Assembly (NCBI GenBank): GCA_030998225.1
Contig: JAPYXD010000743.1
Location: 1-64,000 of the forward strand
Reading direction: 5' to 3'
DNA length: 64,000 nucleotides
Source: Diplolepis rosae
Taxonomy: Eukaryota; Arthropoda; Insecta; Hymenoptera; Diplolepididae
Numbering within the stretch: position 1 is the first letter of the stretch; each line of letters opens with the position of its first letter. Of this stretch, positions 1 to 64,000 are shown piece by piece. The notes below the pieces were generated by a model. That model searched no databases. It had not been told where the DNA came from and saw nothing but the letters and a program-made list of their open reading frames with translations. Both the position numbers and the translations under genes were made by a program.

Positions 1-1785
1 TCCTTTAGAAAAGCAATGCGCGAGAAGGGACTTGTAAAAATATTTTGTCTCTCCTTTAGAAAAGCAATGCGCGAGAAGGGACTTGTAAAAATATTTTGTC
101 TCTCCTTTAGAAAAGCAATGCGCGAGAAGGGACTTGTAAAAATATTTTGTCTCTCCTTTAGAAAAGCAATGCGCGAGAAGGGACTTGTAAAAATATTTTG
201 TCTCTCCTTTAGAAAAGCAATGCGCGAGAAGGGACTTGTAAAAATATTTTGTCTCTCCTTTAGAAAAGCAATGCGCGAGAAGGGACTTGTAAAAATATTT
301 TGTCTCTCCTTTAGAAAAGCAATGCGCGAGAAGGGACTTGTAAAAATATTTTGTCTCTCCTTTAGAAAAGCAATGCGCGAGAAGGGACTTGTAAAAATAT
401 TTTGTCTCTCCTTTAGAAAAGCAATGCGCGAGAAGGGACTTGTAAAAATATTTTGTCTCTCCTTTAGAAAAGCAATGCGCGAGAAGGGACTTGTAAAAAT
501 ATTTTGTCTCTCCTTTAGAAAAGCAATGCGCGAGAAGGGACTTGTAAAAATATTTTGTCTCTCCTTTAGAAAAGCAATGCGCGAGAAGGGACTTGTAAAA
601 ATATTTTGTCTCTCCTTTAGAAAAGCAATGCGCGAGAAGGGACTTGTAAAAATATTTTGTCTCTCCTTTAGAAAAGCAATGCGCGAGAAGGGACTTGTAA
701 AAATATTTTGTCTCTCCTTTAGAAAAGCAATGCGCGAGAAGGGACTTGTAAAAATATTTTGTCTCTCCTTTAGAAAAGCAATGCGCGAGAAGGGACTTGT
801 AAAAATATTTTGTCTCTCCTTTAGAAAAGCAATGCGCGAGAAGGGACTTGTAAAAATATTTTGTCTCTCCTTTAGAAAAGCAATGCGCGAGAAGGGACTT
901 GTAAAAATATTTTGTCTCTCCTTTAGAAAAGCAATGCGCGAGAAGGGACTTGTAAAAATATTTTGTCTCTCCTTTAGAAAAGCAATGCGCGAGAAGGGAC
1001 TTGTAAAAATATTTTGTCTCTCCTTTAGAAAAGCAATGCGCGAGAAGGGACTTGTAAAAATATTTTGTCTCTCCTTTAGAAAAGCAATGCGCGAGAAGGG
1101 ACTTGTAAAAATATTTTGTCTCTCCTTTAGAAAAGCAATGCGCGAGAAGGGACTTGTAAAAATATTTTGTCTCTCCTTTAGAAAAGCAATGCGCGAGAAG
1201 GGACTTGTAAAAATATTTTGTCTCTCCTTTAGAAAAGCAATGCGCGAGAAGGGACTTGTAAAAATATTTTGTCTCTCCTTTAGAAAAGCAATGCGCGAGA
1301 AGGGACTTGTAAAAATATTTTGTCTCTCCTTTAGAAAAGCAATGCGCGAGAAGGGACTTGTAAAAATATTTTGTCTCTCCTTTAGAAAAGCAATGCGCGA
1401 GAAGGGACTTGTAAAAATATTTTGTCTCTCCTTTAGAAAAGCAATGCGCGAGAAGGGACTTGTAAAAATATTTTGTCTCTCCTTTAGAAAAGCAATGCGC
1501 GAGAAGGGACTTGTAAAAATATTTTGTCTCTCCTTTAGAAAAGCAATGCGCGAGAAGGGACTTGTAAAAATATTTTGTCTCTCCTTTAGAAAAGCAATGC
1601 GCGAGAAGGGACTTGTAAAAATATTTTGTCTCTCCTTTAGAAAAGCAATGCGCGAGAAGGGACTTGTAAAAATATTTTGTCTCTCCTTTAGAAAAGCAAT
1701 GCGCGAGAAGGGACTTGTAAAAATATTTTGTCTCTCCTTTAGAAAAGCAATGCGCGAGAAGGGACTTGTAAAAATATTTTGTCTC
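1..1785 (+). repeat. 51-bp satellite, 35 head-to-tail copies
   Basis: A 51-bp unit (beginning TCCTTTAGAAAAGCAATGCG) repeats 35 times with no difference that I can see between copies, and it begins at the first base of the window, so the array continues to the left. It stops at 1785/1786, where unique sequence starts. Because 51 is a multiple of three and one frame has no stop, the array reads as an open frame (16-1890) encoding a 17-residue repeat that starts MREKGL. Perfect identity implies very recent amplification or homogenisation, or an assembly-collapsed array. I regard it as satellite DNA rather than a protein gene: no signal peptide, no codon-level variation, and a frame that runs straight into unrelated flanking DNA. 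Confidence 0.95.
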
Positions 1786-1928
1786 TACATTATCGGAGGA
1801 TCACTATTCGCGTATGAGATAGGAAACGTTGGCGACAGGTGTCCTCGTAGACAATTTCAAACTCTTATATCGCGAAAAAATGCAAATTAAATTCAAATTT
1901 AAAGAATTGGAATCCTTTCTGTGGAAAG

Positions 1929-2003
1929 TCATCCCAGACTACGCTGGGATTTGAGCCCAGGTCTTACGACTGCCGGTCGACCGCTCTAACCACTGACAAG
2001 GGA
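1929..2003 (-). repeat. tRNA-like sequence (SINE head) with A and B boxes
   Basis: On the minus strand this segment has an A-box-like stretch (GTGGTTAGAGCGG) and a B-box (GGGCTCAAATCCC) inside a T-arm with a 5-bp stem CTGGG/CCCAG and a 7-nt loop. This is internal RNA polymerase III promoter architecture. The D-arm and acceptor stem do not fold into a clean cloverleaf, so I read it as a tRNA-derived SINE head rather than a functional tRNA. It sits between the satellite and the DNA transposon at 2071. Confidence 0.55.
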
Positions 2004-2192
2004 AGTACGTCAATCTTTCCTGAGCTTTCTGCACGAAACTTGCAGTAACGAAAGTTCGATATGAATAAGTAATAATGCCGGAGTGACAGGACCCACTACC
2101 TCATTTATTTCGAAAAATTCAGTTTCGAAAATTGAAGTTTTCGCACGCGCCGAGTGTGTAAAGGCCGGTGAGTCCTTCAGCATAGTGAAGCG

Positions 2193-2246
2193 GTGGCGTA
2201 GTGGTGATGGCTATCGGCTGGCATGCTCGCGGCGCGGGTTCAATTC
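2193..2246 (+). repeat. tRNA-like insert inside the left TIR only
   Basis: An A-box-like TGGCGTAGTGG is followed about 40 bases later by a B-box-like GGGTTCAATTC. The sequence around it is common to both TIRs, but this block is missing from the right arm, where the flanks join directly. It is therefore either an insertion in the left arm or a deletion from the right one. The match to the Pol III consensus is good, but no cloverleaf can be drawn with confidence. Confidence 0.55.
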
Positions 2247-2784
2247 TTTTTGCCGGTGATTTTTCTTTTTTTACTTTTTATACATTGTTAATTATTTACA
2301 ATGTAATTAGTATAAGTTTTGATCATTTGTAATGAATTTAATTTAAATAACAAATACTAAAAATTATAAATAATAATTAATGCTGTCAATATATTTTGCA
2401 TAATTTATATTAATATTAAATATTTGAAAGGTACATTTATTTTACACTTTATTTATGCAATAAAAAACATTCATTTACATATTTAGGAAATATTACTTCA
2501 AAGAATATTCTATCAGGTATATAAAAGGAATTTGAGGCTTCACTGTTATGACCTAATATACATTTATTGTTAGTTCTTTGAATAATTGTACAATATCAAT
2601 TTTTTTTAAAGATTTTTACTAGTTTTCTGTATCACTTCCTTTACAGCCATGAAGGTGATACTTATCATAAAAGCAAGTAAAACATACATTTTCTCGACAC
2701 CAGGAAAATTTAATAAACGCTACATTGCTACATAAACAATTTTCCTTTAATAAAGCAAGTTGAATTATTTTTTCCAAAAATATG

Positions 2785-4055
2785 TTAATTTACCCGATTT
2801 TTATTAACAACATTTATAAACTCGTTTTCTAAAGCTTCGAATTTTTTAGAAAGAAGGAGTCCGAACTTGTATACCTCTTGAATACAGAGGAAAACTTTTA
2901 GGAGCAATTTACCAGACGCTGTAATAGAATACTGCGCAGTGTACGAATGCGTCAATTCAAATCTTTTTTTTTTCACCAGTACAGTTTTGACACCTTGAAA
3001 ATCTAGAGATCTATTATATGTCGTTTGATCATTACATCCAGTTTGATCGGTATTAATAACAAAGTCTGGAATGTACTTTGAAATCAATTTTTTTGTTTGT
3101 TTTTGGTATTTCTCCGCAGCCTCCACAGTTTTTTCCAATATTGGCATGTCACGTTTGCTAATAAATTTCGTCACTTTCCTCTGCCTAATTTTATGACGTG
3201 CTTTGAAATCCGCAGCCCATCGAAGGCTTGCTTGGAATTTAAAATTTTCGGACAAATACGGGAAAGCTGCCGTCATTGCCCATTGTTGCTAAGTCCTGGT
3301 GGTGACCTAAAATGTTTTAAATTCATAGATATATTTATTTACCAAATTGGAAATGCTTTCATTTTCAAAAAATTAAATTATTAATTAAATCTAGATTTAA
3401 TCGCTGCAGCGTCGAAAAATTCCATTTTGGATTGGCTTCTGCCAAAGTAACAACTTTTCTTTTATATTCAATTCGGATGTACTCATATTTCTTACTCTTC
3501 CCCAAGTCATCATCATAATTATAATCGGGGTCTCTGTCAGTATCATCTCTTGTGCACTACATAAAAATTGTAAATTACTTTAAACAATTTATTAGATTAG
3601 AAATTAAAGTACGAATTAAAGATAATAAGCAATCGTTTCTTATTGAATTTACAATTCTGTTTGTTAATAGTCATTTTTGAAGTTTATTCGAAATATAATA
3701 GATATTGTTAGAAATGAATCAAAAATACAATGTAAATAAAATTAAAATACTTTTTACAACTTTTATTAAATAATAAAAATGTTTAAAACAGATTAATTGT
3801 TTTTTTATATAATGCAATTTACAAAGATTATGTTCCATGGAACACGTGATTTGAAATAACAATAAGTGTTATAACAACTTTTGATTATTACACAGAAATA
3901 TTTATTATTAATGAAACAATAATAATTTTAAAGGAACTTACTTCTTTAAATGTTCCTTTAGCGTTACTTTCATAAAATAATATTAATTGTTCTTCCACTG
4001 ACACCTGACACTCATTTATCACATCGATTACAGCTTCAGAAATTTTTTCTGCCAT
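2785..4055 (-). pseudogene. CENPB-type HTH / DDE transposase, broken
   Basis: Three exons can be read on the minus strand. Exon 1 (4055-3942, 38 codons from ATG) ends at a GTAAGT donor. Exon 2 starts at 3556 after TAG and joins in phase. It encodes an acidic stretch, then a Lys/Arg-rich segment (EYKRKVVTLAEANPKW) typical of the first helix-turn-helix of pogo-like transposases. Exon 3 (3306-2785) carries a CENPB-type HTH (FKARHKIRQRKVTKFISKRD) and the start of a DDE domain with first Asp in VINTDQTG. Defects: no clear donor at the end of exon 2 (near 3401), an in-frame TAG at 3291-3289, and a stop at 2785 before the second and third catalytic acids. Its place between the TIRs makes it the element's own transposase. 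Confidence 0.75.
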
Positions 4056-4717
4056 CGTTCTCGAAACAGAGGAAATGTTTTGCGGAGAGTTTTCCGTTAT
4101 AAGATTATTGTTTTATTAAATAAAAAGGGAATGCTGGAGAGCATTCGTAAACTCTCCTTCGAAACTTTCATCACTCAAAGATCTTTCCAAATCTTCGTTC
4201 GTAGATCCTTCACAATCAGATTTCTGACTCGAACTTCCACTTCCAATTGCACCTTGCTTCATTTTTGCATAAATTGAAAAAGCACTTGCACCAGGAAAAT
4301 ATAAAATAACCAAATATATATAGTATCCACAAACACTTTCTAATTCCTAATTTCTCCAGTTTGGGATGAGTCAGTGAGAACATTTTAAATAAAGTGTAAA
4401 ATAAATGTACCTTTCAAATAATTAATATTAATATAAACTATGCAAAATATATTGACAGCATTAATTATTATTTATAATTTTTAGTATTTGTTATTTAAAT
4501 TAAATTCATTACAAATGATCAATACTTATACTAATTACATTGTAAATAATTAACAATGTATAAAAAGTAAAGAAAAAAATCACTGGCAAAAAGACCGCTT
4601 TACTGTGCTGAAGGACTCACCGGCCTTTACTCACTCGGCGCGTGCGAAAACCTCAATTTTCAAAACTCAATTTCTCGAAATAAGTGCGGTAGTGGGTCCT
4701 GTCACTCCGGCATTATT

Positions 4718-5800
4718 GTCACTACCTACATTATCGAGGATTACGCGTCCAGCATATGGAGAAGGATTTGAGTGCCAAAGAGACGTTAAAAGCGACTTCG
4801 AATCCCACTCAGATAATGACTTCTGAGTGACTTCGACGTAGTTCTTTCGGTTATGATGCATTCCATGAATGTGGGATCAGAATTGGCGCGATCCAGCATG
4901 TCTAAAGAGACCTACTCATGGTACTTTTTTTTTATCTTCGAACATTTTAAAATTGCTAGATAAAAAATTGTGAAAAGCAGTTTTTTATTGTCTGTCAGTA
5001 TGTTTTCCAAATAATGTTGAGAAAGATATCTTGTAAATTGAAAAAGTTGTCTAACGAGATACATCAGTACATACAGTCAGGCCTCAATCATTTGAACTTA
5101 GATGATTTGCACTTCCCTAGTCTGCTGCTTTTACCATCGTGCAAACCATCGAGCCGACGCATGGTTCTACAAGAACACGTATGTATGAATAAAAATCACC
5201 TACGATATTCAAGCTCCAGATCTATTAGACCCAGAGGGTTGTTTTTTGAGGAGAATCTAAAATGATTCTATGTATTTTTACTCATCTATAAATCATTTTG
5301 ACGTGGTTAAGAGGTATTCAAATCCAAGACAAATTTCTTAAAAGTAGCGATTGATGAAAAAATCAGGGTTTTCTAAAACGCTGTATCTGAAAAATTGTTG
5401 AGGCTCAAGCAATTTTTTCTTCTTAATTTTTCAGAATTTTGTCTACGGTTTTCTGTCAATCTTTTTTCCGCTAAAATGCACAAGAGGGCAACAATCCACG
5501 CATATAATACTGGCTAACAAAATAGGTATGACCTATTAGTTCATGGAATAAGATATATCACTTCCAGAGTAGTTTTCTGTGCTGAATTTAAATCTGGCCT
5601 TTGTAAAAAAATTTTAAGCAGAAAGAAATACATGAAGTCGAGGCGTTTTTCGACGCAGAATCCATTGATTGTTTTGTTTTTTCGATATCTTATACAGTTC
5701 CTGAGATAATTAAAAAAAAACTTTTAAAAAACACGAAAAAAATGGTTTTACAGAAAACCTTGTGTTTAAGTGTATATCATTTATTTTCTAGTCAACTGTA
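4718..5800. other. No gene recognised
   Basis: AT-rich sequence to the right of the transposon. An 83-codon open frame at 5014-5265 has no recognisable motif. The short segment 4727-4745 resembles the first bases after the satellite (TACATTATCG...AGGAT), but the likeness does not extend. I see no RNA gene or coding exon. Confidence 0.5.
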
Positions 5801-6089
5801 TGTTGAGACGGTCACATCAGCTGACACACGCCAAGACTAAAGACCACAGGCACGACACCTACTAGACGGCATAGCAGGTACGCTGAGGTAGCGGTTCGGA
5901 CAGTCTCCGCTAGGTTCGCAGCGCGAGCCTGCCCACAGCAAACTCGAAACCGTCGGTCTATAATCACGCGTACAAGATCTTCCAAAGACACCTCCCAGAT
6001 GAGTTGCAAAACCCTAAGAAGGAAGTCTACTGATAGAACTCCAAGGGTCTACGAAAAAACGGTGGAATTGGTAAATATGTTTGCGAGTT

Positions 6090-6369
6090 GATTTGGTTAC
6101 GCTGCCCCAGGCTCCAAATCACTCATTAATTTTTTAAATTTAATTTAATCTGGGTACGCTGCTCCAGGCTCCAGATAAATTCCTCTCAGTTAAAAATTCT
6201 CTCTGGGTACGCTGCCCCAGGCTCTAGAGAGGGTTCTTTTTTCCGCCACTAGGTACGCTGCCACAGGCTCTAGTGTGCGTTTTCTCGAAAATCTCTCCCT
6301 CTGGATACGCTGCATCAGGCTCCAGAGACGAGAGATTTGGAACTGGGTACGCTGCCACAGGCTCCAGTG
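6090..6369 (+). repeat. Six hairpins with constant loop and covarying stems
   Basis: Six units about 40-60 bp apart share a 17-nt core of form N-TACGCTGC-NN-CAGGCT. Each core is flanked by its own complementary arms: GATTTGG/CCAAATC (6090-6120), ATCTGG/CCAGAT (6148-6176), CTCTCTGG/CTAGAGAG (6199-6231, one G-T pair), CACTAG/CTAGTG (6247-6275), CTCTGG/CCAGAG (6299-6327) and ACTGG/CCAGT (6342-6368). The arms differ between units yet always pair. Inside the loop CTG/CAG can pair too, with the only variable bases in its tip. This is the pattern expected of a structured RNA (or DNA) element under selection. Its role is unknown; packaging, translation or dimerisation are possibilities. Confidence 0.85.
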
Positions 6370-6530
6370 AGTAGAGTCACCCCTACCTCAGTTCATCTTC
6401 ATCGTGATCTGAACGCCATCTATGAGGCTATATTGATATTTCTTGGATTGCTTCAACCGTTATAAAAATTTGTATTAGCGACAGAGTATTTCGAATTAGC
6501 TGTGTAATTTGTCTACATTACCGCGATATC

Positions 6531-7440
6531 AGCCCCATCTACGCGTACTTGATAAATATTATTCAAAGCGATATTTTGAGTATTATAAAGTTACGCTAAC
6601 GGTAAGATATTGTGAGCAGTCTAAAGAGACTGAGTTCTATATATATTTTGTCGCGACTTTAGCGCCATCTACGCGTTCTTGATAAATACTATTTAAAGCG
6701 TTATTTTGAATATCATGTAGTTACACTAACGGTAAGATATTGTGAGCAGTCTAAAGAGACTGAGTTCTATATATATTTTGTCGCGACTTTAGCGCCATCT
6801 ACGCGTTCTTGATAAATACTATTTAAAGCGTTATTTTGAGTATCATGTAGTTACACCAACGATAAGGCATTGTGAGCAGTCTAGAGAGACTGAGTTCTAT
6901 ACATATTTTGCCGCGACTTTAGCGCCATCTACGTGTTCTTGATAAATATTATTCAAAGCGATATTTTGAGTATTATAAAGTTACGCCAACGATAAGGCAT
7001 TGTGAGCAGTCTAGAGAGACTGAGTTCTGTATATATTTTGCCTCGACTTTAGCGCCATCTACGCGTTCTCGATAAATGCTATTCAAAGCGATATTTTGAG
7101 TATTATAAAGTTACGCCAACGATAAGACATTGTGAGCAGTCTAGAGAGACTGAGTTCTACATATATTTTGTTGCGACTTTAGCGCCATCTACGCGTTCTT
7201 GATAAATACTATTTAAAGCGATATTTTGAGTATTATAGGGTTACGCCAACGATAGGGCATTGTAAGCAGTCCAGAAAGACTGAGTTGTGTATATATTTTG
7301 CCGCGACTTTAGCGCCATCTACGCATTGTTGATTAATATTTCTCCAAAACATTACTTTATGTGTCATGGAATTGCTTAAGTAACAAATCATTTGTCAAAA
7401 TTTGTCAAAGCAGACGGAGTTCTTAATTTATTCCAGCGCG
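6531..7440 (+). repeat. 130-bp tandem repeat, about seven units, in the LTR
   Basis: The phrase AGC(G/C)CCATCTAC recurs at 6531, 6661, 6791, 6921, 7051, 7181 and 7311, exactly 130 bp apart, with diverged outliers near 6409 and 7446. Each unit holds a short hairpin CAGTCT-NNNN-AGACTG with a variable 4-nt loop. Only the last unit has a mismatch in the stem. The arrays lie in the presumed U3/R part of the LTR, where repeated units often act as enhancers. Confidence 0.85.
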
Positions 7441-7751
7441 ACATTAGCGCCATCTACGCTTTGTCAGGAAAGACTGAAATATATCTAGCTTAGCGGTGAT
7501 AATATTACTCTTGTAAACCACAGACTGTGGACGCTTGGTGACGTCACTCCAACTAGTGCGCCACCAACGGTCCAAACAAAACTCTAAGTCATATGAATAG
7601 CTCTCTACCACTGTAATTCATGGGAATAAAGACTGATGTTATACATTTAAAACGCCTACCTATCATTTCCATACCTTTGGGTCCATAAATCATAGACTAG
7701 TTTACTAGGTTAGTTAAGGATATATTATAATAAAGTAACGAACTCTCTCAT

Positions 7752-7769
7752 TGGCGCCCGAACAGGGAC
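7752..7769 (+). promoter_or_regulatory. Primer binding site, tRNA-Lys type
   Basis: TGGCGCCCGAACAGGGAC is complementary to the 3' 18 bases of a tRNA-Lys, the same primer site used by several lentiviruses and by some insect gypsy elements. It follows the LTR end after a single base, the normal spacing. It fixes the element as a plus-strand LTR retroelement and the LTR end at 7750. Confidence 0.92.
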
Positions 7770-7826
7770 CCAAAGGCATCACGTGGTCAGAAAGCAAGTT
7801 CAGAAATTAAACAAAACTTAGTTAAA

Positions 7827-9106
7827 ATGTCGCGTCCTCGCGGAAGGCCAAATAAAAAGGGAGCCGCTGATCGTGCGGAGCTTGATGAAATTTCATCTCA
7901 AGCATCGGACATTGTTCAAGGGGCGAGGGCTCTAGAAACCCCCCCCCCCCCCCCCCGACATAAACGCGGATTACACCCTTCCTAACATTGGAGCTTTAAC
8001 AGGGGCAATCCCTAGAAGCTCGTCAAGACGTAGAACTCTCCATGACGAATTAAATATGGCATTAGATAAATCCACTGTCAGAGGAAGAGAAGAACCACGA
8101 GAAGATTCACTAATGAATAAATATCAAGAATTGAAGATTAAGATATTACTGAGCAGGTTAGGTCTTTGAGAAACGTCAATGAGATACGTTTTCAGATCCT
8201 CGAGGGACGTCTGAGAGATTGTATGGACCAACATCACCTGTTAAATTCCTTGAGGAACTGAAGGATTTTTGGACAGCAGTTAGGCCCACAAGGGGGCAAA
8301 CCGCATTTATCATAAGTAGTTGCCTGCAAGGGACTCCCAGGGACTGGTGGGATTTAGTGAAGGAGGAAGGAGATGACTTTCCTCAATTTATAACAAAGTT
8401 TAAACGCAGGTACTGGGGAGAGGAAACCCAGCACTCAGTTAAAACAAAACTAGAGTTTGGAAGTTACCAGGCCGGACGTGAGGGGACAATGACAGCATAC
8501 GCCATTAAGATGTTTAGAGAGGCCAGAGGATTGGCCCCTGCCTCTACAGTTCAAGAAATAATTCAAAAGCTCGCTCGACACTTTAACGAAGAAATAAGGT
8601 CTACGATTCTTAGCAGACCAATAAGTACTCTGGAGAGTTTACTAGAATTACTAGAGAGATTCGATAACACCGGACCCTTGAATGCACATCGAACTGATAA
8701 CCCCATTCCAAGGGACACCTGGAGAAATAGAAATCCATCCAGCCCACAACAATATACTAGGCATCTTGGAGACAGGCCTAATCAATATCGACGGAACCAA
8801 GAAAGTCAAGGAAGGACAGTTAAGGAGGAAAACTGGAGAAGAACAGCACGAAACCTGGAGCCACCACAGGATAACATTCGAGTAATGGACATTACAAACA
8901 ACGTAGACGAAAAATTTGAAAAGGAAGCAGAGATGTCGGGAAACTAGAATCGTCTGGACCCTTACACACGCCGGGGAAATCAGACGACGAGATACTAACT
9001 ATGAGGCATGTGAGCACATTAGATTTTCGCGAAGAATTGTTAGAAGAAGAAGAAAACCAACCAATAAGGAACATCTTCAAATACATTCAAGTTTATTTAT
9101 TATAAT
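7827..9106 (+). pseudogene. gag of the tRNA-Lys gypsy-type element, broken
   Basis: The frame opens at ATG 7827 with a basic N-terminus, meets a run of 18 Cs (7939-7956) at which the coding frame changes, and stops at TGA 8167. A further change lies around 8145-8220. The capsid part is open from 8219 to 8944 (no ATG; the frame only becomes open there) and contains the SPVKFLEEL and GTPRDWWD motifs of Ty3/gypsy Gag. A basic, Arg/Asn/Gln-rich tail replaces a CCHC knuckle. Another frame change follows, with an acidic tail to about 9103, after which coding ends. No protease, RT or integrase of this element follows, so it is truncated. Confidence 0.75.
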
Positions 9107-9876
9107 TTGATACTGAAGCTCAAACCAATTTTATAATAATATTACAGATGATGTGAATTACACATTTTCTCAAAGTCACTCAATTTCTTTTTGAATTTAA
9201 GTGAAACAGGAAATTGAATTTACTTAAGGCTGTATCAGCCTTAAGGAACACATTCTCATCATGGCGCTCGCGCTTCGCGCTCGATATTCTGTATACATTT
9301 CAGTAACTTTTTAATAAGTTACATGATTAAAATAATTTATTTTCTTCCAAATCTCTCAAAAAGAAAAAACAGTCGTAGACTTTATTTAAGGAAACGATTT
9401 TGCAGAACAATGCTTATTTCGTATCTCACATATTTTGGTGAAAAAAATCGAATTTTTTTAATATTAAAAATCAAAACATAAAATATACCTCCTGTCCCGA
9501 AATGTCTTAATGAGAATTTGTAGACCTCATTTAGGCAAACAATTTCCCATCTAAACGTTTTTTGTATCTCACATATAGCATAGAAGGTAAAAGCGCGCGG
9601 TCAAACGATACGCGCTCGCCCGTCAACAATCAAGGTCAAGCGGTATTTAATAAACAAAGCATCCTTCGGCGAAAATAAGACGTTTAATGAAAATATAAAC
9701 ATTGAAGGAATGTGCAAATAATATAATTCGAAATATTATTTCACAGAAAAAATTTTATTCCAAGCATAGTCAACTCAGGAAAGTTCCACGTACAATCGAC
9801 AAACAATTACATACGTACAGAACGAAAAATAGCAATCAATAGTAAGAAATCGAAATTGGTTTGATTAAAACTACCA
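9107..9876. other. No gene; diverged direct repeat
   Basis: AT-rich. Segments 9378-9432 and 9522-9578 are diverged direct copies (both begin AGAC..., both end GTATCTCACATAT). A compact palindromic phrase GCGCTCGCGCTTCGCGCTCG lies near 9265. It may contain the truncated leader of the next gag, but I see no primer site. Confidence 0.4.
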
Positions 9877-10880
9877 ATGGGACAATCAATAACCCAGAGT
9901 AGTACGGGAGCAATATATAGGACAATAAACCGCTCTACAGGACTTAACAGAGGCTTTATACAGGTAAATTTAAGGACTCGACAAAATAAAGATAGGACTA
10001 CAAACGAAGATAGGCAAGCAGTCCAAAATAACCTCAACCAATCTCTTCTCTGAGACGGAATAGATTTGCCAGTTCCAGAAATCTCAAAATCAACAAACCA
10101 GACAATAACGAATAATTTCAAATAGACTCCTTTTTAGAAGATAATAATCAATTCCTAGCAGAAGCAAATGAACTCTTGAAACATTACGACGAACAGGTAA
10201 TTAGGGAGCAAGGAAATTTGATTAAAGAAATAGAAGAAAAATGCAAAAACAAGGACTTAAATAAAACAGGTAGATCTACAGCCCATAGCTCATTTCAAAA
10301 AGAATTTAGGAATCACAAAAAATCAGAAAAGGAACAAATGGGGAATAGAAACGAAATATTAAATAAACAATCAGTAAATTTGAAAAATAGGAGAAAGAAT
10401 GACCTCGAAAATTTTGATACATACGATAGTGAACGACTGGAATTCGGAGAAAATTCAAATCAAAATAGAACTCGCCGAGCAACGATGTATAATAGGCCAA
10501 CCAGACGTTTACGGGCAAACCAAGGTAATCAAGAAACTGAGGACAATTCAGAATTAAGTGACAACGACGACTATCACCCAAGGCCAACAACACACTTTCC
10601 ATTTGGAATGACCCAAACCCCGTTTCAGATAATGAGCAATTGGCCACTAGAATTAAGGAATAACAAAGAAGACAGCCCAGCTCATTTTTTGGAAGATCTA
10701 AAAAGATTCGAAAGGAGATACCAAATAAATAATAGGGATATTCTAGAAAACCTGGATGCATTGTTAATGGAGTATGCAAAAGACTGGTGTTTAATTAATA
10801 AAAATTCGTGGAGAACGTTATCAGATTTTTTTGAAGAATTTACGAAAACATATATAGACGAAATTTTTTTAGAAAGTACG
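9877..10880 (+). pseudogene. Second gypsy-type gag fragment
   Basis: Starting at ATG 9877 the plus strand reads as a Gln/Asn/Arg-rich Gag N-terminus with stops at 10051 and near 10120. The open frame 10176-10934 then continues through a charged segment into a capsid core with the same SPAHFLEDLKRF motif as the gag at 8219, so the two elements belong to one clade. Gag sequence ends near 10880, where GC-rich LINE sequence begins. A pol fragment on the same strand at 12530-12863 is probably the same element beyond the insertion. Multiple stops make it nonfunctional. Confidence 0.7.
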
Positions 10881-12116
10881 ACTCTTCCGTCGTCCGTTCG
10901 CCGGGACCCCCATCCGCGGGCACACGCCAGTTAGGCAGGCCGGCTAGCCGCGCCAACCATGGGAGGAATATGAAGATTCCTCCCCCGGCCGACGCAGACA
11001 GCCAATTGCGCCCAAGATGCAGGACCGCAAGTGTAGGCCCCGATGCGATTTCTACTGGCCCCCATTGTTGCCGCGCTCTGCACGCCTATCGATTTCCATC
11101 GTCTTCATCACCAGGGTGACGAATGACTCGATAAGCATCCATATTTGTTCAGACTGAAGCATGAGAGAGACCATCGTGTCAAGAGTGAGTTGTGCGCCCA
11201 CTGCCCGACCGACAGCCTCCCTTTCTGCGTCCCACCTGGCACAGACAAAGAGTGTGTGCTCTGCATTTTCCACAAGGGAACCGCAGTAGCGACACGAATC
11301 TTCGTCTCTTTTCTTGAAGCGCTTCAGGTATGCATTAAAGCAACCATGGCCCGAAAGCGCTTGCGCCAGGTAAAAGCCAACTTGACCGTGCTTTCTATCC
11401 AGCCAGGTGGCGAGCTCCGGGATCAGATGGTGTGTCCATCTCCCGGTTTGGTCACCATGCCATCTCATCTGACATTTCTGGACGAGTCTGCGCCTACCAT
11501 CCTTGCGGATGGCCTCCTTACGGAGCTGAAAGGTCTCTTTCCTTTCTTCCGCCAATAAATCTATTGGTGGGACGCTCGCCAGGACCAACACAGCACTCGT
11601 CGACACAGTCCGATATGCTGAGATAATTCTCATCACCACACCTCTCTGTGCCGAGAACAGCTTCTTCAGGATAGCATGGTTGTTAAGGGCACTCGCCACC
11701 AGCCTTCTCTGAGCTTCCCTGGGTCCACCAATTCTGGGCATGAGCCGAGTCAGGGCGGCCCCACATTGGATGGCTTTGGGAGTCGCGATCTGCAGGTGTT
11801 CGCCGAAGCTAAGCCTTCGATCCAACTACACACCCAGGTACTTAATGCTCTTTTTCCACTTGATTTCATGTTCCCCGAGAACGATTCTCGGGTATTTGAA
11901 GGATCTCCTGTCTGTGACCAGCAAAGCCTCGGTCTTTTCCAGGGCCATTTGCAGGCATCTGCTATCCAACCAACGCTTTGACCGCCACAGACTATCATTG
12001 ATCCTCAGCTCCAGGATTTTGACGTGATCAGCGGCGTACACGACAAGTGTGGACCTACCCGTGACCCTTGAGGGGCGCCACATGTCATCTCTTCCTTGAG
12101 AGACCATTTGTCTCAA
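10881..12116 (-). mobile_element. R1-clade LINE, 5'-truncated, with reverse transcriptase C-terminus
   Basis: The minus-strand frame 12116-11052 begins at the RT active-site region, where the usual YADD reads YAAD, and continues through the RT thumb. It ends with a C-terminal zinc knuckle (CRYCGSLVENAEHTLFVC: C-x2-C-x8-H-x4-C) characteristic of R1-clade non-LTR elements. A TAG at 11825-11823 interrupts it at the position where the second copy at 39080 has a Gln codon. Relative to that copy about 15 residues are missing after RRLVA. The GC-rich part at 10881-11051 is the 3' UTR; there is no poly(A) tail. It is inserted inside a gypsy-type element, with typical 5' truncation. Confidence 0.82.
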
Positions 12117-12150
12117 AAATTGGCCAAAAAAAAGTATACAAATATATTCT

Positions 12151-12390
12151 TTATTTTTGTATACTTTTTTATTAATATAAACAGATATATCTCTCTAGTA
12201 TATAAAAACACCTTTTTTTATGCTTTACTGGATATATCGTTATATTACTACTCATGCTGGACATGATAGTTTCCATAGAGAGTGAATAAGAATATTTTCA
12301 TCGGTACGTTCCTTTATATTTGTATACTTTTTTATTAATATAAACACATATATATCTCTAATATATAAAAACCTCTTATTTTTATGCTTT
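12151..12390. repeat. Pair of direct repeats of about 75 bp
   Basis: 12151-12228 and 12316-12390 are near-identical direct copies (sharing GTATACTTTTTTATTAATAT and the following bases) separated by about 90 bp. They lie between the truncated LINE 5' end and the pol fragment. They could be the remains of a small element or a local duplication. Confidence 0.7.
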
Positions 12391-12529
12391 ATAATCTTTG
12401 TAATGTAAAATTATGTTATTTATAGTCTTCAAAAGGACCAGAATATTGGTCGAACTTTTTATAATAGCGAATTATCAGAAGAGTGAAAAAACCACCATAA
12501 TAAAAAACTAGAATCTAGAAAAACTCAAA

Positions 12530-12863
12530 TTTCAAACAAAACAACCCAGATTAGAAATAAAAACTCGTCGATTAATTTTAGAAACAGGGCAATCTTATTA
12601 AATAATATAGGGGATAAACCCAGTAAGCAGGTTGAACCAAAAGATAACGCAGCGGAAGTAGGCGAAGGCATTGTTGAACTGGATGAAAGTCAACAAGCAA
12701 AATTAGAAGAAATTGCGAAAAATAAAATACCGGAAATAGGAACAGAATTAAAACAGACACACTTAACGCAACATAAAATAGATGTCCAGGGCCATGATCC
12801 TATCAAGCAAAGATACTATCATGTAAGCCCTGAAGTAAGAGAAAGGCCACATATCAATTATTA
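12530..12863 (+). pseudogene. gypsy-type pol fragment, reverse transcriptase leader
   Basis: An open frame without ATG encodes a charged linker followed by THLTQHKIDVQG and PIKQRYYHVSPEVRE, the conserved segment just upstream of the RT fingers in Ty3/gypsy Pol. It stops at TAA 12861, directly beside the inverted repeat at 12875. Orientation and position suggest it is part of the element whose gag lies at 9877, separated from it by the LINE. Confidence 0.7.
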
Positions 12864-12874
12864 ATATAAAAAAA

Positions 12875-14184
12875 ACGGTAACACCAATTTACATAAAAAT
12901 TCTTGTCATTATTGTTTCCTCAATATCTCCATTTTCGTCCCTGTCCTGCGTTTTTTTGGGTGAAATTTTCCAGGATTTGGAATCTGTTGTGTATAGAAAT
13001 GCTGAACCAGCTCGGGATTTCTTTGGAAGGGCTTATGTTGGGATTTTGGACGTTTTTTGCTTTTTGGGAAAGGTTTGAGTCATTGTATATTTGATTGAAG
13101 TAGTTAGGGTTCTTTCCTACTCTGGTTTTACCATTTTCTCTTTCGCTTTTTAATTTAATTTTTCCACCGAATTTCGGTTTTGATTCCTCTTTATTATTAT
13201 TTTCTATATTTTTTGTTTCTGACTTAATCCGATTGTTTACACTGGTTACAATTTCATTATCACAATTTATTTTATTTCTAATAATTTCGTTACTATCTCC
13301 CTTATTTGTTTTTGTTGCCCTTTTTCTATCTAATGTAGTGTTTTCTATGATTGGTTTAGATAGGGCAGGAGGCCTTGCCTCCATTTGATAGCGAGTTGGT
13401 GGGCTACCTAGTAGCCACTAAGTTCCGGTATCGTAATTTAATGTCATCTTTAGGTTTTTAATGATGTCTGCCCCCAAAATGCTTGTAGATTTCAATTTGG
13501 GGACTAGTTGAAACGACACATGTTTAAATTCCTTACCAATCATAAAAGAAATGATCACTTGTCCAATTATTTCTACAGTTTCTACGTTTGCTACTATTAG
13601 ACTTCGTGAGGTCGGTTTAGATGTCGGGTAATTTAAACTTGAAATTTTTTCCAGTAATTCTTTTCCAACATATGAGTGTGTAGCCCCTGTATCGAACAAT
13701 ATTCTATATAAATTATTTTCAGATTTTATCATTAAATGGCACCTTGTTTCATTTAATTCCTCGGTATCCGAATTCAAATATTCTGGCGTTCTGGTAATGG
13801 GTTTTGTTACCGGTGTTTCCATTATCCGCCTTTTTAGTTTCCCTGGTTCTGATTCATATATGGACATTCACTTTTGAAATGTCATGGTTCTTTGCAGTTG
13901 TAACAGTTTAACTGTATCAAATTTCCTTTCGCGCTCGTGTTCTGCGACTGCGTACCTTGTTTCAACCAATTTGTGCTTAACGCTAATTGGTTCATCTTGA
14001 ATATCATTTGATTATAAGGGTTGTGCTGAAATCTATTTTGATTATTTCGAAATTTTGGAATTCTTCCGAAAATTTAGGTTGAGGGGATTTTTGTAAATAA
14101 GGCGTTTGGTCCCGACAGGGACGAAAATGGAGATATTGAGGAAGAAATAATGACAAGAATTTTTATGTAAATTGGTGTTACCGT
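12875..14184 (-). pseudogene. Minus-strand gag-NC/protease fragment framed by inverted repeats
   Basis: Reading the minus strand: an Asn/Gln-rich segment (about 14060-13905); a CCHC knuckle with a TGA inside it (CYNCKEP-stop-HFKSEC, near 13885); then a retropepsin (13867-13418) with LFDTGATHSYVG at the active site and ILGADI before its C-terminus. A Lys/Asn-rich linker follows (13384-12920). This is the nucleocapsid-protease part of a gypsy-type element. It is bracketed by 12875-12945 and 14114-14184, near-identical inverted copies of a 71-bp sequence. RT and integrase are absent. Confidence 0.75.
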
Positions 14185-15144
14185 GACGAAAAATAATTTC
14201 ACTATTGAAATAGTAAAATTTGTTTTTTCTATTATTCAAAAGAGTGGAATCCATTATTTAAAATAGTAACTTTCACTATTTCATATTGACCCACTCAATA
14301 CTCAATACTTAATATTACTTTTCATGTGCAAATTTTAGGGAAATAAAGAAAATCCCGAAAACATATTTTTAAAGTTTCAAAGCAAAACTCAAATTTCCGC
14401 TGAAGCTATACCCGTTAGCGTATGCCTATATACATCTACGAAAAATTGAGTTTACATAAGTAAAGCTTGTAAACAACAAATTTTGAAGGAAAATCGGTTT
14501 TACGAACAAGCGGAAAATGATTGTATTACCCTGGATGGCTAATTAGTCAGCCCATTATTAAAATAATCAAATTATTACTTATCAAAACATTAAACGCGTT
14601 TTCCTCAAAACAGCATTTTTAGAATTGACTGAAAATGCGGCTCAAAAACTGTTCAACTAATTCTCTTCAAATTAATACCTTATATATTTTTAAACATAAC
14701 CTTCTATGTGAAACAAAATGTATGCCAATATCATTACAAAAACAGCTTTTTTATTGTAAAAATAAATAAATATTTTCGAGTTGCCGTAAAAATAATGTAG
14801 CAGTAATTCAATTTTCTATTCTTACAACTTTTTTTTTGTTTACCGATATTCTACACGTGTGAACTATCGTAAACTTTTTAACTGCTCCGTTTCAAATTGA
14901 AATTATGGGGTGCAGACATTCAGCTACCTGCCCTGATAGATGCTTCTAAACTCCGCTATCTTGGCATATTGAAGAAAAAAAACGTTATAATACCTTAAAG
15001 TTGTTGTAAATAAATTTCCAAGCTTCAAAAATGCAGAGAAAATTTTCCAGGTTAAAAGAAATTCTTGCAATTTCTTCTATACCCACCCGCATAAAGGTAT
15101 TTCCCCCGTAAGTGAACAATTTGATGAGTATTTTGATTATTTAC
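14185..15144. other. No gene recognised; AT-rich
   Basis: No frame of interest. 14190-14275 is rich in short complementary phrases (TTTCACTATT and relatives). The next exon of the minus-strand acetyltransferase-like gene would be expected here or further left, but none is visible. Confidence 0.45.
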
Positions 15145-15808
15145 CTTTTTACCATACCGTCGTAGTTGCAAACTGCTTCAATAAGTCGAGCTGCAAATGT
15201 ATGCATATGTTCAGGAGATTTAAAGTTTTGAGGTGGACCGACAGTTCCTGGACTAGAATTTACAATAACGGGTAATCTATATCCCAGATATGCTACTTGT
15301 AACCACCACTCACTCATCTAGAAAAAAAATCTCAATATCAAGTTAACTGAAACAAATGTTAAATGCAATATTTAAAAAATATTCAAAACAGAATAACGTA
15401 AAAAGTAAACATTCAGAACATCGTAAATAATAATCGCAAAGTAAAAGTTGTTTTACCCAGTTTTCAGTCTTCTTGTATCTTTCTTGTAATTTCTTAAACA
15501 AACAAGGTCCAGGTCCATCATCGCTAATGAAGTTTCGCACAATTTTTTCTGTATTGGAATACTCTTCGTTGTTCAGTAAAGGCTCTAATGACCTAACAAA
15601 AGAATAGATTGCACGAAAAGCTGTTAAATTACATGTTTTAGAAATAGATTGCAATACCGGTTACAAGTTTTTCATACTTTAAGTATCTTTCTGCAGCCTT
15701 TTTTAAATCCGGTACAGGTTGTTTGGGAATGGGTCGCTGATTTAGTTTGAGAGATGTTATTGTTAGCGCATGTTGCATCATTGACGTACTCTTCAGCCTT
15801 TTAAGCAT
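15145..15808 (-). CDS. CRAT: Carnitine O-acetyltransferase-like, first three exons
   Basis: Three exons join in phase with canonical splice sites: 15808-15678 (ATG next to an AG; donor GTATG), 15592-15457 (acceptor TTGTTAG; donor GTAAAA) and 15317-15145 (acceptor TTCTAG; donor GTAAAT). The product starts MLKRLKSTSMMQHALT, a basic Ser/Thr-rich stretch without acids, like a mitochondrial targeting peptide. Then come PIPKQPVPDLKKAAERYLKS, KKTENWMSEWWLQVAYLGYR and NSSPGTVGPPQNF, hallmarks of the N-terminal half of choline/carnitine acyltransferases. This family moves acyl groups between CoA and carnitine; the SEWWL and SSPG contexts look closest to CRAT. About 146 codons are seen, against roughly 600 for the family. 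The catalytic His region is not in the window, so the rest lies left of 15145 behind transposon-filled introns, or the copy is truncated. The reading frames are intact. Confidence 0.75.
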
Positions 15809-15924
15809 CTAGAACACACATTTTAAATAAATAACATCTGTCTGTCGATGGAGGGCACATTTTAAATGTACGCTTGGAATTTATGAAAATATATAATTCG
15901 CGTTTACTTTACCCTAGCGGACCC

Positions 15925-15980
15925 GATCTGGTGAACGGTTAGCGAATTCGCTCTCCATTAACTGACCATTCGCTGAAAAA
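15925..15980. repeat. Fragment of the AGCGAATTCGCT MITE family
   Basis: The segment shares TAGCGAATTCGCTC and CTGACCATTCGCTGA with the TIRs of the MITE at 29637-30123. Only one arm-like piece is present. It lies directly before the mariner fragment. Confidence 0.6.
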
Positions 15981-16540
15981 AAGATCGTCAGCTGAATGGA
16001 CAGCAGCTGGTGAAAGTCGTCCGCAGCGACCAAAAACTAAACAGTGGGTTGGCAAGGTCGTTATTTTAGGACGCGCGTGTTATTTTGTTTGTCGACTTTC
16101 TTGAGAAAGGTAAAACCAATTGACAGTGACTATTACGTGGCATTACTGGATCGATTGAGCGCAGAAATCAAGAAAAAACGGTCTCACATGCAAAAGAAAA
16201 AAGTGCAATGGTCAAATTGAATGAATTAAGCTTCTAATTGCTTCCTTACCCACCATATTCTTCAGATCTGGCCCCCAACAACTACTGGCTCTTTGCTGAC
16301 CTAAAAAAAATGCTCCGAGAAAAGAGATTTGGCGCCAATGAAGAAGTGATTGCCGAAATTGAGGTCTCTTTTGGGAGCAGATGAATCATTGTACAAAAAA
16401 GGCATCGAAAAGTTACAGAAGCGTTGGAATGAATGTATTACGCTTGAAGGAAACTATGTTGATGAATAAAGTTAAATTTCTCGAAAAAACTGTGTTTTTC
16501 TTACTTAGACCGGAACTTATTAAGTCATGTGTTAACTGCG
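15981..16540 (+). pseudogene. mariner transposase, C-terminal remnant
   Basis: Plus-strand pieces in shifting frames encode, in order, FVDFLEKGKT, a YYVALLDRLSAEIKKKR-like segment, LLPYPPYSSDLAPNNYWLF (with the third Asp of the D,D34D site) and LQKRWNECITLEGNYVDE before TAA. All are diagnostic of mariner. The segment with the second catalytic Asp is missing (deletion near 16205-16225), and there are frame changes around 16130 and 16370. Bases 16470-16540 are the probable 3' end with its inverted repeat; the 5' half of the gene is absent. Confidence 0.82.
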
Positions 16541-17462
16541 CTTAGAATGTTAAAATTACAACTAAGACCTCTCAAAGAGTTTGTTCGTATCGACTCTAAG
16601 CTCAATTGGATTAAGGGCAAATGAAGTCCCCAGCCGTTGAAAATAAAAAAAATCCATAATATTAAAGAAAACATCAATTTTATTTGTTTATCTTGCAAAA
16701 TAGAAATGATATGAAAAATACTTTATTTAGAAGTTCTAGATCTATAAAAACTGCACTTATTATTATTTATAACTTTTACTCGTTTGACGGCTTCCGAGAA
16801 GTATGCAAAAATCACTCGTTTTCACTACAAATCTTGTCGTTGAAACAAATACTCTTTTCCGTAAAAATTCTATGATTTTAGATTCTCTAAATTTTCATTT
16901 TCGAAGATATCAAGAGTTGCGCACATTTCCTTATACCTTATTTTCTTATTAGGCCAAGTGCTCAGCTGATTGTTGAAGCACAAGCGTCAAATTGTGTTTT
17001 TATAACAAATGCATGGAGCTCTAGTTTAAACTTGGCAACATGGAAAACCTCTTAAAACTTTCTTTTCCTTTCAATCCTTGAATCGATTTAACCTCAACTA
17101 CATTAAGCGTAAAAACCACGCCTCACATACAAGAAGTGACTTTTATGATAAAAAAAATATGTATCAATTAGTTTTTTTAACTCTAAAAATTTTCAAAGTT
17201 TCATCAAAATCGGTTATTAAAAGTTTCATAGATTTACATGCACACAGGTGTGACCCGGGCAGAGTGATTACATCACAGAGTACATCAATTACTTCTACCT
17301 TCCAGGCAAGAACCTTGTTAACTGAATTTTCGAAGAAACTGAAAAAATCAAGAAAAACTATCTTCTATTGATATTTAATTGGAAAATAAATATGTTATCA
17401 GTATTTGCTCGATTCTGGGTTAAAAATGGCCCGTTCAGTCTGTTTTCGCAAAGAAAAACCAA
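16541..17462. other. No gene recognised
   Basis: AT-rich DNA up to the target-site duplication of the 12-kb element. Short open frames (16684-16875, 17078-17371) have no motifs and skewed, low-complexity composition. Confidence 0.45.
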
Positions 17463-17467
17463 GATAT

Positions 17468-19725
17468 TGTTACGGGCGGTCCAAAGTGTGCAATATTTTT
17501 TTGAAAATCTTTTTATTAATATACAAAATCTAATTTATGGAATGTCAATTGCTTTAGAAGTGAATGAACTGCACACTTTTGAACGTTCGTAATCTGACTG
17601 CATTCCAGTGGCTCATGCAACTCAACATTTCTGGTCATGCGAGCTGGTCTTGAGACGTAGAGTAATTCATATTCTAGTTATTTAAATACATATAAATCAA
17701 ACCTTTAAAAGTTTGAATAAAACTTTTTAAAATAATACTATTTCACCCTTTTGTTTTTCAGGTGCATTAACCAGTTAACTGTGATTGACGAGTATACTCG
17801 TCATAAATACATGGAACTTGCCATAGTCGCCACAGTTAACTGGTTAATGTTTTATAAAGTAGATTACTTGATAGCGAGAGTGCATAGGCACTCGATCGCT
17901 ATGAACTATAAAGGTATGAAATGTGAGAAAACCGAAGAATGAGTGTAAAGTGAGAGCGATTATATAAGAACTAGCATCAGCGGAGAATGAATAGAATAGG
18001 AAAAAGAGAACGAAGGAGAGAGGAAGAGAGAGCGAGAGATATCCAGCACACGTACATCCATGAACTGTTTGTCGCCACAGCTTTCTGCCGTTTTCCCATT
18101 TCTTCTTTCGTTCGCCCATGCACATGCCCAATATATCGGTCTCTTTTAGAAAATCTTGATGCGCTCTGCTGTGCATCGCGAGGCTAGCATTCATCTCATA
18201 ATTGCATATCCTCCTCATACACCTAACCTTGTTCAAATGCTTTAGCCAGCTGATCTCTCGCGACAAAAGCCACGTGCTTTTTGTAACTAAAACCCAAGGC
18301 TCACCTGAATAATTAAATAATTATGTTGCAGCTTTAATCCACCTAAAAATTATAAGCCTAGACTAGTTAAATATATATATATATTTCGATTTACTCTGAA
18401 ATATACTAGAAACTAAAATTGTTTCTACAATTTGATGACCATGCATCAAATACTAAAAATTGATGAGCACATTTCCTTTCTCACGTTAGGTGTAGAAAGA
18501 GGGGAGAAATAATTGCATTCTGAAAATCAGCAAATGGCGCAATAACCACATCAGCATTTGTGCAAATTCCTAAATCCTCCCTGCCATTATTACCTTTGTC
18601 CAATCATTAATTCCTAAATCGTCAAAAAACCCTACCATGCTCACCTCGCGATGAACTAGTAAAACGGATCAAGGCAAAATCAAATTCGCAGTATTCTGAG
18701 TGTCTTGACCGGATTCAGACCTTAGAATAATAAAGAAAACATTTTTCTTTTATCGTGCCCATCTGCGACCCAGATCGACAGTTCCTAGATTCTCGTTAGT
18801 TGATTAAACCCGTAAAACCTTATCTAACGAAATTATTTATTTTTGGAATCGTGTCGGGCGGACGTAAAAGACAAAAACCTTCATCTGGACAGAAGCAATA
18901 CATATAATATATATTGAAATATACAAAATATATTTTTAATATATCTTTCTTCGGCGGACTATTTTAAAGTCCAAGTAGTTTAACAAAAACGGCAAAAAGG
19001 TGCGCGAAATCGCGGAAAACTTAATACTTCCGAATCTCAAAATGGTAGTGATAATTTTTCATAAAATATTTGAATTAGATTTAATAGGAAAGTTCTAGCG
19101 GCGAAAAGGGCGAGTTTAAAAGCACTCAACCCTTTTCCGGTTAAAAGCCAACCGTTATTTTCTCTTATTAAACCTAACAGAAAGTGGCAAAAACAGTGTT
19201 TGTGTGCGCGCGCGCTATGCGCGACTCGCAAATAGGACAAGTTGTGATTTCGAACAACAATCAACAAAAACCTTCCTGCCCAGTCAAGGACGAATAGGAG
19301 AGCCTAGGGGTAAACCTCCCTCTCTCACACTCCCTCACACTCTCTCAGGACTGGTAGTTATATGAAAAACTCATTGTAAGGATGAGCAGGTATCGTTACA
19401 GTTAATACACACACATATATATATATATATATACATTCTTATTATGCTTAGATTTGTGAAACCAAATAAATTCAAGAACTGGGAATAATTTTATTGCCTT
19501 CAATTCATCCTTTCATTTAGTTTTCCAAAAAGTTTTTTTTTTGCATACAGGGTATAGGCTTCTCAGTCAGAGGAGAGAGCAAACACGATCCCAGATTAAA
19601 AACAACTTTTGATTTATTTAATTTTTATTTTCTAAATTTAAATTTGGCAGTTTGGAGCCTCAAGCGAACGTGTATTTGGATATAATATTTTTATTTATAT
19701 TGAATTTAATTATTCGTACGTAATA
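17468..19725 (+). repeat. 5' LTR (2258 bp)
   Basis: Its start and end match the 3' LTR throughout. It includes a 19-bp-arm hairpin (17765-17849), GA-rich runs, a pyrimidine-rich CTCTCACACTC stretch near 19320, a (TA)n tract near 19410, and AATAAA at about 19465. Relative to the 3' LTR it has two extra blocks: about 34 bp near 18040-18073, and about 22 bp near 19282-19303. A 63-codon open frame (17751-17942) is kept in both LTRs but spans the hairpin, and I do not call it a gene. Confidence 0.92.
17765..17849 (+). promoter_or_regulatory. Conserved LTR hairpin with inner palindrome
   Basis: CATTAACCAGTTAACTGTG (17765-17783) pairs perfectly with 17831-17849 (19 of 19). The 47-base interval begins with a perfect 16-bp palindrome GACGAGTATACTCGTC (17787-17802). 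The same structure is intact in the 3' LTR (27586-27670). GTTAAC cores inside the arms are themselves palindromic. It could be a protein-binding site or an RNA stem-loop in the transcript; the sequence cannot decide. Confidence 0.8.
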
Positions 19726-19731
19726 AACTGA

Positions 19732-19745
19732 TGGTGGCAGCGGTG
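19732..19745 (+). promoter_or_regulatory. Primer binding site, tRNA-Leu type
   Basis: TGGTGGCAGCGGTG lies six bases after the LTR end. Its complement ends CACCGCTGCCACCA, the 3' end of eukaryotic tRNA-Leu (AAG/TAG type) with CCA added. From knowledge of tRNA sequences I judge Leu the most likely primer. Spacing and orientation are right for a plus-strand element. Confidence 0.75.
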
Positions 19746-20887
19746 AGATTTTTGTCTTGCGCTGTACCCAGCTACGTTACACGTTGCGGAGTCATACTCA
19801 CTAGCCGCTTGGAACTGCTTATATTATTTCTGACTTGAATAGTTTCTGTTTTTCATATTGATAATAATTAATAATCCCTTTTATTCCTAAAAATTGAGAT
19901 TTTTAGAATTTGCTTTTGTGCTCTTTAGCAGAAAGCCAATTCTGAAATTCAAGCTCTTGTGCTCTTTAGCAGAGAGACTGAATTTTAAACTTTAATTTTT
20001 ATTCATATTTTCTTTCATTAAAGACTTACCCATATTGCATATTTCTCTTCTTGAATCATTTATTGTTTTTACCTTCTCTCATAATCTATGATCAATCTCA
20101 GGCCTTCAAAAAATAGTTGTTGTGAGGGTTTTCTCCTGTAAATTTTATATACCGGCGGAAGGAGAATAATATAACAGAATTTAGATTGAGTTTTTATTGA
20201 ATCAAAATTCTACTGGTTCTTTCGCTCTGTAGTGCGTACGACATAGGCTCTGTTGCCAACGTTGAGCGTTTGAATTAATTATTCCCCTTTTTCCATAGAA
20301 TAAAGAGAGGAAAATTAAAATCAGAATTTCTCTTTTGATTTGAATTTTCTGAAAAATTCTTCCGCTCTGTGATACGTACGTGAGACGTAGGCTCTGTTGT
20401 CCACGTCGAGCGTTCGAATACTCATTATTCTTTGTCCTATTACTTACAAATTCAATCTACGTAAATATCTGGTCGATCTTTATATTTTCGATTGATGATA
20501 TATATTGATCCTTCGGAATAAATAATATCGTCTGAAAAGACTGAATTCCCGTTCAAGTATTCCCGTACCACATACCGGTGGAAGGAGAATAATGTAACAG
20601 AGTTTTGATTGAGTTTTTATTCAATCAAAATTCTAGTGGTTCTTTCGCTCTGTAGTGCGTACGTGAGACATAGGCTCTGTTGCCAACGTTGAGCGTTTGA
20701 ATTAATTATTCCCCTTTTTCCATAGAATAAGGAGAGGAAAATTCAAATCGGAATTTCCCTTTTGATTTGAATCTTCTGAAAAATTCTTCCGCTCTGTGGT
20801 ACGTACGTGAAATAATAATAAAACAAAGTTCACTGCAAGCTGAAGATTCCCAGTTCTAATAACAGGCCACTATCAAGTACATTTATT
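19746..20887 (+). repeat. Leader with a duplicated block of about 235 bp
   Basis: Segments 20151-20384 and 20574-20810 are direct copies (both begin ACCGG(C/T)GGAAGGAGAATAAT and end in an ACGTACGTGA phrase). A third, partial repeat of the phrase with GGCTCTGTTG and GAGCGTT lies at 20388-20425. Earlier, TTGTGCTCTTTAGCAGA occurs twice (near 19915 and 19960). The leader has no long open frame. Such reiterated untranslated leaders may hold packaging or translation signals, which is inference. Confidence 0.75.
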
Positions 20888-21059
20888 TTGTTTATCTTTC
20901 TCTTTCACCTGTATATTGTTTTTTTATGTGTGTGCATAAGTGTCTGTGTATATATGTTCTATTATAGGCATATCACTATACTCATAAGTTTATCCACCCA
21001 TAGGAACACAAAAACCTATTTAAAAATAAACTTTTACAACCTTTTAAAAATTCACGTCG

Positions 21060-22029
21060 AATTTTCCGGATCCTCTGCACATTTTAAAATTTCGAACGTC
21101 AATCGAACCCGTAATTTTAGGGAGCCAATCGGTAACGACCCTGACGAATCAAGTACTGAAGCATACCCGAATATCACTAATTCATTATCCGGACCCAACC
21201 CTAATATCGCGCCTCCTAATCAATCAATGAATTTAGATGCTAGTGTGACTATGGCCTCGGTATTAGAGTGCATGACTCTTCAACAAAGCACCTATCACAT
21301 ACCACAATTTGACGGTAAAAATCCACGACTGAAGGAATTTTTACAGGACATCGCAAACGGCGTAGTATACATCACGGAATCCACGGAATCCGGTTTCATA
21401 AAAGTTGTTTTAAGTAAACTCAACGGTGTCGCGCGAGAAAGCGTTAGGGACAAAAGATTTAATCGGGTAAACGACTTAATGGCAAATTTAAAAAAACGTT
21501 TCGCCCCTTCGAGGAAATATCAATAGTACTTCGAGTCTATCGTTAACCTACGGATGAAACAAACGGAAACCGTAAGCGACTATTACGACCGAGTACAGGG
21601 TTTGCTGAGTGGGCAAAGCACGCGATCGAGAATAAATATACGCAGGTTCATTATGCTGGTACTAGACGCTTTCATTAAGGATCTCCCAGACGAAAATCTA
21701 CCTTCGTGAACACCAGAAATCCGAGGGACCTTAGTGAAGCCCTCGAACTTGCCCTCCACAGAGAGGAAAGACTAAGGCAAACGGAAAAACTAAGGCCCAC
21801 CGCGTCACCTTACCACATCATGCGGCAAAGCGATCACCTAGCCCTTACACCAGACAGATGGTTAAACCAGATAAGGCAGAAAGAGCAAAAGGCGAGGTTG
21901 CACCAGAAGTCCGCAACCCACGCAATCTAACACCTCCACATCAACCATTTCATCAATACCCGCCACAGTACCCTTCATACCCACCACAGTTTCCCTACTC
22001 TTATCCCCCACCATACCCTCCCTCATAAA
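21060..22029 (+). pseudogene. gag of the 12-kb element, with PPxY tail
   Basis: The open frame nominally starts at 20888, but its first 50 codons are hydrophobic and look like untranslated leader. Gag-like sequence begins around 21080. The capsid region carries QSTYHIPQFDGKNPRLKEFL and continues past a TAG at 21524. Another frame change lies near 21706. The last part (about 21927-22026) is Pro/Tyr/Gln-rich and contains PPQY and PPPY, which match the PPxY late-domain motif that recruits Nedd4-family ligases for budding. No CCHC knuckle is seen. It ends at TAA 22027, next to a deletion junction. Confidence 0.75.
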
Positions 22030-22034
22030 TTTCC

Positions 22035-22611
22035 CACGACCGAGGACAGTCCGGGCTATAAGAGACTACGCAAAGCTAGCAAAACCGTTGTCCAATCTCC
22101 TGAAGAAGAACACAAAATGGGAATGGGGACGCTCGCAACGGAAAAGCTTCCGAAAAATACGCAGATACCTCTGCAACGAACCCGTGCTCCAATACCCCGA
22201 CTTTAACAAGCCCTTTAAGTTAACCACAGATGCCTCTGAGCATGCTGTCGGGGCTATGTTAACCCAAGAGAAGGATGGAGTAGACATACCCATCGCCTAC
22301 TTTTCCAAGGTGATGAATTCCTGCGAACAGAACTACTAGAAAGCAGAAAAAGAATGTCTGGCGGTGTTGTACGCTGTCACGAACTTTCGCCCATATTTGT
22401 ATGGAAGGGAGTTCGTGCTGGCCTGCGACTACGAACCAGTTCAGTGGATGACTTATATTAATAATCCAGGAGCAAGGTTGCTGCGATGGCGACATAGACT
22501 CCAGGATTACCAATATAAGTTTGAATATAAACAAGGGAAACTGAATAGGGGTGTTGAAGCCTGTCAGGAAACCCTGTGGCTAACGAACAATACTCAGAAT
22601 CTACTGACTTA
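22035..22611 (+). pseudogene. pol: RT thumb and first (gypsy) RNase H domain
   Basis: The segment begins in the RT thumb (RDYAKLAKPLSNLLKKN), so protease and the RT fingers and palm are missing. RNase H follows with TTDASEHAVGAML (first Asp), AEKECLAVLYAV (Glu) and ACDYEPVQW (second Asp). The terminal motif where the fourth acid of Ty3 RNase H sits (usually VADALSR) reads GVEACQET, so the last catalytic Asp is absent. A TAG at 22337-22339 splits the frame. It lies directly upstream of a second RNase H. Confidence 0.8.
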
Positions 22612-22779
22612 ACTGACTACTATGATTCTGACGATTCCAATAAATCCTTCAAATCCTCTTCCCTGCGAAACAACTCTGAAAACTATAAGAGCTCCACATC
22701 AAAACCTTCAGACATCCGAAGGGTATTAGTTTTTACGAACTTAAAGCCAACCCTTGTAGCGAAAACGGACAACACTGCC

Positions 22780-23140
22780 CCTAAAAGTGTACCCCCTAGA
22801 CTTCCAGGTCCAAGCCCTTGGTCAGCCCCATTACAGGACAATTACATAGATGTTTACGTCGACGGAGCCGAGATTGAAGCAGCAACCATAGCAGCTCAAC
22901 AGGCTCACGAGGCTGGCATCAAGAAGCTGAGGATAAAGACTGATTCCAAGATGGGAGGCAAACGACTGGAAAACGTACGAGAATAAACCAGTCAGGAATC
23001 GATCCGAGTTTGAAAAGATGAAAACAGCCCTGGAACCCTTGGACATAATTTGGGAACATGTTCCAAGTCACAAAGGAATCCCAGGAAACGAAATGGCCGA
23101 TAAGCTAGCCAGAGAGGGGATTGAAGCCTTACCGTCTATC
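22780..23140 (+). pseudogene. pol: second, RNase H1-like RNase H domain
   Basis: After a Ser-rich spacer of about 70 codons comes a second RNase H with the motifs of the RNase H1/archaeal type: NYIDVYVDG (Asp, near 22842), AEIEAATIAAQQA (Glu), LRIKTDSK (Asp), then WEHVPSHKGIPGNEMADKLA (conserved His and last Asp, 23049-23108). Between VDG and AEIEA about 35-40 residues usual for the family are missing, and the frame changes near 22968. The basic Trp-rich segment expected between the third and fourth motifs is present in the alternative frame there. All four acids are represented, unlike the first domain. A dual RNase H arrangement is known in vertebrate retroviruses and plant Tat-lineage gypsy elements. 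Confidence 0.78.
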
Positions 23141-24229
23141 GACAACAAAGGAGAAGAGTCACCTCCCGAACAAATGATCGTTGATTTCCTCATACAATCA
23201 CTGGACAGTGAAGGCAGCAACGGAACCGATGAGGATATCCCCAGGCAACGCCAACCACATAAAAACTTAAGAGAAGATCTGCAGAAATCTTTCTCAAAGC
23301 TGGATAAATCGATGGAAAACCGAGGGCTCGAGAGCTCCGAAATCGTTCATGATTCTATATGGTGGGATCATGAAAATATGCAGGACGATCATCGAACTCC
23401 GTGCACCTATGTCTCCGAAGGCGAAGAAGACCGAGAGCTCCTGGAAAACTTAGAACCTCTCGATCCCTGTGGAGAATATGACGACGTCGAGTTCTCCAAT
23501 AGAGTAAAGAAATTTTTTGAAAAATACGAAAAGGAAATAAGCAAGGAAGCATGCACACCACAAGATTGGGAAACCGCACCCAGTTCCTCTACAAGCCAAG
23601 CACAAACCGCAGGCGAACCTAGAACAAATGGGCAGATAATCAAGTCAACGGAATTCTCGAACAAAAATTCCGGGGTGGCGAGAAAAAGCATGGTCCGATT
23701 TAAGGATACTCCTGAGGAAATCGAATCTTCCTCAGAGTCCCCAATAATTGGGAAACAGCCCCTTCAAAGGTTGCCCCTTCATGACATTAGCAGCCCCTGC
23801 AACGCCAGGAGCCAGATCAATGCCCTTCGCAAGGTCAGTCATCGACCCAGATGATGGCAGAAAGGACTCGATAGGAAGAGGAGCAGGAATGAAAACAAGA
23901 AGACTGGAACAAACAAAACCATTTCACGAACCCGTCAATGGTCCCAGATTCCATCCTAGCTCCATCATTAACGTTAAGATACCGTATGTGGACGACGCAC
24001 CTACCTCTATCGGACCCTACAAGAATCTCCCAAATACAGACCAAATACCAATTAGCATCTGCACAGATGAACCTAATGTCATCCACCAATGGGCAGAACC
24101 TTTAACTTTCAGACACGACAATTATGGTCACTTTATATCCGAAGATTGCGAGCCTACGAATCCCATAGCGAAACTTCTTGTGGCTACCGAGCGTCTTGAC
24201 CTACAGGACCTCTGGGGATGCCGCCCTAA
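23141..24229 (+). pseudogene. pol: unusually long acidic linker before integrase
   Basis: Open frames 23018-23854 and then 23748-24287 (frame change near 23830) cover about 360 codons with no enzyme motif. The first part is rich in Asp, Glu and Ser and carries a charged helix-like stretch (NRVKKFFEKYEKEISK). The second includes YVDDAPTSIGPY and AKLLVATERLDLQDL, with hydrophobic spacing suggesting a folded piece. Gypsy elements usually have few residues between RNase H and integrase. I cannot assign a function. Confidence 0.6.
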
Positions 24230-25435
24230 GAGGGACAAGTCCTTGTCACTCCGCACGGCCGACATAAGACATATTCCGTTGTCATAAAAAGACGACATAA
24301 TAAAATGCAAAATAAAATGACGGAAATCGTGGCAGACATATTCCGGGGTGGTAACATCACCATTACGCTTTGCCACGGAAAAATCGAAGTTCCGCCGGTA
24401 GAAATCCGACCCAAAATTATCGCTGAATATCATGGCAGCCGTATAGGTGGCCATAAGGGCATTACGAAAACTTACCGCCGTATCAGAGAGCGATATACAT
24501 GTCCTGGTTTACAGGACGAAATCAGTGAGTTCATCCGAGGATGCAGAAGCTGCCTTGAACGAAAACTCGTCCGAGCTCGTACCCGTGAACCAATGCTCAT
24601 CACTGACACTCCTGCTGAGCCATTCGAGAAGGTATCTCTTGCTACTGTCGGAAAATTGCGCACAACGCCAAACGGGAATAGACACATCCTGACAATGCAG
24701 GATAATTTTAGTAAATACTGCATTGCAGTTCCCATACCGGGCCTAAAAACGACTACTATTGCTCACGCGGTTGCAACAACTCTCTTCTCCCAATATGGCG
24801 CGCCGAGGTACATCCTAACAGACAGGGGAAGGAGTTTTATCAGCAAATTAATGAAACATCTCGAAAGACTATTTAACGTGAAGCAACTAACCAGTTCCGG
24901 ATACCGACCACAAACTAACGGATCACTCGAGAGAAGCCATATTGTATTGACGGATTACATAAAACATTATGCTAACGATTATGACGATTGGGATCGATTG
25001 TTTCCTTTCGCCATGTTCACATATAACACGTCAGTACGTGAGGCCACGAATTTCTCACCTTACGAGTTAGTTTTCGGGCGAGTCGCCAGGACACATAGCT
25101 CGTTTCCTCAGGGTACGGAACTCGAAACCTATGGATCTTACCTACGCGACCTAATAGTAAGAATAACCGAAATCCAGAAAATTGCCCACAAGAACCTCAT
25201 CAATGCGAAATCTCGCTCGAAGGAGCAATATGATAAGAAAACTCGACCACTAAACGCGAAAATCGGAGATACGGTTTACGCCCTTAAGGAAATTAGGGAC
25301 GGAAAATTCGACAGTCGAGCCACAGGGCCGTACGCCGTCGCCGGTTTCACAGAAAACAATAATGTTATTCTGGAATCAGAGGACGGCGAACAGATCATGA
25401 AGCACAAAGACAAACTCCTGCTCGCGCACTGTTAG
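24230..25435 (+). pseudogene. Integrase of the 12-kb element, first catalytic Asp lost
   Basis: The frame is open from about 24230 through the ATG at 24305 to TAG 25433. The N-terminal zinc motif is present (EYHGSRIGGHKG with two His, then GCRSC). The core domain has ILTDRGRSF (second Asp) and TNGSLERSH (Glu), but the first acid, normally Asp just before xVGxL, is Ala (SLATVGKL, about 24648). This should abolish DDE strand transfer. A C-terminal domain with a GPY-type motif (ATGPYAVAGF) follows, as in many gypsy integrases. Length and domain order are complete, which contrasts with the damaged RT part. Confidence 0.85.
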
Positions 25436-25471
25436 AAACGCTGCGATTAAGGGAAGATAACCCGAGGAATA

Positions 25472-26746
25472 ATATGCATTATTTAAATACCATGAGGCTC
25501 CAACCTAATAATTTTCCACACGGAGAAGCAAATAGAGCTCCGTCATTCTAAAAGTATGAAGTGTATCAAGAACTTGGTCAGGCTACCAGGAAGATCACTG
25601 AGCTTAAATACACTGAAGCCTTAACTCGAGTCCTTCGAGCGAACGAAGCAGCTGTAGAGGAATACATAAGAGCAACCGACAAAATCTTGAATGTTCTTCG
25701 CGACGCAAGGCAGAAACAAATGCATCCAGGACTATTGACTCCCAGCCAACTGGAACTAATTTACGTAGACATCCAGGACCATCGCCCAGAGGTGTCCTTC
25801 CCAATATCCGGACCTATTGCGGACATCGAGGAACTGACCAGCGTATCCACCGTCACCTCATTATACAATGGAGGAGTCCTTAAAGTACTGCTGGATACAC
25901 CATTATTGGGAAGAGCTAACCATCTGATGTATCAACTACATCCACTTCCAGTGCCCCAGGCCATCTTAGGAAACAACTCCGAGAAGGCATATATTCTACA
26001 TCGCCGTAGAAGAATCACAAAGGACTTAAGTTCTAATGATCCACCGGGATGTTGCGGCATGTACCGAACTACCAGCTTATAAGATTTGTAAAGGAAATTT
26101 ACCTGTCAACGAGAATGGAAAATTCAGAACTTGCGAAGCAGAGCTTCTGCTGAATCCATCGCTATCCACCTTCAGAATTCGTAACATTCAAGTGACATAT
26201 GAAAACCAGTTTGATTGTGGTTTAATAGAAAGCCTAGGCGGATGGTTGTACTCTCTCCAAAAGCCGACCATTGCTATAACAACCTGTCCTAATCAGGCCA
26301 ACAACCAAATCACATTAAAAGGAACCGGCATAATCCAACTGGCTCCAGAATGCGACCTTAGAATAAAGGAAAGGACACTCCCAGATACCACCAACCGGAA
26401 GGGAGAAACCGAAATGATCTACGCCCCACTGCTTCACTTGAACATCTCTGCGCTGACACCAGCCCTACAAAAGTTTCAAGCATACATACCTACAAGAAAA
26501 TCTATGTCTGCTCAGACGAAGGAGACAACGCCTGGGCACAAAGTTTTCGAAACTAACAACAAATCCTTGGAGCATCTAGAACAACAACTGTATGACTTCA
26601 GCCTGGCCCGACGAGCAGGAAACAGCTAAATAAGGATGATCCACGGATCCTACCTCGGACTAGGCGTCATATCTATTGGACTACTTATATACATCCTCTT
26701 CCCCAGGATTTCAAAACTAATGATCAACTGCAATCAACGACACTAA
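25472..26746 (+). pseudogene. Env-like gene of errantivirus/baculovirus F type, broken
   Basis: Downstream of integrase, where errantiviruses carry env, two open frames overlap: 25561-26082 (no ATG at its start; an ATG lies at 25472 in a short frame) and 26036-26629. Together they cover a coiled-coil-like charged part, a region typical of Baculo_F-like proteins (MYQLHPLPVPQ), and a Cys-containing ectodomain (CKGNLPVNENG, ITTCPNQANN). After a TAA at 26627-26629 a short frame 26636-26746 encodes a membrane segment (VISIGLLIYILF) and a short tail. In the family this protein mediates membrane fusion. Here a frame change near 26040 and the stop before the anchor make it nonfunctional. Confidence 0.72.
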
Positions 26747-27288
26747 CGAGGAACGAGAGCTGATCAATGTGTCGACTTCAGTACCATTAACATCAAGGAA
26801 GAGCAGGAACCAACCCCCGCACGGAACTCTCTGCCACAAACGACTACGGAGACAGGTACGCAGTCATACCTGCTGCACCACCAAGGAAACGACCAGCGAA
26901 TACCCCCGTAATTCAGCTACCATCTCAGACTCTCCAACAAGCATAAGAACCAGATAAAACCAGTCATGGAACATGGCCATTAAAATTCTCGAATCTAAGA
27001 TACATTCACCGACAAAACATTTTTTTTTATATTATTTTTATATATTATTATTATTTTAACTGTACTATCTATATTGTTTTTCTTTAGGAAATGAACCTGT
27101 TAGAGTAGGACTCTTCTTCTTGTGTACTATACTACAAAACTAGACATTGTAAATTCTCTCACAGCTTGATGAAAAGAAGCGACTGCATCTGAACAACATA
27201 AGGCTATCATTCCTTATTCTTATTCGTACTCATCTCTAGACCACCCTTGTTTGTCGGGGACGAATACACTCAAAATTCCGGTGTGGTT
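26747..27288 (+). other. 3' untranslated part before the right LTR
   Basis: No convincing gene; a 62-codon frame at 26769-26957 lacks motifs. An AT-rich stretch with T and TTATTA runs lies at 27022-27060. No long polypurine tract touches the right LTR; the nearest purine-rich phrase is CGGGGACGAA at 27255-27264. Confidence 0.5.
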
Positions 27289-29470
27289 TATTACGGGTGG
27301 TCCAAAGTGTGCAATATTTTTTGGAAAATGTTTTTATTAATATACAAAATCTAATTTATGGAATATCAATTCCTTTAGAAGTGAATGAACTGCATACTTT
27401 TGAACGTTCGTAATCTGATTGCATTCCAGTGGCTAATGCAACTCAGCATTTCTGGTCATGCGAGCTGGTCTTGAGACATAGAGTAATTCATATTCTAGTT
27501 ATTTAAATACATATAAATCAAACCTTTAAAAGTTTGAATAAAACTTTTTAAAATAATACTATTTCACCCTTTTGTTTTTCAGGTGCATTAACCAGTTAAC
27601 TGTGATTGACGAGTATACTCGTCATAAATACATGGAACTTGCCATAGTCGCCACAGTTAACTGGTTAATGTTTTATAAAGTAGATTACTTGATAGCGAGA
27701 GTGCATAGGCACTCGATCGCTATGAACTATAAAGGTATGAAATGTGAGAAAACCGAAGAATGAGTGTAAAGTGAGAGCGATTATATAAGAACTAGGATAA
27801 GCGGAGAAAGAATAGGAAAAAGAGAACGAAGGAGAGGGGAAGAGAGAGCGAGAGATTGTCGCTACAGCTTTTTGCCGTTTTCCCATTTCTTCTTTCGTTC
27901 GTCCATGCACATGCCCAATATATCGGTCTCTTTTAGAAAATCTTGATGCGCTCTGCTGTGCATCGCGAGGCTAGCATTCATCTCATAATTGCATCTCCTC
28001 CTCATAGACCTATCCTTGTTCAAATGCATTAGCAAGCTGATCACCCTCCACAAAAGCCACGAGCTTTTTGTAACTAAAACCCAAGGCTCACCTGAATTCT
28101 TAAATAATTATGTTGCAGCTTTAATCCACCTAAAAATTATAAGCCTAGACTAGTTAAATATATATATATATTTCGATTTACTCTGAAATATACTAGAAAC
28201 TAAAATTGTTTCTACAATTTGATGACCATGCATCAAATACTAAAAATTGATGAGCACATTTCCTTTCTCACGTTAGGTGTAGAAAGAGGGGAGAAATAAT
28301 TGCATTCTGAAAATCAGCAAATGGCGCAATAACCACATCAGCATTTGTGCAAATTCCTAAATCCTCCCTGCCATTATTACCTTTGTCCAATCATTAATTC
28401 CTAAATCATCAAAAAACCCTACCATGTTCACCTCGCGATGAACTAGTAAAACGGATCAAGGCAAAATCAAATTCGCAGTATTCTGAGTGTCTTGACCGGA
28501 TTCAGACCTTAGAATAATAAAGAAAACATTTTTCTTTTATCGTGCCCATCTGCGACCCAGATCGACAGTTCCTAGATTCTCGTTAGTTGATTAAACCCGT
28601 AAAACCTTATCTAACGAAATTATTTATTTTTGGAATCGTGTCGGGCGGACGTAAAAGACAAAAACCTTCATCTGGACAGAAGCAATACATATAAGATATA
28701 TTGAAATATACAAAATATATTTTTAATATATCTTTCTTCGGCGGACTATTTTAAAGTCCAAGTGGTTTAACAAAAACGGCAAAAAGGTGCGCGAAATCGC
28801 GGAAAACTTAATACTTCCGAATCTCAAAATGGTAGTGATAATTTTTCATAAAATATTTGAATTAGATTTAATAGGAAAGTTCTAGCGGCGAAAAGGGCGA
28901 GTTTAAAAGCACTCAACCCTTTTCCGGTTAAAAGCCAACCGTTATTTTCTCTTATGAAACCTAACAGAAAGTGGAAAAAACAGTGTTTGTATGCGCGCGT
29001 GCTATGCGCGACTCGCAAATAGGACAAGTTGTGATTTCGAACAACAATCAACAAAAACCTTCCTGCCTAGGGGTAAACCTCCCTCTCTCACACTCTCTCA
29101 CACTCTCTCAGGACTGGTAGTTATAAGAAAAACTCATTGTAAGGATTAGCAGGTATCGTTCTAGTTAATACATATATATATATTCTTATTATGCTTAGGT
29201 TTGTCAAACCAAATAAATTCAAGAACTGAGAATAATTTTATTGCCTTCAATTCATCCCTTCATTTAGTTTTCCAAAAAGGTTTTTTTTGTATACAGGGTA
29301 TAGCTCCTCAGTCAGAGGAGGGAGTAAACACGATCCCAGATTAAAAACAAATTTTTATTTATTTAATTTGTATTTTATAAATTGAAATTTGGCAGTTTGG
29401 AGCCTCAAGCGAACGTGTATTTGGATTTAATATTTTTATTCGTATTGAATTTAATTATTCGTGCGTAACA
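27289..29470 (+). repeat. 3' LTR (2182 bp)
   Basis: This is the direct copy of 17468-19725, sharing the GGTCCAAAGTGTGCAATATT start, the hairpin (27586-27670) and the GTAACA end. It is followed at once by the duplicated target gatat. It is shorter than the 5' LTR by two blocks and a contracted TA tract. Confidence 0.92.
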
Positions 29471-29636
29471 GATATTTAATAATAAAAAGTAATTAGCCCT
29501 CATAAGTCCGCATTAACATTTTTTATAAATATATTGTAAATTTTACATGAAAACGAGGGCTCCATTCTTGCATACGATCCTGAAAGTATTGGGACGTTAG
29601 GCAATTCTCTGTTTTCTCGAGACTTCGGTAAATTCT

Positions 29637-30123
29637 CTAGTGAATCCGGACCAGTCAGCGAATTCGCTCACCATTCACTGATCGTTTACTGACCATTCCC
29701 TGAACTCGTAATAATATAAATAAGAAAGGATATAAAAAAAATTAAAATTATTTTAATTTTGATACTGCGGTACATTTGGAGTTTGAATGTACCAAAGTTA
29801 ATACAATAATATTGTTGTTAGCGTTAAAAACTAGAAGAAAATATGATACCTGCAGTGGTCCAGAATTGTTCACTACATCCACCGCTCTGCGTTCAATGAT
29901 AAGTATTATACATTTTTTAGATTTTAACGATAAAAAATAAAATTATTGTACCCACTTTGATCCCTTTAAACTCAAAACTGACCTCAAAATCATGATTCAA
30001 ACAATTCAATTGTTTTGAATGCTCTTCTTATCCATATTATTGCAAAGTCAGCGAATGGTCAGCGAACGGTAAGTGAATGGTGAGCGAATTCGCTGACTTT
30101 TCACTGGACAGGATCAACTAGGG
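29637..30123. mobile_element. MITE with AGCGAATTCGCT-type inverted repeats
   Basis: Left arm (about 29637-29705) and right arm (about 30050-30123) are inverted copies. Both contain CAGCGAATTCGCTCACCATT and repeats of TGACCATTC-CTGA, and both tips read CTAG(T)...GATCC-like. No open reading frame. A single-arm fragment of the same family lies at 15925. The outer boundary is approximate and no target duplication is certain. Confidence 0.7.
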
Positions 30124-31074
30124 TTCTTGCAAAGATCAGTGAAAACTACATGATTGAGTGCAGTAGAATTTTTTGGTTATTAATTTTTCCGAACTTTTAT
30201 AGAAAATTATAACAATCCACATGAATTTATAATGCATATTAAAATTTTACTTAGCGCTAGACAAAGTTTCTAGAACTTTGTTATGCTATACCACTTGATA
30301 TTCAATAAATATTAAAAATTATGGGAAAAATTGAAAAAATCGGGCATAAAGCTTTTAACTCGCAAAATAATTTGTTTTTTTCCTTATAGATGCACAATAT
30401 ACTATTTTTACTTCCCGTTGAAGTAACACGCCCGATGCTCATTTCACCGAACTATCGTTTGAAGCCCCTCGAGCGTCAATGATATACTTATGGGTCATTC
30501 CACGCAAGATTTACCACCTACATTTTTATTTGCGTGAAATATATATTTTTTTCGTTTTTTGTTGTAAAATATTTGATACGTATTTTTTTATTTCAATATG
30601 ATATGCAAAATTTCTGAGAAATCAATTTTTGAAAATTATCGGGTTAAAAAGGATCGTCTTAACTTTTTTATAACTGTCAAAGTATTTAACAAAAAATTTT
30701 AAACATTTTATGTAATATGTGGTCGATCCCGAACTTTGCAATGAAATATACTGGAAAATTGGTCCAATGATTATTCATAAATAAATTAGGCATTTTTATA
30801 AACAAATAGAGATTGCTAAAAAGGGACTTAATTTGTTCACTTTTTGTGGGTTGATATTCCTAACACATTCTAGGATATACTGTAAAAATTTGAAAGTGGA
30901 GAAATGAATAGTTGTTGAGTAATAAATTTTCAACTGAAGCCGTTAAACGCTTCAAGCGCGCGACGTACGACTCTTTCAGTGTGATTTGAATTTTGATATA
31001 TGGTTATATGACACATCGAAAAGTACTATGTTTGTTCCCATGTTATTTTCTTTAATGTCTTTGTAACATAATTT
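30124..31074. other. No gene recognised
   Basis: AT-rich. GGGTCATTCCACGCAAGATT near 30493 resembles a motif found in insect interspersed repeats, but a second end is not visible. No frame above background. Confidence 0.4.
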
Positions 31075-32905
31075 TTATTTTAAAAGTTCAAATGCTTCTT
31101 GTTGCTTTTCTGACCAGATAAATTTCATATCCTTCTTTAAGAGTTGGTTCAAGGGTGTTGGGATTTTAGAAAATCCATCAATAAATCTTCTATAATAAGC
31201 AGCTAGTCCTAAAAATTGTTTAATGGTTTTAGGATTTTTTGGGATTGGAAAATTTTTCACTGCTACTATTTTCTTGGGGTCGGGTCGTACTCCTTCCTTG
31301 TCTATTATATGTCCTAAGTAAGCAACTTCTGGTCGTGAAAATTCACATTTATCTGGCTGTAATTTGAGATTTGCTGCACTTAATCTTTCCATCAAATTGT
31401 TAAATTTTTCCTTATGTTCTTCTGAAGAATTTGCATATAAAACAATGTCATTCAGGTAGACAAATAATTCAGTTCCTTAAAGTCCTGTTAAAACTAAATC
31501 CATTAATCACTGAAAAGTAGCTGGTGCATTTTTTAAACCAAATGGCATACGGTCGAATTTATAATGTCCGTAAGGGGTTGAAAAAGCTGTTTTATGAGAA
31601 TCTTCTGGACTTATTTTTATTTGATGAAATCCTGAGGCGAGATCAAATACAGAAAATCTCCAATTGTTTTTTATTAAGTTTGCGAAAATCAAGTACCATT
31701 CGTCATTTTCTATTTCGATGTGCATCTAATTTTTTAGGTACTATCTAAACAGGTGTATTATATGGTGATTGTGAAGGTTTGATAATTTTATTAACGATCA
31801 GTTCATTTACTTGACGTACAATCTTTTCTTTACGTATTGGAGGAAATCTGTATTGTTTTGAAAATATCGGATGATCATCTGTTGTTAAAATGTTATGTTG
31901 TAAGACAGTTGTTGCTCCTAAGGGTTCTCCTGGTATGTGAAATCGATCTGCATATTTTTCAATCAAATTTTCAACATGTTTCTTTTCTTCTTTGTTTAAA
32001 TGATCCAATCTTAATAACTCCTTAATGGAATTTTTTCGATTTTCATTTGAAATGTTAAATGATTGATAACAGTCGTTTATTTTTGGAATCTGCTTAATGG
32101 AATTATTGAAAATTTGTTGTACGAAATTGAATTCTTTTCTGTCTTCTTAATTAGTTTTCGTGTCAGTTTGCTTTTCTTCATATATTGATACTTCTTCAAA
32201 ACCGGTCATTTCAACATTTGGTATGGTTGACTTTTGAGGTTGTGTATTTGTATTGAATATTTTCATGTACGCTTTGTTGTTGTTATTAGAAACAATTGCA
32301 TTTCCTAAATAAACTCCGTTGAATAGGTGTAATTGTGGAATGAATCCCTATTTTTGTTCACTGTTTTTTATTCTCACATAAAAATCTGAAATTGTTGTTG
32401 CTGGTACCAATATATTTTCTTGGATTTCAAAAGGATAAACTTAATTATTTATTTCAAGTTGTTTTTCCGCATAATTTATTTTTGCGTTATTGTTTCTAAA
32501 AAATTCGTTACCTAATATACCACCATGTTCTATATTATTGTATATGTCCGGTATTATCTTGAGGGTGGTCAAGTAGCCGAAAATATTGATCGTTATTTGG
32601 CCATATGTAAATACAGAATGTTCATTTATACCTGTTAGTTTTAGGCATTCAACTTCATTTATTTTCACGTTTGTTTTGACTGCTTGCTGTTTGATTAAAT
32701 TTGATCCAGCTCCTGTACCTATCATCATGTGTATGGGGTTTTTTAATCCTGCAGCTGATAAAATTAAATGAGGAATTGTATTACTTGTACTTAAATTGAC
32801 TTTTTCAATTTTGTTTTTAATTAAATTAGATGCATTCAATTGTTCATCTGAGCCCTCCTTTGTGCACCCGTTCCGCGAAGGGCATTGGAGTTTTCCTGTT
32901 GATTA
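31075..32905 (-). pseudogene. Truncated gypsy-type pol: protease and RT
   Basis: The minus strand reads, from the right: protease (32905-32441) overlapping the end of gag in the -1 frame, with an active-site motif MIGTGAGS where Asp is expected before TGA, and ILGNEFF at the second conserved site. Then come the RT leader (32008-31745), RT motif A ([13 protein letters not shown]) and motif B ([13 protein letters not shown]) in 31725-31507. Next is the catalytic box in a region with stops, reading YLND instead of YLDD (near 31455), and the RT thumb and start of RNase H (31395-31075). RNase H catalytic sites and integrase are missing. Changed protease and RT active sites plus stops show long decay. 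Confidence 0.82.
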
Positions 32906-35142
32906 AATTCTTTTTGTTGTGGTGCTTGTTGTTGTTTTAATTGTTTAATTATGTGATGATTTCTAAACTTCTTGGAATAGTGAATGTTGTCTGTTTCCTC
33001 TTCGCAGTTCGTTCTTGGCTGTTAAAATCCTTTTTACTCGTATTGCTCTTTCTACTATTTCGTTAAATTCATCGGCTGTTCCTATTCGTATATCTAATTC
33101 TGGTTTTAAGCCTTGGAGAAAGGAATCGATCGCATCTCTTTCCAGATTTCTTTCAAATTCAGCTGCTTCTTTACCATTATTTTTTTCTTTATGACATTCG
33201 AGGATTTCTGCTGCTATTCCTTGTATGCGTTTTGCATAGGATAAAAAACTTTCATTTTCCTACATATATACACTTCCTGTCAAAATTGTGGGAACACTTA
33301 CAAAAATTGTATTAAAAACATGCTCGTCTTTGAAAGCGGCTATCTCCGTAAAAAATTATGTTAAAAATATTTTTAAAAAGCCGTTTGAAAGATTATAAAA
33401 TTTCGCGTCGAATAAGTTCTATTTGAAGTATTTTCATTACATAGAAGCCGAGGTAGCGTGCGAGAAAGGCCGACGTAATTTTCGATTTTGACAAATTTTT
33501 ACTTTTAAACTTCAGCTGCCTGCATACTTTAGGGAAGTGATAGGACAAATTTGAAACTTTGCTAAAATAACGCCTAAAGCCTAAGCTATAAATTGAGCCT
33601 AAAAACATTTTTAAAAATCTCATTAGTTTCTGAGATATAACTTTATTTGTTGAGCGATGCTCCAAAGATTTTTGAAGCAGCGTTTCAGCCGGTCGCTCGA
33701 CTCACGAGATACTGTCAGAGCACAATAGGCGGTAGGCGTCAAACGGGGCACCACTATTCGGAGAATATTTATTCTTTTTTAATCTCTTGTCACTCAAATA
33801 CATTTTAATTTTTTTCGCAAATAAATTTTTTTTCACATAGTTAATATCTCCTTTCTTTATTTAAGGGCTCTTTATTTAGAAATAAAATATTTGTATAGAC
33901 CTCTGCGAAAAATTGTAGGTATCATCAAGAAATAAAGTTAGAACATTAAATTAATTAACGTTTTTTTTATCAATGTACACACGAAACAACAGCATAATTG
34001 GTGTGTTAAGAATGAAAATTTTGTAACAATCAGAGGATAATTTTCAAACAATTAAATTTGTTTTCCATCAAATATTATATTTTATTTAAAATTTGTTTAA
34101 ATTCAAATTTTGTAATGCAGTACAAAATTATTATCAATTTTGCAAACTTTGGAAACAATTTAAATGTATTTGAGTGACAAGAGATTAAAAAAAGAATAAA
34201 TATTCTCCGAATCGTGATGCCCCGTTTGGCGCCTACCACCTATTATGCCCTGACAGTGTCTCGTGAGTCGAGCGACCGGCTGAAACGCTGCTTCAAAAAT
34301 CTTTCTAGCATCGCTCAACAAATAAAATCATGTCTCGGAAACTAATGATTTTTTAAAAATGTTTTTGTGCTCAATTTATAGCTGAGGCTTTAGGCGTTAT
34401 TTTAGCATAGTTTCAAACTTTTCCTATCACTTCCCAAAAGTATGCAGGCAGCTGAAGTTTAAAAGTGAAAATTTTTCAAAATGGGAAATTACGCCGGCCT
34501 TTCTCACACGCTACCTCGGCTTCTATTTAATGAAAATACTTCAAATAGAACTTATTCGACGCGAAATTTTATAATCTTTCAAACGCCTTTTTAAAAATAT
34601 TTCTAACTTAATTTTTTACGGAGATAGTCGCTTTCAAAGACGAGCATGTTTTTAATACAATTTTTGTAGGTGGTCCCGCAATTTTGACCGGTAGTGTATT
34701 CTACCTGAATCTTGTAATTGGTACACAGTTTTTGAAGGGGCAAAAATAGTTTTTAATTTTTGTATGAAGTCTTCTAAATTATTATAATAATTTTCGATTA
34801 TACATCTTCTTGCTTCTGCTGTATGTTCGCTTCTTCATAATTTTACCAAATTTGCTTCTGCATTTGGGACCATTTCTTTTGCTTCCTTGCAAGCTTCGAT
34901 AAAAATAGTTAATAGTACTTTACTTGATCCGTCAAAATATGGCACAATTTCTAAAGCATCTCGTAGAGATATTTGTTGGTTTATGGTAAATTCATCATTT
35001 CAATAGATTGTATTGGTAAATTGGTATTTGGTAAATTATTTGCTGAAATTTCTTTATTAGATTTCTTAGAGGTTAAATACGGGTGTGAAGATTTTAGCGA
35101 ATCAAGAGCCTGTTCAATATTTGCATAGTCGTCAAGCATAAT
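32846..35142 (-). pseudogene. gag of the minus-strand element, split by a foldback element
   Basis: Gag capsid begins with ATG about 35142 (MLDDYANIEQALDS...), continues to about 34700 with SLRDALEIVPYFDGSS, and resumes beyond the inserted element at 33268 with FLSYAKRIQG and DSFLQGLKPELDIR. It ends with a Gln-rich basic tail at a TGA near 32846. No CCHC knuckle, as in errantiviruses. Frame changes and stops occur in the 34700-35000 part. The end overlaps pol in the -1 frame by about 60 bases, the usual gag-pol arrangement. Confidence 0.72.
33271..34696. mobile_element. 1.43-kb foldback element with TIRs of about 540 bp
   Basis: Left arm 33271-33812 and right arm about 34153-34696 are inverted copies. 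The tips read CACT(T/A)CC(T/G)GTCAAAATTG inward and are flanked on both sides by TA, the target duplication of Tc1/mariner-type elements. The tip resembles Tc1-like ends. The 340-bp centre has no gene. It interrupts the minus-strand gag above and so is younger than that element. Fragments open in the arms (for example 33393-33665) are by-products of the repeat. Confidence 0.88.
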
Positions 35143-35802
35143 TCAATTTATTTTATTTGGTAAAATTTCTTCAACTTGTTCAAGTTCTAAATTTGGATTG
35201 TTAAATACTGTTGTTTGGTCGAAAAATTCCGGAGTCCTACTTAGTTGCGATTTAATTGCAAATGGATGTATTGCTTTGTATCCCCTTTGAGGTGTGGTAA
35301 AAATTGTATTATTTGAAATATCACCAGATTGATCTGGGCATAAGGTTCTATCATACAGGGTAGAATTTGCTGTGATGCTTTCAAATATTGATTTTTCTTT
35401 TAGTGTTATATCTCCTGCGGTATCGTCAAATGATTGGTTAATTTGTGGTGTATTATTATAATTGTCTCCTACAATGATTATGCTATTATTTGGTTTGATA
35501 AAAGTTTTTAATTTATCAAAAAATGGACTTTTTGGTTTTTTTTCAATAATTGATTTATTTGAAGTACTGATTTCAGGATCAGAAATACTTCCAACACTGG
35601 TATCTAATAGATCACCTTGATTTAAAATATTTGACGTTTCTGGATGGTATGAATCCTTTGCAGTATTTTCTTGATTTTTTCGTTTTGGTTTAGGTGGGTC
35701 TTGCGAAGTTTCTTCAATTTCTTTTGCTAAAGTTGGGTTTTTCCTTGCTTGACTACGAGTTGCAGTGCCCTTTTTACGGCTGTCTCGTGGTGAAACCGAC
35801 AT
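35143..35802 (-). CDS. 219-codon ORF upstream of gag in the minus-strand retroelement
   Basis: The intact frame starts at ATG 35802 and ends at TGA 35143-35145, a few bases before and in the same frame as the gag ATG. The product begins MSVSPRDSRKKGTATRSQAR, is basic at first and then Ser/Thr/Asn/Pro-rich, with a hydrophobic beta-like stretch (NNSIIIVGDN), and no known domain. It may be a true separate protein, an N-terminal Gag region cut off by a nonsense mutation, or the front of a product made by stop readthrough. Being intact among broken neighbours is notable. Confidence 0.55.
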   Translation of the reverse strand: MSVSPRDSRKKGTATRSQARKNPTLAKEIEETSQDPPKPKRKNQENTAKDSYHPETSNILNQGDLLDTSVGSISDPEISTSNKSIIEKKPKSPFFDKLKTFIKPNNSIIIVGDNYNNTPQINQSFDDTAGDITLKEKSIFESITANSTLYDRTLCPDQSGDISNNTIFTTPQRGYKAIHPFAIKSQLSRTPEFFDQTTVFNNPNLELEQVEEILPNKIN

Positions 35803-35949
35803 TGATATTTCTCATATTTTTCGAAAATAATTTATTTGATATTATTAATGTTACCTTTTTTTTCAAATAGAATAATTGTTCTTTTCTTAAAAGTCTTTTA
35901 ATTAATTTAACTTTATTTTTCCCTAAATTGCAAATATTTGTTATTTTGG

Positions 35950-36375
35950 GCTAAAAGTTTTCATTGTGCGCAAAACTGGGTTCTTCAGTTTCCGTTTCAG
36001 ATCCTGAATATGAAGATATGAATAACAAAATTTCTCGAGTTTGCTTCAGGTTCCGAGTCAGAGGAAATATTTAAAATTTCGATAATTGGGGATAGATATT
36101 TAGAAATTTTATTTTCAGTTAATATTAATTCAGGTTGGGGATTTTTTGGTTCAAGATTTTCTGGTACAGATTCGATTCTTGTATCTTTTTCTTTTTCTAA
36201 ATTATATGAAAGTTTGTTTTCTATATATTTGCTTCATTTCTCTAATAATTGTTCAAATAAATCCGAAAATTCAATGTCGTTTTTTATTTCTTTTATTTCA
36301 CAAGTTGGTAGGTTCAACTCATCTATATTTTTTTTGCTCGGGAGCGCTTAAGAGTATATCTAAATGAGGGTGAAG
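35950..36375 (-). pseudogene. Degenerate acidic coding remnant upstream
   Basis: The minus strand reads as a mostly open Glu/Asn/Ser-rich frame (CEIKEIKNDIEFSDLFEQLL; later ILNISSDSEPEA and SGSETETEEPSF) with a TGA near 36240 and a frame change near 36000. The amino-acid pattern looks coding rather than random, but I recognise no domain. It probably belongs to the same retroelement, 5' to the 219-codon ORF. Confidence 0.4.
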
Positions 36376-36379
36376 ACAT

Positions 36380-38094
36380 ATAGAAATACAGAGTTGTACA
36401 AAATGTGACTTGTACGTTTCTTTTATTTTTATTCTTTTACTTATACAATTTTCTTACTTAATACCTTTTTTATGACTGCATACGTATTTGTGACCGAATA
36501 CACAAAAAAATTATAATAAATATATATATTTGTATATTTATTTTTTTTTTTTTTTCAAGCGAACTTATATGTATTTTATTATTTATTGGATTTATTTTAC
36601 TCGCTGTTTAATTACATTTTTGAATTTAATCCTGATTTATAAACAAATATATTTTAAAATAAATTTGGTGTATAGTGTACTTGTGTAGTTTTATAGGAAT
36701 AATTGCAATTCTGATATTCAAAAACTCCAATTTAAGGATAGCTGAGCGCGCAATTCGCTAGTCGCTGTTTAATATAACTTCCCACAAAAGTGAAAAGCTT
36801 TATCCCAAAAAAATTTCAATCACAGGGATAGAAATCAATAAAAATAAATTTTTATTTTAATGTCCTATTTTGTGGTTTCAATTATTCGATCTTTCTGTGA
36901 TAAAAAATTAGCCAAGCTAGACTCAAGCACAGAATCTTGGGTAATTATATAAATCACAGAAATTACGACAGTCGAAAATCAGAATTTTTTGCAATACAAA
37001 ATTAATCAGGCCTGACTCAAGCACAACTTCCTTCTTAATTCGTGTAATTACAAAACTCTGATAATCGTCAAGAAATTGAAGGTGTCAGTTTTTTTTGTCA
37101 AATAGAGAAGAAATAAAAGTTGAAAACAATAAAATGTAAGCACTTCGAGGTTGGCCTCACCCAAATCATGGTGACCTTTTGACAAATCCAAAGAGGACTT
37201 ATACTTTCGTGTGCTCTATTTTTTCTGTTTTAGCACTTGAACTTAATCTTAGTTAACAAATGATGAATTTTTGCAGTACCAGATTAGACAAGGATGACTC
37301 AAGCATAAACCCTGAATAATCTGTGCACTTGCAGAAATTCGAGTAAAATAAAAATGTTATGTTGTAATAAGACTTGAAAAAAAAAAAATTGTTGAAAATT
37401 TGCGAAAAAATTTATTGAAAATTTTCTTCTTATTCTTCTTTGTACAGCGTTCGCACCGTACTGACAAAGCCTTGTACATTTAACTGCCCATGCTTCTATT
37501 ACAATACGCTACTCCTACTACTACACAAGATCGAGAAAATCAAAATGGCAGGAACTAGTCGCGAAATATCAAGTTCAATGGACGAGAATGATGATGAATA
37601 CTAGATTAGATTCGAGTATACGCATAAAAAGTCGTATACGCACCGAAGTCACATAAAATAGAATACGTGCCAATGGACACAATTCGGGAAACGTCTCGAT
37701 AAAATGCCGACAGCGACACAATAAAGGCCACTACTTGACGAGAAGAGACCCAATAAGATACACTATTCTAATATATACAAGGTGAATATTATTCTCATGG
37801 GTTTCATATTCATCGATATCACTAGAAAACTTTGCACATGACCCAAGAAATTTCAAAAGCTCTAAAATTCACATTATATTTGAATCGATATATCTTCCAT
37901 GCGAAAAATTTGTAAATTTCCATATATTCTGCAGAGTTCTGTATTTAGTTTAAGAACATTCTATGCTATTTTACAATAAATATCACCACTACAATGCAAT
38001 TTGTTCGTATAATTTTGAATCCATTCCATCTATAGGAGAATGAATACAATCTACACATATATACTTATTATAACCCTGAGGAAACTAGCGTGTT
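36380..38094. other. No gene; diverged repeats, possibly LTR remains
   Basis: The phrase TGACTCAAGCA (or GACTCAAGCAC) recurs near 36920, 37013 and 37298, each within a longer diverged repeat (AAAATTA...CA-G--TGACTCAAGCA). For a minus-strand element whose gag lies at 35142 the 5' LTR would be here, but I find no primer site or TG/CA boundary. 36541-36556 is a T run. Confidence 0.4.
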
Positions 38095-38754
38095 ATTTTA
38101 ATTATCGCTTTTAATTACATTTTAACATTATTATAATAATAACAAGGCACTGGTTTCATGTGAAAAATGACGATGAGAATTTTTATCAAATTTTCGCATT
38201 TTAGGAACCCCGGAGTCAGAAAAACGGTTTTTAAAAATTGTCTGTCGCTCTGTCGTGAGTCTGTCGTGTGTTGTCTGTCGTCTATGCAACGTCTGAGGAC
38301 ACAATTCATTTCGATATAGTTATTGGATTGGAGTGGACTTTGGGATATTTTTTTGGAGCCTGAATAGTAGGGATTTGTTCGTTACCAACTACATCCGATT
38401 TGAATCTGGCATAATTTTATTCCTCGTATCATTTTATCGAACAATTGATTGCTGTTGCTTTTTTTTTACTTTTAGCATAATGTAACACATCTAATTTTAT
38501 TTTAATTCATGAAATGTTATGAGGGTTAATAGTGAGATCTTATTAGCACTTCCAGAAAGCAACATTTCAACCTTTCACAATGGAAGGAAAAAAATTCCAA
38601 ATTATAAGAACACATTGCATTGTTGTGGTGATAATCATCCTGAAATGGCTTACAATATTCTTCAAATTAAATTAAGAACTGTTTGGACGTGATAAAAACG
38701 ACAAATAATTTTATACAAGATATTTCGATGAAAATATCATAAAAATGTCTAAGC

Positions 38755-39620
38755 ATTAGAGATTTTTCCGGTGAAGTGCCGACTTTTCTAGTGATATCAA
38801 GATAAAAAAATTGATAGTCATTTTTTTTAACATTTTGAGTGACATTATTCCTTAATGATTTCATATCATTCAGTGAATGAATGCAGAGCTACATTTTCAA
38901 GGATATTATTATAAAAACGAAGGGTTAACGATTTCAATCAAGAGAAAATTGCGAAAAAGGTACAGAATATAGAAATCGCCTCCAGGTGATCGCTTTTTTC
39001 CGGGGACATTTCCGCGATTTCTTACCCTTCTACTCAGATGTTACTATAATACATATGATTATTTAAAAAATAAGTAGCAATGACCATTCATGTAACACGT
39101 GCCCCCACGGTGCCCCTCACTTCATACGACACCAAACGATCAAGCCACCTTAAGTACCTGGGAGTGCAGTTGGATCGAAGGCTTAGCTTCGGCGAACACC
39201 TGCAGATCACGACTGCCAAAGCCATCCAATGTGGGGCCGCCCTGACTCGGCTCATGCCCAACATTGGTGGACCCAAGGAAGCTAAGAGAAGGCTGATGGC
39301 GAGGGTGGTAAATTCGAAGCTGCTTTATGCAGCTCCGATCTGGACAAGTGCCCTTAACAACCATGCTATCCTGAAGAAGCTGTTATCGGCACAGAGAGGT
39401 GTGGTGATGAGAATTGTCTCAGCATACCGAACTGTGTCATTTGCAGAGGAAAGGAAAGAGACGTTTCAGCTCCGTAAGGAGCTCACCTGCTTAACCAACC
39501 CGCAGGAAATTTCTGGTAAAATGCCAAATTTTCTAGTAATATCAAGAAAGAAAAATTCATAAAGTCATTTTTTTTAACATTTCGAGTGACATTATTCCTT
39601 AATGATTTCATAACATTTAG
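38755..39620. repeat. Direct repeat of about 115 bp flanking a LINE fragment
   Basis: 38757-38875 and 39505-39618 are direct copies (both with TTTTCTAGT(G/A)ATATCAAGA and GTGACATTATTCCTTAATGA). They flank 38880-39500, which contains the LINE piece. The pattern suits a duplication of the target region, or two remnants of one repeat family. Confidence 0.75.
39080..39490 (+). pseudogene. R1-clade LINE fragment, second copy
   Basis: The plus-strand frame encodes the same RT-thumb segment as 11825 and below (KYLGVQLDRRLSFGEHLQIT and onward to ERKETFQLRKE), about 90 percent similar by eye. It keeps about 15 residues (RVVNSKLLYAAPIWT) missing from the first copy, but lacks about 14 present there after YRTVS. 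It has a sense codon where the other copy has TAG. Truncated at both ends; the frame runs on into the flanking repeat to 39562. Confidence 0.85.
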
Positions 39621-40609
39621 TGATGCTGGAAGGAATAGATTTAGACCGTACATCTTAATACTTAGATATTCAAGTAAAATACCTTCGAATTTCCACGCCA
39701 AAGTGAAAAGTGTCCAAAACTGCCGCATTGAGTTTTCAGTTGTTTTTTCTACAAAAATCGATTTGGCCGCGCTTTAAAAGGTTACATGCCAATCATTTAA
39801 ACACAAAATATGGTATTATCGTGTCTGATGCATTGAAATGTTATAAAAAACTGTAAGTCTGTTAATTTGGCAGTCGTTGCGTTTATGCATAATTTTGCCC
39901 GCTTTTTCGTATCTAGCACAGGTCCTTTCGATTTCCGGAAGCGTTCCTTTTTTCACAGAAAATTTCTTAAAGAATTATATTAAAAATTTCCATTTAGTCT
40001 TATGAGACGTTAAATTAGTTCTAAATTGCAGGTTGGTAAAATCGATATGGTAGAGTTGCTGTCCTCATTATATCGAGTCTTACCGAGTCGATGTAATACA
40101 AAAGCATAAACCTGCGGAAGGTTTGTTAGTCACTTTGTTAGTGACGAATGCTGCAAACGAAATTTAAATTCAGAGTCTTTGAGCTCCTGATAGTTGCACT
40201 GACCCAAATGTTTCCGAATCATCGGCGTTCCAATTTTGTTTGGGATTTTATAATTATAGTACAAAGTAATATTATTGTTCGACGAATATTTATGTAGTTG
40301 TCAATAATGCCAAACATAAAATCAAGACTTAATGTTAAAAATATATGTATATTTGCAGCATCACGATGAATCTCAATTGAATGACGAGAGCGACACGTAC
40401 GAGGCCAATACTCGACTACAAGAGACCTGATAAGACACATTAATCCATTATGCCATCTGATCAAATTTGACCCGGACTGATTAAAGAAAACGACATTTTC
40501 ATGTTTTTTAATACAAATCTTCATTATCGCCTCCGTTATATTTTAAATGCACATCGTCAGTAAAAATGAATTGGTTTTATGTGAAAAATTACGTATTGAA
40601 TGTGAAGAC
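39621..40609. other. No gene recognised
   Basis: Interior of the old long-TIR element. Small open frames (39586-39777, 40219-40524 on the minus strand) show no domain. Confidence 0.4.
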
Positions 40610-41200
40610 AAGCTCATTAATCAGCAACATCTGACTAAAATTGTCAAAATAAGAGCATGCTTTGCTTTTTTGAAAAATAACAAAAATTTCATATAGTCAA
40701 AATTGCAACGTTGCTTTCTCATAGTGCTAAAATAAGTTTTGACTATTTATCCTCATAAACTTCCGTGGTAACAAAAATTAAAGAATTTCGAGTATGTTGA
40801 AAGTTGAAAAAAAGCCAACAACAATGAATTGTTCGGTTAAATTATATGAGACACCAGATTAAACGATATTGCCATCAGATGTGGTTTGTGAACGAACTTT
40901 TCCTTAGTATTCAGGCTCCGATAAAGTATGCCAAAGCTCACTATAATCCAATCACTATATTGAGAGTTATCGTGTCGTTAGACACCGGACAAACTACAGA
41001 CGAAACACGACAGCCCTTCGACAACGTGACAGACACTTTCGTAAAAACCGTTTTTTCCGAATCAGAGGGACTCAAAACGCGAAGATTTGAAAACAATTCT
41101 CGAAGTAATTTTTCACATGAAACTAATACCTCCTTGTTGATAACAAGAATAATAATTATTATAATTTGGTTGATATGGATTTGATACTTATTAAGCTACT

Positions 41201-41647
41201 ATTCATTGTGCATTTACGTATGATTAACGCGTTAAAATGTCATGCCGGAATAACACAGAAATATGGGGTCACATCTTGTCGTGTTTTTTTCGCAATCACG
41301 TGTTGAATACGATTCTGCCACGAATGAGAATTCAGTCAGTCATTAAAGATGCCGCAGACTTCTGTCAATAGAGGCAACATCATAGTGCCATGCATTGGAG
41401 TGCGTGAACTCGTATAGGATGTTTCAATCATTACAAAGTTAACAGTGATTCGAAATTTACTTTCATATTTATGCATTATTGAGAAATATGAGAGAAAATA
41501 ACTTTCTTTATTATTTATGACTTGAATTTACTGCAAAAATAAGTTTATAATTACGTTTAATCAAGTTGTGTGAATTTTTTATTTTGTTTTGGTATATGAA
41601 ATTTAATATACCAGTGTATTGTTTCACAATTAATATATAGAAATAAT
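41201..41647. other. No gene recognised
   Basis: Spacer between the long-TIR element and the ISL2EU-like composite. A minus-strand frame ending at 41511 enters here from the neighbouring transposase, but its last 45 codons are read-through of the TIR and beyond. Confidence 0.45.
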
Positions 41648-41689
41648 AAAGGGCATAGTCGGGTAAGCATACAAAATCTGCCCCCGCAC

Positions 41690-42619
41690 GTATTGACTCG
41701 AAATTTCTGTCTTTGTGCAAGCAGTATGACTGTCTTGAAATCTGAAAGTTACTGCATTTTGGAATGTAAACATACATACCATCGATTTTGATAATAGCTC
41801 TTAGAGTTATAGGTTCAGGATTATATAATGCATTTTCGAATTCTGTAACATGCCTTTTTATATAATCCTTTTTTGTGATGGAGCCAAATCCAATATTTTG
41901 AGGGAAAAATCGCTGCATTAATGATTTTCGCACTTTCGTAATAATTAGGTTTGTGTTCTGCCAGCTTTAGTAATTGAACGTTACTTTCAGAAAATCATCT
42001 GGAAATCCCTGGTGCATCTTACACAGAAAAGCCAGTAAGTCCTTTTTCTTAACATATCTATGAAACCCGATCTCAGGTACAGGATCACAATACTGGAATA
42101 AATCTTGAAACCGTTGTTTAGTCAGCGAAAACATCACTAAACGAGTTTTCATCTTCATATCGTCGTTCGACTGTTGTATCAGCAAAACTCCGAAGATTTT
42201 GCAGGAAACTAAATAGTTGTGTAACTTTGTTTATGTATGGTCTATTAACTGAACGTAGTCCTGGAAGTAAAGACTCAGAAATATAACCTCTTTCATCAAG
42301 ATGTATTCCACAGCATTTTCGGAGACGTAAATGTTTCTGGTAACAAAAATGTTAACTCGACACTGAATTGACAATCAATGGACATTCCGTTCTGCATTGC
42401 ATATCAAACATCGATGACTTATGTTTGAGATAAGACATCAAGCCGCAAGCAAGATGGATCTTCCACTAAAAGTCTTATTTCATTAGTAATAGCATTTCTA
42501 CAATTAATACAGATTCTACTATGCATTGTCACTTCAAGTGGGGGAAGACCGACCTCTTCGAGTTTTCGAATAGCTATTTCGCATTTATTCTCATTGTCAT
42601 CTCCACTGATTCCAGACAT
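41690..42619 (-). pseudogene. ISL2EU-type transposase, N-terminal two thirds, broken
   Basis: Pieces in order on the minus strand: 42619-42419 with CINCRNAI (zinc-like); 42185-41967 with LFQYCDPVPEIGFHRYVKKK and DLLAFLCKMHQGFPDDF; and 41933-41690 with KSLMQRFFPQNIGF, RHVTEFENALYN and the DDE start IIKIDGMYVYIPKCSNFQIS followed by SYCLHKDRN. This is the order in ISL2EU/IS4EU-like transposases. Frame changes fall near 42190 and 41955. The gene runs directly into the left TIR, so the C-terminal catalytic part has been deleted. Confidence 0.72.
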
Positions 42620-42989
42620 TTGTCGGGGATGACCATTTGAATTGCATGCATAGCAACGTATCGATACCCACGTTCTAATATGTCGTATCCCACAAAATTT
42701 GAGAAATTGACTTTTTTTGAAAAATGGATTAATTATAATGTTTTACAGCTTATATTAAAATCTTGGGATTCAAATTGTTTATTTAATATTTTTAAATAAA
42801 TATTCTAATATGTCGTATCCCACATGCTGATTTTCACGAATTCTAATATGTCGTATCCCACATGCTGATTTTCACGAATTCTAATATGTCGTATCCCACA
42901 TCAATTGGTTAAGTCAGCGCCAGCGATGTGACAGTCAATTTTTATTTTGTGAATAGTCTTAAGTTTATTTTAAGAAATTATTTAATAAA

Positions 42990-43485
42990 ATGAGTAAGAA
43001 GGTAATTACAAATAATATTTTTACAACTCCAATTAATTCTAGAGCATCCGCTGAAACCTCTGTTTGTAGATGGATTAAAAATAACTAAAAGTAAATGGCA
43101 ACAATTATAGGCATTAAAAAAAGTGTTGCTGAGAGGTACACACTGCTTCTATGATAATATAAAATATATTGATGATACTGGCTCTGCTTCTGACCAATCT
43201 CCATCAATAAAAAATTTGGAAGCAGAGAGTAAAAATATAGTTAAGGTAACTGAAAAGACTAAGAGTAAGAAACGAAAAGCTAATCAAGTTAATCTTGGTG
43301 TTAAAAGCAAAGTACTGCGTACTAATAATAGATTTATAAAACTTGAAGATAATGATATTAATTATAAAAAAAATTGTGATAATACTAGACGAAAGAGGAC
43401 AAGAAATTTTCAACAATCTCAGCAAGAAAATGTACTTGAAGTAAAAAAAAAAAAATTAAGAGTACTTAAAATGAAAAAAAAATGA
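42990..43485 (+). CDS. Unrecognised Lys/Asn-rich ORFs of the 8-bp-TSD element
   Basis: A 33-codon frame from ATG 42990 (MSKKVITNNIFTTPINSRAS..., stop at 43087) is followed by an open frame 43123-43485 whose first motif-like stretch is LLRGTHCFYDNIKYIDDTGS. The rest is Lys/Arg/Asn-rich (SKKRKANQ; RRKRTRNF), like a nuclear localisation tail. A possible intron (GTAATT at 43002 to TTCTAG at 43043) would link ATG to the later sequence, but phases are uncertain. No catalytic motif is visible. It may be the remains of the element's transposase or an accessory protein. Confidence 0.4.
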
Positions 43486-43622
43486 TTTAAGCAATATTAA
43501 AGATAGTAAAAATAAAATGTATCAATAATGTTATATTATAATAATTATGAATTAAACAATACAAAATAAGAGAGAAAAATGTTATGCATGGGATGAAACA
43601 ATATTTAATTATAAAACGATTA

Positions 43623-44287
43623 AGGTAGTACGATCACGAAAATTAGACCTCAGGCAAAAATAGATAATTTTGCTTTCAAGAATAGCAATATTATTATGGA
43701 AGTACTAATTTGAAAGAGAAAAGATTATTTTTCATGAAAAAAATTTAAAACACAAAAAAATAATTTTATTAATAAATTTTATTTTTTCCCAAACTTATTT
43801 TCTTATCGCTTCGAGCCAAATTTTTAAAAATGATGCGATTTTAATAAATCACGGTTCATTTTTTTAGGAAAAAGATTCTCCACAATTTGACCGTTTCCGA
43901 TTTTTGAAAATGAATTCTTTAATGGCTGAAATTATAAAAAAAACAATTATTCAAAACAAAATTTTTATAAAAAAATTGCTGTATTTGATGATAATTAATT
44001 CAATTTCAAAAATAGGAAACGGTCAAGTTGTAGAGAATCTTTTTTCTAAAAAAATGAACCGTGATTTATTAGAATTGCATCATTTTTAAAAATTTGTCTC
44101 GAAGCGATAAGAAAATAAGTTTGGGCAAAAATAAAATTTGTTAATAACATTATTTTTTTGTTTCAAATTTTTTTCATAAAAAATAATCTTTTCTCTTTCA
44201 AATTAGCTCTTCAATAATAATATTGCTATTCTTGAAAGCAAAATTATCTATTTTTGCCTGACGTTTAATTTTCTTGATCGTACTACC
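43623..44287. mobile_element. Foldback MITE, about 665 bp, TIRs about 285 bp
   Basis: 43623-43910 and 44005-44287 are inverted copies, with tips AGGTAGTACGATC and GATCGTACTACCT flanked by TA on both sides. The arms include AAAATTATCTATTTTTGCCTG and a TTATCGCTTCGAG phrase; the centre of about 95 bp is unique. No gene. Nested in the 8-bp-TSD element, so younger than it. Confidence 0.85.
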
Positions 44288-44874
44288 TTATATTAATTTC
44301 TTTTCTAAAATACATTTTAATTTTTTCTTCTTGCGTAACCCACATAAATATCATAAAATTTATTTAAATAATTTTTTTTGCTTTAATTATTATTATTTAT
44401 GCATTTTTATGAACGTATAAAACAAAAATTTGTTTATATTTATTTATTTGTGCTAGCAAGACGTTTTTATCGTTTCCTGAAAAATTTTCCAAATGTGGGA
44501 TACGACATATTAGAACGTGGGTATCGGTATACCATTTCTATTATTCATCGCCATGAATTATAAGAAAAAAGAAAACATTCACAAAAACTTATTTTAACGC
44601 CGAATAATGTTAATATCCGTAAACAATTTTAAATAAAACGCATCATTTCATATTCGAAGTCAAAACGCTGCTCTTACTTATGAAAAAGGTTAAGAAATAA
44701 AAGGCAAGAAGGAAAATAAAAGCACAAGTTATCTATAAGCACATATAGATTGAATTACTGGAAATATTCAGGTGACGATGCGAGTGGTATAAAAAATCTT
44801 AATTAAAAAGTTGCCATATGTACTCCCATGAAGTCAGTGCTTAAAAATGTCATACATCAGAACTGTCCAAAATA

Positions 44875-46060
44875 ATGGAAACTCTTCTTATCAAATGTGA
44901 TTCGACATTGATTGGAAAAATCGGAGAATTTAGTCTTTCAGAAAAACAAATTAAAATTTTTACTAAGTTATCTTGGGAAAATCTTCTTGAAATAAAAGAC
45001 TTAATAACTTTATTATGTAATAGTCAATCTCGTTCAGCGATCCAAGCTTTTATGTACTATGTACAGGGAATTCCAATAAATTATTAGCTTCTATATTTAA
45101 CATAGATAATGAACAGTCATTTTCGGAATATTCTAAAAGAATAATTCAATCTATCGAAAAAGACATCCTGCCACTTCGTTTTGGCTTAAATTCTGTGAAC
45201 AGGGATAATCTAATTCAAAACCACACAACAGAAATTGCAAAAAAGTTGTTCGATGCTCAGGATAATTTGCTTCTGATTTATGATGGTACGTATGCGCGTC
45301 ATCAAAAAAGCACAACTAATGAGTATCAAAGAAAATCTTCCTCTGGACAGAAGAAAGTTTCTCTTTGTAAGACTTCAACTATTTGTATGGCTGATGGATA
45401 CGTAGTGGATCAATTGTGAACAGAAGAGTCCAACCAGTCACGATTTGTGATTAAAATTCGATGGGTGGTTGAAGCTGTTCATGAAATGCTCAAAAAAAGC
45501 ATCGTCTTCTTGACCATAAAATAGATAACAAGTTGGCACCAAATATTGGAATCTACTTTAGAGTGTTATCATTTCTTAACAATGCTTACGGTCAAAGGCT
45601 GCAGTCTGACAAATAACTTTCATATGAAATATTACAGATGGTGCATGCTCAAAAAGATGTCGACAATACACGTAGAAAAACTCCCTTCAAACCAGTGATA
45701 GCAGATGGAATTCTGGATTTTCCAGAAATAAGTGAAAGAGATCTAATGACATTTTTCACTGGATCCTATCAGCTATCTCTAGCTGTATCTTATTTAGCAG
45801 AGATGTTAGATAGGGATGGCAAACTGACCCTTGAGTACGTAAAAGAAGAACTCAATGTAGATAAATGTCTTATAAGATACAAGCCTAACAGCTTCGGTGT
45901 TTCCGGGGTAACACACTTTGCATGCGAGTGTGCTAATGGCAGACGAACAGATGGTTGTTGCTTACACATTGATGCCATCGTGTATTACCTCTCTCATACT
46001 AGGTATATTTGTCGAAAATTCTTCAACCAGCACAAGTACTCAGCGAAATGTTTAAGATAA
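44875..46060 (+). pseudogene. ISL2EU-type transposase with DDE and SWIM-like zinc finger, broken
   Basis: Plus-strand frames in order: 44875-45087 (METLLIKCDSTLIGK...), a stretch readable to 45195 in another frame, then 45195-45419 with the DDE start NLLLIYDGTYARHQKSTTN and ADGYVVD. A damaged central part (45420-45630) has WVVEAVHEMLK and NIGIYFRV in different frames. The C-terminal part 45638-46060 has FPEISERDLMTFFTGSYQLS and a SWIM-like C-x-C...C-x-H finger (FACECANGRRTDGCCLHID). This order is the rule for ISL2EU-like transposases. It differs from the minus-strand copy at 41690 in the DDE motif, so two lineages or old divergence are implied. Confidence 0.75.
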
Positions 46061-46125
46061 ACTATTGCACAGCAGTGATTAATCATAATAGCGATGAGGA
46101 TAAAGAAAATTTTGAATTGGTGAGA

Positions 46126-46193
46126 AGCGAGGGCACTCACGATAATAAAGCAGCCCGATTTAGGAGAGGCGAGGGGACTCACTATAATAAAGC
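46126..46193 (+). repeat. Short tandem repeat
   Basis: GCGAGGG(C/G)ACTCAC(G/T)ATAATA occurs twice, 42 bp apart, just after the transposase remnant and inside the composite element. Confidence 0.75.
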
Positions 46194-46811
46194 ACCCTGG
46201 AGAAAGGAGTTTAAAATCGTACTGACACCTTCTCGTGGTGAACTCTGAAAACTATTATTTGGATAGGCTAACTGCAGACGTTTATGAAGGAAATATTACT
46301 CATGATGTATTTAATTACATCAGTTACATAAATTACAATGCTATCTTCATTTTCAACCACGCTTCTAACCATGAAAAAATTCAATAGAGTTGTATTCAAA
46401 AGTATGCGATCAAGGGCAGTGCACCATAACGGTGCGCAGTGTTGCATGTGCGATTTTTTATTTTTTTCACATTGTTGCACCCCTTCAAAAAATTCTACAA
46501 AAATATATGTTATGAAAGATATTCTAAGGAATCACCACGTAAAATATGGATTTGGTCACTCTAGAACATAACCCCAAAAAAAATTTTTAGCTACAATTGT
46601 TTTCAAAATTTTTTATAATTAAAACAACATATATTTTGTTCATCAAAATCAGTCTAGCCGTTTGCAAGAAAAACCACTTTTAAAATTTTTCTTTCCTCCT
46701 CCATAACTCCCAAAATAATGAATGTCTTCACATGGATGCGAACCTATGACAGAAATTTCAAGTTAATATGTGCCTTGGCAGATTTTGTATGCTGACCCAG
46801 CTATGCCCTTT

Positions 46812-48580
46812 CATATCCTAATATGTATGTATTTTAATAACATTTCTAATCGTGTTGGTAATTTTGCATCGTTCTCTTGCCTTTCTTTTTACCGAGGAGT
46901 TCTTTCGGTAATTTCTTTTCGTCTTGTTAGTAATGACTAGGCCTATCCGAGTCCTAAACAAGATGGCCTGACCTTAGCGCTGTTTCTGTTGCTATGTCTT
47001 GTGTAAAAAATTGAGTTTTTATGTCTGAAGTGAATGTCTGAATGATATTGTTACAAAATCTGATAAGGTACTCGTAATAAATGTAATAAATAAATTACTA
47101 ACAGTAATAGAATATATATTTGTATATGAAACAAATATAACAAATAACAATATGAAATAATTTGATAAAGAAACATTTAAAAATAGATAACTTTTGTTCT
47201 AGGTAACAACTTTTTAATCGCAACCCTTAATTGAGAAATGTAAGAGAATGAAATTAAACAATATAAAATAATTTAATAAAGAAACATTTAGAAGTAGACA
47301 ACTTTTGTTCTAGGTTACAATTTATTCTATTTTTCAATCTACTCGATACTTCAACTTGATAACTAGAAATAATTAAACAATCAAAGATAATGATTTCTTA
47401 AAGAAAGTCATCTTTTTGCTCTGGAAACGTTTAGATTTTTAATGTTTTTCACTTTTTCCCCTTTGAATTACATATTAACATAGATAAAGTGCAAGAAGCG
47501 CCACACGTGGCGGAAATTCGCAATAAAAACTCATAGCAATAAGCTCCTAATGATTGATGACTAAAGTGTACAGGAGTCGGATGGGTCTGATAATAATGTC
47601 AAGAAAAGTAATGATAAGAATCGCCCCTTTTCAGAGCCAACAAATTATTTTACTAATAGAATAACTTACGATAAAGTTCTATAAACATGAATCTGCTCTT
47701 ATATTGAAGCCATGCAATTTATTACACGCTGAGAGAATGAATTTGATTTGTTTCATTTATTCTTACGCCAAGAAATATTTATAGAAAATGAATTATTTCA
47801 TTATAGTATTTTGCTTTTTTTTAGGTCTTCTACCTTGCCTTTCCTGAACTGTAATAAACTTCAAACTGCGGTACCTAAACTTTGGTTTAACCCGAAATAA
47901 GTCTGTTTAGTCCCACTGACATATAACAATGCTATACATTCGTTTCGTTCAAGGTTTTTTAAATTCTGTCCAATAGGAAAATACGAAAGAAAAATCTGAA
48001 ATGAGATAAATGCATGGCTTCATCACATAGCACAGTGGTAGGAAGAGACTTTTTACTGCTAATTTGTGATCGTTTATCCATACATTTACAGCAAAATACA
48101 ACATTTAAGAAAAATTTTATTATGTTCAATCGAAAAAAATTACCATAAGTGCTTTTTGATAGGCAAGGAAATTAATGACACTTTTTATTTCAGGAATTGC
48201 CTCAAATCTCAACTAGATGGATCAATTGACTGATATGCACCAGGCCGTGCAAACCTAATGGATAGATGGTGGACGATTAGCAAATAACGCCGCGTACAAC
48301 TGTACATATTAACTATCATTATATGTGCACGGATTAGTGCACATACATGCATACGTAGGTTCATTAAATGTGTTGCAGAGAATATAAGTAAAAGGAAATT
48401 GAAGATTTAATGCAAAATTGCGAAAACGTAATTCAAGAGTAAGAACTTGAAATTAAATTTTCACAATTTTGCATTAAATCTTGGTTTTGTCGTAATAAGT
48501 AAAAATGAAAAATGTTTGTAATTTGTATTTTTATTTGCAGAAGATATACAGAAAATTTTCCTATGCAATGAGGACCTTAA
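46812..48580. other. No gene; one diverged direct repeat
   Basis: AT-rich. 47137-47200 and 47256-47320 are direct copies about 120 bp apart (both with AAAGAAACATTTA and ACTTTTGTTCTAGGT). Nothing else supports a gene. Confidence 0.45.
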
Positions 48581-48795
48581 AAGCATGTAAAAATATCGAC
48601 GACAAACAAAAAATATCTTTTCTACTACCTGACGGTATTCTAACCTCGACAAGTAGTAATTCGTGTAAGCTTCTATCCATCGTTGTCCAGCATCTCCTCT
48701 CTTCGGAAACCGATGAATGGGCAGACTTTCCTTTTGACGCTTTTTGGTGGTATACACCCACGAACAGCACACTTAATTACGTATTTTACCAGTAC
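48580..48795 (-). pseudogene. THAP-type zinc finger fragment with frame change
   Basis: On the minus strand KCAVRGCIPPKSVKRK is followed, after a change of frame near 48735, by LPIHRFPKRGDAGQRWIEAY. The spacing C-x4-C ... HRFP ... RW(I)EA is that of the THAP DNA-binding domain, found in P-element-type transposases and in host regulators. No ATG-started continuous frame exists and nothing recognisable follows, so it is a remnant or a mis-assembled exon. The overlapping plus-strand frame (48505-48843) is treated as a shadow. Confidence 0.5.
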
Positions 48796-48949
48796 GATAA
48801 TTTTAATATAAGTACATATATTAACTTTATTTTTATATTTTGAAGCTTTATTGTAAAAATAGGCAATTATGTAAATAAAAATCTTATTTAATGTGATATT
48901 TGTGCATTTCCTAAAATCATTTATCAATACTTTTTAGAAAATACTTTTT

Positions 48950-49680
48950 AGGATTCGTTACTGTGGTCCATAAATTCGCATCATGCATAAAAGTAAAAAA
49001 TGACAATTGAATGACATCAGAGACTTTACATTATTCATGCAACTTTAATTAATTTCAGCAACTTTTATTACGTAAATTTCATTGTTAAATTAATTTATTT
49101 AAGACATTTGCATTTCTTAATCCAAATGAATTGTTTGATTTGTTACGGCGGTCGGTAAAGTCGCATCATGTACAAAAGAAAAAAGTTACAATTGAATGAG
49201 ATCAGAGGCTTTAAAGAATACTGTTTACTGTTTTAAATTAATTTATTTTACACATTTGCATTTTGCAATCCAAATGATTTGTTTGATTTGTCGCGGCGGT
49301 CGGTAAAGTCGCATCATGCACAAAAGTAAAAAATGACAATTGAATGACATCACAGACTTTGAAAAATACTTTTTACATTATTTATGCAACTTTAATTAAT
49401 TTCAGCATCTGTTATTAAGTAAAGTTCATTATTAAATTAATTTATTTTACACATTTGCATTTTTCAATCCAAATGATTTGTTTGATTTGTCGCGGCGGTC
49501 GGTAAAGTCGCATCATGCACAAAAGAAAAAAGTTACAATTGAATGACATCAGAGGCTTTAAAGAATACTGTTTACATTATTCATGTAACTTTGATTAATT
49601 TCAGCAACTTTTATCACGTAAAATTCTTTATTAAATTCATTTATCTTACACATTTGCATTTCTCAATCTTCAATTCTGTT
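48950..49680. repeat. Four tandem units of 150-200 bp
   Basis: The phrase GTCGGTAAAGTCGCATCATG (first copy diverged) recurs at 48966, 49151, 49299 and 49498, followed each time by a Lys-codon-like A-rich stretch, ACAATTGAATGA(C/G)ATCA, and ATTTGCATTT-TCAATC. Unit length varies because the second unit lacks about 40-50 bp. It looks like a local minisatellite-type expansion. Confidence 0.85.
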
Positions 49681-50008
49681 TTTGAATTTAGCGCGCAAAA
49701 TGCTAGTGAAAGCAGTTGAAGCCGCCTTCAGTGACAGGTATTATGTTTTTCTAGTTTTTATCGTTGAAAAATAAAATGATTGTATTTATTGCTACACCTT
49801 CTAATTTAAATTCCGCCACAAAATCATAATTGCAATGCTTTTAATGTCTTTTTTACCGTTCTTAGCCGTAATAATGCGATGTCATAGAACGCACAGAGTA
49901 TTCTATGACCGTTCTCTCAACTGGGTCCGCTAGGGGTGCCATCCCATGCACGCGCAAAACTTAAAATTATAAGAAAGAAAAAGAGAGGTGTATTTGTGTG
50001 TCCCTTTC
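49681..50008. other. Possible micro-exon; otherwise no gene
   Basis: TTTGAATTTAG precedes, and GTATTATG follows, a 46-bp stretch (49692-49737) readable as RKMLVKAVEAAFSD. Splice-like borders on both sides make a small exon possible, but nothing joins it to another exon. The rest is unique sequence. Confidence 0.3.
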
Positions 50009-50358
50009 TATAATACACTGGATGCATAATGCCAATGGGAAAGTCCGCAAAGTCGTGTGCTTCATTAAAGGCTGAGCCGCAAACTTTACTTAGGTTAATT
50101 ACAAAGAATGTTACGGTAAATTCAAATATAGTAAAAAGGGAAAAGTGTAAATATTAAAGAAACAATATGTAATCCATGCTTTTTTGCCGGTATTAGTATT
50201 GATAGTATACATAATATTACACTAATGGAAAGAAATTTATTAAATAATACTAAAATATAACTCGGTAATATTTATTATTATGGTATATAATGTTGTATAT
50301 ATTTAAATAGTCATAGTTATTTATATTTAACTATAGTTAAGTATAAATTTATTATAAA

Positions 50359-52270
50359 GGGTCTAGGGAGATAAGTATGTAAAAGTTGCCCCCGCACGTA
50401 TCAAGTCCAAATTTATGTCGTAAGTAGGCACCAACTAGTTATTCAATTTCCTAAAATGGTAACCTTAAAACTACAGTTTTTTGGGAGTTATGGAGGGGGA
50501 AATCGAAATGAAAAAAATTAATTTCCTCGAAAACGACTTGACCGATTTTGATGACCAAAATATATATCTTGAAAAAAAAATTTTGAGTGGTGCAACACAG
50601 CCAAAAAAAATAAAAATCGGGCATGTAAAGGAAAAGCCGTAGAAGTTATGGAGAAGCGGCCATATTATTCGAAGAAATGCTGAGCTCTTTTGTTGGCTGA
50701 GATTTTAAAGTGTGATTAAAAAAAAAAGGTCTGTGAAGTGTAAATAACAAGCGTAGAATAATGAGGAAAATGCAAAAGCAATAACTTGTGTTGTAGTCAA
50801 TTTATCAGAAAAACTTATTCGAAATTGCATGTTAAATAGAGCGCGGCTTATTTTAGCCAATCAAAGTCAAGCTTCGAAACAGCCAATGAGAAAACTTTAT
50901 CTAGATTGAACAATATATGGCTGTTATTTCTGAAACTGGACTCACATGTGTCGTTTTGTGTCTTGATTATATATTTAATGTAAACGGGATTTTAACTGAT
51001 AAAATCACATATCTATTGATATTTTCGATATATAATTAGATTTTCCCATCGTCGTACCTCCGCACATTCAAATTTTTTTTTCCTTTGCCCAATTTATTCC
51101 GCTATTGTAGTACTACCGAGTATTGCATCACATTACGTAAATATTTTATATCCTTTGTTTTTTTTGTACGAGTTTGAGCATACTTATTAATTGAAATTAA
51201 TTAATCCTCATTGATATTAATTTAGTAGAATTTCGTAATTTAAAGATGCATAAAACTAGAAAAATAGATGTTATCTCTTTTGTTACAAAAAGAAATAAAT
51301 ATAAACGACATTTTGTGCCAGAAATGTCGACTTTCTGCTTATAAAAGCTACAATAGCGGAATAAATTAGGCAAAGGAATGAAAATTTGAATGTGCGGAGG
51401 TACGATGATGGGAAAATTTAATTACGTATCGAAAATATCAATAGATATGTGATTTTAACAGCTCAAATCTCGTTTATATTACATATATAATCAAGACAAC
51501 AGACGACACATGTAAGTCCAGGTTCAGAAAGAACAGCCATATATTGTTCAACCTAGATAAAGTTTTCTCATTGGCTGTTTCGAAGCTTGACTTTGATTGG
51601 CTAAAATAAGCCGCGCGCTATTTAACATGCAATTTCGAATAAGTTTTTCTGATAAATTGATTACAACGCAAGTTATTGTATTTGCATTTTCCTCATTATT
51701 CTACGCTTGTTATTTGCACTTCACAGACCTTTTTTTTTTAAATCACACTTTAAAATCTCAGCCAACAAAAGAGCTCAGCGTTTCTTCGAATAATATGGCC
51801 GCTTCTCCATAACTTCTACGGGTTTTCCTTTACATGCCCGATTTTTATTTTTTTGGCTGTGTTGCACCACTCAAAACTTTTTTTTCAAAATATATACTAA
51901 AAGTAGAGATCTCAAGGAATATTTCTATAATATTTACTTTAGTGACCCTTTCAAATAAAACCTAAAAAAAAAATTTTGAAAAATTCAAAAAAAAATTTTT
52001 ACCCCTTTTTTTTGTCCGAAATTTTTTTAAATTTTCCTATAAATTAGTCCCGCTGGTATTTATAACATATTCTTTTATCATCAAAATCGGTCAAGTTTTC
52101 GAGGAAATTAATTTTTTTCATTTTGATTTCCCCTTCCATAACTCCCAAAAAACTGTAGTTTTAAGGTTACCATTTTAGGAAATTGAATAACTACTTGGTG
52201 CCTACTTACGACATAAATTTGGACTTGATACGTGCGGGGGCAACTTTTACATACTTATCTCCCTAGACCC
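50359..52270. mobile_element. 1.9-kb foldback element, ISL2EU-like tips
   Basis: Left arm 50359-51118 and right arm about 51340-52270 are inverted copies, broken by small indels. Tips GGGTCTAGGGAGATAAGTAT run into TTGCCCCCGCACGTAT, close to the ends of the composite at 41648. It sits in one arm of the 8.6-kb element. The other arm shows the uninterrupted site (58260/58261), so the ends are known to the base and no target duplication is evident. Both arms carry the sequence TTTATCTAG(A/G)TTGAACAATA. No gene: the 71-codon frame at 51597 is in the arm. Confidence 0.88.
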
Positions 52271-52465
52271 TTTATCAAATATAGATTACAGAATTCAACA
52301 AGTAAACGTACCTTGGAGTAGTGTAAAAATTATCTCACGTTCTGAACGTGAACTATTAATAATAGTCACATATAATAACTATTTTTAGTATAAATTAATT
52401 CGCGTTTCATAATTCAACCCTTATGTACGTGTACATAAACGGTTTTAAAAAAATGAAAAAAAGCT

Positions 52466-52561
52466 TCATCCCTTTCTGTTTAAAAAAATGTTGAATTGCT
52501 CGATCTTGTTGGCGTATTTCATCATACGTTTAAATTGCTCAGGAGTAATAATTTGCTCCAA
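52466..52561 (-). other. Exon-like stretch in the left arm
   Basis: On the minus strand a TTTCTTTCAG acceptor precedes an open stretch starting LEQIITPEQFKRMM and running to a TGA. It is the inverted counterpart of 57971-58051 with two residue changes. It looks like a captured terminal exon; no upstream exon was found. Confidence 0.35.
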
Positions 52562-52906
52562 CTGAAAGAAGTAATAGAAATAATTTTAAATATATACAAA
52601 AATTATAAACTATAGTATTTTGGTCGTTTACGAACATTTTAATTTATCAGAAAATAATAAAATTGGAAAAGAAACAAACCATAAAATATAATTAATACTG
52701 AATGCAGATATTACATGAAAATTAAGTATGTACATGCTATGACTGGAATGTTACTAAATAATAGGAATCCAATTCTATGAAGACCTATGTAAAAATATAG
52801 AAGATTATCACTAAATAGCACAAAACATCAGGTTCGAAAGTACTTCACAAGCAGCAAATCACTTAATTAAAAATCACCAGAGTATCACAAACAAGAAGTT
52901 TTAAAT

Positions 52907-53147
52907 GTCAAACTAAAGTAGTGACTAATTCAACACCTTAATTTTTAAACTACATGCAAAAGTAATAAATAAACAATTCTTAAAAGAAAACAATGATTTT
53001 ATTAATTTATTTTTTATTATTTATTTATTATTTTGTTTATTATTGTAATTATTATTGATTTTTTTTCTTTTAAGAATTGTTTATTTATTACTTTTGCATG
53101 TAGTTTAAAAATTAAGGTGTTGAATTAGTCACTACTTTAATTTGAAA
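52907..53147. repeat. Small hairpin, arms about 85 bp
   Basis: 52907-52991 and 53062-53147 are inverted copies (AAAGTAGTGACTAATTCAAC and onward, to TTCTTAAAAGAAAA) around a 70-bp AT-rich loop. It lies at the inner edge of the left arm and is absent at the matching place near 57640, so it is an insertion or a local rearrangement. Confidence 0.85.
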
Positions 53148-53521
53148 TTTAAAATTTCTTTCAAATTGACATGTTTGGTAACATGTCTATTATTGTATTG
53201 ACCCAAATTCATATAATGCTTGTTCATTTCTTTGGCATAGGGTCAGTTTCTTCTTATTTTCATTGACTAAAATTATTATTACATATAAAAATGCGCAAAA
53301 AGAAAGAAAGGCAAACGTTTCGGCCACATATGGGGGCCCTCTTCAGTGCCATAAATTCAAAGATTAAATCAAAATTTCTGTAAAGAATTACAATATAGAA
53401 GATAATTAAAAAAGAATTATCATAAAAATTAAAAAATTATCACATAGTTTGCAATTTAAAATGAAGTAGTCCAGTATGCAGCATCACGAATTGAAAAATT
53501 ACTTAAAGTTCACTATGAATA

Positions 53522-55194
53522 TGTCACGTATCCATGACAGTTATATTATATATTATAATCATATAAAATTATTATGCTATTATATCATATAACACGTTTT
53601 ATTGTTGCTATAAATATTGTTGCTAGATACATGTAACTGTTTTTATAAATAATTTCACTACTACTATTAACTAAAATATCAATAAACAATTGATTTTATT
53701 GATAAAATACTAATTAAAACGAATATTACCTTTTATTATTATTAACTATTATTATTACTATTGTTAATAATAACAATTAACGAAATGCAACAAATGTTAT
53801 ATAAAAACAATATTATTTCAACCTTTATATTTAAAATTATTATTAATCACTATTATTATTAATATTTAATATTTTTATTAACATTAATTGTCAAAATGCA
53901 ACAAATATTAAATAATAACAATGTTACTTCAATTTCTTGATTTGCAATAATTATCAATCACTTTCATTATAATTATTTCATATTGTTATTAAGATTTGCA
54001 ACAAATATTATAATAATTCAAATTTTATAATAATAATGTTTATAATAATTATTATTATTGTTAATATTCTTATTTGATGTTAATCAACAATCAGCAATTA
54101 ATTATAAAATGCGTTCTTTTTAAGAACTATTCAAATCACTATTATTATTATTAAAAAACAATGTTTAAATATAAAGATTAATAGAATTAAAACAAATCAT
54201 AATAACCATTTATGTACAACAATTGTATTATAATTACTCTATTACTTACCTATGTATACAAATAATGTCATTGACCCTTGCGACTAAATGTACCTAAAAA
54301 CCTGATGGTACGGGTTTACACAGCCCTTGAGAAGATGTGAGTACACCCACACCACGAAAGCATGACCCACACGGACTTCGAAAATCGGTGTGAGTCCCTA
54401 AGCTCACCAACGCAGCACACCAGCAAACTGGCCCATAGTCTCAACTCACCACACTGACACCTAAGATTCTAATGGACTTCGAAAAAGCTATTGAAACCAT
54501 GGAACTCAAATTCCCATACTTTCTACCTACGAGTTGAGACTACAGACGACAATATAAGCTAGGCTGCAAGGCCTAAACACAAGTCTGAGTCTAAGCAAGT
54601 CTAAGCGCGTCGGAGTCTGAGTCGAAGCGAGTCTAAGGGAGCGTACAATCAAGCAGCATCGCTAGAACCGGTTTTCGTCGCCGTACCGCAATAAATCTAA
54701 GTGGCCGTAATTTCCACGTGTTCGGGAAAACCAATATGATAACAACAGAGTGAATTTAAATAAAACTGGATTTAGTGTCATTGTAATCAAGGCATCAAAA
54801 TAAGGATACCTGTAAACTAAGGATTGACCTGCCACTGTTGGTGAACAAAGATAATTAGGGGAGGTACCCGATTAGCAGAGGATACACAGAGCTTAAAGGA
54901 TTATCGCTTTCAAGAGGCCACCTCATCAATAACAACCGGGTTGGACCAATCAGACTCGACCAACCAAAGGAAAACAGTCTGCAACCAACAACTAAAAAGT
55001 CGCTTGGGTTAAAATAAATTTTGTAATTTTATAATAAATTATTATTAACAATAATTGTAATTTGATTCATTTGGCTTGTCCTCTACCCGGTTAATTGTTA
55101 ATTTTAACAATAAACAGAGGAACATAGTTAGGGTAATTGGCTATAGACTTTAGGTAGGAAATATTTATATTAATTTAAAACTTAGGACGTCACA
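53522..55194 (+). mobile_element. Solo LTR, 1673 bp, with 4-bp target duplication
   Basis: The insert starts TGTCACGTATCC and ends GGACGTCACA, with AATA on both sides (53518-53521 and 55195-55198). The uninterrupted site, ATGAATAAAAAACC, is at 56256 in the second tandem unit, which proves the boundaries. TG/CA ends, a short duplication and no genes indicate a solo LTR. Its first part is extremely rich in ATT/TAT trinucleotides, and 54240-54660 is more GC-rich (several CACACC/GTGTGAG phrases). The strand is arbitrary, since TG/CA ends do not decide it. Confidence 0.85.
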
Positions 55195-55344
55195 AATAAA
55201 AAACCAGATAAAATGAAAAAATATAAAAGATTTTGCACACAAACCGACCGGAATTTTTTTCAAAAAATGTTTATTATTAATGAATTATGCCAAATTGGTT
55301 CACAATGGCAAAACGCGAACAAGTTTTACATTCATGAAAACTTT

Positions 55345-55651
55345 TCGTGAAGACTTTAATACCGGCGTCTCTCACAGAATGATCTGAACTGTTTTAAAAA
55401 CCGACTCGGGACATGTGGCTTTGTTGACCGAAAATTTTTTTCCTATAAGCAATCCTGAGAGGTTCTTTTCCTCCTTGAAGAAGACTATTGTCCTGTACTT
55501 AGTTAAGAAATTCGAGACGTTTATGATGATTTTCACGAGTGAACGAAGGCGTTTATTTTTCAAGGAAACGATTTTGTATATAGGCTTCGCGGACAATCCA
55601 TTTTACACTGAATTTGCAAGCAAGGCGTTACATAAAGATAAAATATTATAA
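55345..55651 (+). other. ORF of module G, first copy
   Basis: The plus-strand frame is open from about 55385 to 55651, with a TGA near 55384. It contains LPISNPERFF-like sequence (here FPISNPERFFSSLKKT) and RRLFFKETILYIGFADNPFY. The FFKETILYIG segment recalls the GIY-YIG-type nuclease fold of Ankle1/LEM-3-like proteins, which would suit a Penelope-like element, but one motif is not enough. The frame is preserved in both copies. Confidence 0.35.
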
Positions 55652-56214
55652 TATCCATATATGTAATTTTACTCCATATTTAAAAAAATTGAAAGTTGTT
55701 TATTTTCACATTCAGATTTATTCTGAGATGTTTTGGAAAAATGATAATAAATTTATCTTTAAAAATTAATAAAAATGCAACTTGAATATTCGTGATATTA
55801 ATTATCACATTTGAAGTTATTATTAAATTCAACTAGTTCTGAAAATGGTCAGAACTGTTAGATATTCTAACTTTATAGTGAAAGTGCCATTTTTAAATTT
55901 CAAATTGACATGTTTGGTAACATGTCTATTATTGTATTGACCCAAATTCATATAATGTTTGTTCATTTCTTTGGCATAGGGTCAGTTTCTTCTTATTTTC
56001 ATTGACTAAAATTATTATTACATATAAAAATGCGCAAAAAGAAAGAAAGGCAAACGTTTCGGCTACATATGGGGACCCTCTTCAGTGCCATAAATTCAAA
56101 GATTAAATCAAAATTTCTGTAAAGAATTACAATATAGAAGATAATTAAAAAAGAATTATCATAAAAATTAAAAACTTATCAGATAGCTTGCAATTCAAAA
56201 TGAAGTAGTCCAGT

Positions 56215-56713
56215 ATGCAGCATCACGAATTGAAAAATTACTTAAAGTTCACTATGAATAAAAAACCGGATAAAATGAAAAAATATAAAAGATTTTGCAC
56301 ACGAACCGACCGGAATTTTTTTCAAAAAATGTTTATTATTAATGAACGATGCCAAATTGGTTCACAATGGCAAAACGCGAACAAGTTTTACATTCATGAA
56401 AACTTCTCGTGAAGACTTTAATACCGACGTTTCTCACAGAATGATCTGAACTGTTTTAAAAACCGACTCGGGACATGTGGCTTTGTTGACCGAAAATTTT
56501 CTTCCTATAAGCAATCCTGAGAGGTTCTTTTGCTCCTTGAAGAAGACTATTGTCCTGTACTTAGTTAAGAAATTCGAGACGTTTATGATGATTTTCACGA
56601 GTGGACGAAGGCGTTTATTTTTCAAGGAAACGATTTTGTATATAGGCTTCGCGGACAATCCATTTTACACTGAATTTGCAAGCAAGGCGTTACATAAAGA
56701 TAAAATATTATAA
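56215..56713 (+). other. ORFs of module G, second copy
   Basis: A 65-codon frame (56215-56412, basic, NKKPDKMKKYKRFCTRTDRN) is followed in another frame by 56477-56713, equal to the first copy's ORF except for a few residues. The differences between copies include silent and replacement changes in similar number. Function not recognised; same caveat as for 55345. Confidence 0.35.
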
Positions 56714-57970
56714 TATCCATATATGTAATTTTACTCCATATTTAAAAAAATTGAAAGTTGTTTATTTTCACATTCAGATTTATTCTGAGATGTTTTGGAA
56801 GAATGATAATAAATTTATCTTTAAAAATTAATAAAAATGCAACTTGAATATTCGTGATATTAATTATCACATTTGAAGTTATTATTAAATTCAACTAGTT
56901 CTGAAAATGGTCAGAACTGTTAGATATTCTAACTTTATAGTGAAAGTGCCATTTTTAAATTTCAAATTGACATGTTTGGTAACATGTCTATTGTTGTATT
57001 GACCCAAATTCATATAATGCTTGTTCATTTCTTTGGCATAGGGTCAGTTTCTTCTTATTTTCATTGACTAAAATTATTATTACATATAAAAAAGCGCAAA
57101 AAGAATGAAAGGCAAACGTTTCGGCCACATATGGGGGCCCTCTTCAGTGCCGGTATTAAAGTCTTCACAAGAAGTTTTCATGAATGTAAAACTTGTTCGC
57201 GTTTTGCCATTGTGAACCAATTTGGCATCATTCATTAATAATAAACATTTTTTGAAAAAAATTCCGGTCGGTTCGTGTGCAAAATCTTTTATATTTTTTC
57301 ATTTTATCCGGTTTTTTATTCATAGTGAACTTTAAGTAATTTTTCAATTCGTGATGCTGCATACTGGACTACTTCATTTTGATTTGCAAGCTATCTGATA
57401 AGTTTTTATAATTTTTATGATAATTCTTTTTTAATTATCTTCTATATTGTAATTCTTTACAGAAATTTTGATTTAATCTTTGAATTTATGGCACTGAAGA
57501 GGGCCCCCGTATGTGGCCGAAACGTTTGCCTTTCTTTCTTTTTGTGCATTTTTATATGTAATAATAATTTTAGTCAATGAAAATAAGAAGAAACTGACCC
57601 TATGCCAAAGAAATGAACAAGCATTATATTAAAATTTCTTGTTTGTGATGCTCTGGTGATTTTTAATTAAGTGATTTGCTGCTTGTGAAGTACTTTCGAA
57701 CCTGATGTTTTGTGCTATTTAGTGATAATCTTCTATTTTATTGCTTAAGTCTTTATAGACCTGGATTCTATTATTTAGTAACATACTAGTCACATTATGT
57801 ACATACTTAGTTTTCATGTAATATCTGCATTCAGTATTAATTATATCTTAGGGTTTGTATCTTTTCCAATTTTATTATTTTCTGATAAATTAAAATGTTT
57901 GTAAACGACCAAAATACAATAGTTCATAATTTTTGTATATATTTAAAATTATTTCTATTATTTCTTTCAG

Positions 57971-58051
57971 TTGGAGCAACTTATTACTCCTGAGAAATTT
58001 AAACGTATGATGAAATACGCCAACAAGATCGAGCAATTCAACATTTTTTAA
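57971..58051 (+). other. Exon-like stretch in the right arm
   Basis: After a TTTCTTTCAG acceptor the frame reads LEQLITPEKFKRMMKYANKI and ends at TAA 58049-58051. It is the counterpart of 52561-52466. It may be a host exon fragment carried in the TIRs; no partner exon was recognised. Confidence 0.35.
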
Positions 58052-58598
58052 AACAGAAGGGGATGGAGCTTTTTTTCATTTTTTAAAACCGTTTATGTAC
58101 AGGTAAATAAGGGTTGAATTATGAAACGCGAATTAATTTATACTAAAAATAGTTATTATATGTGACTATTATTAATAGTTCACGTTCAGAACGTGAGATA
58201 ATTTTTACACTACTCCAAGGTACGTTTACTTGTTGAATTCTGTAATCTATATTTGATAAATTTATAATAAATTTTTATTTAACTATAGTTAAATATAAAT
58301 AAATATGCCTATTTACATATATACAACATTATATACCATAATAATAAATATTACCGAGTTATATTTTAGTATTATTTAATGAATTTCATTCCATTAGTTT
58401 AATATTATGTATACTATCAATACTAATACCAGTAAAAAAGCACGGACTACATATTATTTCTTTAATATTTACACTTTTCCCTTTTTACTATATTTGAATT
58501 TACCGCAACATTCTTTGTAATCAACCTAAGTAAAGATGGCGGCTCAGCCTTCAATGAAGCACACGACTTTGCATTGATTGTGCATCCAGTGTATTATA

Positions 58599-58911
58599 GA
58601 GATCAGTGAATGGTGCAGTTAGATAAAAACGCAAAGCAGAAAATCATAATACAAAAAGAAACAGTAATATCCGTTTGTCATTCTCACTGTTATTGTTTAC
58701 TGCTTGATACTTTCAGCTTTACGTTTCGATCAGTGTGTCCAGATTTGAAACGGGAACGTTACACACAAAACGCCAACAGCAGTACGTACGTGAGAATTGG
58801 TGAGAATGGTTGCACGCGCAGCGCAGTGCGTCTGCTGTTCGCAGCGGTTCTCTGAGCAGCGATCCCAGATCTGAAACCGACGCAGTGTCTCTCACTCTCA
58901 GCCTGCCTGTC
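58599..58911. other. GC-richer spacer between two palindromes
   Basis: It lies between the 8.6-kb element and the 2.9-kb hairpin and contains CpG-bearing phrases (GCACGCGCAGCGCAGTGCG, GAAACCGACGCAGTG). Small frames on both strands overlap and lack motifs. It could be promoter DNA for transcription into the hairpin, which is inference from position and composition only. Confidence 0.35.
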
Positions 58912-61798
58912 GGTGTGAATCGGGTAGGGTGCGAAGACGGGGCACGTTGCCATTTTTCTTTCCTCGTCACTCTTGCATGCGAGAACGACTCGTCCCATTT
59001 CCCCTTATTCTCCTCGCTTCTTCGTTACAATGCATGCGTTTTCAACTGTTCCAAGTTTTAGATTTCAGGCTGTCGTTTATCGAGTCGAAATTGAGAAATG
59101 TGGTTTTCTCGACTCCCTGCAGAAGAGGAGCGAAGCAGACGATAATTTCAAATTTACAGAATATTTAGTTATGGAAATAATACTTCTTTTTTCGATATTT
59201 TAATCAATTTTTCTCTAAAATAAACATCTATAAGATTTAAAAAAATTGTGGAATCATTTTGAGTCTAAACATTATTTTTAAGTGGAAATTTGAAATTAAT
59301 AAATATTTACAATTAGCGAATTATTTAGCATTAAGAAGAGATAAACATAAAATTTAAGATTGAATATTACATTCTCCATTTTATGTTAGACATATTTTCA
59401 TCTCACTGTTTGCAACATAATCACAGACTTTTCATTCAAAAAATGAATTGCTTTACATAAAGGAAAAATTTTCTAATAGGAGGAGATAAATTAAAAAGCT
59501 AAAAAATGTGTTCAGTGATATTTGCATATGATCACATAAGTATTTATTGATTTCAAATTTTACATGAAATTTTTTTTTTCAAGTTCGTGTTTAAATCTTT
59601 TCACGATTTTACAAGATCTTATGGGCAGCTGCAATCTGTTAAATGAATTATTTTGTAATTCTTAATTTGCCTGTTCTTCTGAAATCGTAGGAAAAATTCA
59701 AAGTCGATAAATGGTTAAAATTTTATACCAAGATTTCAATTGCAAAATTTTAAAGCTTTGTGAATAAACTTCTTCATATTTAGAAAATACTTTAACTCTG
59801 TGAAGCATTTTTATATTTTAAGTGTAAAATCTGTGCTTAGGTCACAAAAAAGTAAGGTAGAAATACTTTCATTATAAAATTAAGAATGTAGATTTAGCAC
59901 TCATTAGGTCAAATGTTTATTACTTCTTCATATAAAATACTTTGCACATAATTCTCTGATTACATATTTTTTAAATGTTGGAACATTTAAGAAATTCATG
60001 AATATTTAACCTATTAATAAAAAATAAAAATTTACAAATAAAGCTTCGACTGACAAATCTAAGAATTTGTCAATTATTGATCTATTTTCTTGTAAATTTG
60101 AACATAGGAGAACTTAAAATTCCACAATGACTTTATTTTTTAAGTGATGCTGAAACCTTTCTTCAATCTTGAGAATTCTTCTAGAACTTTATTTCAGGTG
60201 AGTGACTTTTTTTAAATGAAAGATTTCGTAATTCTAAATTAGGCTCATCTTGTATAATTGTAAAAAAATTCTAAATTGAATACTTATTAGCTTTAAATTA
60301 GACAGAAAAATTTACTTTGAAGCTTTAGAATGTTTTTACAATTTTATAAGATGAGCCTAATTTAGAATTACGAAATCTTTCATTTAAAAAAAGTCACTCA
60401 CCTGAAATAAAGTTCTAGAAGAATTCTCAAGTTTAAGGAAAGGTTTAAGCATCACTTAAAAAATAAAGTCATTGTGGAATTTTAAGTTCTCCTATGTTCA
60501 AATTTACAAGAAAATAGATCAATAATTGACAAATTCTTAGATTTGTCAGTCGAAGCTTTATTTGTAAATTTTTATTTTTTATAAATAGGTTAAATATTCA
60601 TGACTTTCTTAAATGTTCCAACATTTAAAAAATTTGTAATCAGAGAATTATGTGCAAAGTATTTTATATGAAGAAGTAATAAACATTTGACCTAATGAGT
60701 GCTAAATCTACATTCTTAATTTTATAATGAAAGTATTTCTACCTTACTTTTTTGTGACCTAAGCACAGATTTAACACTTAAAATATAAAAATGCTTCACA
60801 GAGTTAAAGTATTTTCTAAATATGAAGCAGTTTATTCACAAAGCTTTAAAATTTTGCAATTGAAATCTTGGTATAAAACTTTAACCATTTATCGACTTTG
60901 AATTTTTCCTACGATTTCAGAAGAACAGGCAAATTAAGAATTACAAAATATTTCATTTAACAGATTGCAGCTGCCCATAAGATCTTGTAAAATCGTGAAA
61001 AGATTTAAACACGAACTTGAAAAAAAAAATTTCATATAAAATTTGATATCAATAAATACTTATGTGATCATATGCAAATATCACTGAACACATTTTTTAG
61101 CTTTTTAATTTATCTCCTCCTATTAGAAAATTTTTCCTTTATGTAAAGCAATTCATTTTTTGAATGAAAAGTCTGTGATTATGCTGCAAACAGTGAGATG
61201 AAAATATGTCTAACATAAAATGGAGAATGTAATATTCTATCTTAAATTTTATGTTTATCTCTTCTTAATGCTAAATAATTCGCTAATTGAAAATTTTTCA
61301 AATGTACAAAATTGGTAAAAAGTATGGAAATTCGAAATTTATAATTTAAGCTTTCCTTTAAAAATTTCAAATATTTTCAATTTATATATAGATTCAAATT
61401 GTAAATATTTATTAATTTCAAATTTCCACTTAAAAATAATGTTTAGACTCAAAATGATTCCACAATTTTTTAAAATCTTATAGATGTTTATTTTAGAGAA
61501 AAATTGATTAAAATATCGAAAAAAGAAGTATTATTTCCATAACTAAATATTCTGTAAATTTGAAATTATCGTCTGCTTCGCGCCTCTTCTGCAGGGAGTC
61601 GAGAAAAACACATTTCTCAATTTCGACTCGATAAACGACAGCCTGAAATCTAAAACTTGGGACAGTTGAAAACGCATGCATTGTAACGAAGAAGCGAGGA
61701 GAATAAGGGGAAAAGGGACGAGTCGTTCTCGCATGCAAGAGTGACGAGGAAGAAAAATGGCAACGTGCCCCGTCTTCGCTCCCTACCCGATTCACACC
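58912..61798. repeat. 2.9-kb near-perfect inverted repeat (hairpin)
   Basis: Left arm 58912-60277 and right arm 60326-61798 are inverted copies with only scattered substitutions; the loop is about 48 bp. The right arm is longer, mainly by a segment of about 112 bp (61290-61401) bounded by AATTG on both sides. This suggests a microhomology deletion in the left arm. A transcript crossing it would form a long double-stranded RNA. No ORF has coding character; those in the outer 250 bp are duplicated by the symmetry. No terminal target duplication was found. Confidence 0.92.
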
Positions 61799-61868
61799 AA
61801 AGATATTATAAACCTAGATGCGGTGCAGGGCGTCAGAGTGGGAGAACGATATATATAGCCATGGAGAA

Positions 61869-62041
61869 TAGACATAAGGAGACCAATGTAATGTACATCA
61901 ACTTCACGAAAAACGAGTACGTTTTTTCTGGAAGTATTTGCCCGAACTTCCCGTGCCCCTTATAGACATAAGGAGACCAAAGTAATGTAACTGAAACTGA
62001 GCACTTTTTTTCGGGAAGTATTCGCCCGAACTTCCCGTGCG
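61869..62041 (+). repeat. Tandem duplication of about 97-bp step
   Basis: AGACATAAGGAGACCAA starts at 61869 and 61966. Each copy runs to GCCCGAACTTCCCGTGC, with TTTTTTC(T/G)GGAAGTATT before it. It lies just upstream of the leader exon of the 91-codon gene and may be part of its promoter region. Confidence 0.75.
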
Positions 62042-62099
62042 TGGCGCTAGTATGAACAAATGGTCCAATATGTCCGCTACCATGATAATACAATAATAT

Positions 62100-63505
62100 A
62101 ACCTAAAGCGGACAATTATTAAATATTATTTATCCATGTATTAAATAATAAATTTAATGTCAACATTTTCTGCAATAAACTTTTTGGAAGTCGTACGAAA
62201 CTTAAGACAGGTAAGTAAAGAAAATACACAATAAAATAATTTCCAGATATACATCTAGTTATACACTGTAAAAAAAATAATTCGGTAGAATTACAAAAGC
62301 AGTTGTAAATGTATAAAGCGATTGTAAAAGTACTACGTTGCACATTGTAAAATTATTTATATTTTATGAAATTACAATTGAATAGTAATTATGCTACGTG
62401 ACACGTTGTTTTTTTACAAGACGAAAAGTAATAATGCAACGTTATACGTCGTAGAATTAAATATCATTGGCAAAATTACAATAGGATTGTAAAATTACTA
62501 CGTATCACGTTGGAAATAAATCGCTTCACGTGACACGTAGTAATTTTATAATCCTATTGTAATTTTGCCAATGACATTTCGTCTTGTAAAAAAACAACGT
62601 GTCAGGTAGCATAATTACTATTCAACTGTAATTTTACAAAATATAAATAATTTTATAACGTGCAACGTAGTACTTTTACAATCGCTTTATACATTTACAA
62701 CTGCTTTTGTAATTCTACCGAATTATTTTTTTTACAGTGTATGATTGAACTTGTCTTTTTATGATAAATTTTCATTTTTTGAGGCACAAGAAAGATAAAT
62801 AAATCGTAAATTAAATTATAAATAGCAACATTATGATTATGAATTACGATTATTTGATATTTTTGCAATATTTTACAGACATAAAGGGAACAGTGAAGAA
62901 GTATTTTAATGTTCATATAATTTCTAATTTACTGCACTTACTTAAATTAGAATTTGTTTTCTTCTTTATAATTATTTTATTTTATTATTTGCAGAACTAA
63001 TGGCCCAGGCGGCAGAATTCACTTTCACTAAACTGAGGGAGCAGTTACATTTGATACGTTTACCCCCAGATCGTGAATGGGGAATACTTAGAATGGATAA
63101 TTACCCTTATATTGCTTTTTTGAACATGGAAGATGGTATTACCAAACGGAAAATAATAATTAGAGGGAATTTGGACGTGGAAATATATCTGAAAGAGAAA
63201 TTTTGTCCTTACATTCAAGTGGAGAGACTGAAAAGAGTTAATGATGTTAAATCAGGTTTTATTCCATGTAAATAGATTTTCATGTTAGTGCTAGAAACAG
63301 TTTGGATGTGTACTACGAATTGTAAATATGAAGGGTCATTCCATTTTTTAATTACTCATTGAATTATAGTATTTTTACGGAGGCATCGGCTAGCGTTACA
63401 GAATTTTCTGTCAGATTAATCGGACAAGTGTAATGCCTGTGCTATTGTTACATATATTTCTGTAATACTCACGAGGTGGAATTGAGAATCAAATTTAGGA
63501 ATAAA
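62100..63505 (+). CDS. Hypothetical 91-codon gene with a leader intron
   Basis: Sequence ending CTTAAGACAG at 62210 is followed by a perfect donor GTAAGT. TTTATTTGCAG at 62985-62995 is a good acceptor, and five bases later ATG 63000 opens a frame to TAG 63275. The product starts MAQAAEFTFTKLREQLHLIR and includes EWGILRMDNYPYIAFLNMED; it is mixed-charge, without signal peptide, membrane segment or domain I know. A short upstream frame from ATG 62157 would end at the splice junction (AAC TAA). AATAAA at 63500 could end the transcript. The intron holds a MITE (62264-62739). It may be host-encoded or the end of another element. Confidence 0.5.
62264..62739. mobile_element. MITE, 476 bp, TA target duplication
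   Basis: Tips CACTGTAAAAAAAATAATTC and its complement at 62720-62739 are flanked by TA on both sides. The arms of about 220 bp pair along nearly all their length with a short central spacer near 62500-62525. No gene. Tips of this form are common in Tc1/mariner-derived MITEs. It sits in the intron of the 91-codon gene. Confidence 0.88.
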
Positions 63506-64000
63506 ACTAGAATGCTTTTATAAACTTATTTCATGAAATTAAAATGGAATGACTAAAATCGAATTTCTTATTTGGTGAATAATGGCATAATAACCAATAC
63601 CACGCCTAATATTTTAATAAGTATATATATAGTTGAAAGTATGAAATATTGCATACATGTATTTTTATTTACATTTTATTTTTTATGTGAAGTTTTGTAT
63701 GATTCATATAAATATTTTATATTCTTTTTCCTTGATATTTTTTTTAATGGGATATTGACAATGTAAATCATTTTAATTTTAACACTTTTTATGTAACATT
63801 ACTAGGCTTATGTATTGAAATTTCATATAGGACAATTATAACATTGTGCTGCATAATTAGAGTTTTCTTAAGATATATACTTATAGAATTGATATAAAAG
63901 TTCTTTACAGCATAAGATCACAGTTATAACATTGTGGTCTGTAATTATGAATTTTATTAATGAGTGTACTTATACAATTTTTTCCATGTATTTTAAAATG
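63506..64000. other. No gene recognised
   Basis: AT-rich end of the window. GGGTCATTCCATTTTTTAAT at 63331 and its rough inverse AAAATGGAATGAC at 63541 may be ends of a small repeat around 63330-63553. A 64-codon frame at 63572 is hydrophobic low-complexity sequence. Confidence 0.4.

Follow-up and report, generated by a model that had tools for sequence, protein, structure and literature searches.

Six short units stand in a row on the forward strand of the 64-kb window, by which we mean the whole stretch of DNA analysed here. They share one core, and the arms flanking it differ from unit to unit and are complementary within each. The locus raises the question of whether this row is an RNA structure of a mobile element, a DNA-level signal or a by-product of copying, and to what use it could be put.

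The hairpin array and its host element

The core TACGCTGCNNCAGGCT was detected six times without a mismatch, starting at 6098, 6155, 6208, 6254, 6306 and 6348. Allowing up to two mismatches added no further copy in the 64 kb, the chance mean being 0.12; given this low expectation per window and the lack of any reversed-pattern match in 757.7 Mb, a chance repeat was dismissed. The register was arm, one base, 16-nt core and arm, with arms of 5-8 bp being complementary in all six units. All units lie on the forward strand: hairpin 1 at 6085-6125 (core 6098-6113, arms GATTTGG/CCAAATC), hairpin 2 at 6142-6182 (core 6155-6170, ATCTGG/CCAGAT), hairpin 3 at 6195-6235 (core 6208-6223, CTCTCTGG/CTAGAGAG with one G.U pair), hairpin 4 at 6241-6281 (core 6254-6269, CACTAG/CTAGTG), hairpin 5 at 6293-6333 (core 6306-6321, CTCTGG/CCAGAG with a AAATCTCTC/GAGAGATTT extension in the RNA fold) and hairpin 6 at 6335-6375 (core 6348-6363, ACTGG/CCAGT). 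The original prediction of six units with a common core and complementary arms was borne out by these data. It had placed them at 6090-6369, and the array is indeed there; with 12-nt arms this row of bulged hairpins, presumably part of U3, spans 6085-6375. A covariance model run on the window returned the six units only, all of which had been used to train it.

The RNA fold of 6080-6380 yielded a z of -2.90 with none of 100 shuffles as good. In the minimum-energy structure units 1 to 5 formed hairpins of their own and unit 6 paired elsewhere, so that the whole-array fold recovered five of the six. The array of a second locus (L225) behaved similarly with a z of -2.29, 3 of 100 shuffles as good and about six of nine units in the common form as read by eye; whole-array folds hence miss some hairpins. 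Folded as DNA, the window array had a z of -2.66 with 3 of 100 shuffles as good. Because the values for RNA and DNA are alike, energy alone cannot separate the two.

The single loop of 17 nt that had been proposed for each unit did not hold. The predicted fold instead places a G.U pair next to a bulge of 3 nt (UAC), followed by an inner stem of 3 bp (GCU/GGC) and a 6-nt loop. Likewise, the inner CTG/CAG pairing of the proposal, a stem with a bulged G, was kept as an alternative only, because it fails in related units that have 5-nt loops or AUCACU. A search of Rfam gave no match at gathering score in the 64-kb window, and at E up to 10 the region 5780-6560 had seven matches, all of them far under gathering score.

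The host of the array is a long terminal repeat (LTR), as the original prediction had it. This is documented by TG...CA ends, a primer-binding-site-like sequence, a relative that is a solo LTR, and pairs of arrays flanking gag elsewhere in the genome (see below). The LTR of 1947 bp, the 5' LTR of a presumably gypsy-like retrotransposon on the forward strand, extends from 5804 to 7750 with ends TGAGACGG...CTCTCA; the 3' LTR lies outside the window. Homology to two further loci (L134 and L145) breaks off at 7750/7751. One base past the LTR end, at 7752-7769 of the forward strand, the primer-binding-site-like sequence TGGCGCCCGAACAGGGAC was identified by eye, which we take to fit tRNA-Lys. It is followed at 8219-8947 (forward strand) by a gag-like open frame of 242 amino acids with a weak Retrotrans_gag match (E 0.0023, under the curated cut-off). 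The solo LTR (L141) is located within a satellite; reading by eye, it has AAGT on each side as a target-site duplication and ends of the TG...CA type, TGAAACGG...CTCTTTCA.

Downstream of the array the LTR has tandem repeats of about 130 bp with AGCGCCATCTA at 6531-7465 of the forward strand, where 6531-7338 represents 6.2 copies and self-matches continue to 7465. AGCGCCATCTA occurs seven times from 6661 to 7446 and nowhere else in the 64-kb window; we assume that it resembles a CTCF site. GCGCCA(C/T)CT repeats were also seen in five of six related loci, with none in L226. On the same strand follow the palindrome TGACGTCA at 7539-7546 near the presumed promoter, presumably a CRE-type site, and AATAAA at 7625-7630 as the presumed poly(A) signal. 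From this order, i.e. array (the first of its cores 294 nt downstream of the start of the LTR), AGCGCCATCTA repeats, TGACGTCA and AATAAA, we infer that the array probably belongs to U3 and hence would come to lie close to the 3' terminus of full-length RNA.

Some neighbouring features of the window may be recorded here. A run of C occupies 7941-7957 between the primer-binding-site-like sequence and the gag frame, and a 51-bp satellite with 35 identical copies lies at the window edge (1-1786). A second LTR element at 17467-29468 has LTRs of about 2.2 kb that are 94% identical, and an integrase frame. Neither the core search nor the covariance model found the hairpin core in this second element. 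Its leader contains a repeated TACG...AGGCTC stretch; TACGTGAGACATAGGCTC at 20660 in the same leader was considered as a relative of the array and was rejected, its arms being non-complementary by eye.

Pairing of the arms in genomic copies

The source genome (757.7 Mb) contained 406 exact cores (175 + 231) compared to 0 for the reversed control, and a narrower core pattern had 107 matches. We extracted 94 stretches around a subset of the listed matches (100 of 406 and 100 of 107), which together with the window made up 95 loci. They contained 367 candidate units, of which 276 had an exact core. The units form 96 arrays with 1-7 members each at a spacing of mostly 50-60 nt; these array figures still include units dropped later. 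For further analysis 344 of the 367 units were kept, while 23 were dropped for having more than three mismatches or for belonging to a GGTTCTACCACC cluster. The 14 four-mismatch 'units' beginning with GGTTCTACCACC turned out to be a different LTR stretch and did not enter the pairing counts.

Clustering by left and right arms resulted in 97 groups, 33 of which had at least two members and were treated as arm types, a few of them chimeras of two types. Nearly all 33 arm types were complementary, one of them over 12 bp. A few units combine the left arm of one type with the right arm of another. An example is L145, where at 4600-4640 the left arm of hairpin 1 is joined to the right arm of hairpin 4 and the stem is broken; this chimeric unit looks like the product of a deletion between units.

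The common predicted fold begins with an outer stem of variable sequence, followed by a G.U pair. Next come a bulge of 3 nt (UAC or CAC) in the 5' strand, the inner stem GCY/RGC of 3 bp and a loop that mostly has 5-6 nt. In this first set bulge, inner stem and tip owe part of their constancy to a search pattern that fixed the core letters. Loops of 5 and of 6 nt are both accommodated in one frame of stem and bulge. The arms had been described as differing between units. Among the 367 candidate units they vary freely from the fifth pair outward, and the innermost four pairs are near-constant, CT(G/A)G opposite C(C/T)AG. When arms were read in the plain register, pairing dropped at the sixth pair and beyond (184 of 367 Watson-Crick), which suggests internal loops such as AGAGTG-AC-TCTGG with CCAGA-C-CACTCT in L200.

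Covariation of the arms was assessed by shuffling the partners. The first 136 units supplied 109 distinct arm pairs, in which Watson-Crick pairs occupied 600 of 872 positions versus 465 in the shuffled control (sd 10.5, maximum 496 in 1000 shuffles). For positions 1-5 of 218 distinct arm pairs the count was 900 of 1090 versus 766 (sd 8.7). Related copies are non-independent and p-values are therefore overstated. A set of 39 representatives used earlier had been chosen for good pairing; since it was biased it carries no weight, and random picks were used instead. With one random unit for each of the 33 types, 86.1% of the cells were paired compared to 19.7-60.4% when the arms were slid by 1-3 columns, and 39 cells had changed on both sides as against 15.9 after shuffling (0 of 500 shuffles). 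In the same 33 random units neither pairs with two-sided change (6 versus 5.1) nor pair types (17 versus 17.0) were more numerous than in shuffles. Paired change of the arms as originally predicted is thus upheld in that it exceeds both the shuffled and the slid controls, and it was also seen between orthologous units of other copies (see below).

Uncompensated change in other copies had been named as evidence against selection on pairing. Differences between types were mostly compensated. On the other hand, single copies do carry uncompensated changes: within types of at least three members, at positions 1-8, we counted 22 changes to G.U, 18 to A.C and 22 other single-sided changes versus four double Watson-Crick changes. 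Such uncompensated changes, near-symmetric with respect to G.U and A.C, are expected of dead, decaying insertions.

The array was located downstream of an LTR start on the same strand in seven of 24 long-flank loci, namely those in which the LTR start was visible (the window, L131, L132, L137, L141, L142 and L225). A search of the genome with the gag frame gave at least 150 matches, with 150 of 871 candidates scored. By coordinates, the succession array, gag, array on one strand was found at five places. At one of them the array pieces of L187 and L188, 10 kb apart, were 99.8% identical over 618 bp, and at another those of L200 and L201 (C376), 7.4 kb apart, were 100% identical over 697 bp; each comparison covered about 700 nt surrounding an array and not entire LTRs, and in both cases gag lies between by coordinates. 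Near-identical array pieces around gag indicate that array-bearing elements probably moved recently.

A database search with the gag frame yielded 20 unnamed relatives, while in viral contigs it had no match. Viral relatives were also sought with a single core; at least 120 stretches were retrieved with one match each in the 80 listed, and these were taken as chance. Two tandem cores were found neither in viral nor in prokaryote contigs. In L143 a reverse transcriptase frame is situated near the array (6481-7326), presumably of the Penelope type with a GIY-YIG-like end. It was rejected as a partner of the array: a piece shared by L143 and L138 flanks the array on one side in the first locus and on the other side in the second, so that the frame is apparently a separate neighbour. 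In L138 a long MITE-like inverted repeat, seen by eye at about 4363-4680, directly precedes the array.

A second set of arrays and the strand of the pairing

Three loci (L129, L143 and L138) had units with different arms and loops. A pattern derived from their seventh unit, GGTGYACGCTNNNNNNGGCTGCC, matched 88 places in contrast to 0 for the control, and 23 of these 88 places were aligned with L143 and L138 to give 25 rows, some of them incomplete. This second set has eight units, with a ninth being visible in L224 and L225. Orthologous units could therefore be compared. Unit 1 had arms CACTAG/CTAGTG or CTTCCAG/CTGGAAG. Unit 7 had CACGG/CCGTG or CATGG/CCATG, i.e. C-G in 11 and U-A in 8 of 19 distinct rows (23 found); pairs with two-sided change (1 versus 1.1) and pair types (2 versus 3.5) in unit 7 did not exceed the shuffles. 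For units 4 and 9 the predicted inner stem gained a fourth pair and the bulge was moved by one base.

L141 and L225 have a near-identical LTR start (at 4322 in reverse-complement coordinates and at 917, respectively) followed by very different arrays, that of L141 being of the first kind. A common LTR start with different arrays raises the possibility that arrays are exchanged as blocks.

Next to the pairing as such, the kind of mismatch is informative, because a wobble pair of the sense strand reads A.C on the opposite strand. For the second set, modal pairs were determined at 40 arm positions and comprised 35 Watson-Crick, 4 G.U, 0 A.C and 1 other, with one of the G.U pairs (unit 7) being fixed by the pattern. 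Counting all cells we obtained 719 Watson-Crick, 110 G.U, 21 A.C and 90 other. The pattern had fixed letters of unit 7 including three G.U pairs, whereas units 1-6 and 8 and the arms of the first set were free. Position 1 was U.G in 17, 20 and 17 of the 25 rows in units 5, 6 and 8, respectively, and C-G or U-A in 7, 4 and 6. The third inner pair was U.G, C-G or U-A, and C.A did not occur among the 130 cores of the form GCY-loop-RGC, 24 of which belong to unit 7 where the search pattern fixes U.G. These 130 were taken from 175 cores of seven units, unit 3 being left out, and 45 were set aside.

In the first set, positions 1-5 of the 33 types (165 in all) comprised 150 Watson-Crick, 6 G.U, 1 A.C and 8 other pairs; the observed 6:1 is not far off the shuffled values of 13.2 G.U and 7.9 A.C, and as evidence for a strand the first set alone is weak. 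In the 218 distinct arm pairs there were 68 G.U and 25 A.C. Energies were compared for 31 types with mononucleotide shuffles and gave z -1.83 for the sense versus -1.36 for the antisense strand (p 0.0058), the sense strand being lower in 21 of 31. The raw difference in energy between sense and antisense in these 31 types was not significant (p 0.083). For 54 units from eight loci z was -1.58 versus -0.89 (p 2.7e-8, overstated because the units are related), with lower values for sense in 42 of 54.

The prevalence of G.U over A.C on the sense strand argues for a structure in the RNA of the element rather than for palindromes in DNA, even though part of the asymmetry is fixed by the search patterns. 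It thus renders less likely, within that limit, the alternative raised in the original prediction that the units are DNA inverted repeats which no transcript crosses. Judged from the sequences, we favor the view that the pairing occurs in sense RNA.

Possible functions and comparison with known systems

On balance, the array is probably an RNA structure of the sense strand that serves as a multivalent docking element for a protein in post-transcriptional control. Its reading as RNA is based on comparison of sequences, that is on the pairing of the arms, compensatory change, the sense-strand bias and the array's position within the LTR; transcription of U3 at the RNA 3' end, binding of a protein and the step served are inferred. 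Transcribed from the 5' LTR, the full-length RNA would carry a copy of U3 at its 3' end, and this copy would fold into a row of hairpins, mostly five to six, or eight to nine in the second set. In the outer stem mainly the pairing would matter and the sequence would be free, while bulge, inner stem and loop would form a near-constant recognition surface that is shown many times. Its most likely use would be multivalent binding of the element's Gag or of a host RNA-binding protein, and the bound protein could then steer the RNA after transcription, e.g. in nuclear export, packaging or localisation.

If the array acts as RNA, it may, tentatively, be a nuclear export element for unspliced RNA located in U3. 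We know of no export element built from many like hairpins, and this lack of a precedent speaks against such a function. The RxRE of HTLV-1 supports it by a similar place in the transcript and a similar size, as PMC3434621 describes an element of 255 nt that reaches from U3 to R and has four stem loops. Further support comes from the CTE of simian type D retroviruses and the RTE of the mouse IAP, which according to PMC1363727 are structured cis-acting export RNAs of simpler retroelements.

Packaging is an equally conceivable, likewise tentative, step for an RNA structure of this kind, with the hairpins acting as repeated Gag-binding sites that select genomic RNA. Multivalency, a near-constant tip on free stems and the presence of the array in recently inserted copies would suit this function. 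However, a signal in U3 would sit on spliced RNAs as well, and the packaging signals of retroviruses are mostly found near the 5' end.

A DNA-level function, in which the units are protein-binding sites or cruciform inverted repeats of an enhancer or insulator beside the tandem repeats, is unlikely. The array is upstream of the presumed promoter, adjoins the seven AGCGCCATCTA repeats and folds as DNA too. Yet a DNA-binding site would need no paired arms, and here the arms vary and stay paired. In addition, two loop lengths are not easily tolerated by a DNA-binding site, and the G.U excess in both sets, partly pattern-fixed as noted, runs counter to it.

That the array has no function at all appears very unlikely. 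Template switching in reverse transcription or repair can copy one arm from the other and make matched arms without selection. But such copying would result in Watson-Crick pairs, whereas in units 5, 6 and 8 position 1 is mostly U.G, at letters that were free of the search pattern; moreover, a common bulge, inner stem and loop across very different arms would need another cause. Hairpins that serve as small-RNA precursors or as decoys for Dicer or piRNA factors would be short stems on sense RNA like these, but with arms that measure about 5-13 bp, are often interrupted by internal loops and vary freely in sequence, and without an Rfam match at gathering score in the window, this use is least probable.

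Returning to the docking element in sense RNA, a broader notion is that it stands for a new class of retroelement RNA control, namely a modular row of U3 hairpins that LTR families exchange as one block and that has a dedicated RNA-binding reader, coded by the element or the host, similar to the RRE and outside vertebrate retroviruses. We regard this as speculative at present, and possible. If a partner exists, it would mean a control system like that of Rev or Rex, or one based on Gag, in another kind of element. Outside vertebrates and yeast little is known, to our knowledge, about the cis-acting RNA signals through which LTR retrotransposons export, package and localise their RNA. Hundreds of copies with dozens of stem variants and one common tip offer a direct experimental handle on the partner. 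In the literature no such array was recognised from titles and abstract openings, a scope that excludes most subscription journals, and we file the array as a candidate new form of cis-acting retroelement RNA.

Among known systems, the lentiviral TAR combines a bulge of 3 nt in its 5' strand with a short upper stem and a 6-nt loop, features shared by the predicted hairpins with their loop of about 6 nt. TAR is a single hairpin at the 5' end of R, directly behind the transcription start; in contrast, there are several hairpins here, and from their place at 6085-6375 it is about 1.2 kb downstream to the presumed promoter (promoter and poly(A) signals at 7539-7630). The Su(Hw) insulator of gypsy is likewise a repeated short motif in a gypsy-like element; unlike the array, its repeats are DNA-binding, are located in the 5' leader and have no paired arms. 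We know of no CTE or RTE that is an array of like units, while the array described here is a row of such units. The likeness to CTE and RTE is one of general kind, the array being a probable structured cis-acting RNA of a retroelement as they are. Parallels in layout were noted with the RxRE of HTLV-1: the array is in the LTR, presumably in U3 and hence presumably at the RNA 3' end, and is of similar size. The RxRE is one folded domain bound by the virus-coded Rex, whereas the array consists of like hairpins that present one common tip.
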